Shown here one piece after another: positions 1-64,000 of a stretch of 64,000 nucleotides of DNA (the stretch's first letter is position 1; the number at the start of each line of letters is the position of its first letter). The stretch comes from Polynucleobacter sp. (GTDB lineage Bacteria; Pseudomonadota; Gammaproteobacteria; Burkholderiales; Burkholderiaceae), in the NCBI RefSeq assembly GCF_030693775.1, contig NZ_JAUXZY010000004.1:372001-436000 (forward strand), in the 5' to 3' direction. The translations under genes and the position numbers were made by a program. A model generated the notes under the pieces. It saw only the letters and a list, made by a program, of their open reading frames with translations. It ran no database searches and was not told where the DNA came from.

Positions 1-1
1 C

Positions 2-706
2 CGTTTAATTGGCGCGCCTCCAGGCTATGTTGGTTTTGATCAGGGCGGTTTGTTAACCGAGGCCGTCAATAAAAAGCCCCATTGCGTACTGCTACTCGAC
101 GAGGTTGAAAAAGCCCATCCGGATATTTTCAACATCCTCTTGCAGGTGATGGATCACGGTACGCTTACTGACAACAATGGCCGCAAGACGGATTTCCGCA
201 ACGTCATCATCATCATGACCACCAATGCTGGTGCTGAAGCCATGCAGAAGTCGGTTATTGGCTTTACCAATGCACGTGAGTCTGGCGATGAGATGGCCGA
301 TATCAAGAAGTTCTTCACGCCGGAATTCCGTAACCGCTTAGATGCGATTGTGTCCTTTAAGGCGCTCGATGAGACCATCATCATGCGGGTAGTAGATAAG
401 TTCTTAATGCAGCTTGAAGAGCAGTTGCATGAGAAGAAAGTCGATGCTACCTTCAGTCCTGAATTACGAGCACATTTAGCGAAACACGGTTTTGATCCTC
501 TCATGGGGGCAAGGCCAATGCAGCGGATTATTCAGGACACCGTCCGTAAAGCCCTTGCCGATGAATTGCTCTTTGGGCGCTTGGCACAGGGCGGTACGGT
601 TGCGGTTGGGATTGATGCGGATGGCAAGGTGCTGCTGGATATTCATCAGGCTACCCCGCCAACAAAGGCTAGCAAGACGGATGTAGCGCCTGCTGAGGAA
701 ATCTAA
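2..706 (+). CDS. clpA: ClpA ATPase subunit of ClpAP protease, C-terminal part
   Basis: This is the 3' end of clpA; the frame is open to the left edge of the window, so the start is missing. ClpA is the AAA+ unfoldase that feeds substrates to the ClpP peptidase in the cytoplasm. The 234 visible residues begin at RLIGAPPGYVGFDQGG, a pore-loop segment of the second AAA+ module. They continue through Walker B (CVLLLDEVEKAHPD), sensor 1 (MTTNAG), the arginine-finger region (FFTPEFRNRLD) and the sensor 2 GARPMQR motif in the C-terminal D2 small domain. The pattern separates it from ClpB by its lack of the ClpB-type C-terminus. A hairpin with a T run follows the stop. Only about the last third of a usual 750-residue protein is present. 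Confidence 0.95.
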   Translation, partial: RLIGAPPGYVGFDQGGLLTEAVNKKPHCVLLLDEVEKAHPDIFNILLQVMDHGTLTDNNGRKTDFRNVIIIMTTNAGAEAMQKSVIGFTNARESGDEMADIKKFFTPEFRNRLDAIVSFKALDETIIMRVVDKFLMQLEEQLHEKKVDATFSPELRAHLAKHGFDPLMGARPMQRIIQDTVRKALADELLFGRLAQGGTVAVGIDADGKVLLDIHQATPPTKASKTDVAPAEEI

Positions 707-731
707 CTTCTAAGTTAACTAGCTTGTAATG

Positions 732-763
732 AAAAATACCAACCGAAGGGTTGGTATTTTTTT
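732..763 (+). terminator. Rho-independent terminator after clpA
   Basis: An inverted repeat (AAATACCAACC, loop GAAG, GGTTGGTATTT) is followed by a run of T, 26 bp after the clpA stop. The A-rich left flank means it could also work for dut, which ends at 813 on the other strand. Confidence 0.85.
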
Positions 764-812
764 ACCTGCCATAACAAGTTGAGTAACTGCTCAATCACGT
801 ATTACTGCATGC

Positions 813-1262
813 TTAGGCGCGACCCGTACTTCCAAAGCCACCTGCCCCACGACTGCTCTCAGCAAACTCATCGACGATTTTGAGTTCCACTTGCTGTATT
901 GGCACGATCACGAGCTGCGCTAAGCGCTCCATGGGTTCAAGGGTGAAGGGCGTGCTGCTGCGATTCCAGGTACTCACCATGAGTTGTCCTTGGTAATCGG
1001 AATCAATCAAACCAACGAGGTTTCCTAAAACAATCCCATGCTTATGGCCCAGGCCCGAACGTGGCAAGATTAAGGCTGCGTAGCGTGGATCTTCCACGTA
1101 GATGGATAAGCCAGTCGGCACCAATACCGTTTGTCCGGGAGCAATCTCGATTGCGGCATCAATACAGGCGCGCAGATCGAGACCGGCACTGCCTGGTGTG
1201 CCATAGCTGGGCATTTGATTGCGCATGCGTTCATCGAGAATTTTGACTTGCAGTGTTTGCAT
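813..1262 (-). CDS. dut: dUTP diphosphatase
   Basis: Hydrolyses dUTP to dUMP and pyrophosphate, keeping uracil out of DNA and supplying dUMP for thymidylate synthesis. The 149 residues contain the five trimeric dUTPase motifs in order: [32 protein letters not shown] and the P-loop-like [10 protein letters not shown] at the C-terminus. Family members usually read RGGGGFGSTG, so there is one Gly-to-Ala change. The frame can be extended upstream to 1289, but that overlaps the coaBC end. The ATG at 1262, 7 nt after the coaBC stop, gives the usual family N-terminus. It is the last gene of the leftward ribF-ileS-lspA-coaBC-dut operon. Confidence 0.95.
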
Positions 1263-1269
1263 GGTGTTT

Positions 1270-2487
1270 TTAGAGTTGGGTTGCAACAAATTGAATGAGT
1301 TGACGGGCTAACTGCAGTTTTGGAGCTTTTGCTAATTTCTTGCTGCCCCGCTCATGAATGAGGAGCAGTTGATTTAGGTCGCTACCAAAAGTATCGGGAC
1401 CAATGTTGCCAACAATTAAGGGGATGCCTTTGCGCTTGCGCTTGTCATCCGCGTGCTCTTCGAGTTTGGTCGACTCAGCTGCAAAACCAACACAGTAGGG
1501 ATGTGGCTTGCCCTTCGTCTTTTTGGCAGACTGCGCCATAGTCAGCAAAATATCGGGATTAGGAGCGAACTCGATGTTTGGTGTCGATTTACCACCACCT
1601 TGGCGCTTGATCTTTTCTTTGGATGGGTTGGCGATGGCCCAGTCCGCTACTGCGGCAACCCCAAAAAAGAGATCGCAATTGGGCGAGGCCATTACTGCCT
1701 CGTACATGTCTTTTGCAGAAACTACATCAGTCCGCTGGATTTTTCCTGTGGCAAGAAGAGGGGTATCTAACTCACATGGGCCGGCAATCAGATGCACTTC
1801 TGCACCAGCTTCCAGGGCGGCTCTGGCTATGGCAAAGCCCATCTTGCCGGAGCTACGATTGGTGATGCCCCGTACTGGATCAATTGCTTCAAAGGTAGGC
1901 CCTGCAGTGATTAACACACGCTTACCTGCTAGTACTTTTTTCTGAAAGAAAGCAATTAACTGTTCGGTGATTTCAGCGGGCTCGAGCATTCTGCCCATCC
2001 CTACTTCGCCACAAGCTTGAGCGCCGCTTGCAGGACCGAGTAATTCAACGCGATCACTGCGCAAGCGCTCCGCACTGCGCACGGTTGCGGGGTGTTGCCA
2101 CATCTGCAAGTTCATCGCGGCCGCCAAGAGCAAAGGGCAGTCCCGCGCGAGGCACAGGGTAGTGAGGAGATCGTCCGCCAGGCCGAGGGATAGCTTGGCC
2201 ATCAAATCGGCGCTAGCAGGCGCAATCAAAATCGCATCCGCAGCGCGCGATAACTCAATGTGGGCCATGTTGTTATTGATGCGCGCATCCCATTGATTCG
2301 TGAAGACGGGATTGCCAGTTAAAGCCTGCATCGTTACCGGAGTAATGAACTGGGTTGCAGCCTCGGTCATGACGACCTGAACGCTTGCTCCCTCTTGCAA
2401 TAGGAGGCGCGCGAGTTCAGCGGATTTATAGGCTGCGATTCCGCCAGAGATGCCCAGAACAATTTTTTTATGGAGAAGTGACTGCAT
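1270..2487 (-). CDS. coaBC: Bifunctional phosphopantothenoylcysteine decarboxylase/synthetase
   Basis: Catalyses two successive steps of coenzyme A synthesis: CTP-dependent joining of 4'-phosphopantothenate to cysteine, then FMN-dependent decarboxylation. The N-terminal half is the CoaC flavoprotein, with the nucleotide-binding start [10 protein letters not shown], the catalytic-His region [18 protein letters not shown] (PAMN-type motif, here with Ala) and the cysteine loop [10 protein letters not shown]. From about residue 190 the CoaB half begins ([20 protein letters not shown], then NRSSGKMG). The length of 405 residues is typical. It sits between lspA (37 bp) and dut (7 bp) in the same leftward transcription unit. 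Confidence 0.96.
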
Positions 2488-2524
2488 AGTCGAAGATTAA
2501 ACGGGTTTGAGCGGAATGGCTAGA

Positions 2525-3031
2525 TTAGGTGGGGGTTGATGCTCTTTTGGGGCGGATTTCACCCCAAATAATCAGGACTGCGCCGAGCACAATGGCGCTA
2601 TCGGCCAGATTGAATGCAGGCCAATGCCATTGCGCATAGTGCAGATCAATGAAGTCCACAACGGCGCCATAGACAAGGCGATCAATCACGTTGCCAACTG
2701 CACCACCCAAAATAAAGCTGATCGCAAACGCGAGCAAGGTCTCGTGTTGATGGCGTCGTAAATACCAAATCATAAAAATAGCCGCGGCCGTACCCAGTAT
2801 GGTGAAAAACCAGCGTTGCCAGCCACCACTGCTGGCTAAAAAAGAAAATGCAGCGCCCGGGTTATAAATTAAGAACCAGTTTAAAAAACTCGTAACCGGT
2901 ACGGGCACAGCAAACTGCAGTGTCGTTTGTGCCCATAACTTTGTTGCTTGATCTAAAACGAGGACGAGGCAGGCCAAACTGAGCCAGCCATAAAAATGGC
3001 GCTTATTGTTGGAGTCAGGCTTGGCGCTCAC
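2525..3031 (-). CDS. lspA: Lipoprotein signal peptidase (signal peptidase II)
   Basis: Inner-membrane aspartic protease that removes the signal peptide from prolipoproteins after lipidation. The 168 residues hold four predicted membrane helices. The family signatures are NPGAAFSFL and the two catalytic aspartates in GNVIDRLVYGAVVDFID and FNLADSAI. It lies 15 bp downstream of ileS, a pairing conserved widely in proteobacteria, and upstream of coaBC. Confidence 0.96.
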   Translation of the reverse strand: MSAKPDSNNKRHFYGWLSLACLVLVLDQATKLWAQTTLQFAVPVPVTSFLNWFLIYNPGAAFSFLASSGGWQRWFFTILGTAAAIFMIWYLRRHQHETLLAFAISFILGGAVGNVIDRLVYGAVVDFIDLHYAQWHWPAFNLADSAIVLGAVLIIWGEIRPKRASTPT

Positions 3032-3046
3032 AGCAATCTAATTTGA

Positions 3047-5908
3047 TTATGCAAACGCGCGCTCTTCACCAGCGCCGAATAAATTACTGACGCAGCGACC
3101 GCAGAGCTCAGGGTGCGCAGGATCTGCACCCACATCTGCGGTATGGTGCCAACAGCGACCGCATTTTTTGTACTGGCTTGCGCGGACTAGAACCTCGAGC
3201 CCCGCTTTGCTGAGTTCAATATTGGCACTGGACGTGATAGTGACAAAGCGTAGATCGTCTTCCAGGGAATGCAGGATGGCAAAGTCGACATCATCGACTT
3301 TGATGCTCAGCTCTGCTTGCAATGAGGAGCCGACGTGACCTGCTTCGCGCTCGATTTCAATGGCCTTGGTCACTTCGGAACGAATCTCCCGAATGCGATT
3401 CCATTTGGCGAGTAACTCGGCAGCATTGGCAATCTCGGGAAATACGCCAAACTCTTCGATGAAGATGGATTGCTTCCCTTGATTCTCAGATCCATGGGGA
3501 AAGGATGCCCACGCCTCTTCTGCAGTAAAGGAGAGGAAGGGGGCCAGCCATTTCAGTAGATTGCGGGTAATGTGGAATAGGGCGTTTTGCGCCGCACGTC
3601 GTTCTTTAGAATTAGGCGCGCTGGTGTAGAGGCGATCTTTAAGAATATCCAAGTAAAAGCCGCCGAGGTCTTCTGAGCAGAAGGTCAGCATGCGCACCAC
3701 TGCGGGTTGGAATTCATAGGCCTGGTAGTGCGCCTGAATTTCTTCCTGTAACTGCTTCGCTAGTGCAACCGCATAGCGGTCGATCTCCAGCCACTCTGCG
3801 CTCGGCATACTGTGCTGGGTTGGATCAAAGTCAGCCAAGTTCGCCAGTAAGAAGCGCAAGGTATTGCGCATGCGGCGATAGCTCTCAACCACCCGCTTCA
3901 GAATTTCATCGGAGATGGTCATCTCGCCTGAGTAGTCAGTAGAGGCAACCCAGAGACGAATGATTTCGGCCCCTAACTTATCGGCCACCTGTTGGGGTGC
4001 GATGACGTTACCGACGGATTTACTCATTTTGCGACCTTGGCCATCGACTGTGAAGCCATGGGTCAGTAATGCCTTGTAGGGCGGCTTGCCATCGAGCATG
4101 GCACCAGTGAGTAACGATGAGTGGAACCAGCCGCGGTGTTGGTCTGAGCCCTCTAAATACAAATCAGCCAAACGACCATCGGCGTTCTCCGCTTCGGGAC
4201 GATAGAGCTCATTACGATGTGAGCCGCGGATCACGTGCCAGTGGGTTGTCCCTGAATCAAACCACACGTCTAAGGTGTCGCGGTTCTTTTCATAGAGAGC
4301 GGCTTCTTCGCCGAGCAACTCAGCCACATCGAGTTTTTGCCAAGCCTCAATGCCGCCTTGCTCAACGCGCTTGGCAACTTCTTCCAATAGCTCGGCTGTG
4401 CGGGGATGTGGCTCACCGGTTTCTTTATGCACTAAGAAGGCCATCGGGACACCCCATTGGCGTTGACGCGACAAGGTCCAGTCTGGGCGGTTGGCAATCA
4501 TGCTGTGCAGGCGTTGCTTACCCCAGGCAGGATAGAACTGCGTATTGTTGATGCCTTCGAGTGCTGCCTCACGCAAACTCACTTTGCCGTCGGCCGGTTT
4601 TTTATCCATGCTGGCGAACCACTGTGAAGTGGCGCGATAAATGATCGGCGTTTTATGGCGCCAGCAATGCATGTAGGAGTGGCTATAGGACTTGTCTTTT
4701 AAAAGACTGCCGGCACTGCGCAGCGCTTCCACGATTTTTGGGTTGGCTTTCCAGACAAACTCATTGGCAAACAGGGGTAGCCAGGATGCATACACGCCAT
4801 TACCCATCACTGGATTCAGAATATCCTTGTCAACCAATCCATTGGCTTTGCACGACTTAAAGTCTTCCTCGCCGTAGGCAGGTGAGCAGTGAACTAGACC
4901 TGTGCCGGTATCGAGTGTGACGTACTCTGCTGGATAGATCGGCGAGAGGCGACGGTAGCCTTCATCGAGCGATGCGAGCGGATGCCAAAAGGAGATACCC
5001 GCTAATTTTTGGCCGGCGCAGGTCGCAATGATCTTGCCTTCGAGGCCATACTCCTGCAGGCAAATTTCGACACGATCTTTGGCTAGAATAAGTAGCGCTT
5101 GATCAGTCTCGACCAAAGCGTATTCGAGTTCTGGGTGAACATTGAGTGCTTGGTTGGCAGGAAGCGTCCACGGCGTCGTGGTCCAGATCACGACCATGCC
5201 TTTTTTCTCTGGCAGTTGAGGGATACCAAACGCCTTGGCTAAATTACCTCGCTGGGCATCGTCAAAGGCAAAGCCAACGTCGACCGCAGGATCAGTTTTG
5301 TCTTGGTATTCCACTTCGGCTTCGGCAAGTGCAGAGCCACAATCAAAACACCAATTAACTGGTTTCAGGCCACGGAAGACATACCCCTTTTTCCAAATCG
5401 AGCCCAGCGCACGAATCTCATCCGCCTCATTGCGGTAGTTCATGGTGAGGTAGGGGTTGTTCCAGTCGCCCAGAACGCCCAAGCGCTCAAAGTCGGTTTT
5501 CTGTTTCGTAATTTGCTCGCTAGCGTATTCGCGTGCTTTGGCCTGTACTTCAGCCGTCGGTAAATTTTTACCAAACTGTTTTTCAATTTGGATTTCAATT
5601 GGCATACCGTGGCAGTCCCAGCCAGGAACATAGGCGGCATCAAAGCCCATCAGCCAACGGGATTTAACGATCATATCTTTGAGAATCTTATTGACCGCAT
5701 GACCAATGTGAATATCGCCATTGGCATATGGGGGGCCATCGTGCAGGATGAATTTAGGTTGCCCTGCGTGCGCTGCCCGAATGGCTTCGTAGAGTTTATT
5801 TTTTTGCCACTGCGCTACCCATTGCGGCTCGCGCTTGGGTAAGTCGCCGCGCATTGGAAAGGTGGTTTCCAGAAGATTAACGGGATAAGAATTGGATTTA
5901 TCAGACAT
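3047..5908 (-). CDS. ileS: Isoleucyl-tRNA synthetase
   Basis: Class I aminoacyl-tRNA synthetase that charges tRNA-Ile, with an editing domain against valine. The protein has 953 residues from the ATG at 5908. HIGH is present at about residues 67-70 (GDIHIGH), KMSKS occurs as [10 protein letters not shown], and the C-terminal zinc-binding part has KCGRCWHH and ELCGRC. The open frame reaches 5947, but that adds 13 residues inside ribF. The chosen ATG overlaps the ribF stop by 8 nt, consistent with translational coupling. It is the second gene of the ribF-ileS-lspA-coaBC-dut unit. Confidence 0.97.
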
Positions 5909-6851
5909 AGACTTTTTTCTGGAAATAATCACGCGCACATTGCGCATCGTTTTGGATAGCGGACTGCAGTGTTTCGAGGTCAGGGTATTTTGCCTCGTCC
6001 CGAATTTTTTCTAAGAGTTCAACACGAATAATGCGGCCATACACGTGGGCATTGAAATCAAATAAATGCACCTCGAGTAAAACACGACCCGCATCTTCCA
6101 CCGTCGGCCTTACTCCCAGGCTGGCAACGCCCGGCAATGGTGTATCTCCAAGACCATGAACGAGGACGGTAAAAATACCAGTCATAGCCGGCTTACGCTC
6201 GTTCAGGTGATTTGTCACAGCCAAGTTCAGGGTAGGAAAGCCCAGTGTTCTGCCGAGTTGACGGCCATAAATCACGTGCCCAGAAATCATGTAAGGCCTG
6301 CCCAGTAGCAGGGTCGCCTTGGCCATATCACCTTCTGCTAATGCACTGCGCAGTGCTGAGCTAGAGATCCGCTCTTGATTCTCTAAAACCGTATTGATGT
6401 TGGAAACCTCAAAACCAAATTGTTCACCAGCGCGCTTTAGGCTAGCGAAGTCCCCTGCGCGTTTTGCGCCGTAACAGAAGTCATCGCCAATCAAAATCCA
6501 TTTGGTGTTCAGGCGCCGCAGCAGAATTTCAGCAACAAATTGCTCGGGGGTTAATTTGGCATAAGCAGCATTGAAGCGCTCAATGATGACGCGATCAATG
6601 CCGATGTCGGCAAAGGCGGCTAACTTATCCCGCAAGTTTAAGATGCGGGGTGGCGCCTCGCCCGGTGAAAAAAATTCCTTGGGGTGCGGCTCAAACGTCA
6701 TCACGCAGGAGGCAAGACCTCTGGCGCGTGCACCTGCAGTCAAGGCCTGGAGCAAGGCGTGATGACCCCGATGCACGCCATCAAAATTACCGATGGTCAG
6801 GGCACAAGGGGGTGCGGCACGAAGGTGGGCAGAGCCTCGGAATACGTTCAC
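5901..6851 (-). CDS. ribF: Bifunctional riboflavin kinase/FAD synthetase
   Basis: Phosphorylates riboflavin to FMN and adenylylates FMN to FAD. The N-terminal nucleotidyltransferase has [12 protein letters not shown] near residue 21 and the later SSSALRSAL motif. The C-terminal riboflavin kinase has [20 protein letters not shown]. The length of 316 residues is normal. The start is GTG at 6849-6851, the only start giving the usual N-terminus. First gene of the leftward operon, divergent from purN. A TATAAT on this strand at 6876-6881 overlaps the TATATT that could serve purN. Confidence 0.95.
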
Positions 6852-6875
6852 TGGTCGCTTTCAGGGTAGCCTTGA

Positions 6876-6883
6876 ATTATATT
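6876..6883. promoter_or_regulatory. Overlapping divergent -10 hexamers for ribF and purN
   Basis: The sequence ATTATATT reads TATATT on the plus strand (6878-6883, 6 nt before the purN ATG) and TATAAT on the minus strand (24 nt before the ribF GTG). No convincing -35 boxes were seen. The intergenic gap is only 38 bp, so both promoters must lie here or inside the opposing gene. Confidence 0.5.
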
Positions 6884-6889
6884 GTGGGC

Positions 6890-7522
6890 ATGCACTCCAT
6901 CGTTACCTTAATCTCTGGGCGCGGATCGAATTTCGAAGCCATCGTCAAAACAGCCCAAAAAGAGAATTGGGCAGTCCAATTTAGTGGGGTGATAGCCAAT
7001 CGCCCTGAGGCCAAGGGCCTTGATTTTGCTCGCTCGGAGGGTATTCCTGCGCTGGCCCTGGATCACAAGGCCTACCCAGACCGGGCTACATTTGATCAGG
7101 CATTAATGCAGCAAATCGACCTCCTCAAGCCGGATTTAGTGGTTTTAGCCGGCTTTATGCGGATCTTGACGCCCGAGTTTATTCGGCATTACGCCGGAAA
7201 GTTGATCAATATTCACCCATCCCTGCTGCCCAGCTTCCCTGGTTTGCATACCCATGAACGGGCTTTGGAGGCAGGAGTAGAGACGCATGGTGCCAGCGTG
7301 CACTTTGTCAGCGAGGGTGTCGATGAGGGCCCCATCATCTGCCAAGCCACTGTTCCTGTGCTTCCGGGCGATTCGGCAGCGCAATTGGCTGCACGGGTTT
7401 TGCAAATGGAGCATCAAATCTATCCGCGGGCCGTAAAATGGTTCCTTGACGGTCGATTGCGAATAGAAGGAAATCAAGTGAAGGTGTACCCCCCAGAGTC
7501 GCAGTTGTTTGCCCATGAGTAA
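6890..7522 (+). CDS. purN: Phosphoribosylglycinamide formyltransferase (GAR transformylase)
   Basis: Transfers a formyl group from 10-formyltetrahydrofolate to GAR, the third step of purine synthesis. The 210 residues show LISGRGSNFEAI at the N-terminus, the catalytic Asn-His in INIHPSLLPSFPG and the catalytic Asp in VHFVSEGVDEGPII. The open frame extends to 6650, but the added 80 residues run antisense through ribF and are not family-like. The ATG at 6890 is correct by homology and has a TATATT hexamer 6 nt upstream. The stop overlaps the rsmB start by 8 nt. Confidence 0.96.
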   Translation: MHSIVTLISGRGSNFEAIVKTAQKENWAVQFSGVIANRPEAKGLDFARSEGIPALALDHKAYPDRATFDQALMQQIDLLKPDLVVLAGFMRILTPEFIRHYAGKLINIHPSLLPSFPGLHTHERALEAGVETHGASVHFVSEGVDEGPIICQATVPVLPGDSAAQLAARVLQMEHQIYPRAVKWFLDGRLRIEGNQVKVYPPESQLFAHE

Positions 7523-8990
7523 AGCCAGACCCGAGCGCGGCGCCAAGTCGACCCGCAGTAGAGCATCCGATCGATCTCCATCCTCTGGCGCTAGGACGCA
7601 AAGCCGTCCCCAGCGACGCGGTCCTGAGGCTGCTCCCGTGAGTGGGCAGAAGAATTTCTCCCATGCCAAAGCCTTGCCCCAGCATGCTGCCCACTTAGAG
7701 CGTCTGCTTCCGGAGCTCTTGAGTTTTGATCAGCCTTCAGATCGCGTGGTCAGTCGCTACTTTCGTGCGGAGCCCCAGCTCGGTAACCGCGATCGCGCCT
7801 TAATTGCCGAGAGTGCTTTTGCTATTTTGCGCCGTAAAAATGAGATGTCGCAGTTTGCTTCGAGTGGGAGTGGAACCCAAGCCAGGCGCCTTGCTCTGCT
7901 TGGCATGATGTCCGCATTGTCGGAGGGTGGTCTTGGCTCAGCCAATCGCCCAGAGAGCGCGCTCGCCGACTTGGCTCACGTTATTCAGCCGAGTGAATAT
8001 GACTGGCTCAAACGCTACTCTGAACTTGATCGCGATACCTTAGCGCCGATGGTGCGCAACAACTTGCCTGAATGGCTTTGGAATGCATTTGAATCATCGC
8101 CCGGCGAGGCCCAGCGTCAAGAACTCGCGATGGCTTTGATGCGCCCAGCGCTGCTGGATTTGCGCGTCAACACCATTAAGGCCAATCGCGATACGCTGCT
8201 CGAAGAAATGAATGCTTTGGGTGGCCGTTATCAAGCGGTGCCAACGCCTTTTTCTCCGGATGGTATTCGGATTATGGGGAAACCTGCATTACAGAATTCC
8301 AGCTGGTTTAAGGAAGGTCTTTTTGAAGTACAGGACGAAGGCAGCCAATTGCTTTGCCATTTATTGGGCCCCAAGCGCGGCGAGATGGTAGTTGATTTTT
8401 GTGCGGGTGCTGGTGGCAAGACCTTGGCCTTGGGCGCCTTAATGCGCTCGACTGGGCGCCTCTATGCCTTTGATACTTCAGAGCGTCGACTGGCCAATTT
8501 GAAGCCACGCCAAGCTCGTAGTGGACTATCCAATGTGCACCCAGTATGGATTGATAGTGAGAATGATTCGAAGGTGAAGCGCTTGGCCGGCAAGATCGAT
8601 CGAGTACTAGTAGATGCCCCTTGCAGTGGTATTGGTACCTTGCGCCGCAATCCCGATTTGAAGTGGCGGCAAACGCCTGCTGCAGTTGCCGAACTGAATG
8701 CAAAGCAGGCCAGTATTTTGGCTTCAGCCAGCCGCTTACTGAAACCCGGTGGCCGTTTGGTTTATGCAACCTGCAGCCTATTGCCCCAAGAAAATCAGGC
8801 TATTGCTTTGCAGTTCTTAGAAAAGCACCCTGAATTTGAGTTAATTCCTGCAGCTGAAGTGCTGAAAGACCACTTTTTAGATGGGGTACAGCCGATTGGG
8901 ACGAGCCCAGATAACCCCTGGTGGCAACTATGGCCGCATTTACACGGTACCGACGGCTTCTTCGGGGCAATTTTTAGGCGAAAAGCTTAA
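7515..8990 (+). CDS. rsmB: RsmB/NOP-type 16S rRNA (cytosine-5) methyltransferase
   Basis: SAM-dependent RNA m5C methyltransferase. The C-terminal two thirds contain the SAM-binding motif VDFCAGAGGKT near residue 295, DAPCSGIGTLRRNPDLKWR with one conserved Cys, and YATCSLLPQEN with the other. The N-terminal part resembles the NusB-like domain of RsmB, preceded by about 50 basic, Ser/Arg/Pro-rich residues that look disordered. At 491 residues it is longer than E. coli RsmB because of that extension. The ATG at 7515 overlaps the purN stop and is preferred over a TTG at 7509. The exact target (C967 of 16S rRNA) is inferred from the family. Confidence 0.88.
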   Translation: MSKARPERGAKSTRSRASDRSPSSGARTQSRPQRRGPEAAPVSGQKNFSHAKALPQHAAHLERLLPELLSFDQPSDRVVSRYFRAEPQLGNRDRALIAESAFAILRRKNEMSQFASSGSGTQARRLALLGMMSALSEGGLGSANRPESALADLAHVIQPSEYDWLKRYSELDRDTLAPMVRNNLPEWLWNAFESSPGEAQRQELAMALMRPALLDLRVNTIKANRDTLLEEMNALGGRYQAVPTPFSPDGIRIMGKPALQNSSWFKEGLFEVQDEGSQLLCHLLGPKRGEMVVDFCAGAGGKTLALGALMRSTGRLYAFDTSERRLANLKPRQARSGLSNVHPVWIDSENDSKVKRLAGKIDRVLVDAPCSGIGTLRRNPDLKWRQTPAAVAELNAKQASILASASRLLKPGGRLVYATCSLLPQENQAIALQFLEKHPEFELIPAAEVLKDHFLDGVQPIGTSPDNPWWQLWPHLHGTDGFFGAIFRRKA

Positions 8991-9024
8991 AATATAAGGT
9001 TACTGATTCCGCTTAGGGGATACC

Positions 9025-10230
9025 TTGAATTCCAGCTTTGACATAACTGCCTTGCACGATGGTTTGATTCAGTGGTTAGCCCATGGCTACCTTGATTGGG
9101 CCTGGTGGCAAATTGTGCTGTTTACCTTAGCGATGACCCACATCACCATCGCTGGCGTCACTATTTTTCTGCACCGCTGCCAAGCGCACCGTGCGCTGGA
9201 CTTACATCCGATTGCATCTCATTTTTTCCGCTTCTGGCTCTGGCTTACCACCGGCATGGTCACCAAAGAGTGGGCCGCTGTGCACCGCAAGCACCACGCC
9301 AAATGCGAAACCGTGGATGATCCCCATAGCCCACAGGTTTTAGGCATCAACACCGTGTTGTCGCGCGGCGCTGAACTATACAAATCCGAGGCAAGCAACC
9401 CAGAGACTTTGCAAAAGTTCGGCCATGGCACTCCCGACGACTGGATTGAGCGCAATATTTATTCCAAGTTTTCTTGGCAGGGCGTTGCGATCATGATGAT
9501 CATCGACCTATTCTTGTTTGGTGCGATTGGAGCAACGGTATGGGCAGTACAAATGCTCTGGATACCAATCACTGCTGCTGGTGTGATTAATGGTATTGGC
9601 CACTTTTGGGGCTACCGTAACTTTAATAATGAAGACGCGTCGCGCAATATCGTGCCCTGGGGTATTTTGATTGGCGGCGAAGAGTTACACAACAACCACC
9701 ACACCTATGCCACTAGCGCAAAGCTGTCGAATAAGTGGTACGAGTTTGATATCGGCTGGCTCTACATTCAGATGATGAGTGCAGTAGGTTTGGCTACCGT
9801 AAAAAAGGTACCGCCTAAGCCAGTGTTGCTAGATGTGCGCCCTGCAGATCAAAGCACCTTGGAGGCCATCATCGCCAATCGCTATGAAGTGATGGCGCGC
9901 TACAGTAAATCCTTAAAGAAGTTCTTCACAAGCGAAGTGCAGCATATGCAAGAGTTAGCTACTCATCTGAATGATGCGCGCACCTGGCTCTGCAAAGATG
10001 AAGCTCAGCTGACTCCCATCGAGAAACGCAAGCTGGAAGAGCTCACACAGCAAAATGCACAACTGCGAAAGATGATTGAGATGCGCCGAGATTTGCAGGC
10101 CCTGTGGAGCCGCTCCAATGCCACTGGCGAGCAACTCTTAAACCAGCTGCGTACTTGGTGCCAGCAGGCCGAGGAGAGCGGTGTATCGAGCCTGCGCGAC
10201 TTCTCGATTCGCTTGCGTCGCTACAGTTAG
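9025..10230 (+). CDS. Membrane fatty-acid desaturase (acyl-CoA/acyl-lipid delta-9 type)
   Basis: Integral-membrane di-iron desaturase that introduces a double bond in fatty acyl chains. The three histidine boxes are visible: HRCQAH near residue 51, HRKHH near residue 88 and HNNHH near residue 230. Hydrophobic helices surround them. Residues from about 275 to 401 form a charged, helical, probably coiled-coil tail beyond the catalytic domain. The start is TTG at 9025, supported by AGGGGA about 5 nt upstream; no ATG fits the family N-terminus. Followed by a bidirectional terminator shared with rpmG. Confidence 0.9.
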   Translation: MNSSFDITALHDGLIQWLAHGYLDWAWWQIVLFTLAMTHITIAGVTIFLHRCQAHRALDLHPIASHFFRFWLWLTTGMVTKEWAAVHRKHHAKCETVDDPHSPQVLGINTVLSRGAELYKSEASNPETLQKFGHGTPDDWIERNIYSKFSWQGVAIMMIIDLFLFGAIGATVWAVQMLWIPITAAGVINGIGHFWGYRNFNNEDASRNIVPWGILIGGEELHNNHHTYATSAKLSNKWYEFDIGWLYIQMMSAVGLATVKKVPPKPVLLDVRPADQSTLEAIIANRYEVMARYSKSLKKFFTSEVQHMQELATHLNDARTWLCKDEAQLTPIEKRKLEELTQQNAQLRKMIEMRRDLQALWSRSNATGEQLLNQLRTWCQQAEESGVSSLRDFSIRLRRYS

Positions 10231-10251
10231 TCATCCGCATAAATAAGGTAA

Positions 10252-10284
10252 TAAAAAAACCCGCATGTAGCGGGTTTTTTTATT
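10252..10284. terminator. Bidirectional terminator between the desaturase and rpmG
   Basis: A-run, CCCGC, loop ATGTA, GCGGG, T-run. The symmetric flanks allow termination of the desaturase on the plus strand and rpmB-rpmG on the minus strand. Confidence 0.9.
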
Positions 10285-10299
10285 GAGATAAAACTGAAT

Positions 10300-10467
10300 T
10301 TACTTCAGCTTGGTCTCTTTATACGCAACGTGCTTGCGAACGGTAGGATCGAACTTCATGATCTCTAACTTCTCAGGCTTGGTACGCTTGTTTTTGGTGG
10401 TTGTGTAGAAGTGACCAGTACCTGCTGATGACTCTAACTTAATCTTTTCTCTGCCGCCCTTAGCCAT
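10300..10467 (-). CDS. rpmG: 50S ribosomal protein L33 (bL33)
   Basis: A 55-residue basic protein of the large ribosomal subunit. It begins [13 protein letters not shown] and ends [17 protein letters not shown], matching the L33 pattern including the [13 protein letters not shown] segment. It lacks the zinc-binding cysteine pairs, so it is the Cys-minus type. It lies 12 bp downstream of rpmB, the conserved rpmB-rpmG pair, and ends just before the shared terminator. Confidence 0.96.
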
Positions 10468-10479
10468 TTCAATATTCCT

Positions 10480-10713
10480 TTAGATTTGGCCGCGTGCGCG
10501 CAAGTCGACTAAAACGGCATCGATGCCATTCTTGTCGATTACACGCAAACCTGCGTTGGTTAAGCGAAGGCTGATCCAGCGATTTTCTGATTCAACCCAG
10601 AAACGGCGATTTTGCAGATTAGGCAAAAAGCGACGCTTCGTTTTATTGTTTGCATGGGAAACATTATTGCCAACCATCGGCTTTTTCCCAGTGACTTGGC
10701 AAACTTTTGCCAT
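10480..10713 (-). CDS. rpmB: 50S ribosomal protein L28 (bL28)
   Basis: A 77-residue large-subunit ribosomal protein. The start [20 protein letters not shown] and the internal RRFLPNLQ are diagnostic of L28. A good ribosome-binding sequence (AAGGAG) precedes the ATG. First gene of the two-gene rpmB-rpmG operon. Confidence 0.97.
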
Positions 10714-10843
10714 GACACGACTCCTTAATTGCGAAAAAAGAAGATTGTAGCAGGCGAATGGCTAAATGAGCCAGCCCTTTTGTAGATTGCCAAATACAAC
10801 TGGATTATTCCTTGTAATTTAATCAATAAGTTAGTGTTTACTA

Positions 10844-11590
10844 CTAATTTGGATCAATATCCATAATGCCAGCCTCCACAAAAGAGAAGAAACTGCTCTG
10901 ACTAACGATGCAATGGTCTAAAAGGCCAATCGCAACCCATTGCAGTGCTTGCTGGAGGGTGCGGGTTAATTCAATGTCCTTTTTGCTGGGATAGGGGTCG
11001 CCGCTGGGATGGTTATGGGCCACGATCAGGGCGCTGGAGTTGCGGATCAAGGCCTCTTTGACGATTTCGCGGGGGTAGATGGCAGTCTGTGCCACGGAAC
11101 CCCGAAACAGCTCCTGGCACTCAATTAAGCGATTTTTAGAGTCTAAGTGAAGGCAGAGAAAGACCTCATGGGGCAGGTGCCCGATTTTGGCCTGAATCAG
11201 CTCCCGCATTTGAGCTGGTGAACCTAAAACAGAGTCGTGCATCAGCTCATGCTCTAGGCTGCGCTTGACTAGCTCATAGGCAGCCTGAATTTGTGCCCAT
11301 TTGGATATTCCCATGCCATAGCAGCGGGTAATTTCCTCGGCGCTTGAGTTAAGTAACCGAGGAAGGCTGCCAAAAGTACCCAAAAGGTCTTGAGCAAGGG
11401 TTACAGCGGTTTTCCCCTTCACGCCAACCCGAAGGAAGATCGCCAGCAATTCAGCGTCTGAGAGCGCCTCAGGGCCAGCGAGGCGCAGTTTCTCGCGCGG
11501 TTGCTGACCCTTAGGCCATTCGGAAATCGGAGAATGTACTCCGCCCGTTGTCCTAGCTACAATATTCCGATGACTATGCCGACCGTTCAA
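10844..11590 (-). CDS. radC: RadC family JAMM-domain protein
   Basis: UPF0758/RadC family; historically called a DNA repair protein, but the biochemical role is unclear. The C-terminal half carries the JAMM/MPN+ metal motif HNHPSGDPYPSKKD, and the N-terminal half has a helix-hairpin-helix region (PEALSDAELLAIFLR onward). The start is uncertain. The family usually begins near PISEWPKGQQPREKL (about 11539), where this sequence has no ATG, GTG or TTG. The TTG at 11590 has AGGAG 5 nt upstream and is chosen here, which makes the gene overlap fkpB by 21 bp head to head. The frame is open to 11698. Confidence 0.8.
   Translation of the reverse strand: MNGRHSHRNIVARTTGGVHSPISEWPKGQQPREKLRLAGPEALSDAELLAIFLRVGVKGKTAVTLAQDLLGTFGSLPRLLNSSAEEITRCYGMGISKWAQIQAAYELVKRSLEHELMHDSVLGSPAQMRELIQAKIGHLPHEVFLCLHLDSKNRLIECQELFRGSVAQTAIYPREIVKEALIRNSSALIVAHNHPSGDPYPSKKDIELTRTLQQALQWVAIGLLDHCIVSQSSFFSFVEAGIMDIDPN
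11558..11563 (+). promoter_or_regulatory. Candidate -10 hexamer for fkpB
   Basis: TACAAT ends 6 nt before the fkpB ATG. No clear -35 box. Transcription from here would give a leaderless or nearly leaderless mRNA. It lies inside the 5' part of the chosen radC frame. Confidence 0.4.
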
Positions 11591-12016
11591 TCCGACTCCT
11601 ACTTGACCCTCAACTACCGCTTGGTTTTGCCTGGCGGGGAGGACTACATCAACACCTTTGAGGACAACCCGGCGACGGTGATGTTTGGTACTGGTCAATT
11701 TGCCCCCTGTTTTGAAAAGGCGCTATTGGGCATGACGACCGGAGAGCGCAGAACGGTGGTGATTCCTCCTGAGGAGGGCTTTGGATTACACAAGCCAGAA
11801 TTGGTGCAGTGGGTCACGATGGAGACCTTAAAAGAAAATACCGATGAAACCCCAAGCTTTTCTCCGGGTGATGTCATTGAGTTCAATGCGCCCAGCGGCG
11901 CTCAATATGCTGGCGTCTTGCAATCGATGACCGATGAAGGGGCGTGGTTTGATTTCAACCATCCTTTGGCGGGCAAACCCATTACCTTTGAAGCAGAAAT
12001 CGTCGCTATTCTCTAG
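11570..12016 (+). CDS. fkpB: FKBP-type peptidyl-prolyl cis-trans isomerase (SlyD/SlpA-like)
   Basis: Cytoplasmic prolyl isomerase and chaperone of the SlpA/FkpB group. The 148 residues contain the FKBP core: LNYRLVLPGGEDYINTF, FGTGQFAPCFEKALLGM, GERRTVVIPPEEGFG and the insert-in-flap segment, ending ITFEAEIVAIL. There is no His-rich SlyD tail. It sits 6 bp upstream of ispH, the arrangement known in E. coli for fkpB-ispH, which supports this name over slyD. The frame extends to 11501, but the ATG at 11570 fits the family start. A second ATG at 11576 is possible. Confidence 0.9.
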   Translation: MTMPTVQSDSYLTLNYRLVLPGGEDYINTFEDNPATVMFGTGQFAPCFEKALLGMTTGERRTVVIPPEEGFGLHKPELVQWVTMETLKENTDETPSFSPGDVIEFNAPSGAQYAGVLQSMTDEGAWFDFNHPLAGKPITFEAEIVAIL

Positions 12017-12022
12017 ACCACT

Positions 12023-12964
12023 ATGAGCCAAACTGATCAACCTGAAATTTTGCTCGCCCAGCCCAGGGGATTTTGCGCTGGCGTTGATCGTGCGATCAAC
12101 ATTGTGAACGAGGCCTTGAACCGATTTGGTAAGCCCATTTATGTGCGCCATGAGATTGTGCACAACAAGTACGTGGTGGATGAGTTGCGTACCAAGGGCG
12201 CGGTATTTGTGGAAGAATTGGAAGAAGTACCGCGCGGCGGGATTGTGGTGTTTAGTGCCCATGGCGTTTCGCAAGAAGTCAGGCGCGATGCAGAAGCCCG
12301 TGGCTTGCAGGTGTATGACGCCACATGCCCACTCGTAACTAAGGTGCATTTGGAAGTAGTCAAGATGTGCAAAGAAGGTTTTACCGTCTTGATGATTGGT
12401 CATGCTGGCCACCCCGAGGTAGAGGGCACGATGGGGCAAGTAGGCGAAGGAATTATCTTGATAGAGAACTTGGAAGACGTAGCCAAGCTCAATTTGCCAG
12501 CCGATGAAAAGGTAGCCTTTGTTACCCAAACCACCTTATCGGTTGATGAAACAAAAGAAATCGTTGATGCCTTAACCACTAAGTTTCCCCACATTACAAA
12601 GCCACGCAAACAAGATATTTGTTATGCGACGCAAAATCGCCAAGACGCTGTTAAATTCATGGCGCCGCAAGTTGATCTTGTTATTGTGGTGGGAAGCAAA
12701 GCGAGCTCGAACTCCAATCGCTTGCGGGAACTATCTGAAAAGTTAGGCGTACCTTCCTATATGGTCGATGCGCCCGAGCAGCTGGAAGAAAAATGGTTCG
12801 AAGGCAAAAAACGGATTGGCTTAACTGCAGGCGCATCCGCGCCAGAGAGCCTAGCGCAGTCGATTGTTGCGCGCATTCAGGAATTTGGTCCGCGGCAAAT
12901 CCGTTCATTGCCAGGGGTAGTGGAAGACGTTACATTCTCCCTGCCAAAAAACTTAACGAACTGA
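12023..12964 (+). CDS. ispH: 4-hydroxy-3-methylbut-2-enyl diphosphate reductase
   Basis: Last enzyme of the MEP isoprenoid pathway, an iron-sulfur protein that reduces HMBPP to IPP and DMAPP. The three cluster cysteines are visible in [12 protein letters not shown] near residue 18, [12 protein letters not shown] and [14 protein letters not shown]. The length of 313 residues is standard. It forms an operon with fkpB. Other MEP-pathway and prenyl genes (dxs, ispA) lie elsewhere in this window. Confidence 0.97.
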
Positions 12965-12969
12965 GTTTT

Positions 12970-14190
12970 TTAATGGACCTGCTGTAAGAGTCCGCGCAGC
13001 ATTCCGCACATCTGCGCAATCTCAGCATCCGTTACCGCCAGCGATGGCATAAAGCGCAGTAAATTGGGTCTTGGGGAATTGATCAGCAAGCCTTCAGGAC
13101 CCTGATCGCGGGCCATCTCAACCAGCTTAGGCCCAACATCCTTGCCCAGCATCAAGGCCCGCAATAAGCCTTTACCGCGCTCACCTTCGAGATTAAATTC
13201 GGTTGCTAGGGTTTGCAGCTCACGACTCAGTAACTCACCCTTACGAACCACCTCATCTAAAAAGCCTGGGGCCAATAGCTGCTCGATCACGCTGATACCA
13301 ACCGCAGTCATGAGTGCATTGCCGTTGTAGGTGCCGCCTTGATCGCCCGGAACAAAACACGAGACTTCCTCAGTCGCCAGCAAGGCGGCCAACGGAACGC
13401 CACCACCAATGCCTTTGCCTAAGGTCATGATGTCGGGTTTGATGTTGTAGTGCTGGTAGGCAAATAGTTTGCCGGTGCGACCACAGCCTGCTTGGACTTC
13501 ATCGACGATGAGTAGCACCTTGTGCTCTTGTGTCAATGCGCGTAAGCCTTCCATGAACTCAGTCGTGGTGGGTATCACGCCACCTTCACCTTGCACTGGC
13601 TCGACCATCACTGCTACGGTTTTAGGGCCAATTAATTTTTTGACGGACTCAAGGTTATTCAATTCTGCTTTTAAAAAGCCCGGGACCTGCGGCGCAAACA
13701 TCGTGTCCCAGCCTGGCTTACCTGAGGCGCTCATGGTGGCTAAGGTTCTGCCATGAAAGGAATGCTCAAAGGTAATGATTTCATGCGCGCCAGACTTGTG
13801 GAGTTGCCCCCATTTACGCGCTAACTTGATTGCGCCCTCATTGGCCTCGGCACCACTGTTGGCGAAGAAGACACGATTAAAGCAGCTCTGTTCCGTGAGT
13901 AGATTCGATAAGCGAATCATCGGCTCGTTGTAAAAGGCAGGACTTGGATTAATTAATTTACGCGCTTGCGCATTCATCGCGGCGATCATTCCAGGATTGG
14001 AATGGCCTAAGCAATTGACAGCCCAGCCTTGCAAAAAGTCGAGATAGCGTTTGCCATTGTGATCTACCAACCAAGAGCCGAGGCCTTCGGTCATCACGAG
14101 CTCAGGGCGCTGGGTGATGAACATCACGGAGTGACTGTCAACTGCAGTTGAGCTCAGTGGAGTAGAGGGGATGTCGTGCGGCTTATTCAT
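12970..14190 (-). CDS. argD: Acetylornithine/succinyldiaminopimelate-type aminotransferase
   Basis: PLP-dependent class III aminotransferase, most likely acetylornithine transaminase in arginine synthesis. Visible motifs: NSGAEANEGAIKLAR, HSFHGRTLATMSASGKPG, the Asp that contacts the PLP ring in LLIVDEVQAGCGRTG, and the PLP lysine in MTLGKGIGGGVPLAALLA. The start is set at the ATG at 14190 rather than 14205: a TATGAT hexamer ends 6 nt before 14190 and would leave the upstream ATG outside the transcript. The 3' end is 5 bp from the ispH stop (convergent). Substrate assignment within class III is inferred. Confidence 0.85.
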   Translation of the reverse strand: MNKPHDIPSTPLSSTAVDSHSVMFITQRPELVMTEGLGSWLVDHNGKRYLDFLQGWAVNCLGHSNPGMIAAMNAQARKLINPSPAFYNEPMIRLSNLLTEQSCFNRVFFANSGAEANEGAIKLARKWGQLHKSGAHEIITFEHSFHGRTLATMSASGKPGWDTMFAPQVPGFLKAELNNLESVKKLIGPKTVAVMVEPVQGEGGVIPTTTEFMEGLRALTQEHKVLLIVDEVQAGCGRTGKLFAYQHYNIKPDIMTLGKGIGGGVPLAALLATEEVSCFVPGDQGGTYNGNALMTAVGISVIEQLLAPGFLDEVVRKGELLSRELQTLATEFNLEGERGKGLLRALMLGKDVGPKLVEMARDQGPEGLLINSPRPNLLRFMPSLAVTDAEIAQMCGMLRGLLQQVH

Positions 14191-14196
14191 GGCTCC

Positions 14197-14202
14197 ATCA
14201 TA
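14197..14202 (-). promoter_or_regulatory. Candidate -10 hexamer for argD
   Basis: TATGAT on the minus strand, followed by 6 nt (GGAGCC) and the ATG at 14190. The -35 is weak. If used, the mRNA would begin at or within a few bases of the start codon. Confidence 0.4.
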
Positions 14203-14237
14203 CAAAAAGGCAGGGAATGCTGCAGGGGTTTTTCGGA

Positions 14238-15293
14238 TTAGGCGCTAGCAGGGAGTAAATCGGCAGCAGTAGTAAACGAATCGGCAAAGAAGGCATCGCT
14301 GGGCAATTGGCATGCCGCGACAAAATCAGCACGTGCTGCGTTGACCACCACGGGCGCGCCGCACGCATAGACTTCTACGCTGCGCATGTCAGGAAAATCG
14401 GCCATAGCCGCTTGATGAACAAAGCCATCCCGGCCAGTCCACCGGTCTTCTGGCAGCGCATGGGAAACAACCGGCACGTAGGTAAAGTGGGGCAAGCTAT
14501 CGGCCCAGCTGCGACAAAGGGCATCTAAATAAAGGTCGCTCGGTCGGCGACCACCCCAATACAGGGTTATCGGACGCTCTATTTTTTTGGCTTGCATGTG
14601 TTCGATGATCGATTTGATGGGAGCAAAACCGGTTCCCGCAGCGACAAAAATAATCGGACTGCTGTTGTCCTCGCGCAAAAAGAAGCTACCCATCGGCCCC
14701 TCAAAGCGCAAGATGTCTTTTAATTTGAGTGCAGGTTTATCAGGCACCCCAAAAACAAAATCGGTAAAGAGACCGCCAGGGGTATGGCGAATATGTAACT
14801 CGAGCGGGCCTTCAGCCTCAGGCGCAGAGGCAATCGAGTAGGCGCGCCGCTGCCCGTCCTTGAGTAAAAATTCCAGGTATTGGCCAGCCAAAAACTGAAA
14901 GCGCTCGGCGGCGGGTAGTTGTAACTTCAGAATGGCAACATCAGGACTGGGGCGTTCCATTTCATTAACGCGGCAGGGTATTTTCCGAATCGATAGATCG
15001 CCAGCACCCTGCACCTCACGCACCGCAATCACCAGATCGCTTTGCGCGTGGGCACAGCAAAACAGGGCATTGCCCGCCGTTTTTTCAGCAGGAGTGAGAG
15101 CGCCTTCATTGTGGTTGCCATGACTTACAGAACCCTCAGTCACCTGACCTTTGCAGGAGCCACAGGCGCCATTTTTGCAACCATAGGGCAGGGTGATGCC
15201 TTGCCGCAGGGCGGCTTGCAAAATGGTTTCATCCGGGCTGGCATCAAACTGTTTGCCGCTGGATTTGAGGGTCACTTGGTAAGGCAATCTCAT
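14238..15293 (-). CDS. 2Fe-2S ferredoxin/FAD/NAD reductase (CDP-6-deoxy-delta-3,4-glucoseen reductase-like)
   Basis: Three-domain electron-transfer reductase. The N-terminal ferredoxin domain holds the cluster cysteines in YGCKNGACGSC and FCCAHAQ. An FAD domain follows with RAYSIASAP, and the NAD domain has FVAAGTGFAPIKSII and ends with a YACGAPVVV motif. The 351-residue architecture matches proteins annotated as CDP-6-deoxy-delta-3,4-glucoseen reductase in Burkholderiales, but no deoxysugar genes are nearby, so the real partner is unknown. It may serve an oxygenase or another redox enzyme. Divergent from the SDR gene, with a 30-bp gap. Confidence 0.85.
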   Translation of the reverse strand: MRLPYQVTLKSSGKQFDASPDETILQAALRQGITLPYGCKNGACGSCKGQVTEGSVSHGNHNEGALTPAEKTAGNALFCCAHAQSDLVIAVREVQGAGDLSIRKIPCRVNEMERPSPDVAILKLQLPAAERFQFLAGQYLEFLLKDGQRRAYSIASAPEAEGPLELHIRHTPGGLFTDFVFGVPDKPALKLKDILRFEGPMGSFFLREDNSSPIIFVAAGTGFAPIKSIIEHMQAKKIERPITLYWGGRRPSDLYLDALCRSWADSLPHFTYVPVVSHALPEDRWTGRDGFVHQAAMADFPDMRSVEVYACGAPVVVNAARADFVAACQLPSDAFFADSFTTAADLLPASA

Positions 15294-15310
15294 TCCTTTA
15301 AATAAATCGG

Positions 15311-15316
15311 TACGAT
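15311..15316 (+). promoter_or_regulatory. Candidate -10 hexamer for the SDR gene
   Basis: TACGAT ends 7 nt before the ATG at 15324. The intergenic gap to the divergent reductase is 30 bp. Weak -35. Confidence 0.35.
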
Positions 15317-16224
15317 AGTAGGTATGCCATCGTCATATCATGCTCTAGCAGCCCCATTTCAGCGCCCCCGCGTTTTAATCGTGGGTTGCGGCGATATCGG
15401 CATACGGGTACTGCAACAGCTCACTCGCTTTCAGGCATACCGCGTATTTGCATTGACCTCGCAAAGCAGCCGTTTTCCAGAAATCAGGGCAATGGGCGCT
15501 ACTCCGATGCTGGGCAACTTAGACCAGATAGATACACTGTGGCGTCTGCGTGGTTTAGCCAGCACGGTGGTGCATTTAGCACCGCCACAACAAACCGGCG
15601 CAAGCGACCTGCGCACCCAAAATCTCTTACGGATTTTATCGCAAGGCGGAGTCACTGTCAGGCGCCTCGTCTATGTCAGTACCACCGGGGTATATGGTGA
15701 CTGTGGCGGTGGCGATGCGATTGAAACAAGCACAGTAAAGCCGCAAAGTGAGCGGGCTAAACGGCGCTGGGATGCTGAATGGCAATTGCGCCAATGGGCC
15801 CTGCTGCACCACGTGCGACTCACGATATTGAGGGTGCCTGGGATTTACGATGCCAATCGATTGCCGACGGAGCGGATAAAAGCCAGAACACCCGCTTTAT
15901 TACCCGAGGTAGACGCCTATTCGAATCACATTCAAGCCGATGATTTGGCACGGATTATTTGCGCTGCCATTTATCACGGCAAACCACAGCGTGTAGTGAA
16001 TGCCTGCGATGGTGCGCAAACCAAAATGGGGGATTACTTTGACCAAGTTGCCGATGCATTCGGCTTAGAACGCCCACCGCGTTTGCCAGCAGACCAAGTA
16101 CAAGCGTTAGTAAGTCCGATGCTGTGGTCTTTTATGCGCGAATCCCGGCGCGTGGGGAATGACCGCTTGAAGGAATTGAAAGTACAACTGCGCTACGCCA
16201 GTACGCAAGCTTTTCTGAGCGAAC

Positions 16225-18006
<1,782 letters not shown>

Positions 18007-18012
18007 GCCTCT

Positions 18013-18018
18013 ATTGTA
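18013..18018 (-). promoter_or_regulatory. Candidate -10 hexamer for glnS
   Basis: TACAAT on the minus strand ends 6 nt before the glnS ATG, with AGAGGC between. No clear -35 box was found. Confidence 0.4.
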
Positions 18019-18097
18019 GAGAAGAAAATGTGCTTCCCCAGAAAGACAAAGCCCGCAGGGTGAGTGCGGGCCTTGTCAAGGGATGCGGTAGCGATGT

Positions 18098-19600
18098 TTA
18101 CTCTTCGACGAAAACCTCTTCGCGGCTCTTCTTCACGGCGGGCAGCATAACCACAATCACCAGTAATGCCGCTGCAATCAGCAAACCAAGCGACAGTGGA
18201 CGAGTAACAAACGTACTGAAATCACCGCGTGAGAGCAGCAGTGCGCGGCGGAAATTCTCTTCCATCATTGGTCCCAGCACGAAGCCGAGTAGCAGGGGGG
18301 CGGGCTCGCACCCCAGCTTAAAGAACAGATAGCCAATGATGCCAAAGCCAGCAGTGATATAGACGTCAAAGATAGAGTTGTTAACGGTATAAACACCGAT
18401 ACAGCAGAACACCAAAATTGCAGGATACAAATAGCGATACGGAATTTGTAATAGCTTCACCCAAATACCGATCAGGGGCAAGTTCAGCAAAATGAGCATC
18501 ACATTACCAATCCACATCGATGCAATCAAGCCCCAGAATAAGGTTGGATTGCTGGTCATCACCTGAGGACCGGGCTGAATGTTATGAATAGTCATTGCAC
18601 CCACCATCAGCGCCATCACGGCATTGGGTGGAATGCCTAGGGTCAAGAGGGGAATGAAGGAGGTTTGCGCAGCTGCATTATTGGCGGCCTCTGGACCGGC
18701 AACGCCTTCAATTGCGCCTTTACCGAATTCTTCGCTGTACTTGGACGATTTCTTTTCAACCGAATAGGCACCAAAGGCTGCAAGAGCAGCGCCACCGCCT
18801 GGCAAAATACCCAGAATGGAACCAATCGTTGTGCCGCGCAGAATTGACGGGGTCATGCGCTTGACGTCAGTCCACGTTGGAATCAGGGTGGTGACTTTAT
18901 TTAAGAATGACTCACCGGTGCCTTTCTTCTCGAGATTAGTCATGATTTCAGCAAAGCCGAATACACCCATGGCTACGGAGACAAAGCCAATGCCATCGCT
19001 GAGTTGGGGTATGTCAAAGGAGTAACGCGCCACACCGGAATTAACGTCGGTACCAATCAGTCCCATTAAGAGGCCCAAAATGATCATACCGATCGCTTTC
19101 AAGAGCGAGCCTGATGCCAACACAACCGCACCAATCAAACCAAGAACCATTAAGGAAAAATATTCTGCGGGACCGAATTTGAAAGCCACTTCCGCTAAGG
19201 GCGCAGCAAAGCCGGCCAAAATCAGTGTAGCTACGCAGCCTGCAAAAAAGGAACCCATACCTGCAGTAAAGAGCGCAACACCGCCGCGACCGCGGCGTGC
19301 CATCTGGTAGCCATCAATGGCGGTAACCACCGAAGCAGTTTCACCAGGGATGTTGAGCAGAATAGCCGTGGTTGAGCCGCCGTACTGTGAGCCGTAATAA
19401 ATACCGGCTAGCATGATCAAGGCGGCAATCGGAGGCAATGCATAGGTTGCAGGCAGCAGCATCGCAATCGTGGCTACTGGACCTAGGCCTGGCAATACGC
19501 CAATCAAAGTGCCGAGCACGCAACCGATAAAGCAATACATCAAATTCTGCAGAGTAAATGCAGTGTCAAAACCAAGTGACAGGTTAGCTAATAATTCCAT
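18098..19600 (-). CDS. tctA: Tripartite tricarboxylate transporter, large membrane subunit TctA
   Basis: Large permease of the TTT family, which uses a periplasmic binding protein (TctC/Bug) to import carboxylates. The 500 residues form about 12 membrane helices with the family signatures GVLPGLGPVATIAMLLP near residue 38, YGSQYGGSTTAILLNIPGE and ILPGGGAALAAFGAYS. It is 18 bp downstream of tctB. No tctC gene is present within several kilobases on either side, so the binding protein must be encoded elsewhere. The substrate cannot be told from sequence. Confidence 0.93.
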   Translation of the reverse strand: MELLANLSLGFDTAFTLQNLMYCFIGCVLGTLIGVLPGLGPVATIAMLLPATYALPPIAALIMLAGIYYGSQYGGSTTAILLNIPGETASVVTAIDGYQMARRGRGGVALFTAGMGSFFAGCVATLILAGFAAPLAEVAFKFGPAEYFSLMVLGLIGAVVLASGSLLKAIGMIILGLLMGLIGTDVNSGVARYSFDIPQLSDGIGFVSVAMGVFGFAEIMTNLEKKGTGESFLNKVTTLIPTWTDVKRMTPSILRGTTIGSILGILPGGGAALAAFGAYSVEKKSSKYSEEFGKGAIEGVAGPEAANNAAAQTSFIPLLTLGIPPNAVMALMVGAMTIHNIQPGPQVMTSNPTLFWGLIASMWIGNVMLILLNLPLIGIWVKLLQIPYRYLYPAILVFCCIGVYTVNNSIFDVYITAGFGIIGYLFFKLGCEPAPLLLGFVLGPMMEENFRRALLLSRGDFSTFVTRPLSLGLLIAAALLVIVVMLPAVKKSREEVFVEE

Positions 19601-19618
19601 TTTTATTGTCTCGTCAAC

Positions 19619-20077
19619 TTAGTTCATGAAGAAAGGCAAAAGCGGGAAAGAAAGTCCCAGTCCTTTAACAAATGCCAAATAGGTAAATACAACTAAAAAG
19701 GCCGCATTGAGTGATGTGCCCTTCCAGCCAAACTCGTGACTGGCTGAAGCGGAGACGAATACCAGTGCAAAAATCGCAAAGATGAAACCCATGGTGGGCA
19801 ACAAAATGCCATAGAGCACAACCGATCCAGTGATCCAAAGCATGATTTTAAAATCCCACTTGGGCATTTTTTCTTCAATGGATTTTTTAGATATCGAGGT
19901 GTATAAAACAATCAGCCCGATTACAGCCATTAAGACGCCAAGCCAAAATGGAAAATAGCCTGGGCCCATCTTGGCGGCGGTGCCCATGCGATATTGCGTT
20001 GCGATGACTGCGAAAAAGATGCCAACCAAGATAAACATGATGCCGGCACCAAAATCTCTTTGGTTACGAATTTTCAA
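19619..20077 (-). CDS. tctB: Tripartite tricarboxylate transporter, small membrane subunit TctB
   Basis: Small four-helix membrane subunit of the TTT transporter. The 152 residues show GIMFILVGIFFAVIATQY, then MGPGYFPFWLGVLMAVIGL, the typical GPGxFP motif. It starts at TTG (20075-20077), supported by AAGGAG 7 nt upstream. First gene of the two-gene tctB-tctA operon, divergent from alaS with a 126-bp intergenic region. Confidence 0.9.
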   Translation of the reverse strand: MKIRNQRDFGAGIMFILVGIFFAVIATQYRMGTAAKMGPGYFPFWLGVLMAVIGLIVLYTSISKKSIEEKMPKWDFKIMLWITGSVVLYGILLPTMGFIFAIFALVFVSASASHEFGWKGTSLNAAFLVVFTYLAFVKGLGLSFPLLPFFMN

Positions 20078-20166
20078 AACTGCGCTCCTTTTGGCTATTA
20101 GATAGCCACTTTAATTTTTTTAATGTTGTGCGATTGTAAGGCACAGATTCAGTCATATATAAAGGG

Positions 20167-20196
20167 TTTACCCTAATATTCGGTCAATGCCATAAT
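20167..20196 (+). promoter_or_regulatory. Candidate alaS promoter
   Basis: TTTACC (20167-20172), an 18-bp spacer and CATAAT (20191-20196). The -10 ends 7 nt before the alaS ATG, so the transcript would be almost leaderless. A small GGGTTTACCC palindrome overlaps the -35. Confidence 0.45.
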
Positions 20197-20203
20197 TGAG
20201 GGT

Positions 20204-22837
20204 ATGAAAGTTAACGAAATTCGCCAAGCCTACCTCGATTTTTTTGCCGCCAAAGGGCATCAAATTGTGCCTTCGAGCCCTGTTGTGCCGGGGGATGATC
20301 CTACATTGCTATTTACCAATGCAGGGATGAACCAATTTAAAGATGTTTTCTTGGGTTTTGATAAGCGCCCCTATCAACGCGCTACCTCGGCACAAAAGTG
20401 CATCCGTGCTGGCGGTAAGCACAATGACCTCGATAACGTGGGGTATACCGCCAGGCACCATACTTTTTTTGAGATGCTGGGTAATTTTTCATTTGGCGAT
20501 TACTTTAAAAAAGATGCCATTGCATTTGCATGGGAATTACTCACCGAAGTATTGAAGTTGCCTAAAGAAAAGTTGCTGGTCACGGTATATGCCGAAGATG
20601 ACGAAGCCTACGATATTTGGAACAAAGTGATTGGTGTTCCAGCGGACCGCATTATCCGGATTGGTGATAACAAAGGTGCTCGTTACGCCTCGGATAACTT
20701 TTGGATGATGGGCGATACCGGACCCTGCGGACCATGCACTGAGATTTTCTATGATCACGGCCCGGAAATAGCAGGCGGCCCTCCTGGCAGTCCTGATGAA
20801 GACGGTGACCGTTACATTGAAATTTGGAATAACGTGTTCATGCAATACAACCGTGATGAAGCGGGCGTAATGCATCCACTGCCCAAGCCCAGCGTGGATA
20901 CCGGAATGGGTCTTGAGCGCATTGCTGCAGTACTGCAGCATGTGCATTCCAATTATGAGATTGATTTGTTTGTGCATTTATTGGCGGCTGCTAAAGCGGC
21001 CGTAGATAATGCTGGCGGCGGTAATTGCGATGCGACTAGCCCATCCTTAAAGGTGATTGCAGACCATATTCGTGCTTGTAGCTTTGTGATTGTGGATGGC
21101 GTGATTCCAGGTAATGCGGGTCGTGGTTATGTGCTGCGCCGCATTGCACGCAGAGCGATTCGCCATGGCTACAAATTGGGCGCGCGCAAACCATTTTTCT
21201 ATCAATTAGTGCCAGCCTTGGTGGCGCAGATGGGCGATGCCTACCCTGAATTACGCCAAGCTCAAGAAAAAGTCGCTGCAGTACTCAAGCAAGAAGAGGA
21301 GCGCTTTTTCCAGACGATTGCGAATGGCATGGAAATTCTAGAAAGTGCTTTAGCTAATGGCAATAAAACGCTCGATGGCGAAACGGCATTTCGGCTACAT
21401 GACACCTTTGGCTTTCCACTCGATTTAACGGCAGATGTATGCCGCGAACGGAATGTCACTGTCGATGCAGCTGGTTTTGAAGCAGCCATGCAACAACAGC
21501 GCGATCAAGCGCGCGCGGCAGGCAAATTCAAAGTAGCGCAAGGATTGGAATACAAGGGCGCGCCAACGCAATTTCATGGCTATGAGGGATTGCGTCATGA
21601 GAAAGCTACGGTGCTTGCCTTGTACCTTGATGGCGCTGCCGTGCAATCGATTCAGGCGGGTGATGCTGCGGTGGTTGTTTTGGATAACACGCCGTTTTAT
21701 GCCGAGTCGGGCGGTCAAGTCGGCGATCAAGGCGAGTTACGTAATGATGCAGTCCGCTTTGAGGTTGCCGATACATTTAAGATTCAGGCCGATGTGTTTG
21801 GTCATCAAGGCGAATTACTCGAGGGCAAGTTAAGCATTGGCGACCACTTGGATGCCATCGTGGATACGCAGCAACGCTTTGACACCATGCGTAATCACAG
21901 CGCTACCCACATCATGCACAAAGCCTTGCGCGAAGTATTGGGGGATCATGTGCAGCAAAAAGGGTCGTTGGTTGATGCCAACAAAACCCGATTTGACTTT
22001 ACCCATAACGCTCCTGTGACCCAAGAGCAGATTCGCCGAATTGAAGCCATTGTCAATGACGAGATTTTGCATAACCAGGCGACATCCGCCCAGGTAATGG
22101 CTTTAGAAGACGCACAAAAAACCGGCGCCATGATGCTCTTTGGCGAGAAGTACGGCGATTCCGTACGCGTCTTAGAAATTGGCACATCCAAAGAATTGTG
22201 TGGCGGCACCCATGTGTCACGCACGGGCGACATTGGTAGCTTAAAGATTGTGTCGGAGAGTGGTGTCGCAGCCGGCATTAGGCGTGTTGAGGCGGTAACT
22301 GGTCGCCATGCACTTCAATTTTTGCAAGCCTTAGAAGATCGCCTTCATGCTACTGCAGCAGTTCTAAAAACCAATCCCCATGAGTTAACTCAGCGGGTAA
22401 CGCAGTTGCAAGACAGTTTGCGCCAAGCTGAGCGTGAGCTGGAAAAACTCAATTCCAAATTGGCTGCTAGTCAGGGAGATGAGTTGGCAGCGCAAGCAAT
22501 CGATGTGGGTGGCTTGATGGTCTTAGCTGCTCGAATGGATGGCGCTGACGCGCAGGTTCTCCGCGAGACCATGGATGCCCTCAAAGGCAAACTGAAAACG
22601 GCGGCGATTGTGCTTGGCTCAGTACAGGGCGATAAAGTCAGCTTGATTGCGGGCGTTACTGCGGATGCAATTGGGCGTGTGAAAGCGGGTGATCTCGTGA
22701 ATTTTGTTGCGCAGCAAGTCGGCGGCAAGGGTGGTGGCAAGCCAGAGATGGCAATGGCCGGGGGTACCAATCCATCGGCTTTGCCTGCAGCATTGGCGGG
22801 CGTAAAAGACTGGGTTATTCAGTCAAGTAAGGCCTAA
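20204..22837 (+). CDS. alaS: Alanyl-tRNA synthetase
   Basis: Class II synthetase charging tRNA-Ala. It begins [19 protein letters not shown], and the catalytic core includes [17 protein letters not shown] and [15 protein letters not shown]. The editing domain zinc motif [11 protein letters not shown] and [13 protein letters not shown] are intact, followed by the C-Ala domain with [12 protein letters not shown]. Length 877 residues, standard. The start has GAGGG just upstream. Followed 16 bp later by tusA. Confidence 0.97.
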
Positions 22838-22853
22838 TAAAGAGGAGCAGGAC

Positions 22854-23099
22854 ATGAGTGAAGTCATCATCCCCGAAGTCAATCGTGAAATCGATGCGAT
22901 TGGCATGAATTGCCCCTTACCGATTTTGCGCACTAAAAAAGCCTTAGCGGATATGGAGTCAGGCCAGATTTTGATGGTGAAGGCAACCGATGCCGGTGCT
23001 GCGCATGATTTCCCGGTCTTTGCCAAACAGACCGGAAACGAACTCATTGCTACCGCAAGTGAGGGCGATACCTTGATTTTTTATCTCAAGCGCCGCTAA
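22854..23099 (+). CDS. tusA: TusA-family sulfurtransferase
   Basis: Small 81-residue sulfur-carrier protein. The signature MNCPLPILRTKKAL contains the persulfide-bearing Cys in the CPxP motif. Family members relay sulfur for tRNA thiolation, molybdenum-cofactor synthesis or sulfur oxidation. Which of these applies here is not visible. It has GAGGAG 7-8 nt before the ATG and is probably cotranscribed with alaS. Confidence 0.9.
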   Translation: MSEVIIPEVNREIDAIGMNCPLPILRTKKALADMESGQILMVKATDAGAAHDFPVFAKQTGNELIATASEGDTLIFYLKRR

Positions 23100-23103
23100 G
23101 CGC

Positions 23104-23991
23104 TTAGGTTAACGATCTGTTTTTAAGATAGGCAGCGAACTCAGCGCCCAGCTCGGTGTGGCGTAAGGCAAATTCAACTGAGGCTTTCATATAGCCGAGC
23201 TTGCTACCGCAGTCATAACGCACGCCGTCATATTCATAAGCGAACACGGGCTCTTCCTTCAGGAGTGAGGCAATTGCATCGGTCAACTGAATTTCGCCGC
23301 CCGCGCCAGGTTTTAGGTTCCGAATGTGCGCAAAGATCGAGGACGATAAAACGTAGCGTCCAACCACTGCTAAATTCGATGGTGCATCTTTGGGGTGTGG
23401 CTTTTCCACAATCCCATTTAAGCGATAAATGCCTTTAGATACTTCGGTGCCAGCAACAATGCCGTAAGAACTGCTTTTGGCAGGATCAATTTTTTCAACC
23501 GCAATCACAGAGCCTTGTTGTGCCTCATGTACCTTGAGCATTTGCTCCAATACTGGGGGTTGGCCATCCAATAAGTCGTCGGCCAAAATGATGGCAAAGG
23601 GCTCATCGCGTACTAGCTTTTCAGCGCAGAGCACTGCATGACCTAGGCCCAAGGCTTCGGGTTGGCGTACATAGACGCAATCCACGTGACTGGGTTTAAT
23701 ACTGCGGACAATTTCTAGTAAAGCATGCTTATTTTTTGCCTCAAGCTCGGCTTCCAGCTCATACGCTTTATCAAAGTGATCTTCAATTGCACGCTTGCTA
23801 CGACCGGTTACAAAAATCATTTCAGTAATGCCAGCCGCAATTGCTTCTTCTACGGCGTACTGAATCAATGGCTTATCCACCACATTGAGCATTTCCTTTG
23901 GGCTGGCTTTCGTGGCAGGCAAAAAGCGGGTACCCAATCCAGCAACAGGAAATACAGCTTTGCTAACTGGCTTAGAGAAAGGGGCGGTCAT
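23104..23991 (-). CDS. galU: UTP-glucose-1-phosphate uridylyltransferase
   Basis: Makes UDP-glucose from UTP and glucose-1-phosphate for LPS and exopolysaccharide synthesis. The N-terminal nucleotide-binding loop is [20 protein letters not shown] near residue 14, followed by [17 protein letters not shown]; the later [20 protein letters not shown] is also typical. Length 295 residues from the ATG at 23991; a TTG at 24006 would add five residues. It converges on tusA with a 4-bp gap. Confidence 0.95.
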
Positions 23992-24049
23992 TGCAAATCC
24001 AATCAAACAAAAAGAATGGGCTGATTCTAGCGGAGATCAGGCATGCCAA

Positions 24050-26965
24050 CTAGGCTTTGCCAAGGCGATCCAGCTGGGCAAGCAATTTTTCGTGGTTTTG
24101 CTCAAATCCAGCCAAACGCAGCTTTTCTTGTGCGACCACCTCTACAGGGGCGCGCGCAACAAAACTCTCATTATCTAATTTGCTGCGGGCTTTAGTGATT
24201 TCATTGGCAAGCCGGTCAATTTCTTTACGCAGCCGTATGCGTTCAGCGTCTACATCGACTTCAATCTTCAGGAGTAACTTCAGATCGCCCACTAAAGCAA
24301 TGGGCGCCCCAGGGGCATCGCGCTCAAGCAAGGCTTCATCACTGTAAATCTTCACTTCCGATAGTTTTGCCAGTGCTTGCAAATAGGGGCTTGCCTTTTC
24401 TAAGAAAGCGGCGGGTCCATAAATCCATAGCGGTACTTTTTGCGCTGGAGAAATTTGCATCTCTCCTCGCAGGTTGCGGCAAGCATCGACAATCGCCTTG
24501 ACTTGATTGACCCACGCTTCGCTGTGTTCATCGAGCTTTGAGGGTTGTGCCACTGGATAGGGCTGCAGGGCAATCGACTGCCCTGCTTGTTCAGAAAGTA
24601 TCTTTCCGGTTTTGGGCCCAACCGTTTGCCATAGAGTCTCGGTAATAAACGGAATGAGTGGATGGGCCATGCGCAAAATGGTTTCCAGTACACGCAAAAG
24701 AGTACGGCGGGTTGCACGTTGTTGCGCTGGCGTGCCCGTTTGTAGCTGTACCTTAGCAAGCTCTAAATACCAATCGCAGTATTCGTCCCAGACAAACTGA
24801 TAAATGGCGCTGGCGATATTGTCAAAGCGGTATTGCGTAAAGCCTTTTTCAACCTCAAGCTCAGTGCGTTGCAGGGCCGACACAATCCAGCGATCAGCCG
24901 CAGAAAAATCAAGATGGCCATCGGGGCCGCATTGCTCGTTGCAGGGGGCAAAGCCGTTGTCTTCATCTGATCCAGGGCAATTCATCAAGACAAAGCGGGT
25001 TGCATTCCAGAGTTTGTTGCAAAAATTCCGGTAACCTTCGCAGCGCTTCTGATCAAAATTAATGTTGCGACCCAGTGAAGCCAGCGAGGCAAAGGTAAAG
25101 CGCAGTGCATCGGTACCAAACGCCGGAATCCCCTCTGGAAACTCTTTCCGTGTTTTTTTGCCAATGCTATCCGCCTGCTTTGGATTCATCAGGCCGGTAG
25201 TGCGTTTGTCGATGAGGGTGTCAAGCGTGATGCCATCAATCAGGTCGATTGGGTCCAAGGTGTTGCCTTTGGACTTGCTCATCTTCTGGCCTTCCGCATC
25301 CCGTACAAGACCATGGACATAGACTGTATGAAACGGCACCTTGCCCGTGAAATGGCAGGTCATCATGACCATTCGCGCCACCCAAAAGAAAATGATGTCA
25401 AAGCCAGTAACCAATACCGAGGAAGGCAAGAAATGCTTGAGCTCCGGGGTTTCTTTGGGCCAGCCCAGCGCACTAAACGGCACCAGGGCAGAGCTAAACC
25501 AGGTATCGAGTACATCGGGGTCACGGGTGAGTGTGCCGGTATAGCCAGCAGCCAGTGCTTTTGCTTTCGCATCCGTTTCCGATCGTGCCACAAAAATTTG
25601 CCCAGCATCGCCATACCATGCTGGAATCTGATGACCCCACCACAATTGGCGCGAAATACACCAATCCTGAATGTTCTCTAGCCACTGGTTATAGGTGCTA
25701 TTCCAGTTTTCAGGAACTAATTTGATGTCGCCACTCGTAACCGCATGCAATGCGGCGCTGGCAATGGATTCACCCGGTTTATAGGCGTTGTCTTGCGATG
25801 GTTTCGAAACCGCCACAAACCATTGATCGGTCAGCATCGGTTCAATAATCACTTGCGTGCGGTCGCCGCGCGGCACCATCAGCTTATGGGGCTGTACCTT
25901 TTCTAAAAAACCACTCGCCTCTAAATCGGCAACCACGCGCTTGCGGGCCTCAAAGCGATCAAGACCTTGGTATGCGATCGGTGCGTTCTCATTGATCTTG
26001 GCATCGAGCGTCAGAACATTAATGAGGGGAAGCTGATGGCGCTGACCAACGGCATAGTCGTTAAAGTCGTGTGCTGGAGTTACCTTCACAACGCCCGTAC
26101 CAAACTCCAGGTCAACGTAATCGTCGGCGATGATGGGGATGGTGCGATCACACAGAGGTAGGCTGACCGATTGACCAATCAGATGGCGATAGCGCTCATC
26201 ATTGGGATTGACCATGACGGCAACGTCACCCAGTAAGGTTTCTGGGCGGGTCGTAGCTACCACGAGGGAGCCAGAGCCATCGCTTAAAGGGTAGCGGATG
26301 TGCCACATGCTACCGTCTTCCTCTTCGCTCACGACCTCGAGATCGGAAACGGCTGTACCCAACTGCGGGTCCCAGTTCACGAGGCGCTTGCCGCGGTAAA
26401 TCAAACCTTGCTCATGCAGGCGAACGAAGACTTCCACAACCGAGGCCGACATTTTGTCGTCCATCGTGAAATACTCCCGACCCCAATCAATCGACGCACC
26501 TAGGCGCCTAATTTGCCGAGTAATGGTCGAGCCGGAAGTTTCTTTCCACTCCCATACTTTTTCTAAAAACACATCGCGTCCTAAATCATGGCGGGATACT
26601 TTTTGCGCATCGAGCTGGCGCTCAACCACGATTTGCGTGGCAATACCAGCATGGTCGGTTCCTGGAACCCACAGAGTGTTTTTGCCAGACATGCGGGCAT
26701 GACGGATCAAGCCGTCCATGATGGTTTGATTAAATGCGTGACCCATATGCAAGGTGCCGGTGACATTGGGCGGTGGCAGCTGAATGCTGAAATCCGCCTT
26801 ATCGTCGTCAAGGGTGGCACTTGCTATGCCGCGCTTTTCCCATTCCGGACCCCAAAATGCTTCGATTGGGGCAGGTTCATATGATTTGGCTAGCTCGACT
26901 CCAGCAGGTGATTCTGCTGTGGACTGGGCTGGGCTTGATTCAGGGGTATTCGGGGAGATTGGCAT
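24050..26965 (-). CDS. valS: Valyl-tRNA synthetase
   Basis: Class I synthetase with a CP1 editing domain. [15 protein letters not shown] gives the HIGH-equivalent HMGH at residues 73-76, and KMSKS occurs as [16 protein letters not shown]-terminal coiled coil (about the last 60 residues, Lys/Glu/Leu-rich) is complete. The length is 971 residues from the ATG at 26965; a TTG at 26974 is the longer option. It is divergent from uvrD, with start codons only 24 bp apart. Confidence 0.96.
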
Positions 26966-26976
26966 AAGAGTCAAAT

Positions 26977-26982
26977 TATAAT
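26977..26982. promoter_or_regulatory. Shared palindromic TATAAT between valS and uvrD
   Basis: The palindrome ATTATAAT places a consensus TATAAT on both strands in the 24-bp gap. It ends 7 nt before the uvrD ATG on the plus strand and about 11 nt before the valS ATG on the minus strand. The -35 elements would have to lie within the opposing coding sequences and look poor. Confidence 0.5.
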
Positions 26983-26989
26983 TGGCGTA

Positions 26990-29341
26990 ATGTATTCAGA
27001 CCTACTCGCGAACCTAAACCCAGAACAACGCGAGGCAGTGACCTTACCTCCGGTTGCCGAAAATGGCCATGCCCAGTCCGCCCTGATCTTGGCCGGTGCC
27101 GGTAGCGGCAAGACGCGGGTACTTACCACCCGCATCGCCTGGCTCATCCAAACAGGCCAGGTTTCCCCAATTGGTGTCTTGGCGGTGACATTTACCAATA
27201 AAGCGGCCAAAGAGATGATGATGCGGCTGAGCTCGATGCTGCCGATCAATACCCGCGGCATGTGGATTGGCACGTTTCATGGTCTTTGCAACCGCTTGCT
27301 GCGAGCGCACCACCGCGATGCTGGATTGCCTTCCACCTTTCAAATTTTAGATACCCAAGACCAGTTGTCGGCAATCAAACGCCTGCTCAAAGGTTTGAAG
27401 GTCGATGATGAAAAGTACCCACCGAAGCAGTTGCAGTATTTCATTGCGCATGCCAAAGAACGGGGCATGCGGGCACGCGATTTGGAAAGCGGCGATGATT
27501 TTCAGGCGCGCATGGCGCAGCTCTACGATGCTTATGACCAGCAGTGTCAACGCGAAGGCGTAGTTGACTTTGCTGAGCTCTTATTGCGTAGCTACGAACT
27601 TTTAAAGCACAGTGAAGCCATTCGTACCCACTACCAAGAGCGCTTCCGTCATATTTTGATTGATGAGTTTCAAGACACCAATGCCTTGCAGTACGCCTGG
27701 TTAAAGCTGCTATCTGGCCACGATGGCGGCCGTGCCAAAGCGGATGCTAGCGCTGTCTTTGCGGTAGGTGATGACGATCAAAGTATTTATGCTTTCCGCG
27801 GCGCAGATGTTGCCAATATGCGCCTTTATGAAACTCAATTTCAGCCGATCATGGTCAAGCTAGAGCAGAACTACCGCTCGCATGGCCATATTTTAGATTC
27901 AGCAAATCACTTGATTGCGAACAACACCGGCCGTCTCGGAAAAAATCTGCGTACCGATGCGGGTCATGGCGAGCCAGTTCGCATCTATGAGGCGGCAAGC
28001 GACGGGATGGAGGCGAGTTGGCTGATTGACGAGATTAAAGCGCTCGTCAATGGCGGCTTACGACGCAGCGATATTGCTTTGCTCTATCGCAGCAATGCCC
28101 AGTCACGCATTATTGAGCACGGTCTATTTTCGTCAGGGATTCCATACCGAGTCTACGGCGGTCTGCGCTTTTTTGAACGCGCTGAAATCAAACATGCGCT
28201 CGCTTATTTGCGCTTATTGGAAAATCCTAATGACGACACCTCATTTTCTCGGGTGGTTAATTTTCCAACCCGTGGTATTGGTGCGCGCTCGATCGAGGCA
28301 TTGCAAGACGCAGCACGGCAGCAGCAATGCTCACTGTATTTGGCCGCCTCTAGCTTAGAAGGAAAGGCCGGCGCGGCCTTGGGTGGTTTTGTGCGCTTAG
28401 TAGACCACATGCGCGAGGCAACCCGTCGCAACACCCTGCCTGAAACGGTTGAGTTTGTGATTCAGCACAGCGGTTTAATCCAGCACTATTTGACCGAGCG
28501 CGAAGGCCAGGATCGCGTTGAAAACTTACAAGAACTTGTTAATGCGGCTACGGCGTTTATTGCCGAAGAGGGTTATGGGCAAAATGCCGAAGCTGCATTA
28601 CTGCCCGGAGAAAATGACCCAGGTACGCTCGAAGCGTCGCCGCTAGCTGGCTTTTTATCCCATGCCTCGCTTGAGGCAGGCGATAACCAAGCCCAAGCCG
28701 GGCAGGATGCCATTCAATTGATGACGGTGCACTCTGCCAAAGGGCTTGAGTTCACCGCTGTCTTTATCACGGGCCTCGAAGAGGGTTTGTTTCCGCATGA
28801 GAACAGCGTCAACGAAGCCAATGGTTTAGAAGAGGAGCGCCGTTTAATGTATGTGGCGATTACCCGCGCAAAAGAGCGCCTTTACCTATCGCATACGCAA
28901 TCCCGCATGTTGCATGGTCAGGTGCGCTACAACATGCCCTCGCGTTTCTTGGAAGAGCTGCCATCCGATTCCCTGAAATGGCTGACACCCAAAGCAAAGG
29001 ATGCCCGCTGGGGCGGTAGTCGTAATACTGGCTCCAGTTGGCAGGGTGGTGGCTATACCCGTCAGCGCGATAACGAGGGTATGGATACGTTTGATATGGA
29101 GACGCCGCGCTTAGGCAGTCGCAACAAAGCCACTGAGACCGTTAAGCGGATGGCTGCACCACCGCGTTCAGGCTATCCATTTACGATTGGCCAGCAGGTA
29201 TTCCATACGAAGTTTGGCGAGGGCCGTGTTGTCGGCTTAGAAGGGCTCGACCTTGAGGCGCGTGCTCAGGTGAACTTCAAGCGCCATGGTGTGAAGTGGT
29301 TACAACTTAGCATCGCCAAACTCACAGCGATTGACGCCTAG
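26990..29341 (+). CDS. uvrD: UvrD/Rep/PcrA-type DNA helicase
   Basis: SF1A 3'-5' DNA helicase acting in nucleotide-excision and mismatch repair. Visible motifs: Q-motif LNPEQREAV, Walker A GAGSGKT at residues 36-42, LIDEFQDTN (II), [15 protein letters not shown] (III), [12 protein letters not shown] (IV), [12 protein letters not shown] (V) and [11 protein letters not shown] (VI). A C-terminal Tudor-like domain follows ([18 protein letters not shown] to the end). The length of 783 residues is standard. UvrD, rather than Rep, is favoured by the Tudor-like tail. Confidence 0.93.
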
Positions 29342-29347
29342 GTCGAC

Positions 29348-30139
29348 CTACCCTTCGGTCGATAATTGCTCAATATTGTTGTCAGTGAAGCAACCTTTCC
29401 AGGTTGCAAAAAAAGAGCAATACATAATCGTGAGTCCCGCCATCGAAATGGGTACAACCACGTAGGAAGCAATGCTCCCTAAATCGAGCGCATCGAGTAA
29501 GCCACCAATCATCATGGGCAATGCCACGAGAACGATGCCCCAAATCACCAAGTAATAAGCAAAGGCGGCGCGATTGGACCAGCATGCCATCCAGCTTGAA
29601 AAGATCGCTTGCGTTACGGGCATTTCAGCCCACGCCACCAAGAGGGGGGCGAACCACATCAGCATTGCAACTGGAACGTAGAGTAAGCCGCCAATAAACA
29701 CTAATTTGTACAACTGTTGCATCGCCTCCGCACTCGGAGCTTGGTCGCTAGTCAAGAGCGGCAGTAGCGCTTCAAAGTCGACGATGAGGCTAGCCAAAAA
29801 ACTCAAGATTAAGATGCAGGCGGTGTAAATCAGGCCGAGTTGCAAAATGCGCTTCCTTGCCACAGTGGATGGCAAGCGAAATGCAGCTAAATACGCCGTT
29901 GGCAGAATCCGCTCTTTTTGAATCGCTTGCCTGCATGCCGTCATAAACCCCACCGAAAGGGCGGGAGTGACTAAGAGCACAGCAAAAACACCAATCACTG
30001 GAATCAAAATAGACAGCTGTGCAAAGAAAATGTACATGAAGACCAGCATTAAAAACCCCAGCGGGTTTTGCTTAAAAAGCCAAAAGCCCTGGCGTATCCA
30101 AGTGATGGCTTCTTTGTGGTTAACGTGATTGAGTTTCAT
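29348..30139 (-). CDS. BPSS1780-family integral membrane protein, function unknown
   Basis: A 263-residue protein with about six membrane helices in a glycerophosphoryl-diester-phosphodiesterase-membrane-domain-like fold. The N-terminal part has WIRQGFWLFKQNPLGFLMLV, which is the typical opening of the BPSS1780 family common in Burkholderiales. The role is unknown. It is 23 bp downstream of thrB on the same strand and likely cotranscribed; it converges with uvrD (6-bp gap). Confidence 0.8.
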   Translation of the reverse strand: MKLNHVNHKEAITWIRQGFWLFKQNPLGFLMLVFMYIFFAQLSILIPVIGVFAVLLVTPALSVGFMTACRQAIQKERILPTAYLAAFRLPSTVARKRILQLGLIYTACILILSFLASLIVDFEALLPLLTSDQAPSAEAMQQLYKLVFIGGLLYVPVAMLMWFAPLLVAWAEMPVTQAIFSSWMACWSNRAAFAYYLVIWGIVLVALPMMIGGLLDALDLGSIASYVVVPISMAGLTIMYCSFFATWKGCFTDNNIEQLSTEG

Positions 30140-30162
30140 CTAGGCACTTTGTGGGATCAATT

Positions 30163-31143
30163 TTAAAAAATAGAGCCTGCAGCGGATTGGCGACGACTAC
30201 GCAATATCCGTTCGAAGTGGCTTGGATCATGGGGTGTTAACATCTGGGCATCGCGGGGCAAATAAAAATCCCACAAACGCGAGATCCAAAAACGCAGGGC
30301 GGCCGCACGTAGCATCGCTGCAATACCGGCTAATTCATCTGGGCTGAGTGGCCGCACGGATTGATAAGCATTAACTAATGCCTGCATGCGAGCAGAGTCC
30401 AGCGCGCCGCCTTCTAGGAAGCACCAATCATTGATGGTGACCGCTAGATCAAACAACCATTTATCGGTACCGGCAAAATAGAAATCAAAAAACCCACCAA
30501 GGCGCATTGCTGAGCCTTGGCCTTCAAATAGGACGTTGTCGCGAAAGAGATCGCAATGGCTAGCGCCTTCGGGAAGTGCACGGTATGCGGCCGATGCAAA
30601 AAATGCTTCTTGAAAAGCCATTTCATCAACCAATAGGCTGCGTTGATCGTCACTCAGGTGGGGCAAGATTGCCGGAACCGTTTCGCGCCACCAGCCAAGG
30701 CTGCGCAGATTGGGTTGGTGCTGGGCAAAGTCGGCGCCAGCCAAATGCATTTTTGCCAGCATGCTTCCCACCATAGCGCAGTGTGCTGAGGAAGGCTGCA
30801 TGCACGATGCGCCTGCGAGCTTGCTGACGATGGCAGCCGGCTTACCTTTGAGGGCAAACAAAATCGCGCCTGCGTGATTCGCAATCGGCTTAGGCACGGG
30901 AATGCCTTTTTCAGCGAGATGGCGCATGAGCTCCAGGTAATACGGAAGTTGCGCTGCAGATAAGCGCTCAAAAACAGTGAGAACGAATTCGTTTGGACCG
31001 CGCTCGTTGTTTGTGTCGAGAAAAAAATTAGAGTTCTCGATCCCGCCCTGAATGCCGCGAACAGCCGACGCTACCCCAATATCAAAGTCGGCAGAAATCC
31101 ATTCCGAAATATCGCTTAATTCGACGGGAGTAAATACGGCCAT
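30163..31143 (-). CDS. thrB: Homoserine kinase (APH-fold type)
   Basis: Phosphorylates homoserine in threonine synthesis. This is the aminoglycoside-phosphotransferase-fold ThrB found in Pseudomonas and betaproteobacteria, not the GHMP type of E. coli. Evidence is the opening [29 protein letters not shown], the catalytic loop [14 protein letters not shown] and the metal-binding Asp in [10 protein letters not shown]. Length 326 residues. It follows the DUF2782 gene by 12 bp, and polA is divergent upstream, a neighbourhood also seen in pseudomonads. Confidence 0.93.
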
Positions 31144-31155
31144 ACGAAGCGTGAC

Positions 31156-31539
31156 TTAAAACGGAATGCTAATGCTGGGAACGCTGAGCAAATTGTCATT
31201 GGTTTTGTTACTCGGTCCAGGCATAACGGATGTGGGGGGCGACATTTCGTAGGTTCCCAAGGGTCCTTTGACTTGAACTTCCGTTGGTGCATTAGCATCA
31301 CGAAATTCCTTGACTTGAGTGCCGCCTGGATCGGTGTACTCAAAAGTAGGTTTACGTGCATCTGCATTACCTAATGCGCCGGGGTTACCAACGGGGGCAG
31401 CAATCGGTTGATTGTTAATGCGGTTAAGCTCTGCTGGGCTCAGCGCCTGGGAATTTCCCCCTTGGGCTTGGGCAGAGGCGCAAATGGCCATGAGGCTTGA
31501 AATCAGCGAAGTGGCAAGCAGGTGCAGGGTTGGGCGCAT
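31156..31539 (-). CDS. DUF2782-like exported protein
   Basis: A 127-residue protein with an N-terminal signal peptide (LLATSLISSLMAICASAQAQ; probable cleavage after AQA). The mature part is Pro/Asn-rich with YTDPGGTQVKEFRDANAPTE, similar to DUF2782 proteins encoded between polA and thrB in many proteobacteria. Function unknown; presumed periplasmic. First gene of the DUF2782-thrB-BPSS1780 unit, divergent from polA. Confidence 0.8.
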   Translation of the reverse strand: MRPTLHLLATSLISSLMAICASAQAQGGNSQALSPAELNRINNQPIAAPVGNPGALGNADARKPTFEYTDPGGTQVKEFRDANAPTEVQVKGPLGTYEMSPPTSVMPGPSNKTNDNLLSVPSISIPF

Positions 31540-31622
31540 AAAGTGTCTTGGTTTTTGGTTAGTTCAAGCTAGCCCCTCAGCCGAGATGGCAAGGAATTAG
31601 CAACAAGTAAGTAACTAGATTG

Positions 31623-31628
31623 TACGAT
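31623..31628 (+). promoter_or_regulatory. Candidate -10 hexamer for polA
   Basis: TACGAT ends 6 nt before the polA ATG at 31635. No good -35 was found. Fits the same start-adjacent pattern as several other first genes here. Confidence 0.35.
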
Positions 31629-31634
31629 TGCGGT

Positions 31635-34469
31635 ATGACTAAACATAGACTCTTGTTGGTAGACGGCTCCAGTTACCTGTATCGGGCCTTTCATGGCATG
31701 CCAGACCTCCGAAATGCGGCTGGGGAGCCTACCGGGGCGGTCTATGGCATGGTCAATATGATGCGGCGGGCTAGGGCCGAGATCCAGGCGGACCACTTGG
31801 CCTGCGTTTTTGATGCAAAAGGCAAGACTTTTCGGGATGAGATATACCCCGAATACAAGGCAAATCGCAGCTCCATGCCGGAAGACTTGGTGGCGCAAAT
31901 TGAGCCGATTCATGAGCTGGTCAAGGCCCTAGGTTGGCCCGTTTTGGTCGTTTCGGGGGTGGAGGCAGACGATGTCATTGGTACGCTGGCCAGGCAAGCT
32001 ACTGAGGCAGGCTGGGACACCATCATCTCGACTGGCGACAAGGATTTGGCACAGCTGGTCAATCCCTCGGTATCGCTGATTAACACCATGACTGATGAGA
32101 GGCTCGATGTCGACGGTGTGACTCAAAAGTTTGGCGTTCCGCCTGAGCGCATTGTCGATTACCTCACCATCGTGGGTGATGCCGTGGATAACGTACCCGG
32201 AGTCCCCAAGGCTGGACCGAAGACGGCAAATAAATGGCTAGCAGAATACGGTGATTTAGATCAATTGATGGCACGTGCAGATGAGATCAAAGGTGTCGTG
32301 GGCGACAACCTTCGTGCCAGTCTGCCCTGGCTATTGCGCGCACGGGAACTGCTCACCGTCAAACTGGACTGCGATCTCAATGAACATATTCCGGGCCTCG
32401 ACGATTTGCATGCCAAGCCAGAGAATTTACCGGTATTAAAAGAGTTCTTCGAGCGCTTTGCATTTAAAACCTGGTTGCGTGATGTGGAAAAGCGGTTGAG
32501 TGAAGAAGGCGCTACAACAGTAAGTGGAGCCACAAAAAATGATGCTCCCGTATTTGATTTGGTGGGCGACTCGGCCTCATCGCCGAGCGCAGTTTCATCA
32601 AAATCAGCTCATCCACCAGCACAAACACCAACCATTCCCGCAAAAGATGCGACGGAGCAAAACGCGATTGAGCGTCGATACGAATGCGTGGTTGATCAAA
32701 CAAGACTCGATGCCTGGCTCGCCAAAATAGCTGCTGCTGATTTGGTGTGCATTGATACGGAAACTACAGGGCTTGATGCATTGGTAGCCGAGCTCGTCGG
32801 AATTTCACTCAGCGCAGAAGAGGGGGTTGCCTGTTACATTCCACTGGCGCACCGCACGGGCGAGGATCAGCTCGATCGCCAATCAGCCTTGGATCAGATG
32901 CGCCCATGGTTAGAGGATCCCAAGTGCCACAAAGTCGGGCAGAACCTCAAGTACGACGCCCATATCTTTGCGAACTACGGTATTGCCTTACGCGGGATAC
33001 AGCACGACACTTTGTTGGAGTCCTACGTACTGGAATCCCATTTGGCCCACAATATGGATAGCTTGGCGGAGCGCCACTTAGGCGTGAAGACCATCCGCTA
33101 CGAAGAAGTGTGCGGTAAGGGCGCGCATCAAATTGGCTTTGATCAAGTTGATCTGGCAACGGCAACCAACTATGCCGCAGAAGATGCCGACATCACCTTG
33201 CGCCTGCATCATTTCCTGTGGCCGCAGATCGAAAGTAGTCCTGGCTTACGCTATGTATACGAACAGATCGAAATGCCAGCCATGCGTGTACTGGGAGTGA
33301 TGGAGCGCAATGGCATTCGGATTGACTCGGCGCGTTTAGCGGCCCAAGGGCTCGAAGTGGGTAAGCGACTCTTGGCCTTAGAGGGTGAGATCCATGCGCT
33401 TGCGGGCCAGCCATTTAATATTCAGTCACCAAAACAAATCGCCGAGATTTTATTTGGGCAATTGCAATTGCCAGTGATTAAAAAAACACCATCGGGCGCG
33501 CCCTCAACCGATGAAGAGGTATTGCAAAAACTGGCTGAAGATTTTCCCTTGCCGGCGAGAATTTTGGATTACCGCGGCCTTGCAAAACTGATGTCAACCT
33601 ATATTGAGAAATTGCCACGCATGGTGAATCCTAAAACCGGGCGCGTGCATACCAATTTCTCGCAGGCCGTTGCAGTGACAGGGCGCTTGGCATCAAGCGA
33701 GCCCAATATGCAGAACATTCCGGTACGCACCGAAGAGGGTAGACGAATACGCGAAGCGTTTGTGCCAGCGGCAGGTTGCAAGTTGTTGTCTGCCGATTAT
33801 TCGCAAATTGAACTGCGCATCATGGCGCACATTGCGGAAGATGAAAGTTTGTTAACCGCATTTGCAGCAGGTAAAGATATCCATCAGGCAACTGCCGCTG
33901 AAATTTTCGGTATTCCGCTCGAGCAAGTATCGTCAGAGCAGCGCCGCTATGCCAAGGTGATTAACTTTGGTTTGATTTATGGCATGAGTGCGTATGGCCT
34001 TGCAGGTAATTTGGGTATTGAGCGCGCCGCTGCACAAAAATACATCGCTACTTACTTTGAGCGTTATCCCAGCGTAGCCCACTACATGGAAGAAACCAAG
34101 CTACAGGCGCGGGAGCAGGGTTATGTCGAAACTGTCTTTGGTAGACGACTTTGGCTGCCCGAGATTAAGGGCTCGAATGGCCCCCGCCGGCAGGGCGCCG
34201 AACGTGCCGCCATCAATGCGCCGATGCAAGGCACTGCAGCCGATTTAATTAAATTGGCGATGGTTGCGGTCCAGAATTGGCTCGAGGCTGAAAACCTGAA
34301 AACACGCATGCTGCTGCAAGTGCATGATGAACTGGTCTTTGATGTGCCTTTAGACGAGCTGGATTACGTGCAAAAGGCGCTACCGGGGCTGATGTGCTCG
34401 GTCGCAAAACTCAAGGTACCTTTGCTGGTGAGTATCGGTGTCGGTGATAATTGGGAAGAAGCGCATTAA
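31635..34469 (+). CDS. polA: DNA polymerase I
   Basis: Repair and Okazaki-fragment-processing polymerase with three domains. The 5' nuclease domain begins LLLVDGSSYLYRAFHG and includes VVSGVEADDVIGTLAR and STGDKDLAQLV. A variable Ser/Pro/Ala linker follows around residues 285-330. The 3'-5' exonuclease domain has the active residues in CIDTETTGLD and YAAEDADITLRL, so proofreading looks intact. The polymerase domain has LLSADYSQIELRIMAHIAED (A), RRYAKVINFGLIYGMSAYG (B) and QVHDELVFDV (C). Length 944 residues from the ATG at 31635; a TTG at 31620 is less likely. Confidence 0.97.
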   Translation: MTKHRLLLVDGSSYLYRAFHGMPDLRNAAGEPTGAVYGMVNMMRRARAEIQADHLACVFDAKGKTFRDEIYPEYKANRSSMPEDLVAQIEPIHELVKALGWPVLVVSGVEADDVIGTLARQATEAGWDTIISTGDKDLAQLVNPSVSLINTMTDERLDVDGVTQKFGVPPERIVDYLTIVGDAVDNVPGVPKAGPKTANKWLAEYGDLDQLMARADEIKGVVGDNLRASLPWLLRARELLTVKLDCDLNEHIPGLDDLHAKPENLPVLKEFFERFAFKTWLRDVEKRLSEEGATTVSGATKNDAPVFDLVGDSASSPSAVSSKSAHPPAQTPTIPAKDATEQNAIERRYECVVDQTRLDAWLAKIAAADLVCIDTETTGLDALVAELVGISLSAEEGVACYIPLAHRTGEDQLDRQSALDQMRPWLEDPKCHKVGQNLKYDAHIFANYGIALRGIQHDTLLESYVLESHLAHNMDSLAERHLGVKTIRYEEVCGKGAHQIGFDQVDLATATNYAAEDADITLRLHHFLWPQIESSPGLRYVYEQIEMPAMRVLGVMERNGIRIDSARLAAQGLEVGKRLLALEGEIHALAGQPFNIQSPKQIAEILFGQLQLPVIKKTPSGAPSTDEEVLQKLAEDFPLPARILDYRGLAKLMSTYIEKLPRMVNPKTGRVHTNFSQAVAVTGRLASSEPNMQNIPVRTEEGRRIREAFVPAAGCKLLSADYSQIELRIMAHIAEDESLLTAFAAGKDIHQATAAEIFGIPLEQVSSEQRRYAKVINFGLIYGMSAYGLAGNLGIERAAAQKYIATYFERYPSVAHYMEETKLQAREQGYVETVFGRRLWLPEIKGSNGPRRQGAERAAINAPMQGTAADLIKLAMVAVQNWLEAENLKTRMLLQVHDELVFDVPLDELDYVQKALPGLMCSVAKLKVPLLVSIGVGDNWEEAH

Positions 34470-34492
34470 TCAAATGAAATGAGGAGATGAAT

Positions 34493-35356
34493 ATGAGCAC
34501 GAATCGCAGAGACTTCATGAAGGCATCGGCTGTCACGGCAACTGGCCTGGGCGTCGGTTTTGTTGCGGCATCCCAACCGGTTCTTGCGCAGGCAATTAAA
34601 ACCGACTTTGCTGGCATCAAAGCGGGCGAACTATCCATTCCATCGGGCGGCATTCAGATGCCTGCCTATGTATCGCGTCCCGAAAAGGCCAAGGGGCCAT
34701 TACCGATCGTGATTGTGTGCAGCGAGATTTTTGGTGTCCATGAATACATTGCGGATGTCACCCGCCGTTTTGCGAAGTTGGGCTACCTCGCGATTGCCCC
34801 TGAATTTTTTGTGCGTGCGGGCGATCCCAATACCTATGGAACCGTAGCTGAAATTTTTAGCAATATTGTTTCGAAAACACCGGATGCGCAGGTTTTGGGC
34901 GACATTAAAGCAGCGATTGCATGGGCTGGTGCTAATGGCGGTGACGTAAAGCGCGTCGGCGTTACTGGCTTTTGCTGGGGCGGCCGCATTACGTGGCTCT
35001 CTGCCACGATGCCTGAAGTGCGCGCAGGCGTTGCCTGGTACGGTCGTTTGGTCGGTGAAAAAACAGCCGGCAATCCGCTTCACCCAGTCGATATTGCGGC
35101 AGACCTGAAGGCCCCTGTACTGGGTTTGTATGGTTCAGCCGATACCGGCATTCCACTGGAGAGTGTGGATAAGATGCGCCAAGCGTTGGCTGCGGCAGGA
35201 TCAAAAAATCTTGCAGCCAAAGCATCGCGTTTTGAGATTTACCTCGATGCACCCCATGCGTTTCATGCGGATTATCGTGAGACCTATCGTGCTGGCCCTG
35301 CAGCCGATGGTTGGGTGAAGTGCTTGGATTGGTTTAAGCGGAATGGAGTGGCATGA
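34493..35356 (+). CDS. Dienelactone hydrolase family protein with Tat signal
   Basis: Alpha/beta hydrolase of the dienelactone hydrolase family, probably exported by the Tat pathway. The N-terminus reads NRRDFMKASAVTATGLGVGF, a twin-arginine motif plus hydrophobic segment, with cleavage likely after VLA or AQA. The catalytic triad is visible as Cys in GFCWGGR, Asp in GSADTGIP and His in APHAFHADYR. The start is the ATG at 34493, because GAGGAG (34481-34486) is 6 nt upstream; it abuts the ATG at 34487. Its stop overlaps the ZIP gene by 4 nt. Substrate unknown. Confidence 0.9.
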   Translation: MSTNRRDFMKASAVTATGLGVGFVAASQPVLAQAIKTDFAGIKAGELSIPSGGIQMPAYVSRPEKAKGPLPIVIVCSEIFGVHEYIADVTRRFAKLGYLAIAPEFFVRAGDPNTYGTVAEIFSNIVSKTPDAQVLGDIKAAIAWAGANGGDVKRVGVTGFCWGGRITWLSATMPEVRAGVAWYGRLVGEKTAGNPLHPVDIAADLKAPVLGLYGSADTGIPLESVDKMRQALAAAGSKNLAAKASRFEIYLDAPHAFHADYRETYRAGPAADGWVKCLDWFKRNGVA

Positions 35357-36126
35357 CCGATCTGCAGCTCATCGTTTTAGTAACAGCAGGTGCAGGCCTC
35401 ACTAGTGTTCTGATTGCGGCTAGCTTATCGCTGGGTGTTTTAGCGAAGCTAGTCGATCGCATGGTGAGCATTTCAGTTGGGATTTTGCTCGCCACCGCAT
35501 TACTACATTCCTTGCCAGAGGCATTTGAGATGCCCGGGGTGGATGCCCATGTGCTCTTTGGGGTGCTCTTGGCAGGATTGCTGGGCTTCTTTTTACTTGA
35601 GAAAGTCGCGCTACTGCGCCATAGCCACCATCATGAAGGTGATGGCCACGACCACCACCACGGGCATGATGCAGAAGAAGCCGGTCAAAGCGGTTGGATG
35701 ATTTTGATTGGCGATGGTCTGCACAACTTCGTCGATGGTGTGTTGATTGCTGCCGCATTCATGGTTGATTTTGAAGTGGGCATGTTTACTGCAATTGCCA
35801 TTGTGGCCCACGAGATTCCGCAAGAGATTGGTGATTTCATTGTGCTCATCAATGCCGGCTTCTCACGCGCACGCGCATTGCTCTACAACGTGATCAGTGG
35901 CGCGCTCTCCGTATTAGGCGGCGTGCTTGGCTACTACTTTTTGGAAAAAGCCAATGCGGCAATGCCCTACTTACTCGTGATTGCCTCGAGTGGATTTATT
36001 TATATTGCGGTCAGTGATTTAATTCCGCAAATGCACCGCAGATCGCATTGGCGCGAGTCTTTGCGCCAAATCGCCCTGATTAGCTGTGGCGTTGGCCTAG
36101 TTGTATTGCTCTCGCGCGGACACTAA
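35353..36126 (+). CDS. ZIP-family divalent metal transporter
   Basis: Inner-membrane metal uptake protein, most likely for zinc or iron. The 257 residues form about eight helices with a long cytoplasmic His-rich loop near residues 95-110 (alternating His/Asp/Gly). Metal-site motifs HNFVDGVLIAAAF and VAHEIPQEIGDF lie in the central helices. The ATG overlaps the stop of the dienelactone hydrolase gene (ATGA), so the two are translationally coupled, although no functional link is known. Confidence 0.92.
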   Translation: MTDLQLIVLVTAGAGLTSVLIAASLSLGVLAKLVDRMVSISVGILLATALLHSLPEAFEMPGVDAHVLFGVLLAGLLGFFLLEKVALLRHSHHHEGDGHDHHHGHDAEEAGQSGWMILIGDGLHNFVDGVLIAAAFMVDFEVGMFTAIAIVAHEIPQEIGDFIVLINAGFSRARALLYNVISGALSVLGGVLGYYFLEKANAAMPYLLVIASSGFIYIAVSDLIPQMHRRSHWRESLRQIALISCGVGLVVLLSRGH

Positions 36127-36149
36127 GTCACTCCACAAGAGCAAGCGAT

Positions 36150-36992
36150 CTAGGTGGTAGCAATCGGCCGTTTTGGATCGGTGCACCACTCGCTCCAGCT
36201 GCCGACGTACAAACGGGATCCCGATAAGCCGGCTACTTCCATTGCTAAGAGATTATGGCAAGCACTCACACCAGAGCCACACTGATTGATCACCTTGTTT
36301 GCAGGGATGCTACCCAGCAAAGCTTTAAATTCAGTGCGCAAGACTTCAGGTGATTTAAATTGCCCTGCACTTAAGTTATGTTTAAAGAAGCGATTTAGTG
36401 CTCCTGGAATATGGCCACCAACCGCATCTAAGGTTTCATTTTCCCCACGAAAGCGATCTTCAGCGCGCGCATCGATCATGCAATGGCCCAGTAAATTTGG
36501 ATCTGCAATGCATTCTTCGATGGCGTCTACAGTGACTACGCCCACCCATTCCTGCGGAGTTGGAGTTACTTTTAAGGGCGCAATGACCGGTGGAATGGTA
36601 CCAATCGAGCCATTCCATGCGGAGAGGCCGCCATCCAAGACTTGGACATGGGCATGCCCGCTGGCTTTAAGCATCCACCACAAGCGGCTTGCATAGACGG
36701 AGCCGTGATTATCGTAGGCAATCACGCTTGTCTTTGCATCAATGCCAAGGCGCTGTCTTGTATCTGCCCATGCTTGCGGACTCGGAAGCGGATGACGACC
36801 GTTGCTCCCTGTTTTTTCAGCAGAGAGATCGCGATCCAGATCGACGTAGATAGCGCCCAAGATATGACCTACGTTATAGGCTTCACGACCCGCTTGCGGA
36901 TTAGTTAAATCAAAACGGCAGTCGCAGATCAGAATGTCTGCGCCCGTATTAACGAGCTCTTCTAATTGATTGGGCGTGATGAGTGGGTGCAT
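36150..36992 (-). CDS. sseA: 3-mercaptopyruvate sulfurtransferase (rhodanese family)
   Basis: Two tandem rhodanese domains; transfers sulfur from 3-mercaptopyruvate to thiols or cyanide. The active-site loop in the second domain is CGSGVSACHN, close to the CG(S/T)GVTA pattern of mercaptopyruvate sulfurtransferases and unlike CRKGVT of thiosulfate sulfurtransferases. The interdomain segment MIDARAEDRFRGE is typical. Length 280 residues; the start has GGAG at good spacing. Monocistronic, flanked by convergent and codirectional genes. Confidence 0.92.
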   Translation of the reverse strand: MHPLITPNQLEELVNTGADILICDCRFDLTNPQAGREAYNVGHILGAIYVDLDRDLSAEKTGSNGRHPLPSPQAWADTRQRLGIDAKTSVIAYDNHGSVYASRLWWMLKASGHAHVQVLDGGLSAWNGSIGTIPPVIAPLKVTPTPQEWVGVVTVDAIEECIADPNLLGHCMIDARAEDRFRGENETLDAVGGHIPGALNRFFKHNLSAGQFKSPEVLRTEFKALLGSIPANKVINQCGSGVSACHNLLAMEVAGLSGSRLYVGSWSEWCTDPKRPIATT

Positions 36993-37059
36993 AGCGCAAG
37001 CTCCTTGTGAGTCGTCGGCAAGAAAAAATAGTCTACCGTGAATGCAACTGCAAGCCTAG

Positions 37060-38157
37060 TTAAAACTGCATCTCCCGGCGATACCATTCATGAAAATGCT
37101 GCATCCCATCTTCCATTGGACTTTGGTAGGGGCCAACTTCGTTTACGCCCCGTGCCAGGAGTGCGGCGCGACCGGCATCCATGCGCTCTGCAATCTCATC
37201 ATCTTCGATGCAGGTTTCCATGTATGCGGCGCGTTCAGCCTGCACGAATTCACGTTCAAATAGGGCGATTTCTTCAGGGTAGTAAAACTCCACAATATTG
37301 CGGGTTTTATTGGGGCCCATGGGATGCAAGGTTGAAATGCACAGCACGCCTGGATACCACTCAACCATCACATTGGGATAGTAGGTCAGCCAAATAGCAC
37401 CATGCTGCGGGGGTTTATTGCCATGGTGGCGCAGCACTGCATCATGCCATTGACGGTAGACCGGGGAGCCTGGGTTGGCGAGGTTTTTGTGGATACCTAC
37501 CGTTTGTACGCTGTGCCAATCGCCAAATTCCCAATGCAAGTCTTCGCAGGATACAAATTGACCAAGCCCTGGATGAAAGGGCACCACATGGTAATCCTCG
37601 AGGTAGACCTCAATGAAGGTTTTCCAGTTGTAGTTGCACTCGTGCACCTCAACGTGATCGAGCATGTAGCCGGTAAAGTCTAAATCGTTAGCCACACCCA
37701 ATTTGCCTAAGTCTTTTGCAACATCGCGCGGACCCTCAAACAGCATGCCTTGCCAGTTTTGCAAAGGCGATTTACCTAAATGTAAACAGGGCTTATCGCC
37801 AAAATGAGGCGCTCCTAGTAATTGCCCCTCTAAGTCATAGGTCCAGCGGTGCAAAGGGCAAACGATGGTATCGACTTGGCCTGAGCCATTGAGCATGAGG
37901 GCCTGACGATGGCGGCATACATTGGAGAGGAGTTCAACACCTGCGCTATTTCGAACCAGTAGCCGCCCTTCATTTTCGGCAGAGAGGGTGCGGTAGGAGC
38001 CTTGATCTGGAACCATGAGTTGATGACCAACATAGCCCGGGCCCTGCTTGAAAAGCAGCGCCATTTCGCGCTGATATAAATCAACGTCAAAGTAGGCCGA
38101 GACCGGCAACTGCAGATTGGACGGCGCAAGTTGCTGCGCGGTAGCCAGATTAGTCAT
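37060..38157 (-). CDS. Rieske-type aromatic ring-hydroxylating oxygenase alpha subunit
   Basis: Rieske non-haem iron oxygenase catalytic subunit. The Rieske cluster ligands are CRHRQAL and CPLHRWTYDLEG (C-x-H...C-x2-H), near residues 78-100. The mononuclear iron site follows the bridging-Asp pattern in EVYLEDYHVVPFHPG. Length 365 residues from the ATG at 38157; a GTG at 38166 is the alternative. No reductase or ferredoxin subunit is adjacent, though the ferredoxin-FAD-NAD reductase at 14238 is of the right type to act as a partner. Substrate unknown. Confidence 0.88.
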   Translation of the reverse strand: MTNLATAQQLAPSNLQLPVSAYFDVDLYQREMALLFKQGPGYVGHQLMVPDQGSYRTLSAENEGRLLVRNSAGVELLSNVCRHRQALMLNGSGQVDTIVCPLHRWTYDLEGQLLGAPHFGDKPCLHLGKSPLQNWQGMLFEGPRDVAKDLGKLGVANDLDFTGYMLDHVEVHECNYNWKTFIEVYLEDYHVVPFHPGLGQFVSCEDLHWEFGDWHSVQTVGIHKNLANPGSPVYRQWHDAVLRHHGNKPPQHGAIWLTYYPNVMVEWYPGVLCISTLHPMGPNKTRNIVEFYYPEEIALFEREFVQAERAAYMETCIEDDEIAERMDAGRAALLARGVNEVGPYQSPMEDGMQHFHEWYRREMQF

Positions 38158-38362
38158 TCTCCCCACCCCCGAAAAAGTCAGCCGAAGCTAAGCGGAACAA
38201 CCAATCCAACCATCGAAAGATCGATATTGGAAAGGAAGGAAGGGATTATACCCACCGATGACTGGGGCTCGCTTTTATAGGAAGGCGCTGCTTTGGTGGA
38301 AAATCAGGCATGATTTAGCCATACGAGCCATATAACCCCTATTATTTTCCGGAAAACTGCGC

Positions 38363-38596
38363 ATGCCAGCAAAAAAATCCGATGCCGCCTCCAGTGGCAC
38401 AGAGATCCAAATTGACCCAGCCCTACGCTATGAGCAGGCTGTCAAAGAACTTGAAAAGCTCATTGCTGATATGGAGTCAGGTCAGTTTTCGCTGGAAGAA
38501 ACCCTGGCCGCTTATCAGCGGGGAGCTGCTTTGTTGCGTCATTGCCAGGGCGTCTTAGCGCAAGTCGAGCAGCAGGTTCGGGTATTCGAGGCCTAA
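38363..38596 (+). CDS. xseB: Exodeoxyribonuclease VII small subunit
   Basis: Small subunit of exonuclease VII, which binds XseA and degrades single-stranded DNA. The 77 residues carry the family pattern YEQAVKELEKLIADMESGQF followed by SLEETLAAYQRGAALLRHCQ. It is the first gene of xseB-ispA-dxs, a conserved operon in proteobacteria; ispA begins 4 bp after its stop. About 200 bp upstream, between it and the Rieske gene, hold no other gene. Confidence 0.94.
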   Translation: MPAKKSDAASSGTEIQIDPALRYEQAVKELEKLIADMESGQFSLEETLAAYQRGAALLRHCQGVLAQVEQQVRVFEA

Positions 38597-38600
38597 TCCG

Positions 38601-39485
38601 ATGACATTTGATTTTGGAGTGTGGTTACAGGCCGGCTCAGCGCGCGCCGAAGCAGCCTTGGATCGTCGTCTGGATTCTGCCCAGTTACTACCGCAACGCC
38701 TCCACGAGGCCATGCGCTATGCAGCCCAAGGTGGCGGTAAACGCATTCGTCCCCTACTCGTGTTTGCGGCGGGTGAGTTGGGGAACGCCAATCCCAAGGT
38801 GCTCGATGCTGCAGCCGCCGCGATCGAGATGATTCATGCCTATTCCTTGGTGCACGATGATCTGCCGTGCATGGATGATGATGATTTACGTCGCGGCCGT
38901 CCTACCGTACATAAGGCATTTGATGAGGCAACGGCGCTCTTGGTTGGTGATGCTCTGCAAACCAAAGCGTTTGAAGTATTGGTCGATACCGAAGGCACGG
39001 CGGAGATGCGCTTATCCCTGATTGGTGAACTCAGTAAAGCCTCAGGCTCGCTTGGTATGGCTGGTGGCCAAGCGATTGATTTGGAGAGTGTGGGTCAAAA
39101 AATTGATCTGACTGCCCTTAAGCAAATGCACGCCATGAAAACCGGTGCTTTGCTGAGCTGCGCCGTTCGCATGGGGGCGATTGCTGCCCAGCTCGATGCA
39201 ACTGCAGTGAATCAATTGACGCAATACTCGACTGCACTTGGACTCGCCTTTCAGGTGGTAGATGATGTGCTCGATGCAACTGCCGATAGCCAAACCCTGG
39301 GTAAGACTGCGGGTAAAGATGCGGCAGACGATAAGCCAACCTACGTTACGCTGATGGGCTTAGAGTATGCTCAAAATCAAGCGAAAGAATTACAAGCCCA
39401 TGCTTTAGATAGTCTTGCACTGTTTGGTCCCAAGGCGGATGCACTGCGCGCACTGGCGCGGCTGGTAGTAGAGCGCACACACTAA
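38601..39485 (+). CDS. ispA: Farnesyl diphosphate synthase (polyprenyl synthetase)
   Basis: Condenses IPP with DMAPP and GPP to give farnesyl diphosphate. The first aspartate-rich motif is in [20 protein letters not shown] and the second is in [29 protein letters not shown] is the typical N-terminal substrate-binding region. Length 294 residues. Located between xseB and dxs, so isoprenoid precursor synthesis and chain elongation are transcribed together. Confidence 0.95.
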
Positions 39486-39513
39486 TTATTTTTTTAACCA
39501 CGTTCTAACTACG

Positions 39514-41394
39514 ATGATGTTGAATACGATTAATGATCCTGCTGATTTGCGTAAATTGGAACGCGAGGCATTGCCGGCGCTAGCCGATGAGCTGCGTCAA
39601 TTTGTCATTGATTCGGTATCCAAAACCGGCGGACACTTATCGTCCAACTTAGGTACGGTCGAGTTATCGATTGCACTCCATTACGTATTTGATACCCCGC
39701 GTGATCGCATTGTGTGGGATGTCGGACATCAAAGTTACCCCCATAAAATCTTGACGGGTCGCCGAGAGCGCATGAGTACCTTACGGCAATTTAATGGCCT
39801 CTCTGGATTTCCGCGCCGCGCAGAAAGTGAATACGATATCTTTGGTACTGGGCATTCCTCGACGAGTATTTCTGCGGCGATGGGCATGGCCAGGGCGGCG
39901 CAAACCAAAGGGGAGAAACGGGTTGCGGTCGCCGTGATTGGTGATGGTGCCATGAGTGCTGGTATGCCGTTTGAAGCCATGAACAATGCTGGCGTCTATG
40001 ATGATTTGCCTTTGATCGTGATTCTGAACGACAACGACATGTCGATTTCGCCAGCAGTAGGAGCGCTCAATCGCTACCTTGCACGCCTACTCAGTGGCAA
40101 TATTTATTCTGCAACGAAGAAAGGCATTGATAGTGTTTTATCGATTGCGCCGCCCTTGCGTGAGTTTGCGAAGCGCTTAGAAGATCATGCAAAAGGCATG
40201 GTCTCACCATCGACGATTTTTCAAGAATTTGGTTTTAACTATTTTGGCCCGATCGATGGTCACGATTTAGATGCCTTGTTGCCCATGCTGCAAAACGTTC
40301 GACGACTAGCGTTAGAGGGCGGCGGCCCACAGTTTTTACATGTCGTCACGCGCAAAGGCCAAGGGTATATGTTGGCAGAAGCCGATCCAGTTCTGTATCA
40401 CGGCCCCGGTAAATTTAATCCCTCTGAGGGCATTCAAAAGGCAAGTAACACCAAGCAAACCTTTACGCAGGTATTTGGTGAGTGGCTCTGCGATATGGCG
40501 CATGCTGATCCCTTACTGGTCGGCATTACACCTGCGATGCGTGAGGGATCGGGCTTGGTTGAGTTTGAAAAGCGCTACCCCGATCGTTACTACGACGTTG
40601 GCATTGCAGAACAGCACGCCGTTACCTTTGCTGCGGGCATGGCCTGTGAAGGTATGAAGCCGGTGGTGGCGATTTATTCCACCTTTTTGCAACGTGCCTA
40701 CGACCAGCTGATTCACGATGTGGCGATTCAGGATTTGCCAGTCGTGTTTGCGCTCGATCGCGCTGGCCTAGTGGGCGCCGATGGCGCAACTCATGCTGGC
40801 GCGTATGACATTCCCTTCTTGCGTTGCATACCCAATATGCTGGTGATGACTCCGGCCGACGAGTCGGAGTGCCGCGATTTACTCACTACGGCTTATCGTC
40901 AGCCGCACCCGAGTGCTGTGCGTTACCCGCGGGGATCCGGGGCTGGCGTTAAGCCTTCAGCTGAATTGCGTAGTTTGCCTTTGGGTAAAGGCGAGATACG
41001 CCGCGAGTCGACTGCAGTGGCTGGCAAACGGCTAGCCATTTTCGCGTTTGGCACCTTGCTGTACCCTGCACTCGATGTGGGTGAGCTACTTAATGCAACC
41101 GTAGTGAATATGCGTTTTGTAAAACCCTTGGACGTCGATTTACTAAAAGCAGTTGCGACGAGCCACGACTACCTCGTGACGATTGAGGACGGTGCAATCA
41201 TGGGGGGCGCTGGCAGCGCTTGCTTAGAGGCGCTGATCCAATTGAATATCAATAAGCCAGTATTGCAATTGGGCCTGAAGGATGAATTCATTGAGCATGG
41301 TGATTACAACTTACTGATGTCGCGCTGCGGTCTGGATGCGGATGGCATTAAGACGTCAATTGCCACTCGCTTTCCCGCCGCTTTGCAGAGTTAG
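39514..41394 (+). CDS. dxs: 1-deoxy-D-xylulose-5-phosphate synthase
   Basis: First enzyme of the MEP pathway; thiamine-diphosphate-dependent condensation of pyruvate and glyceraldehyde-3-phosphate. The N-terminal domain has [19 protein letters not shown], then [18 protein letters not shown]. The TPP motif is [20 protein letters not shown] to LNDNDMSI. The transketolase Glu is in [17 protein letters not shown]. Length 626 residues, standard. Two adjacent ATGs (39514, 39517) are possible. The stop overlaps the convergent tsaD stop by 4 bp. Confidence 0.97.
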
Positions 41395-42443
41395 GCGGCA
41401 GTTAAGTCCCAGCGTGGCTTAACGTCAAAAGCGGTAGTGTCGCTGTCTTGATGTCCTGCGAGTAAACGCAAAGCCCCCGCAAAGGCAATCATGACGCCGT
41501 TATCGGTGCAGAGTTGCAGCGGTGGGTAGTGCACCTGAAATTGATCGCGTAGGGCGCGTGCATTGAGCGCTGCTCGCAGTTGTTTGTTAGCGCCCACTCC
41601 ACCCGCTAAGACTAAGTCACGGAAGCCTGTTTGCTTGATGGCTTTGGCTGACTTCTGCACCAATACATCCACGAGTGACTCAACAAAGGCATGGGCGAGA
41701 TCGGCGTCAAACTGCGCTTTATCGTCTGTGCTCTCAGGGCTAAAGCGATTGACTTGATTTAGGACGGCTGTCTTGAGGCCCGAGAACGAAAAATCCAAAT
41801 CGCCTGAATGCAGCATGGGCCGGGGCAAATCAAAGCGCCCTGGTTTGCCACTCTCCGCCAATAGCGATACCGCAGCGCCGCCGGGGTAGTCCAAGCCTAA
41901 CAACTTAGCCGTTTTATCGAATGCCTCGCCGGCAGCATCATCGACGGTTTCCCCGAGGAGTTCATATTGACCCACCCCCTGCACCGCCATCAGTTGGGTA
42001 TGGCCACCCGATACCAAGAGAGCAATAAATGGAAAACGGGGGGCGGATTCACCTAAAAGGGGGGAAAGCAGGTGGCCCTCGAGGTGGTGCACCCCAATGG
42101 AGGGTTTGTTTAGAGCCAGAGCCAGAGACCGGCCAAAGGCAGTGCCGACCAAAAGGGCCCCAGCAAGCCCAGGACCTTGGGTATAGGCAACCGCATCAAT
42201 CGAATCGAGGGGCAGGCTAGCCTCGTCTAAAGCCTGCTCAAGCAGGGGTAAAACCCGGCGAATATGGTCTCTAGAGGCTAATTCAGGGACAACGCCCCCG
42301 TATTCACGGTGCATGGCAACCTGAGAGTGGAGGGCTTGGCCTAATATGCCCAGGCCAGCCGCTTGGCCAGCTTCCCAGTTTTTAGTGTCATAAACCGCGA
42401 TTCCGGTCTCGTCACAGGAAGTTTCTATGCCCAAAACGATCAT
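41391..42443 (-). CDS. tsaD: tRNA N6-threonylcarbamoyladenosine transferase TsaD
   Basis: Catalytic subunit of the t6A37 tRNA-modification complex (ASKHA fold, iron-binding). [19 protein letters not shown] is the typical start, the metal-ligand motif is in [10 protein letters not shown], and [11 protein letters not shown] and [10 protein letters not shown] follow. Length 350 residues. It is divergent from rpsU, as in E. coli and many proteobacteria. t6A is needed for ANN-decoding tRNAs, including the CAU tRNA at 48912. Confidence 0.96.
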
Positions 42444-42516
42444 TTTTAATTAAGCCGTGCTAGAATCCGTGATTCAGTTAATTTCGATTATTCGAGCATA
42501 TACGAGTTAAACCAGC

Positions 42517-42729
42517 ATGACTACAGTCCGCCTCCGCGAAAACGAGCCTTTTGAAGTGGCATTACGCCGTTTCAAGCGCACCATTGAAAAAAACGGTCTT
42601 TTGACTGACTTGCGTGCCCGCGAGTTTTACGAAAAGCCAACTGCAGAGCGCAAGCGCAAAAAAGCTGCTGCCGCAAAACGCCATTACAAGCGTATTCGCA
42701 GCCAGATGTTGCCTAAAAAGCTCTACTAA
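42517..42729 (+). CDS. rpsU: 30S ribosomal protein S21 (bS21)
   Basis: A 70-residue basic small-subunit protein needed for translation initiation. The sequence begins [20 protein letters not shown] and has the Lys/Arg-rich middle typical of S21. First gene of the macromolecular-synthesis operon rpsU-yqeY-dnaG-rpoD. A TAGAAT hexamer at 42461-42466 may belong to its promoter. A hairpin terminator follows. Confidence 0.97.
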
Positions 42730-42777
42730 TAAGGGCAGTCCGAATACAGGCACTCCATTCATCGAGTTGCCAACAAG

Positions 42778-42817
42778 CCCGCTGACGGTAAAACGCAGCG
42801 GGTTTTTGTTTTTTTGT
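42778..42817 (+). terminator. Terminator or attenuator after rpsU
   Basis: CCCGCTG and CAGCGGG arms with a loop of about 11 nt, followed by TTTTTGTTTTTTTG. It lies between rpsU and yqeY, so it probably lets rpsU be expressed above the downstream genes, as known for the E. coli MMS operon terminator. Confidence 0.85.
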
Positions 42818-42865
42818 TGTGGTACTAATAGACACCAAGACATTCAATAATCGCAAGGAAATGCA

Positions 42866-43312
42866 ATGAGCCTAAAAGACCAAATCACCGAGGATATGAA
42901 AAATGCTATGCGCGCTAAAGAGGCCGAGCGTTTAGGTGCGATTCGCCTTTTGCTGGCAGCGATCAAACAGCGTGAGGTTGATGAGCGCGTGGTAGTGGAT
43001 GATGCTGGCGTGATTGCGATTGTCGAAAAATTAATCAAGCAGCGCAAAGATTCCATCAGTCAGTTTGAAAAAGCAGGCCGCGCTGATTTAGTGGCGATCG
43101 AAGCCGCTGAGATGGCCATCATGCAAGCGTACTTGCCAGCACAGTTATCCGATGCCGAAGTGGCTGCCATTGTGACTGCAACCATCAAACAACTTGGCGC
43201 CAGTGGACCGCAGGACATGGGTAAGGTGATTGGCGCGCTTAAGCCGCAACTTGCAGGCAAAGCTGATATGGGCGCGGTATCTGGCCTCGTGAAAGCGGCG
43301 CTCGCTCAGTAA
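42866..43312 (+). CDS. yqeY: GatB/YqeY domain-containing protein
   Basis: A 148-residue protein with a YqeY/GatB-tail fold. The N-terminal segment LKDQITEDMKNAMRAKEAER and the C-terminal GPQDMGKVIGALKPQLAGKA are diagnostic. The family may bind tRNA, but the free-standing role is unknown. AAGGAA precedes the ATG. It sits between rpsU and dnaG, an insertion in the classical MMS operon that is common in several proteobacterial groups. Confidence 0.92.
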   Translation: MSLKDQITEDMKNAMRAKEAERLGAIRLLLAAIKQREVDERVVVDDAGVIAIVEKLIKQRKDSISQFEKAGRADLVAIEAAEMAIMQAYLPAQLSDAEVAAIVTATIKQLGASGPQDMGKVIGALKPQLAGKADMGAVSGLVKAALAQ

Positions 43313-43331
43313 GCTTAAAGCAAAGCGCATC

Positions 43332-45266
43332 ATGGGCATGATCCCTCAATCGTTTATTGCGGATTTATTAAATCGAGTTGATATCGTCGATGTTGTTGGC
43401 CAGCACGTTAAGTTAAAAAAAGCAGGCGCCAACTACCAAGGTCTGTGCCCATTCCATCAAGAAAAGTCCCCCTCGTTTTCGGTATCGGCAACTAAGCAGT
43501 TCTATCACTGCTTTGGTTGTGGTGCCCATGGCTCTGCTATCGGCTTTTTAATGGAGTACTCAGGGCTCGGTTATGTTGAAACAATTGAAGAGCTCGCACG
43601 CTCTGCCGGACTCACCGTGCCGCGTGAGGAACGCACCGCTAATGATGTAGCGCGGCAGCAGCAGGCACTAGCCCTAAGTGAAGTGATGGGCTTGGCAGCC
43701 GATTGGTATAAAACCCAGTTAAAGGCGGCACCGCGCGCGATTGAATATTTAAAAAGCCGCGGCCTGACCGGTGAAGTGGCGAAGCGCTATTCACTCGGGT
43801 ATGCACCCGATGGCTGGCAAGGCTTGGAAGCGGTCTTTGGCAGTTATACCGATGACGCTACTGCTAAGCCTTTACTTGAGGGTGGTTTGTTAATACAAAG
43901 TGAAACCAGTGAGTCCAACCAAACAGCACGGCGTTATGACCGCTTTCGTGATCGCGTGATGTTCCCGATTCGAAATCACAAAGGGCAGGTGATTGGTTTT
44001 GGTGGGCGCATCTTGGATCAAGGCGAGCCAAAGTATTTGAACTCACCTGAAACCCCGCTCTTCTCGAAAGGCAACACGCTGTATGGTTTGTTTGAGGGGC
44101 GCCAAGCGATTCGGGCGCAAGAGTATGTCTTGGTTTGCGAAGGCTATATGGATGTAGTGGCCTTGGCGCAATTGGGCTTCCCGAATGCGGTAGCGACCTT
44201 AGGCACTGCATGCACTGCCAATCACGTGCGCATGTTATTACGTCAAACCGATCGGATTGTGTTTGCGTTTGATGGTGACGCTGCCGGCCAACGTGCAGCG
44301 CAGCGCGCGCTGGAGGCCTGTTTGCCTTTAATGTCAGACGATAAAGAGATCCGATTCTTATTTTTACCAACTGAACACGATCCCGATAGTTACGTTCGGG
44401 CATACGGCGCACCTGCGTTTGAAAAAGCCATTAAAGAAGCGACGTCATTTTCAGGATTCTTTTTTAAGATCGTGAGCGAAGGCCATGACTTAACAACGCC
44501 GGAAGGGCGTGCACAAACCCACCATGCTGCAAAGCCGCTGTTTTTATCGATGGCGCCGATTGCTTTGCGCTCCCAAATGCTACGCGAGGTGGCCATTCGT
44601 ACATCGTCCACTGCGGCTGAGTTAGAAGCATTTTGCGGCCTGACAGTTGCGCCAGCAGTCCGCAGCAGTAATGCAGCACAGGGAGCATCGGCGGCACCAA
44701 CCGCTACTGGAGTAAGAGCCCAATCCAGCACCTGGCAACCCGGTAAAGGGTATAGCAAAAAGCCAGCCGCACCGGTGATTCCACCACCCAACGCGCCGAT
44801 GGATTTAGCGGAACAAATTTTGCGCGTACTGATTCAGTTTCCGCATTTGGGTAAGGGCCTCAATAGTGATCAACGTCAATTAGTCTTGGCGGCAGCGGAG
44901 CAGCGCTCACCTAATGCCTTGATGCTGATGACCGATTTGATCAAGCAATGCGATCAATTGGATCTATTACCAAATGCTTCTACTGCAGGGCCGACCATCG
45001 GGGCGGGCGCCTTTGCATTGTTTCAGGAGCAACTCTCCCGAAGTGAGCTGGCATCAATGTATGAGGTGCTGCGCAAACGCGTGATGGAATCCGATTTGGA
45101 TGCAGCCGGCGCTGCTGCCGACCTAGACGGCGCCCTGAAAAAGCTTAATTTGTTGCAGCTGAAAAATGAAATGACCGCCATTACCCAGCGTATTTCCAGT
45201 GGTGAAGCCTCCGATGCGGATCGGGCGCGGTATCGCGAATTGGGCGAGCGGCTGAAGTTTTCCTAA
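43332..45266 (+). CDS. dnaG: DNA primase
   Basis: Synthesises RNA primers for replication and partners with DnaB helicase. The N-terminal zinc ribbon is CPFHQEKSPSFSV followed by YHCFGCGAHG. The TOPRIM catalytic core contains LVCEGYMDVVALAQ and FAFDGDAAGQRAAQRALE. A low-complexity Ala/Pro/Ser linker leads to the C-terminal DnaB-interacting domain. Length 644 residues. The ATG at 43332 is used; a second ATG at 43338 gives the more usual N-terminus MIPQSFIADLL and may be the true start. Confidence 0.96.
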   Translation: MGMIPQSFIADLLNRVDIVDVVGQHVKLKKAGANYQGLCPFHQEKSPSFSVSATKQFYHCFGCGAHGSAIGFLMEYSGLGYVETIEELARSAGLTVPREERTANDVARQQQALALSEVMGLAADWYKTQLKAAPRAIEYLKSRGLTGEVAKRYSLGYAPDGWQGLEAVFGSYTDDATAKPLLEGGLLIQSETSESNQTARRYDRFRDRVMFPIRNHKGQVIGFGGRILDQGEPKYLNSPETPLFSKGNTLYGLFEGRQAIRAQEYVLVCEGYMDVVALAQLGFPNAVATLGTACTANHVRMLLRQTDRIVFAFDGDAAGQRAAQRALEACLPLMSDDKEIRFLFLPTEHDPDSYVRAYGAPAFEKAIKEATSFSGFFFKIVSEGHDLTTPEGRAQTHHAAKPLFLSMAPIALRSQMLREVAIRTSSTAAELEAFCGLTVAPAVRSSNAAQGASAAPTATGVRAQSSTWQPGKGYSKKPAAPVIPPPNAPMDLAEQILRVLIQFPHLGKGLNSDQRQLVLAAAEQRSPNALMLMTDLIKQCDQLDLLPNASTAGPTIGAGAFALFQEQLSRSELASMYEVLRKRVMESDLDAAGAAADLDGALKKLNLLQLKNEMTAITQRISSGEASDADRARYRELGERLKFS

Positions 45267-45366
45267 TAAAAGCCCATTAAGCCCCTTAGACCCCTTAAGC
45301 CCTTAAAAATTACCTGTTTAAGCCCGATTTATAGCTTACTCCAGCGTCAGAAAATACCGAATCGAC

Positions 45367-45372
45367 TATAAT
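45367..45372 (+). promoter_or_regulatory. Possible internal promoter -10 for rpoD
   Basis: A consensus TATAAT in the 240-bp dnaG-rpoD intergenic region, 134 bp before the rpoD ATG. The -35 is poor. The rest of the gap holds degenerate CCCTTAAG-like repeats and AT-rich sequence and no gene. Confidence 0.3.
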
Positions 45373-45506
45373 CCTCTGTTAAGAGAAAAAATACGATTTA
45401 ATTCAGTCACTTGCGTCATTAATTTACATTTATTGACCTTAGTGGCCCAGGCAATTGGTCTGACCCATTGAAACCAACAATTAATTAAGTAAGTGAGCGT
45501 AAACCT

Positions 45507-48149
45507 ATGCCAAGCAGCAAGATCAAGAAAAGCGCAAAACCCGTGAAAAATACTTCAGCAGCAAGCAAGTCCAAACCGCTTGCCAAGAAAACGGCCGCCC
45601 CAGCAAAAAGCAAAGTAACTGCGAAAGCGCCAGTAAAGAAAGCTGCCCCGACAAGCAAAGCCAAAGCGCCTGCCAAAAAGGCAGTAGCAGTTAAGTCAAA
45701 GCCAGTACCTAAAGCAGCTCCTAAAAAAGCAGCGGCACCTGTGAAGGCAGCAAAAAAGCCGATTGCTAAATCGGCTAAGCCAAGTGCAAAGACAACAAAA
45801 CCAGCCGCAAAGGCAAATGCGAAGCCAGCAACAAAAGTGCCGGCCAAAGCAGCCGCAAAAGCAAAACCAGTAGCAAAGGCAAGTGCGAAGCCAGCGGCGA
45901 AGGTGCCAGTGAAGGCAGCTGCAAAAGCAAAGCCCGAAGTGAAGTCAGCAGCCAAGCCAAGCAAGGAAACGAAAAAAGCCGCTGTTGCTGTCAAGGGCAG
46001 CAAAGATGTTCCAGCGAAAAAAGGCAAAGCAGTCGAGCCTGAAGTGGTTACATCAAAAGGCAAGAGCAAGTCCAAGGCGGCTGCAGCGGCCGAGGTATTA
46101 CAAGATGACGCAGAAGCGGTAGAAGAGGGTAAAAAAACCAAAGGACGTAAAGCCAAAGCGGAAGTTCCTGCTACTGAATCGGGCGAAGACAATCGCACCG
46201 ATCGGCAAAAAGCCCGTGACCGTAAGGCTAAAGAGAAAGCCCTTTTAAAAGAATTCGCAGCACAGCAGTTAGGCTCCGAAGAGCAGCAAGAGTTGCGTCG
46301 CGCACGCCTGAAAACCCTGATTAAGATGGGTAAGTCCAAGGGCTACCTAACCCACGGTGAAATGAATGACGTGATGTCCGATGAATTGTCGGATGCGGAT
46401 GCGCTCGAAACATTAATCGGTTTGCTCAATGACATTGGTATTACCGTATACGAGCAAGCTCCTGATGCAGAAACCCTGCTCCTCAATGAGAACGGCATTT
46501 CTGGCGCATCCGATGAAGAGGCGGAAGAAGAGGCCGAGGCTGCGCTATCGACCGTTGATTCCGAGTTTGGCCGAACCACTGATCCTGTGCGCATGTACAT
46601 GCGCGAGATGGGAACGGTAGATCTGCTTACCCGTGAAGGCGAGATTGTCATTGCCAAGAAAATTGAGGCAGGCCTCAAAGACATGGTGATGGCACTTTCG
46701 GCATGCCCAGTGACAATCGCTGAAATTATTGCTAACGCGGACAAAATTGTTTCAGGCGAACTGGAGATTGATCAGTTTGTCGATGGATTAGTTGACCCCA
46801 ATGCGGAAGACATTCAGCTCGGACCGGATGAGCCAGAGGAAGATCTCGAGGCAGTAGAGGGCGACGACGATGGCGGTGAAGAGGATTCTGGCGGTGGCGG
46901 TGGAGGTGCAAGCACAGCGAGCGCTAAGCAACTCGAAGAACTCAAGCAGATTTCCTTAGAAAAGTTTGCCATTATTCGCACTCAAGCAGACAAGATGCGC
47001 CGTGCCTATGATCGTGATGGGTACAACTGCCCTGGATACATCAAGGCACAAGAAGCCATTCGCAATGAATTACTGGGTTTCCGTTTGACAGCAAAGAGCG
47101 TTGAAAAGCTCTGCGACACCATGCGCTCCCAAGTAGATCAAGTATGGAAGCTCGAGCGTGGCATTGTGAGTTTGTTGGTCGACAAAATTGGCGTACCCCG
47201 CGGTGAAGTATTAAAAGACTTCCCTAAGATGTCCATGAATTTGAAATGGACTGCCAATTTACTGAAAGACAATAAGCCCTACAGCGCACTCCTGGAGCGC
47301 AATGTTCCTGCCATTCAAGAACTGCAGCAAAAGCTGATTGATATTCAGACGAGGGTTGTGTTGCCTTTGCCTGAGTTAAAAGAAGTAAATAAGCAAATGA
47401 TTGCGGGCGAGAAGCGCGCACGTGAAGCCAAACGGGAAATGACCGTGGCTAACTTGCGTCTAGTAATTTCGATTGCCAAGAAATACACCAATCGCGGCTT
47501 GCAGTTCCTCGATTTGATTCAAGAGGGCAATATTGGCCTCATGAAGGCAGTGGATAAGTTTGAGTATCGCCGTGGCTATAAGTTCTCTACTTATGCAACT
47601 TGGTGGATTCGTCAGGCCATTACTCGCTCAATTGCAGATCAGGCCCGCACGATTCGTATTCCGGTCCACATGATTGAAACCATCAACAAGATGAACCGGA
47701 TTAGCCGTCAGATTCTGCAAGAGACCGGGCACGAGCCCGATGCAGCAACCTTGGCCTTGAAGATGGAAATTCCGGAAGACAAAATCCGTAAGATCATGAA
47801 GATCGCCAAAGAGCCTATCTCGATGGAAACACCGATTGGTGATGATGAGGACTCCCATTTAGGCGACTTCATTGAAGATGGCAACACCTTGGCTCCGGCC
47901 GAAGCAGCCTTGCATGAGTCTATGCGCGATGTCGTTAAGGATGTTCTCGATTCATTAACACCGCGGGAAGCCAAAGTATTACGTATGCGCTTTGGTGTAG
48001 AAATGAGCACAGACCATACCCTCGAAGAAGTGGGTAAGCAGTTTGACGTTACGCGTGAGCGTATTCGTCAGATTGAAGCCAAGGCCTTGAGAAAGATGCG
48101 TCATCCTAGCCGCAGCGACAAGCTTAAGACCTTCCTCGAGGAAGATTAA
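45507..48149 (+). CDS. rpoD: Primary sigma factor sigma-70 (RpoD) with long Lys/Ala-rich extension
   Basis: Housekeeping sigma factor. The C-terminal 620 residues are a standard sigma-70: region 1.1 ([20 protein letters not shown] near residue 265), region 1.2 ([11 protein letters not shown]), an acidic Asp/Glu/Gly insert, region 2 ([20 protein letters not shown] and [16 protein letters not shown]), region 3 and region 4 with the helix-turn-helix ([20 protein letters not shown]). The first 260 or so residues are an added low-complexity tail of PAK/AAK repeats resembling histone H1. At 880 residues it is far longer than E. coli RpoD (613). The last gene of the rpsU-yqeY-dnaG-rpoD operon. Confidence 0.97.
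45819..45950 (+). repeat. 66-bp in-frame tandem duplication in the rpoD extension
   Basis: Two adjacent 22-codon units encode [17 protein letters not shown] and [17 protein letters not shown] followed by slightly diverged ends. Codon use differs between copies at several positions, so the duplication is not brand new. Confidence 0.7.
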
Positions 48150-48174
48150 GTAACCGAACTGCTATCGTGAGTCC

Positions 48175-48579
48175 TTAAATAAAAGGATTCACGATCTGCA
48201 GTCGTTTTTCGATGGTTTGTCGGTGTTGCATGTCTTCTGAATACAGCCGTTCACATCCTGCCTGTAGTGCTGCAGCAATAATCATCGAATCGTAGTGCTG
48301 GTATCCGTATCTACGGGATACCATTAAGCCAATCTCGAATGTCTCTAGGTCAAGTGACCGTACATTAAAAGTCGAAGTAAATAAATCTAAAAACGACTCA
48401 AGCTCGGCGTGTGTTAGCTTAATTTTTCTCAGACTTGCTGACGTGAACTCATTAAGCACCTGAATGCTGATTACATTCGATTGCTGAAGATTGCGGCTAA
48501 CCCAATCTGACTTATTCTCATCCGAGGAGAGAAGATAAAGAAGGGTGTTGGTATCAAAAAATATCTTTTTAGCGTTCAT
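48175..48579 (-). CDS. vapC: PIN-domain toxin (VapC-like)
   Basis: A 134-residue PIN-domain ribonuclease, the toxin of a type II toxin-antitoxin pair. Acidic active-site residues are visible in FFDTNTLLYLLSS, LNEFTSASLRK, YDSMIIAAALQAG and LYSEDMQH. The target is expected to be RNA. Its start overlaps the end of the antitoxin gene by 11 nt, typical of coupled toxin-antitoxin genes. It lies convergent with rpoD, 25 bp from the sigma-factor stop. Confidence 0.88.
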   Translation of the reverse strand: MNAKKIFFDTNTLLYLLSSDENKSDWVSRNLQQSNVISIQVLNEFTSASLRKIKLTHAELESFLDLFTSTFNVRSLDLETFEIGLMVSRRYGYQHYDSMIIAAALQAGCERLYSEDMQHRQTIEKRLQIVNPFI

Positions 48580-48802
48580 TCAATTCAGATCGATCAAAGT
48601 GAAAATCGGCGGGCATGCGTCCACGGAATTTTCTCAAACCTTCAATCCTCTCTTGCAGGGATGGTTTCTTCTTTACTTGAAAATGTTTTTTATCGGCGAC
48701 ATGGATTTCAATGTCATCCCCTTCTTTCAGCTTGAGATGTTCCACAACCTGAGAGGGCAGTCGTATAGCTAAGCTGTTGCCCCACTTGGATACGATCATC
48801 AT
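48569..48802 (-). CDS. vapB: AbrB/MazE-fold antitoxin (VapB-like)
   Basis: A 77-residue antitoxin with an N-terminal swapped-hairpin DNA-binding domain (MIVSKWGNSLAIRLPSQVVE) and a charged C-terminal tail that would wrap the toxin. GGGAG lies 5 nt before the ATG at 48802; the longer frame to 48895 adds residues unlike the family. It is expected to repress its own promoter through the inverted repeat just upstream. Confidence 0.88.
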   Translation of the reverse strand: MMIVSKWGNSLAIRLPSQVVEHLKLKEGDDIEIHVADKKHFQVKKKPSLQERIEGLRKFRGRMPADFHFDRSELNER

Positions 48803-48811
48803 TTTTCTCCC

Positions 48812-48843
48812 ATAAGATATACATATAATAATGTATATCTTAT
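48812..48843 (-). promoter_or_regulatory. Operator of the VapBC-like operon: perfect 13-bp inverted repeat
   Basis: ATAAGATATACAT (48812-48824), six-base centre, ATGTATATCTTAT (48831-48843); the arms match exactly. It begins 10 bp upstream of the antitoxin ATG, and its AT-rich content could also hold the -10. This is the expected place for autoregulatory binding by the AbrB-fold antitoxin. Confidence 0.75.
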
Positions 48844-48911
48844 TGAATGGAAGCCACCGCAAGCGCCCTGTGAGCAGGGATTGCCAACCCTTCAATTACA
48901 ATGACAGATTA

Positions 48912-48988
48912 GGGCCCATAGCTCAGTTGGTTAGAGCAGAGGACTCATAATCCTTTGGTCCCAGGTTCAAGTCCTGGTGGGCCCACCA
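48912..48988 (+). tRNA. tRNA with CAU anticodon, probably tRNA-Ile2 (lysidine type)
   Basis: A full 77-nt cloverleaf: acceptor GGGCCCA with TGGGCCC, D arm GCTC...GAGC, anticodon stem GAGGA/TCCTT around loop CTCATAA, T arm CCAGG TTCAAGT CCTGG and an encoded ACCA end. The anticodon is CAU. Automatic pipelines may call it Met. The G/C-rich acceptor, the TTGGTC variable region and the GGTTCAAGTCC T arm resemble E. coli tRNA-Ile2 more than elongator tRNA-Met, so lysidine-modified Ile2 is preferred. The gene sits at the boundary of an accessory region. Confidence 0.93.
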
Positions 48989-48996
48989 GCAATATC

Positions 48997-49028
48997 AATG
49001 ACTTAGCGTGAGAGCGCTAGGTCATTTT
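48997..49028 (+). terminator. Hairpin after the tRNA gene
   Basis: ATGACTTAGCG pairs imperfectly with CGCTAGGTCAT around a short loop and is followed by TTTTT. It is 8 nt after the tRNA 3' end. Confidence 0.65.
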
Positions 49029-49248
49029 TCATGGATGTGTAGTGGGTGTGTAGCAAAATCACCGCTAGATCCCAATACATATATGGCTCTAGCTTAGAGC
49101 AATCTACTGTTTGTTCATTGTGCCAATTCTTTTTGCTCTGAACATGCCAACTTGTCGCCTGCCAATGCCGAAAGTTCATTCCATGCCTATAGCTAGAACG
49201 GCATAATGGATTAATTCTGACCCCTTTTGCCCATTGTTGGAGTCTTCT
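49029..49248. other. Gene-free stretch between the tRNA and ppc
   Basis: About 220 bp without a recognisable gene. It starts with GTGTAGTGGGTGTGTAGC, a 7-mer GTGTAGx repeated with one interruption, then AT-rich DNA up to the ppc ribosome-binding site. Such sequence downstream of a tRNA is a plausible old integration scar, but no integrase or repeat of the tRNA 3' end was found. Confidence 0.4.
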
Positions 49249-52035
49249 TTGAAAAATACCGAACTACCATTAATTGATGACATCCGCCTGTTAGGGAAAA
49301 TTCTAGGCGACATCATTCGCGAGCAGGAGGGCGATACTGTCTATGCTTTAGTGGAGCAAATCCGAAAGCTATCCGTAGCCTTTCATCGCGATGCCAATCA
49401 GAAAGCCAATCACGAGCTGAGCAAACTTCTAAAAGGGCTTACTAGCGACAATGCGGTGAAAGTTCTTCGTGCTTTTACTTACTTTAGTCATTTAGCCAAT
49501 TTAGCTGAAGATAGGCATGACATTCGTCTTCGTATAGCGTATGAGCGTAATGGCAGCTATCAAGATGGCAGCATTTCTATAGCTATGAAAAAACTGCATG
49601 CTGCCGGCGTAACAAATAAGCTGATCTCCAAGACGCTGGAAGAAAGTTTGATTTCCCCAGTGCTTACAGCCCATCCTACTGAAGTGCAAAGAACCAGCAT
49701 TTTGGAGGCTGAGCGGGATATCGCCAATCTATTGGCTGTACGAGATCAGATTAAAGAATCATCAAAAGCAAATAATCCAGAAAAGGACGCCCTGCTTAAT
49801 AAAGATCTGAAAGCCAATGAGGAGCAAATTCGGGCTCGTGTATTGCAGCTTTGGCATACCCGTTTATTGCGATTTACTAAGCTAACAGTTGCTGACGAGA
49901 TTGAGAATGCGCTAACGTACTATGAAACTACTTTTTTAAGAGAAATTCCCAAGATCTACGCTGAAATAGAGGATTCCCTTGCCGGAAATCCCGTGGCGAG
50001 CTTTCTCAAGATGGGTCAGTGGATTGGCGGTGATCGGGATGGCAACCCTAATGTCAGCGCTAAGACACTGGAGTACGCAGTGTCTAGGCAAGCTGAAATG
50101 GTATTACGCCACTATTTAACTGAAGTGCATCACTTGGGCAGAGAGTTATCTGTATCCGCACTGCTCCTAAAATTCCCGAAAAGGATGCAAGAGCTTGCGG
50201 CCAGTTCCCCAGATACTAATGAGCATCGTCAGGATGAACCCTATCGCAGGGCGCTCACTGGTATGTATTCTCGGCTGGCAGCTTCCCTAAAGATGCTAAC
50301 TGGGTCAGATGCTGCTCGTCATGCTCTGGCGCCGCAAAACCCCTACAGTAGTTCACATGATTTTTTATCTGATCTTAAGACAATTGAGGCTTCACTTGTG
50401 TTGCAAGGTGCAAAAGCGCTGGCCAATCGCCGCTTACATGGCTTAATTAGAGCGGTTGAGGTCTTTGGTTTTCATCTAGCCACAGTGGATTTGCGTCAAA
50501 GCTCAGATATGCATGAAGCTGTTTTAGCTGAACTCCTTAAGGTGGCATCCATTCAAGCGGATTATTCGAGTCTTTCTGAAGCGCAACGGCGCGAGCTTTT
50601 GATATCCCTCCTAAAGGACCCAAGACCACTGCGTGTGGTTGGCCATCAGTACTCTGAGTTCGCACTTTCTGAAATCGCTATTTTTGAAATGGCCAAGAAA
50701 ACCCGCCAGCGCTTTGGTAATGACACGATTCGCCACTACATCATCAGCCACACTGAGACTGTCAGTGATCTATTAGAAGTTTTATTGCTACAAAAAGAAG
50801 TGGGCTTAATGCATGAAACCTTAGGTAAGAAGTCCTCGGCTGACCTGATTGTTGTCCCATTATTCGAAACCATTGAAGATTTACGTAATGCCGCCCCAAT
50901 CATGCACGATTTCTATACCTTGCCGGGTATCTTGGATTTAGTAAAGCGCTCTGGTACTGAGCAAGATATTATGTTGGGCTATTCTGACTCGAATAAAGAT
51001 GGCGGGATTGTCACCAGCAATTGGGAGTTGTATTGTGCGGAGCTTGCCTTAGTTAAGGTATTCCAGCCGCTGGAGGAAAAGCATGGTGTGAAGCTCCGCT
51101 TATTCCATGGCAGGGGTGGCACCGTTGGTCGTGGTGGTGGCCCAAGTTACGAGGCCATCTTGGCCCAGCCTCCTGGTACCGTCCGTGGACAAATTCGGTT
51201 AACCGAGCAGGGTGAGGTGATTGGGTCAAAGTACGCTAATCCCGAGATTGGTAGACGCAATTTAGAAACCTTAGTAGCCGCCACGCTAGAGGCCACTTTA
51301 CTAAAGCCAACTAAGCCAGCCAGTAAGGCGTTCTTAGAAGCCGCAGCGAAAATCTCGCAAGACAGCATGAATGCTTACCGAGCTCTTGTATATGAGACGC
51401 CAGGATTTGCGGAGTATTTCTTTGATGCAACACCTATTCGAGAGATTGCAAAGCTCAATATTGGTTCTAGGCCAGCAAGTCGTAAGGCTAGTCAGAAAAT
51501 CGAAGATTTAAGGGCGATTCCATGGGGATTTAGCTGGGGTCAATGCCGCTTGACCCTTCCGGGTTGGTTTGGCTTTGGTTCTGCGGTTGACGAGTTCTTA
51601 AATCACCCTAAGGCTGCAGATAAGAAAGCGGCAATCGCTCTTTTGCAAAAGATGTATAAGGATTGGCCATTTTTTAGGACCTTGTTATCGAATATGGATA
51701 TGGCTCTAGCCAAGAGTGATTTAGCATTGGCCTCTCGTTATAGCGAACTAGTCCCTGATGTGAAGCTACGCAAGAAAATATTTACCGCTATCGAAGCTGA
51801 ATGGAATAAAACAGTAGATGCCCTGAACTTAGTTACTGGAGAAAAAGTACGTCTCGCCAATAATCCATCCCTAGCAAGATCGATACGGACCCGCTTTCCT
51901 TATATTGACCCACTGCATCATTTACAGATCGAGCTAGCAAGACGCTATCGAGCAGGCAAGCATGATGATAGGGTGCAGAGGGGCATTCATATTGCTATTA
52001 ATGGAATTGCGGCTGGGCTTAGAAATACTGGATAG
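49249..52035 (+). CDS. ppc: Phosphoenolpyruvate carboxylase
   Basis: Anaplerotic enzyme converting PEP and bicarbonate to oxaloacetate. Catalytic motifs are intact: [15 protein letters not shown] with the essential His, [43 protein letters not shown], and the conserved C-terminal [11 protein letters not shown]. The start is set at TTG 49249, because GGAG lies exactly 6 nt before it; TTGs at 49234 and 49237 are alternatives. Length 928 residues. The gene is visibly AT-richer and uses different codons from the core genes left of the tRNA, which hints at a separate history. Confidence 0.96.
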
Positions 52036-52174
52036 ATTGTGCTGAGCCCATGGAAATCTTGTCAGACAATTTAAGCCATATTAGAGTGTAAATAAGGCAC
52101 AATATTTTTATATGTGGACATCATTTAATTCAGTCGTGGCACTTAATTCGCTTGCTGTGTAGCGTGTTAATCCT
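52036..52174. other. Gene-free stretch after ppc
   Basis: AT-rich DNA between ppc and the GlxA remnant. A short TTGTC/GACAA palindrome lies near 52059-52069. No gene or convincing terminator is visible. With the remnant and its tail, the gene-poor stretch spans 52036-52346. Confidence 0.5.
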
Positions 52175-52285
52175 ATGCGTAATATTACTATTGGCATCCT
52201 CGTATTTCCGCGCTTTCAACTGCTTGATTTGGCCGGTACGGGCGAACACCACCCCCAAATAGACCCTATTTTGGCTCGCATTGAC
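52175..52285 (+). pseudogene. Remnant of a GlxA/DJ-1-PfpI-type regulator (N-terminus only)
   Basis: From the ATG at 52175 the frame reads MRNITIGILVFPRFQLLDLAG, matching the start of GlxA-type regulators that have a DJ-1/PfpI domain followed by an AraC helix-turn-helix. After residue 21 the similarity stops and the frame ends at 52285. The rest of the gene (about 300 residues) is absent; the next gene, the AAA+ ATPase, starts 62 bp later. This looks like a gene cut by insertion or deletion at the left edge of the ATPase-hydrolase pair. Confidence 0.65.
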
Positions 52286-52346
52286 TGCCGTCAAGCATGT
52301 TTCAGGCCTAGCTTTCTATGATTTATTAAAAGAGTAAAAAGAACAC

Positions 52347-53987
52347 ATGGAATTCGAAATACCAGAAACCCTGGCCAATGCGCTACTTGGAACGGTCAAT
52401 GAAGATTCGCCGCTTGCTAAGCGGCTGAGCGAGTACGGCCGTTCCCGAGGCAAACGTGTGGTGCCCAGCCACCTTTTCGACGCCACCTCACTTAACACAC
52501 TCTACGGCCTGTGTCGTACGGCCAACGAGCGTGAGCTGATGTTCCAAATGTTGGCGCTGGACAATATCCACGCCGCACCGGCTGCCCGAAAAATCCCCAG
52601 CTTGGAGCATCTGATCCCCGGTCTGATCGCTTGGCTGTCGCGTGACCTGATCGATGGCTGGCTCTATAGGCTCGGCAAGGATGGTGTGTTGCTGCCCTGG
52701 CTGGTCCATTCCATGCGCTATGTGCAGCCTGTCGATAGTGCAGCTTACGTCATCATCGGTCTTCTGGCTAATACCTTGCAGGCTGCAGAACGGGGGCCGG
52801 TTACCGATCCGAGGCTAAGGCGTACTGGCATGACCTACAGCATCACCTTTTATGCCGAAGATATTCTGGATTGCACGATTCCCGAATTGATGACAGGTTA
52901 TGGTTACTTCAAAGAATGTGCGGAATTCAAAAACGAATACGAGGCACACTTAAAGCGTTTCATGCAGATGCAGCCGAAGTTTGGTGCGCAGTTTACTGTT
53001 TCTGGCACTGTCTGGGTGTCCAGCGAAGGGCCTCGTCCACAACTCGAATGCATGCGGCTGCAGGCAGGCACGACAGCCCGCTGCGTCAATGACGAAGAGC
53101 TGCTGGAACGCCACTTTGATACCACCGCCGATGCAAGCTTCTGGCGCGGAAGCGGTATCAATGAGGGTTTTGAACGGATTCCCCAGCATTGCTATCTACA
53201 CCTATTTCACCTGGATTACCACCGCGGCGTATGGGTACATGTGCAACATGTTGAGTCCTATTGTTACAAACCAGAATTGCGTGACAAGCTGGTTCTGCCG
53301 CATGCTCATCGCGAGCTGATTGATATCTTGACCGCTGATCGTAACTTCCTGATGGAGGACATCGTCGAGGGTAAGTCGGGCGGTACAACCATCCTGTGCA
53401 AAGGCGCGCCTGGCTTAGGCAAGACGCTGACAGCAGAGGTCTATGCCGAGGTCGTCCAGAAACCACTATACCGCGTACATTCTGGTCAACTCGGCGTGAC
53501 GGCAAGCTCAGTGGAAGCGAACCTTTCGAAAATCCTGCGGCGCGCGGCGCGCTGGGATTCGGTGCTGTTGCTCGACGAGGCCGACGTCTACATTCGCCGC
53601 CGCGACAACGATCTGCAGCACAACGCCATCGTGGCTGAGTTTCTGCGTACCCTCGAGTACTTCAACGGCTTGCTGTTCATGACTACCAACCGCGTAGCCG
53701 ACATTGATGACGCCGTCTTGTCGCGCTGTATCGCCATCATCCAGTTCGAGACACCGACACAAGTGCAGGCGAAACAACTATGGAAATCGCTAGCGCAGCA
53801 GTTCAACACTGAATTACCCGACGACCTAGTTGAGCGCTTGACAATAACCTACGCAGCTGCCAGCGGCCGCGATATCAAGGAGTTACTCAAGCTGACGCTC
53901 AAGTTTTGTAAGGGTAGGAATTTATTGCTCAGCGAGGAAGCCTTTGCTCAGTGCGCGGCTTTCCGCAGCATCGGTAAGCCTGTTTAA
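52347..53987 (+). CDS. AAA+ ATPase with uncharacterised N-terminal region
   Basis: A 546-residue protein whose C-terminal half is an AAA+ module: Walker A GAPGLGKT (353-360), Walker B VLLLDEAD (406-413), sensor 1 TTN (446-448) and an arginine-finger candidate in LSRC (R460). The segment before Walker A (LVLPHAHRELIDILT, DIVEGKSGGTTILCKG) and after it (TAEVYAEVVQKPLYRVHSGQ) resembles a family of AAA ATPases frequent in fungi, in which a beta-rich domain precedes the module. The N-terminal 340 residues are not recognised; no membrane helix or nuclease motif is evident. GC and CTG/CGC codons are clearly higher than in ppc or dadA on either side. The next gene starts 1 bp after its stop, so the two very likely act together. 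Confidence 0.85.
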   Translation: MEFEIPETLANALLGTVNEDSPLAKRLSEYGRSRGKRVVPSHLFDATSLNTLYGLCRTANERELMFQMLALDNIHAAPAARKIPSLEHLIPGLIAWLSRDLIDGWLYRLGKDGVLLPWLVHSMRYVQPVDSAAYVIIGLLANTLQAAERGPVTDPRLRRTGMTYSITFYAEDILDCTIPELMTGYGYFKECAEFKNEYEAHLKRFMQMQPKFGAQFTVSGTVWVSSEGPRPQLECMRLQAGTTARCVNDEELLERHFDTTADASFWRGSGINEGFERIPQHCYLHLFHLDYHRGVWVHVQHVESYCYKPELRDKLVLPHAHRELIDILTADRNFLMEDIVEGKSGGTTILCKGAPGLGKTLTAEVYAEVVQKPLYRVHSGQLGVTASSVEANLSKILRRAARWDSVLLLDEADVYIRRRDNDLQHNAIVAEFLRTLEYFNGLLFMTTNRVADIDDAVLSRCIAIIQFETPTQVQAKQLWKSLAQQFNTELPDDLVERLTITYAAASGRDIKELLKLTLKFCKGRNLLLSEEAFAQCAAFRSIGKPV

Positions 53988-53988
53988 G

Positions 53989-54705
53989 ATGGCAACGTTT
54001 GACACCTCTTTCCTGGGAGATTCGGTGTTGGGCCGCCTCAGTTTTCGACCCGGCGCCGTACCCGACAAGCAAGCCTTACCTGCTGGTCGTCACGATCTGG
54101 GGATTGCTAGCGAGCGCGATGCTGTATTGATCGTGCCGGACGGTCTGCAGCCTGGAGTTCCAGTCGCTCTGCTCGTGATGTTTCATGGCGCCGGTGGCAG
54201 CGCCGACAAGGTGCTGCCATTCTTGATCGACCATGCGTATCAGCATGGCTTTTTGCTTTTGCTGCCGCAGTCTCAGTTTCCGACGTGGGACTTGGTCGTG
54301 GGTGGTAACGGCCCAGACCTAGAGCGGCTGGACAAAGCATTACACGAAGTGGCGTCACGTTTTTCTATCAATCCATCCCACTTGGGATTTGCTGGGTTTT
54401 CAGATGGAGGCAGCTATTCGCTGTCAGCAGGCGTGACCAATGGCGACGTCGTTAGCCACGTGATCGTATTTTCCGGAGGCTTTATGTCAGTCCTTCAGCA
54501 AAATGGTACGCCCCGCATCTTCATCGCCCATGGTTTAGAAGACGAGCAGCTGCCAATTGAAACGAGTGCGCGTCCTCACGTAGCCAAACTTAAGGCCGCA
54601 GGTTATGACGTAACCGCCTTGGAATTCAGAGGCCCGCACCGCATCGAGCCGCCAGTGGTTGCGTTGGCAATTGATTTCTTCCTGAAACCGACGGCGCAGC
54701 GGTAA
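53989..54705 (+). CDS. Alpha/beta hydrolase (esterase/phospholipase-like)
   Basis: A 238-residue serine hydrolase similar to phospholipase/carboxylesterase and PHB-depolymerase-type enzymes. The oxyanion region is VMFHGAGGSAD, the nucleophile is Ser138 in GFSDGG, with Asp185 in GLEDEQLP and His217 in RGPHRI completing the triad. There is no signal peptide, so it is probably cytoplasmic. The ATG at 53989 follows the ATPase stop by one base; the frame could begin at 53944 but would overlap it by 44 bp. Codon use matches the ATPase gene. Substrate unknown. Confidence 0.88.
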   Translation: MATFDTSFLGDSVLGRLSFRPGAVPDKQALPAGRHDLGIASERDAVLIVPDGLQPGVPVALLVMFHGAGGSADKVLPFLIDHAYQHGFLLLLPQSQFPTWDLVVGGNGPDLERLDKALHEVASRFSINPSHLGFAGFSDGGSYSLSAGVTNGDVVSHVIVFSGGFMSVLQQNGTPRIFIAHGLEDEQLPIETSARPHVAKLKAAGYDVTALEFRGPHRIEPPVVALAIDFFLKPTAQR

Positions 54706-54770
54706 CAAGCCATGCTTAAAACACAGAAATTCGCATGGGACCGAAAAACAGCACTCAGAAGGGCTGGGCC

Positions 54771-54801
54771 CGTACCGGACACCTGGTTTATATCCGGTAC
54801 G
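54771..54801. repeat. 9-bp inverted repeat between convergent genes
   Basis: CGTACCGGA (54771-54779), 13-nt loop, TCCGGTACG (54793-54801), exact arms. It lies between the hydrolase stop and the convergent dadA stop. There is no T tract, so it may be a Rho-assisted or bidirectional terminator, or an inverted-repeat scar at the right edge of the ATPase-hydrolase pair. Confidence 0.6.
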
Positions 54802-54809
54802 TAACCTAT

Positions 54810-56072
54810 TTAGGTAGGCTGATAAGTCGGCATTAACGAAGATGGATACGGCACCCTATTGCTTGACTCAATAACGTCGGCAACCATTTCAGCAGTTGCC
54901 GCCGAAAGCGTCCATCCCAGATGCCCGTGGCCGGTGTTGTAAAACACATTCTTTTTGGAGCCCTTTCCAATTCTAGGCATCATATTTGGCATCATCGGTC
55001 TTAGACCTGCCCAGGGCACTACAGAGCGCGTATTGATCCTGGGAAAGCATTGATTGACCCAATCAACCAATGGCTTAATACGGTCAGCTCTAATATCGCG
55101 ATTCACGCCATTAAACTCAGCTGTACCGGCAACCCGGAAGCGATCAAGCCCCAAGCGGCTGGTAACGAGCTTGGTTTCATCATCAAGCAAGCTCACGATT
55201 GGTGCCCCAGCTTGACTTTGAGCATCGCTTAAGTTGACGGTAATGGAGTAGCCCTTAACTGGATAAACGTTGACATAGTCACCTAGCTGGCTTGCAAGCG
55301 CTCGGCTAGCAATGCCTGTACAAACGACCACATTATCAAAGACTTGCTCTTCATATTCACCATTTCTTAGCATGGTGACCTTGACCGATTCCCCATCGGA
55401 CTTCACTTTGATAACTTCGCAGTTATAAATAATCTTCACGCCTTTCTTCTCGGCCGCAGAAGATAAGGCATGCGTAAATTTGTGAATATCCCCGGTCGAA
55501 TCACTCTCAGTAAAGTAGCCACCATAATATTGACCCGATAAGGTGGGCTCAATATCAATTATTTCTTTTGGGGAAAGCATTCTTCTCTCAAGGCCGCCTT
55601 TAGCTAGCATTTGAGAGACCTTGGCGGCGTGATCAAAGCCGGCTTTATCGCGGTAAATGTGAAGAATGCCTTCTTTCTTTAGGTCAAAATCAATGCCTTC
55701 ATCTTTGGCCCATTGAAAAAGGTACTTTCTGGCTTCGATTGCTAACTTGGTAGTAGCTATCGTATTTTTTTCGTATTGAGGGATAGCGGCCATGAATTCA
55801 GCAAACCAAGACAATTTATGCCAGCTGGGTTTCATATTGATGAGAAGCGGGGCATCTTTTTTGAAGATCCACTTCATGCCTTTCAAAATAGTGCCCCAGT
55901 GATTCCACACCTCGGCATTGGATGCCGAAAGTTGGCCACCATTTGCAAATGAGGTTTCCATTGCGCTGTAGCGATGACGCTCAAGTAAGGTAACGGAATA
56001 GCCTCGCTTGGCTAAAGCGTAAGCAGTCGTGACGCCGGTAATGCCGCCACCAATAACAACATAGTTTTTCAT
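54810..56072 (-). CDS. dadA: DadA-type FAD-dependent amino-acid oxidoreductase
   Basis: Flavoprotein of the D-amino-acid dehydrogenase/glycine oxidase family. The N-terminal dinucleotide fold is VVIGGGITGVTTAYALAKRG followed by the Glu in LLERH; the C-terminus has PWAGLRPMMPNMMPRIGKG and NTGHGHLGWTLSAATA, both DadA hallmarks. Length 420 residues from the ATG at 56072, which has GGAG 6 nt upstream. A tandem glycine riboswitch precedes it, so glycine, or an amine degraded to or from glycine, is the more likely physiological signal than D-alanine. The true substrate cannot be told from sequence. Confidence 0.9.
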   Translation of the reverse strand: MKNYVVIGGGITGVTTAYALAKRGYSVTLLERHRYSAMETSFANGGQLSASNAEVWNHWGTILKGMKWIFKKDAPLLINMKPSWHKLSWFAEFMAAIPQYEKNTIATTKLAIEARKYLFQWAKDEGIDFDLKKEGILHIYRDKAGFDHAAKVSQMLAKGGLERRMLSPKEIIDIEPTLSGQYYGGYFTESDSTGDIHKFTHALSSAAEKKGVKIIYNCEVIKVKSDGESVKVTMLRNGEYEEQVFDNVVVCTGIASRALASQLGDYVNVYPVKGYSITVNLSDAQSQAGAPIVSLLDDETKLVTSRLGLDRFRVAGTAEFNGVNRDIRADRIKPLVDWVNQCFPRINTRSVVPWAGLRPMMPNMMPRIGKGSKKNVFYNTGHGHLGWTLSAATAEMVADVIESSNRVPYPSSLMPTYQPT

Positions 56073-56101
56073 GAATAGCTCCAAAACGCCAAAGGGGTTA
56101 A

Positions 56102-56129
56102 GCGCACTAGAAATATGTCTAATGTGCGC
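56102..56129 (-). promoter_or_regulatory. Hairpin between the glycine riboswitch and dadA
   Basis: On the transcript, GCGCACATTAG pairs with CTAGTGCGC directly after the second aptamer. There is no U tract after it. It may be part of the expression platform, or a spacer helix; the dadA ribosome-binding site lies about 20 nt further down. Confidence 0.4.
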
Positions 56130-56131
56130 CC

Positions 56132-56304
56132 CCTCTGTTTTGGACCTGAGAGATTCACAAGCGAAGCTTGCTTGCTCCTGCGGTACCCTAGCCGACGTTT
56201 AGCGCTAGGGACTCTTCAGAGTGTTGTTCAAACATCGGTTCTTTTGCCTGAGAGTTTCCGGGGCGGTTGCTCCTTCGGCGCCAACGAGTGGTCTCTCCCG
56301 ATGT
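56132..56304 (-). promoter_or_regulatory. Tandem glycine riboswitch upstream of dadA
   Basis: Two aptamers read on the minus strand. Aptamer 1 (56304-56232) has GGGAGAGACC, GCCGAAGGAGCAA and AAACTCTCAGGCAAAAGAACC, closed by ACATCGG/CCGATGT. Aptamer 2 (56221-56132) has CTCTGAAGAG, GGTACCGCAGGAGCAAG and AATCTCTCAGGTCCAAAACAGAG. These are the conserved gcvT-type elements and the short linker is as in other tandem glycine switches. Glycine switches usually turn on glycine cleavage or amino-acid transport genes; here the target is a DadA-type oxidoreductase. Confidence 0.93.
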
Positions 56305-56313
56305 AACAAATTC

Positions 56314-56342
56314 ATCATAAATTACATTATTTAATCCGTCAA
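56314..56342 (-). promoter_or_regulatory. Sigma-70 promoter of the riboswitch-dadA transcript
   Basis: TTGACG (56342-56337), spacer of 17 bp, TATGAT (56319-56314), on the minus strand. The predicted transcription start is about 56307, immediately before the P1 helix of the first glycine aptamer. Confidence 0.8.
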
Positions 56343-56450
56343 TTTCTCTTCGCCCATTCATCAGTCCCCTTAAAAAGGAAGTAGTGGTGGGTTGTCCATG
56401 AGACTGCCGATGTGGTTTTAAACGGCAAAATCACTTGATTTGTGAGGCAT

Positions 56451-56479
56451 TTGACAATAGTCAATATATGGACTATATT
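56451..56479 (+). promoter_or_regulatory. Promoter of the MarR-CDGSH-DoxX operon
   Basis: TTGACA (56451-56456), a 17-bp spacer and TATATT (56474-56479). The predicted start is about 3 nt before the ATG at 56489, so the regulator would be translated from a leaderless message. Confidence 0.75.
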
Positions 56480-56495
56480 AGTACATATATGGACT
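56457..56495. promoter_or_regulatory. Putative MarR operator and direct repeats
   Basis: ATAGTC (56457-56462) and GACTAT (56471-56476) form a 20-bp palindrome lying between the -35 and the -10. The 11-mer ATATATGGACT occurs twice, at 56464-56474 and 56485-56495, spaced exactly 21 bp, two helical turns. This is the arrangement expected for autorepression by a dimeric winged-helix regulator. Confidence 0.65.
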
Positions 56496-56905
56496 TTCTA
56501 CCGATCATTAAAGAGCTAGCTCGGACCTATCAAGGGTTTGAGGCCTACTCATCTGCTCACATTCGAGGGCTGGGATTATTGCCAGTCCAGTTTGATGTGA
56601 TTGCCACTTTGGCGAATCAGCCGCCCATGAGCTTTAAGCAACTGGGTAAAAAAACCCTGATTTCTAAAAGCTCCCTTACGGGCGTAGTGGAGCGCATGGT
56701 TCAAAAGGGCTTGATTGCGACCCAAGAAAACCCCGACGATGCGCGCAGCCATTTGCTTAGGCTAACCGGTAAAGGGCAAACGATTTTCGAGCAAGTCTTT
56801 CCAGAACAGATGAAGCATCTTGAAAAAGTGTTTGAAAAGCTGTCAAAAAAACAAATGAACGAAATTGAAGCATCACTTAAAACCCTGAAATCCATTTTTA
56901 ATTAA
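56489..56905 (+). CDS. MarR-family transcriptional regulator
   Basis: A winged-helix dimer-forming repressor of 138 residues from the ATG at 56489. The DNA-binding region is MSFKQLGKKTLISKSSLTGV followed by the wing ENPDDARSHLLRLTGKG. Helices rich in Lys/Glu form the dimerisation ends. The frame extends to 56435, but the promoter -10 would then be inside the gene, so 56489 (MDFLPIIKEL) is preferred. It leads an operon with CDGSH and DoxX proteins, and such regulators often respond to phenolic or quinone-type ligands. The ligand is unknown. Confidence 0.85.
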   Translation: MDFLPIIKELARTYQGFEAYSSAHIRGLGLLPVQFDVIATLANQPPMSFKQLGKKTLISKSSLTGVVERMVQKGLIATQENPDDARSHLLRLTGKGQTIFEQVFPEQMKHLEKVFEKLSKKQMNEIEASLKTLKSIFN

Positions 56906-56919
56906 CTAGAGGAAACACC

Positions 56920-57156
56920 ATGAATCCACAGATCCCACAAAAAGCACCTTACAAAGTAGAAGTCACTGCTGGTCAGTCCTATTACTGGTGCTCTTGCGGC
57001 CTAAGCAAGAATCAGCCGTTTTGTGATGGCAGTCATAAAACCACTGAATTTACACCGGTGAAGTTCACCGCTGAAAAGACGGAGACCGTCTATTTCTGCG
57101 GCTGCAAACACAGTGCCAATGGCGCGTTTTGCGACGGCAGTCATAACAAGCTCTAA
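56920..57156 (+). CDS. Double CDGSH iron-sulfur protein
   Basis: A 78-residue protein with two CDGSH units: CSCGLSKNQPFCDGSH near residues 24-39 and CGCKHSANGAFCDGSH near residues 58-73. Each has three Cys and one His, able to hold a redox-active, acid-labile 2Fe-2S cluster. There is no transmembrane anchor, unlike mitoNEET. It has GAGGAA upstream and lies 14 bp after the MarR gene. Its role is probably electron transfer or redox sensing; this is inferred from the family. Confidence 0.93.
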   Translation: MNPQIPQKAPYKVEVTAGQSYYWCSCGLSKNQPFCDGSHKTTEFTPVKFTAEKTETVYFCGCKHSANGAFCDGSHNKL

Positions 57157-57189
57157 ACCCCCTAGATAAATTTTTTAATCAGGAAAAAA

Positions 57190-57600
57190 ATGAAGCATTC
57201 TGAAAGTGTATTAAACCTACTAGGCCGTATTGCCATTGCCGCATTATTTTTGCCAGCAGGACTGAATAAGTTAATGGGTATCGAGGGCACCACAGGGTAT
57301 TTCGACTCGCTTGGATTGCCTGCTGCAGCTATATTAGTTTGGGTAGTGATTGCCGTTGAAGTGTTCGGTGGCATTGCGTTAATTCTGGGGTATCAAACTC
57401 GTCTTGTCGCAATTAGCCTGGCAGTCTTTACGGTGTTGGCAAGCATTGCTGGTCACGCCTTCTGGGCAGCCCCAGCGGATGCCGCATTTATAGCGCAGCT
57501 ATTGTTCTTTAAGAATATTGCAGTCACTGGTGGTTTGCTGATATTAGCTTCATCGGGCGCTGGTTCAATTAGTCTAGATGGCCGCAGGGCAAAAGGGTAA
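57190..57600 (+). CDS. DoxX-family membrane protein
   Basis: A 136-residue protein with four membrane helices of the DoxX/DoxD fold. Recognisable segments are LLGRIAIAALFLPAGLNKL and VVIAVEVFGGIALILGYQ. Family members associate with quinone chemistry or with redox and thiol-stress complexes. It is 33 bp after the CDGSH gene, with AGGAAAA upstream, and closes the MarR-CDGSH-DoxX unit. Function here is inferred from the family. Confidence 0.88.
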   Translation: MKHSESVLNLLGRIAIAALFLPAGLNKLMGIEGTTGYFDSLGLPAAAILVWVVIAVEVFGGIALILGYQTRLVAISLAVFTVLASIAGHAFWAAPADAAFIAQLLFFKNIAVTGGLLILASSGAGSISLDGRRAKG

Positions 57601-57619
57601 AAACTTAATCCATTGAACT

Positions 57620-57641
57620 AGAGTCAAGCGTTCTTGACTCT
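57620..57641. terminator. Hairpin after the DoxX gene
   Basis: AGAGTCAAG, loop CGTT, CTTGACTCT, a perfect 9-bp stem, 19 bp after the DoxX stop. The downstream T run is short (GGTTT), so the terminator is plausible but not classical. Confidence 0.55.
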
Positions 57642-57733
57642 GGTTTAAGGTCATCTAGATCTAAAAATTGCAAGTGATAGTAGGCTTCTTTTTTCATATG
57701 CAGCATGGCTAAATCGTCCTAGAATAGTCATAG

Positions 57734-57755
57734 CTTCTTGGAATAAGCCAAGAAG
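57734..57755. repeat. Hairpin in the leader of the DUF6306 gene
   Basis: CTTCTTGG and CCAAGAAG separated by six bases, ending 12 bp before the ATG. It could be an mRNA leader structure or an operator. Nothing else is visible between 57642 and 57767. Confidence 0.4.
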
Positions 57756-57767
57756 ATAGGCGCTCCA

Positions 57768-58217
57768 ATGACACTAGGCCAAAACATGCATGATTTATCC
57801 GTTTCAAATCCAATCGGTGGCGATGAACTAGTCGCTGCCCTCAATGAGTTGCTGGAGGCAGAGCGAGCCGGTGCTCGAGTAGCCCTAGAAACAGCCAATC
57901 AAATAAAGGGTCATGACTTAGCTCCCTTGGTTATTGATATTCAGCAAGACGAAGTGCGTTGGTGCAAGATGCTTCTGGGAGTCATTGGATCGCTCGGCTA
58001 TTTGCCTTCCACTACCACGGGTGATTTTTATGAGAAAGCCATCGCCATTGAAGACCTGAAGGATCGCTTACTTTTTTTGAACCGAGGGCAGGGCTGGGTA
58101 GTACGGCGGCTAGAAAAATTAATTCCACGAATTCAAGAATCGCACATTCGTGCCCAGCTACAAACAATGCTGGATGCGCACATCCAGAATATCCAGCGGG
58201 TCGAAGAGGGTATCTAG
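57768..58217 (+). CDS. Ferritin-like DUF6306 protein
   Basis: A 149-residue all-helical protein with LVAALNELLEAERAGARVAL and later DIQQDEVRWCKMLLG, resembling ferritin-like domains (ExxR...ExxxH-like pattern) of the DUF6306 group. Glu residues of both helices could bind metal; His residues are scarce, so activity is uncertain. No signal peptide. The alternative start is the ATG at 57786 (MHDLSVS). It stands alone; function unknown. Confidence 0.75.
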   Translation: MTLGQNMHDLSVSNPIGGDELVAALNELLEAERAGARVALETANQIKGHDLAPLVIDIQQDEVRWCKMLLGVIGSLGYLPSTTTGDFYEKAIAIEDLKDRLLFLNRGQGWVVRRLEKLIPRIQESHIRAQLQTMLDAHIQNIQRVEEGI

Positions 58218-58887
58218 TAACAGATAAACTTAATCTGCTGCACATGTTTGGCCTTAAGTGCCAATAGATGCCATGCGCCATCAGCTTTGTGTCACCGTGC
58301 ATTATCAACGCTACATTAGAGTTTCCCGCCCCTTTTTTTGGTATTGTCGGTACAGATTAAGAGGGGCACTGCAGATCCCAATTACTTTGTTGTTTCGCAA
58401 AAGTAGACCCGAAAAGGGGTATATTCGCGAGCATCCAACCAACCATGACATATTTCTTACGTCATCAATTACTTAAAATTGTGTAGGAGAGTACAGATTT
58501 TTATGTAAGACGGCATCTGAATTCTCATCTAAAAAACGTATATATAGAAGATCTGACATATTTTGAGCAAGCGCAATGGAGCTATTGCAGTCTTAATTAG
58601 ATAAATTCACTAGTCATTTTTATTAATTAATTTTCAATTGCTGGCGAGGCAAGACAAGTTTTAATCGAAAAACGGCTTCCTCCAATCAAAAACTTTTTTA
58701 ATCTACAACTTAATATATTGATTTTGCTCCACACGAAGTAGGTTTGTAGGATCGCAGTTATTTTATGCTGCTCAATCAAAAAATCTTGAATCAATTGTAT
58801 TTTGAAAGCATAAGGGACGTGGCTTGGCAGGCAGAATAATAATAATCGTCATTATCTTAATTCGGGCATTTTGTGAGCCCATGCAGG

Positions 58888-58948
58888 ATGCGTTCGCAAA
58901 GCGAACGCAATGCTAGAAAAATGCGGACGCATTGCGAACGCATTGCTA
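58888..58948. repeat. Two direct copies of a 28-nt palindromic unit
   Basis: Each copy reads ATGCGNNCGCANNGCGAACG followed by CANTGCTA, at 58888-58915 and 58921-58948, 33 bp apart. Each can fold into a stem with GCGxxCGC arms. The copies differ at five or so positions. No further copies were found in this window. Confidence 0.65.
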
Positions 58949-58989
58949 CCAGTCACCAGTCACCAGACTCCATACTCCAGTCTCCAATC
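58948..58989. repeat. Six tandem heptamers of the ACCAGTC type
   Basis: ACCAGTC, ACCAGTC, ACCAGAC, TCCATAC, TCCAGTC, TCCAATC in strict 7-bp register. Such heptamer arrays occur in intergenic DNA or at 3' ends of genes in several bacterial groups. Confidence 0.75.
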
Positions 58990-59193
58990 AATCAATACGA
59001 TGGTAGTAAAGCGTATAGAAGGGTTTTGGGTGTAGTCCTCCATTTCTTCACCTTTTCCGCTGGACTGGGCTCTTGCGCTTGCGGAGCTGAATCGGGTACG
59101 ATTTGGTGCATGATCAATGAATTCAACACCAAAGCCCCTGCCGCCTTGAATCCATTCATTGTCAGCACAATCCATTAAAAGGGAGTCCCTGGA

Positions 59194-60579
59194 ATGCATT
59201 TGCCTTTGGAGGTAACTACCCAATTGCAAGTCTTGCTGGGCGATCGTTTTAGTCTAGCCAAGGTGGTACGCGATCACCACGGCCGTGACGAGTCCCCTTA
59301 TCCCGAATTAGCCCCAGATGCGGTGGCGTTTGTGCAGACCAATGAAGAGGTTGCTAGTGTAGTTAAGCTATGCAACGAGCATCGCGTACCTGTAGTAGCT
59401 TATGGCGCCGGATCTTCGCTAGAGGGACATATATTGCCGATTCAGGGTGGAATATGCCTCGACTTAAGTCAAATGAATCAGGTTCTAGATGTTGCGCCCG
59501 ATGATTTCCTGGTAACCGTTCAGGCAGGAGTATTGCGTAAGCAACTCAATCTCGAGCTGAAAGACCACGGATTATTCTTCCCAGTAGATCCTGGGGCGGA
59601 TGCCAGTATTGGCGGCATGTGTGCCACACGGGCCTCTGGTACCAATGCTGTGCGCTATGGCACCATGCGTGAGAATGTCGTGGCTTTAACAGTAGTCACT
59701 GCGAGCGGCAACATTATTCGAGTAGGCTCGCGCGCACGTAAATCGTCTGCTGGATATGACCTAACGCGGCTTTTGATTGGCAGTGAAGGTACGCTGGGCA
59801 TCATGACGGAAATTACCTTAAAGCTCTATCCATTACCAGAGGCAATTTCTGCGGCAACCTGTGTCTTTCCGTCGGTGAGCGCCGCAGTGCAAGCAGTGAT
59901 TGCCATTATTCAATATGGCGTTCCGATTGCGCGCGTCGAGTTAGTCGATGAAACTGCGATTGCAGCAATTAATCACTATTCCAAGTTGAGCCTCAGGGAG
60001 AGTCCCACACTGTTTTTTGAGTTTCATGGCTCGCCGCTCGGCGTGCAAGAACAAGCTGAAAATACCCAAGCGATTTGTGCCGAATTCGGCGGTAGTGGCT
60101 TTGAATGGTCTGCGAACCCAGAAGACCGTACTAGGCTCTGGCAGGCTAGGCACAATGCCTATTACGCGTGTTTGCAACTGCAATCCGGCGCGCGCATTCT
60201 GAATACGGATATTTGTGTGCCGATTTCAAAGTTAGCGTATTGCATTGATCGGGCGCGCGAGATGCTGAGTCAATCCTATTTAAAGAGTGCCATACTAGGC
60301 CATGTGGGCGATGGTAACTTTCATGCTTTGATCATCATTGATCCCAATCGCCCCGAAGATATGGCAGAAGCAGAGCGCTTAAATCACAGCATTGTGCAAG
60401 ATGCCTTAAGTAGCGGCGGAACATGCACGGGTGAGCATGGTGTCGGCATGCATAAAATACAGTTTATGCTGCAAGAGCATGGCGTTGATGCCATTGAATG
60501 CATGCGTGCAATCAAAGCCGTATTCGATCCCAATAACATCCTCAATCCCGGAAAAATGCTGCCTGCCCTAGCTCTATAA
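59194..60579 (+). CDS. GlcD/D-lactate dehydrogenase-type FAD-linked oxidase
   Basis: FAD-binding PCMH-type 2-hydroxyacid oxidoreductase. The FAD site is VVAYGAGSSLEGHILPI, then VDPGADASIGGMCATRASG and LLIGSEGTLGIMTEITLKLY. The C-terminal cap contains ILGHVGDGNFHALIIID and GGTCTGEHGVGMHK with the metal-binding and catalytic histidines. Length 461 residues, typical of D-lactate or glycolate oxidase subunits. No GlcE/GlcF genes are adjacent, so a single-subunit D-lactate dehydrogenase is more likely. AGGGAG lies upstream of the ATG. Substrate not proven. Confidence 0.9.
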   Translation: MHLPLEVTTQLQVLLGDRFSLAKVVRDHHGRDESPYPELAPDAVAFVQTNEEVASVVKLCNEHRVPVVAYGAGSSLEGHILPIQGGICLDLSQMNQVLDVAPDDFLVTVQAGVLRKQLNLELKDHGLFFPVDPGADASIGGMCATRASGTNAVRYGTMRENVVALTVVTASGNIIRVGSRARKSSAGYDLTRLLIGSEGTLGIMTEITLKLYPLPEAISAATCVFPSVSAAVQAVIAIIQYGVPIARVELVDETAIAAINHYSKLSLRESPTLFFEFHGSPLGVQEQAENTQAICAEFGGSGFEWSANPEDRTRLWQARHNAYYACLQLQSGARILNTDICVPISKLAYCIDRAREMLSQSYLKSAILGHVGDGNFHALIIIDPNRPEDMAEAERLNHSIVQDALSSGGTCTGEHGVGMHKIQFMLQEHGVDAIECMRAIKAVFDPNNILNPGKMLPALAL

Positions 60580-60693
60580 AATCCTGATGGCTTGAGTATC
60601 ATGAAATAATGAAATTTAATGTAGTGACCATTCCAGTAACAGAGTCGGTTTCAATGAAATTACACCCTTTTTTAAATACTGATGAGAGAGATA

Positions 60694-61803
60694 ATGATTA
60701 AAAAAATAGTAGCTGCATCCGTTTCTATTACTTTGGCAATTGCCCCCATGGCAAGTTATGCCTGTACCGCCGTAAATGTCGTCGCAAAAGATGGCTCGGT
60801 TGTAGCAGGAAGAACCATGGAATGGGCTTTTGATATGAAGTGGGAGTTGATTGCAAATCCGAAGGGCACCTCCATCGCCCTCAGTGCTCCCGCATCAATG
60901 AAGCTGCCCGCCACCAATGTATCGAGTAAGTATGCTTTTGCTGCGATTGCACCTGGCGTTCTGCAGGGAGCTCCAGCCTATTTAGAGGGGCAAAATGAAG
61001 CGGGATTGGCTATTAGTGGAAATTTCTTACCAGGCTTTACGGAATATCAGACCGTAACTCCACAAGATAAAAAATATGTTTCGGTCATTAATTTTGGTGG
61101 CTTTGTTTTGGGCATGTTCGGATCAGTCAAAGAAGCCCGTGCAGAGATTCCACAATATAAGGTTTGGTACGACCCAAGCGAGGTGAAAGGGATTCCTACC
61201 CCACCATGGATACATTACGTTCTGACGGATCGGAGCGGTGACAGTATTGTGGTCGAGTTTGTTAAGGGCCAAATGCGAATCCATGACAATATTGCAGGGG
61301 TTTTGACCAATTCGCCGACATATGACTGGCATCTGAATAATGTGCGTAATTATTTGTCACTCACAAGCACGGCAACGGCTTCGGTTACTGTTGGCAAGAC
61401 CAACGTCACTGAATTAGGTCAGGGCGGTGGCTTATTGGGTTTACCCGCAGATTACACCCCTCCATCCCGCTTTGTCAGGGCCGCTTATCTAAAACAGTTT
61501 GCCTATCAGCCAGGTAATAGCAATGAAGCGATACAAGCCACAGGTCATATTTTGAATAACGTGGATATTCCAGTTGGCGTCGCTCGCTCAACCGATGGCA
61601 AGCAGGTTTTTTCTGATTACACGCAATGGGTCAATATCAAAGACTTAAAGAATAATCGGATGAAAATTGCAAACTATGCAAATCGTACGAACTTCATTGA
61701 AATTAATCTGAATGACATATTTAAGTCTGGAAAATCAAAGAGCTGGCAGGTTGATAAGTTGCCGTATCCTAAGAATGACCTAACCGCAGAGTTCTTAAAA
61801 TAG
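60694..61803 (+). CDS. Exported Ntn hydrolase, choloylglycine hydrolase/penicillin V acylase family
   Basis: Linear-amide C-N hydrolase. The first 23 residues are a signal peptide (basic MIKK, hydrophobic core, AxA-like SYA), and residue 24 is the Cys that starts the mature enzyme: CTAVNVVAKDGSVVAGRTMEW. In this family the N-terminal Cys is the nucleophile, so signal peptidase cleavage would itself create the active site in the periplasm. GNFLPGFTEYQ and LTDRSGDSIVVEF are further family segments. The start at 60694 is preferred over 60682 because GAGAGA lies just before it. Possible substrates are acyl-homoserine lactones or bile-salt-like amides; not known here. Confidence 0.88.
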   Translation: MIKKIVAASVSITLAIAPMASYACTAVNVVAKDGSVVAGRTMEWAFDMKWELIANPKGTSIALSAPASMKLPATNVSSKYAFAAIAPGVLQGAPAYLEGQNEAGLAISGNFLPGFTEYQTVTPQDKKYVSVINFGGFVLGMFGSVKEARAEIPQYKVWYDPSEVKGIPTPPWIHYVLTDRSGDSIVVEFVKGQMRIHDNIAGVLTNSPTYDWHLNNVRNYLSLTSTATASVTVGKTNVTELGQGGGLLGLPADYTPPSRFVRAAYLKQFAYQPGNSNEAIQATGHILNNVDIPVGVARSTDGKQVFSDYTQWVNIKDLKNNRMKIANYANRTNFIEINLNDIFKSGKSKSWQVDKLPYPKNDLTAEFLK

Positions 61804-61814
61804 GCGAATTCACT

Positions 61815-61839
61815 AAACCACCTTCGGGTGGTTTTTCTT
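61815..61839 (+). terminator. Rho-independent terminator after the Ntn hydrolase
   Basis: AAACCACC, loop TTCG, GGTGGTTT, then TTCTTTT; a stable tetraloop hairpin 12 bp after the stop. Confidence 0.85.
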
Positions 61840-61940
61840 TTGTTGAGTATGAGGCAGAATAGTGGGCCAATGTAGCTTATTGCTTAAGTCCATCATTTAA
61901 TCATTCCAATCGAGCAGCGCCGAACCCTCTATCTAAAAAA

Positions 61941-63641
61941 ATGAATTTACTCATGAAGATCCTCAAACTACATTTGGCTGCATGCCTCCTTTTAATTTGT
62001 CCCCAGGTATTTGCTAATAGTGCCAGTATCTATTTCAATGGCGACATCCTGACCATGGAGGGCGCTAAGCCGCAGTATGTGGAAGCAGTTGTAGTGAAGG
62101 ACAAGAAGATCGCTTATGTCGGTAAATTGCAAGATGCTTTAAATGGCGCTGGCGCCAATCCAGTGATGCATGATTTAAAGGGCCAAACTTTGTTACCGGG
62201 CTTTATTGATGCCTGGGGCCACTTCACCTTGATTGCTCAGAACACGCTTGCCGTTAATTTAGGGTACTTTTCAAAGAATCCACCGACTACGACTCAGCAG
62301 TTAATTAATCGCTTGAAAGCCGAGGCAAAGCCATTTAATGGCTGGATTATTGGTGCAGAGTATGCAGATGCTTTTCTGACCGACGGGCCGTTAACGATTG
62401 CCCAGCTGGATAAAGCCTTTCCGAATCAACCCGTGTTTGTGAATAACATTTCTACCTTGACCGGGATTGTGAATACAGCCGGCTTAAATAAGTTGGGGAT
62501 TACCAAAGATACCAAAGTGGAGCAAGGCATGATTCCGGTTGATCCCAAAACTGGAAAGCTCACGGGTGAATTGATTGGTAACCCAAACATCAGTGCCACG
62601 GCGAAGGTGTTTGGTAGCTATTCCAAGGACTTGACCATAGAGACCTACCGTAAAGCAGAAACGATTTATGCCTCAAATGGCTTCACTACTGCGCAAAGCT
62701 ATGAAACCACCACTCAAGATATTCAGAATATGGGTGAAGCTGTGGAGCGCAAGCTAATTAGTCTCGATCTGATTGCCTTGCCAACCTATGATGTAGTTGA
62801 TCAATTGCTAGCCAGCAATAAAAATTATCCATTTGGGATTTACAGCAAGGGCGATGGCGGCTTTAAGGTTGCCGGAATCCTGGTATCCACTGATGGTGCG
62901 CCCCAATTGCGTTTAGCCTATTTCAGTAAACCTTATGCAGATACAACTGGTCTCCCAAAGGATTGGCGCGGCATGGCGGTTATCACGCAAGATGCAGTGG
63001 ATCGTTACGCCAAGTTAGCCTACGAAAAAAACATCCAGTATTACGGCTATTCCAATGGCGATGCGGGGATTGATATGACGCTTTCTGCTATTGCAAAAGC
63101 AATTCGAGAGACAGGCGTTACCGAAGATCGCAGAACCGCTATTGCCCATTCCTTTTTTATTCGTGACGATCAATTGGATCAATACAAGGCCAATAAAATT
63201 CTTCCCCAATTTATGCCTAATCACATCTGGATGTATGGCGATGTGTATAGAAAAATTCTAGGCGAAGATAGGGCGAAAAATATGGTCCCCCTCAATTCAG
63301 CTAAGGCAAAAGGGATGCAATTCGGCATCCATAATGACACCCCATCGTCCGGTCCAAGTGTATTGTTTTCCATCTGGACTGCAGTGAATCGCCAAACATA
63401 CGGAGGCGCCACCTTAGGCCCCAATCAACGGATTGATCCCTATCTTGCACTGCGTGGATTTACTGCGGTCGCCGCCTATCAATATAAAGAAGAGGCATCC
63501 AAGGGCAGCATTACGACCGGAAAACTGGCTGATCTGGTTCTCCTAGATCGCAATCCTCTGAAAGTGAATCCTATGGAAATTAAGGATATTCAGATTGTGA
63601 AGACCATCAAGAATGGTAAAGATCTGTATGTTCGTCCATAG
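61941..63641 (+). CDS. Exported amidohydrolase family protein (YtcJ-like) with altered metal site
   Basis: A 566-residue protein with a signal peptide (hydrophobic CLLLICPQVFA; cleavage near VFA-NS). The amidohydrolase fold is recognised by ASIYFNGDILTMEG, LPGFIDAWGHF, ITTGKLADLVLLDRNPL and the C-terminal IVKTIKNGKDLY. Two usual metal ligands are changed: the HxH motif after GFID reads W92-G-H94, and the HANGDAA-type motif reads YSNGDAG at 370-376. TAIAHSFFIRDD and IHNDTPSS retain the third His and the Asp. The enzyme may bind one metal, use other ligands, or be inactive. No clear ribosome-binding site; the ATG at 61953 is an alternative. Confidence 0.85.
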   Translation: MNLLMKILKLHLAACLLLICPQVFANSASIYFNGDILTMEGAKPQYVEAVVVKDKKIAYVGKLQDALNGAGANPVMHDLKGQTLLPGFIDAWGHFTLIAQNTLAVNLGYFSKNPPTTTQQLINRLKAEAKPFNGWIIGAEYADAFLTDGPLTIAQLDKAFPNQPVFVNNISTLTGIVNTAGLNKLGITKDTKVEQGMIPVDPKTGKLTGELIGNPNISATAKVFGSYSKDLTIETYRKAETIYASNGFTTAQSYETTTQDIQNMGEAVERKLISLDLIALPTYDVVDQLLASNKNYPFGIYSKGDGGFKVAGILVSTDGAPQLRLAYFSKPYADTTGLPKDWRGMAVITQDAVDRYAKLAYEKNIQYYGYSNGDAGIDMTLSAIAKAIRETGVTEDRRTAIAHSFFIRDDQLDQYKANKILPQFMPNHIWMYGDVYRKILGEDRAKNMVPLNSAKAKGMQFGIHNDTPSSGPSVLFSIWTAVNRQTYGGATLGPNQRIDPYLALRGFTAVAAYQYKEEASKGSITTGKLADLVLLDRNPLKVNPMEIKDIQIVKTIKNGKDLYVRP

Positions 63642-63797
63642 GTCAAGTAATCCTACGAGGATGCCCAGAATATTGAGACTGTAGTGACTAAAAATACAAG
63701 CCTGGAACAATAATCCTATAAAATTTATATCAGAAATGATGATGTTATCTAGCCCCTAGAGTAAGTAAGAACCCCCTAATAATTAGAGCTCAAGACA

Positions 63798-64000
63798 ATG
63801 AAAAAAACCTCAAAAATCTTCCTTTTTTGTGCAGCTGCATTTTTAGCGCAAACTGCATCCGCTCAGGGTAGTCGCGATGCCTCTCCCATTCCTAAAGTTT
63901 CAGACGAATGGCGCTTTGAAGTAACTCCCTATTTATGGGGTACCGGCATTCGAGGCACTGCAAATCTGAATAATGGTCTGGCCAAGTCCGCTGACATGTC
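63798..64000 (+). CDS. Outer-membrane-type protein, 5' part only
   Basis: The frame starts at the ATG at 63798 and runs off the right edge. The first 22 residues are a signal peptide (MKKTSKIFLFCAAAFLAQ then TASA-Q). The mature start contains WRFEVTPYLWGTGIRGTANL, a pattern common at the N-terminus of outer-membrane beta-barrel proteins of unknown role. Too little is present for more. The preceding gap 63642-63797 holds no gene. Confidence 0.75.
   Translation, partial: MKKTSKIFLFCAAAFLAQTASAQGSRDASPIPKVSDEWRFEVTPYLWGTGIRGTANLNNGLAKSADM

Follow-up and report, generated by a model that had tools for sequence, protein, structure and literature searches.

A candidate two-gene module of an AAA+ ATPase and a putative serine hydrolase in Polynucleobacter sp.

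Gene pair and locus

The window analysed here is a stretch of 64,000 nucleotides (372001-436000) of contig NZ_JAUXZY010000004.1 from Polynucleobacter sp. (assembly GCF_030693775.1). It carries two neighbouring genes, which encode an AAA+ ATPase and an alpha/beta hydrolase and are listed with associated features in Table 1. The open reading frames were re-read, and the coordinates and frames given for both genes in an earlier sequence-only reading were correct, as was the gap of a single base (53988) between the ATPase stop codon, ending at 53987, and the hydrolase ATG. The ATG at 53989 was taken as the start of the hydrolase; the mechanical ORF list uses an upstream TTG at 53944.

Table 1. Features of the gene pair and its surroundings in the window
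Feature	Coordinates	Strand	Basis or remark
tRNA-Met(CAT), intact	48912..48988	+	3'-half repeats flank the pair-bearing segment in relatives
5' part of transferred segment, start of glxA/ThiJ-like regulator gene	52062..52346	+	blastn junctions, ORFs
AAA+ ATPase, 546 aa	52347..53987	+	ORF from ATG 52347, Pfam; relatives near full length in the best 80 of 573
N-terminal domain of ATPase, residues ~1-308	52347..53270	+	helical part, then beta-rich part, then strand-rich stretch
AAA module of ATPase, residues ~309-546	53271..53984	+	motifs
Alpha/beta hydrolase, serine esterase type, 238 aa	53989..54705	+	Pfam/NCBIfam/PDB similarity, triad by motif

Encoded proteins

The only Pfam content of the ATPase is AAA, from residue 339 on (PF00004, residues 350-468, E 1.3e-15, 58.5 bits against a gathering cut-off of 21.2). 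Walker A (353-360), Walker B (406-411) and sensor-1 N448 were located. Across all 85 aligned rows, the window included, there is no variation at G353, G356, G358, K359, T360, D410, E411, N448, R460 and R508. R460 is a candidate arginine finger and R508 a candidate sensor-2 residue. The intact Walker motifs, sensor 1 and arginine-finger candidate reported before were thus borne out.

An AF2 model of the ATPase reached a pLDDT of 89.4 and a pTM of 0.83. In a structure search the fold of the AAA module resembles p97 D1, Rix7, FtsH and the proteasomal ATPases. The N-domain (~1-308) gave zero Pfam matches and, despite the confident model, no significant fold match in the PDB, which agrees with the earlier description of an N-terminal region without a recognised domain. 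Its residues ~200-308 are strand-rich and weakly like SH3/Tudor barrels. Residues 381-387 read QLGVTAS, and when they were aligned by eye with the pore-loop motif of p97, the usual aromatic pore loop 1 appeared to be absent. This is a mild argument that local remodelling fits better than full threading.

The hydrolase passes the Pfam family Abhydrolase_2 (PF02230) by a narrow margin (23.1 bits, gathering cut-off 23); its further Pfam matches are esterase families and weaker. By sequence it is closest to esterases in the PDB, namely LC-Est1C, a feruloyl esterase and carboxylesterases. NCBIfam matches stayed under their cut-offs (NF050058, short-chain PHA depolymerase type 1, 43.8 bits against 150; PRK11460, 40.3 bits against 191). 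All 78 aligned rows, the window included, carry S138, D185 and H217, which were assigned by motif as the putative Ser-Asp-His triad, so that the intact triad noted earlier holds. The lack of a signal peptide was agreed by eye, the most hydrophobic 19-mer being internal, from residue 46. None of 11 pattern matches was confirmed as a viral relative of the hydrolase. Both enzymes are expected to be active because their motif residues are invariant (85/85 and 78/78).

Occurrence and arrangement

Among 339 Burkholderiaceae genomes searched, the hydrolase was found in 67, the ATPase in 69 and both in 67. The genomes were the same for each gene as far as listed; they are related, not independent, so that a Fisher test of the association exaggerates its strength. 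The first 4 to 8 candidates per genome were scored, and absences are not absolute. The two genomes with the ATPase only (G926 and G1105) matched as fragments alone, residues 263-371 and 198-543. One genome (G910) has the hydrolase together with an ATPase that matches in two pieces, and in another (G984) the hydrolase match is limited to residues 118-232.

The arrangement of the genes was followed in the best 80 of 573 confirmed ATPase relatives, at 59-97% ATPase identity, and the counts therefore describe the close clade only. The hydrolase is adjacent in 62 of these 80 loci. Order is hydrolase-first in 38, ATPase-first in 23 and convergent in one; 18 are unpaired. Simple gene calls place a 4-base overlap between the genes in 11 of the 23 ATPase-first pairs of this set. 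For 14 of its 18 unpaired ATPase genomes the hydrolase lies elsewhere in the genome (E<=7.2e-105). The remaining four are all labelled as MAGs, three without the hydrolase (L040, L058, L079) and one with weak matches only (L054). One strain, Polynucleobacter sp. MWH-HuK1, contributes two loci, since the pair is present twice in it, on two contigs (L023, L024). In one MAG whose ATPase is unpaired, the hydrolase is present as two genes on different contigs (G444:C289:2324-2995 and G444:C129:2113-2793).

In plasmid records the ATPase adjoins the hydrolase in 10 of the 11 that have a hydrolase of at least 58% identity. The eleventh, from Methylobacterium bullatum, has the hydrolase and zero ATPase matches in the 16.7 kb examined.

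The trees of the two proteins are largely congruent, not fully. The ATPase-first group forms a single clade in both, with support of 100 in the ATPase tree and 99/92 in the hydrolase tree, but three loci (L060, L072, L074) cluster in the hydrolase tree and not in the ATPase tree. Placing the hydrolase-first group on the ATPase tree takes 2 changes; in the hydrolase tree its support is 60/56. Both trees place the unlinked rows of the Oxalobacteraceae type close to the hydrolase-first group. With the genes occurring together in 67 of 69 genomes, in three arrangements, and both kept when unlinked, the two-gene unit proposed in the sequence-only reading is borne out. It was also proposed as undescribed; in the open-access literature searched, judged on titles and abstract openings, no description of the pair was found, and a search on IetAS returned no papers.

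Composition and genomic setting

The pair has a G+C content of 0.550, against a background mean of 0.499 (SD 0.020, maximum 0.544) in 300 windows of 2.36 kb sampled over 400 kb of this contig, none of which was as high. Among 327 ORFs with 150 aa or more, the ATPase stands at the 99.7th percentile for GC3. CTG makes up 29/70 of the leucine codons in the ATPase and 10/28 in the hydrolase, compared with 17/122 in ppc and 1/33 in dadA; for CGC among arginine codons the figures are 17/39, 4/11, 18/66 and 6/20, respectively. The overall synonymous-codon likelihood of the two genes is no outlier (23rd and 10th percentile), and the label of foreign composition attached to the pair earlier therefore rests on G+C, with the raised CTG and CGC relative to ppc and dadA confirmed. 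The nearest loci outside the genus, among the best 80 of 573, are in Polaromonas, with ATPases 83-84% identical and a G+C content of 63-65%. This would fit transfer from a GC-richer donor, the direction being our inference.

Within the genus, the pair was found in 3 of 37 genomes of one sample. In several relatives it lies near tRNA-Met or its split copies, and repeats of 31-50 bp of the 3' half flank it in four loci (L019, L023, L025, L183); an rpoD-like sequence lies upstream in L019, L020, L025 and L026. In the window, where the tRNA-Met is intact, it is separated from the pair by ppc, and no tRNA-Met repeat was seen on the far side of the pair. Over 52062-54764 the window shares 95.7% identity with L019, and this segment is without ~1.5 kb found in L020. 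L020-L022 have a longer gene ahead of the pair (328 aa in L021), and the absence of the ~1.5 kb has left the window with a truncated start of a glxA-like gene (named by eye; ATG 52175), which stops matching at ~52237. The module was probably acquired in Polynucleobacter on an island at tRNA-Met.

In Polynucleobacter the tRNA-Met near rpoD resembles an integration hotspot, its 3' halves being repeated on the flanks of varied cargo (window 48912-48988, L019, L022, L023, L025, L183). Group I introns (Rfam RF00028, 53-57 bits) interrupt tRNA-Met(CAT) near the anticodon at L020:5845-6054, L022:4427-4636 and L025:7433-7654; the tRNA-Met of the window is free of one. No paper on a group I intron in a Polynucleobacter tRNA was found in the open-access literature searched. 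On the reverse strand of the window, the stretch from rpoD to tRNA-Met contains a pair of small genes at 48175-48895, by eye a VapBC-type toxin-antitoxin candidate, and 56226-56310 holds a glycine riboswitch aptamer (Rfam RF00504, 65.9 bits) directly upstream of the dadA-like gene. At L019:11116-13436 a gene of the choloylglycine hydrolase family (PF02275) follows the island, and the gene after that shares 45% identity with it. An integrase was considered for L025:11956-13320 and dropped, as Pfam gave zero matches.

Neighbouring genes

Neighbours were scanned with PADLOC and Pfam, up to two genes per side at 39 of the 62 paired loci. The scan covered 139 of 152 gene calls; the other 13 were set aside, among them suspected shadow calls, suspected repeats and some long proteins. 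In all, 49 PADLOC models matched one neighbour or more, and no model matches more than 2 of the 139 neighbours. The strongest single matches, among those listed, were SngC (1.1e-59), DpdJ (2.1e-59) and a BrxH-type model (1.6e-56), followed by PDC-S16 (9.1e-21) and a TIR effector (1.5e-16). These are suspected to be generic helicases and proteases. A defence-island setting was rejected, since no family recurs among these neighbours, although the single strong matches speak against the rejection.

For the pair itself, PADLOC returned IetA as the best match of the ATPase, an AAA-domain similarity, and zero families for the hydrolase at E<=1. The NCBIfam equivalog of an anti-phage ATPase (NF042959) scored 43.9 bits on the ATPase, under its cut-off of 510. 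The sensor-effector role in defence suggested by the sequence-only reading is not supported by these searches.

The neighbours are metabolic and regulatory and differ by genus, with ordinary or syntenic surroundings in several genera. Clusters of ORFs in 95 loci, among the first 40 clusters listed, gave no third partner gene, only generic families or genes of few related loci; the greedy ORF caller mislabels GC-rich loci, and the pair appears in fewer cluster rows than by tblastn. One and the same lpxK-like gene (by eye) occurs close to five unpaired ATPases (L031, L036, L040, L041, L045) and two unlinked hydrolases (L236, L241), perhaps a trace of an older common locus. Outside Polynucleobacter the module is a chromosomal or chromid accessory trait. 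The overall picture is closer to a stable function of the chromosome than to a cassette for addiction or defence, even though the Polynucleobacter copy seems to move on an island.

Wider ATPase family

In a sample of 399 genomes of the order, the ATPase was found in 24 at E<=1e-40. The hydrolase (E<=1e-20) is present in 3 of these, exactly those with an ATPase identity of at least 61%; the ATPases of the other 21 are 36-42% identical (tblastn). Homologues without the partner, named earlier as evidence against a coupled pair, are thus the rule among distant relatives, whereas nearly all close orthologues have it. Where checked, the hydrolase is missing throughout the more distant ATPases, those of phages AR9/PBS1, plasmids and other Burkholderiales. 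The ATPases therefore look like an old family of remodellers, within which the hydrolase seems to be the partner of a single clade.

The surroundings of the 20 distant ATPase loci inspected are ordinary. Small genes that look alike by eye overlap or abut the ATPase in 5 of the 20, with ~110-126 aa upstream and 92-105 aa downstream in the same five, and a gene of 158-160 aa lies upstream in 3 of the 20. Four of these small neighbour proteins were tested and gave zero Pfam matches. Examples lie at L249:5197-5568, L249:7259-7558 and L255:7530-8012. Each branch of the ATPase may have its own partner gene.

In viral contigs 111 relatives of the ATPase were confirmed. DUF7025 (PF22942), which we take to be a domain of fungal ATPases, is matched by 4 of 85 family members, distant phage ATPases among them; the three looked at individually score 36-53 bits, above the cut-off of 27. 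The fungal AAA lid (PF23232) reaches two of the 85 at 20.4 and 17.2 bits, under its cut-off of 27. The window ATPase itself gave zero DUF7025 matches at E<=1 in Pfam; its N-domain is 10-13% identical to the DUF7025 members, and hhalign of the N-domain with DUF7025 was weak (E 0.0036, probability 9%). The resemblance to a fungal AAA module claimed before thus has some backing at the family level, and homology of the window N-domain to DUF7025 is tentative. No papers on DUF7025 with AAA were found in the open-access literature searched.

Proposed function

The preferred reading, to which we give about an even chance, is a functionally interdependent two-gene module of an AAA+ ATPase with a family-specific N-domain and a dedicated, putative cytoplasmic serine hydrolase. 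Support for it comes from the near-perfect co-occurrence in the genomes sampled, the retention of both genes when unlinked, their close packing when linked and the invariant active sites. Against it stand G910 with its ATPase in two pieces, the Methylobacterium bullatum record, the four MAGs with an unpaired ATPase and no clear hydrolase, and the incomplete congruence of the trees. The ATPase would form a ring, presumably a hexamer, and would spend ATP on remodelling a protein or assembly that its N-domain recognises. The hydrolase could be the client, with the ATPase acting as its activase or dedicated chaperone; alternatively, the hydrolase may work alongside the ATPase and cleave an ester or thioester exposed by remodelling. 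A more specific and clearly more tentative proposal is an ATP-driven esterase machine, in which a hexameric AAA+ ring with a new N-domain feeds acylated proteins or polymer ends to a dedicated esterase or activates it mechanically. If this were true, the machine would be a specialised branch of a large remodeller family in bacteria, jumbo phages, giant viruses and perhaps fungi, each branch having its own partner.

The main rival, which we hold to be unlikely though still to be reckoned with, is a toxin-antitoxin or abortive-infection pair like IetAS/SgiAT, with a toxic hydrolase restrained by the ATPase. The genes of addiction modules are normally adjacent, but here they are non-adjacent in 14 genomes (best 80 of 573), and G910 retains the hydrolase with its ATPase in two pieces. 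The patchy presence in Polynucleobacter (3/37) beside tRNA-Met repeats in relatives would suit such a pair. So would the PADLOC match to IetA (6.7e-16), yet it is confined to residues 313-518, the hydrolase is esterase-like and no subtilase, and no defence family recurs nearby. According to PMC5006074, the antitoxin of SgiAT is an AAA-ATPase and its toxin a serine protease of the subtilisin type; IetAS, which SgiAT resembles, has the same make-up.

It is also rather improbable that the two proteins share one pathway, which keeps them together, and not one machine, for example as an esterase related to envelope glucans or storage polyesters and a housekeeping remodeller. An MdoG-like glucan gene adjoins the hydrolase in 7 of 15 unlinked loci (L234, L235, L237, L238, L240, L241, L243; MdoG identity was confirmed by Pfam for the two tested), and the hydrolase has similarity to an NCBIfam PHA depolymerase catalytic domain at 2.1e-11, far below cut-off. 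The MdoG link is however seen in unlinked loci only and may reflect one or two ancestral events, and the paired loci have no common pathway neighbour except generic families.

ClpX-ClpP is an AAA+ unfoldase-peptidase pair, and a similar arrangement, with the hydrolase as a peptidase fed by the ATPase, is regarded as very unlikely. The fold of the AAA module is like that of FtsH, p97 and the proteasomal ATPases, and the AR9/PBS1 homologue is annotated as 'ATP-dependent protease' in some records; PHROGs and Pfam, however, show AAA similarity alone and zero protease domains in the family, the PDB matches of the hydrolase are esterases, and the aromatic pore loop is absent by eye. That an ordinary AAA ATPase stands by chance beside an unrelated hydrolase, as the 21 of 24 distant homologues without it might suggest, is hardly credible, being contradicted by co-occurrence, adjacency, retention when unlinked and the trees.

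AAA+ ATPases with dedicated partner enzymes drive protein quality control, enzyme activation and defence. With the preferred two-gene module, an anonymous ATPase family gains a concrete partner, almost one-to-one with a serine esterase, and the hydrolase offers a handle for assays. The pair may also open a route to the related ATPases of phages and giant viruses, and perhaps to those of fungi.

Comparison with known systems

Among characterised esterases, LC-Est1C (3wyd) and the feruloyl esterase 8jh8 are like the hydrolase family profile (E 9.2e-13 and 3.7e-9, respectively), and the hydrolase has the Ser-Asp-His triad. It differs from the Abhydrolase_2/PHB-depolymerase-like group in that NCBIfam scores are far under the cut-offs. 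We know of no esterase of this group that is tied to an ATPase.

The ATPase has a close counterpart in the jumbo phages AR9/PBS1. Their family phrog_29662 matches residues 46-542 (E 2.9e-141), with 46% identity over 90% of the query, including most of the N-domain; AR9, unlike the window, has zero hydrolase matches within 6 kb of its homologue. A functional study of the AR9/PBS1 ATPase was not found in the open-access literature, and the available part of PMC5312081 is silent on it. The Klosneuvirus AAA ATPase A0A1V0SHU6 aligns over 467 columns (TM 0.64/0.79) at 21% identity.

Another parallel is IetAS/SgiAT, which follows the same plan of an AAA-ATPase gene with a serine hydrolase gene and has AAA-domain similarity to the ATPase. 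Its partner is subtilisin-like, while the partner here is Abhydrolase_2-like and of a different family; the IetA match leaves the N-domain uncovered, and the genes here can be unlinked. The module is best placed among the AAA-ATPase plus serine hydrolase pairs and not within IetAS.
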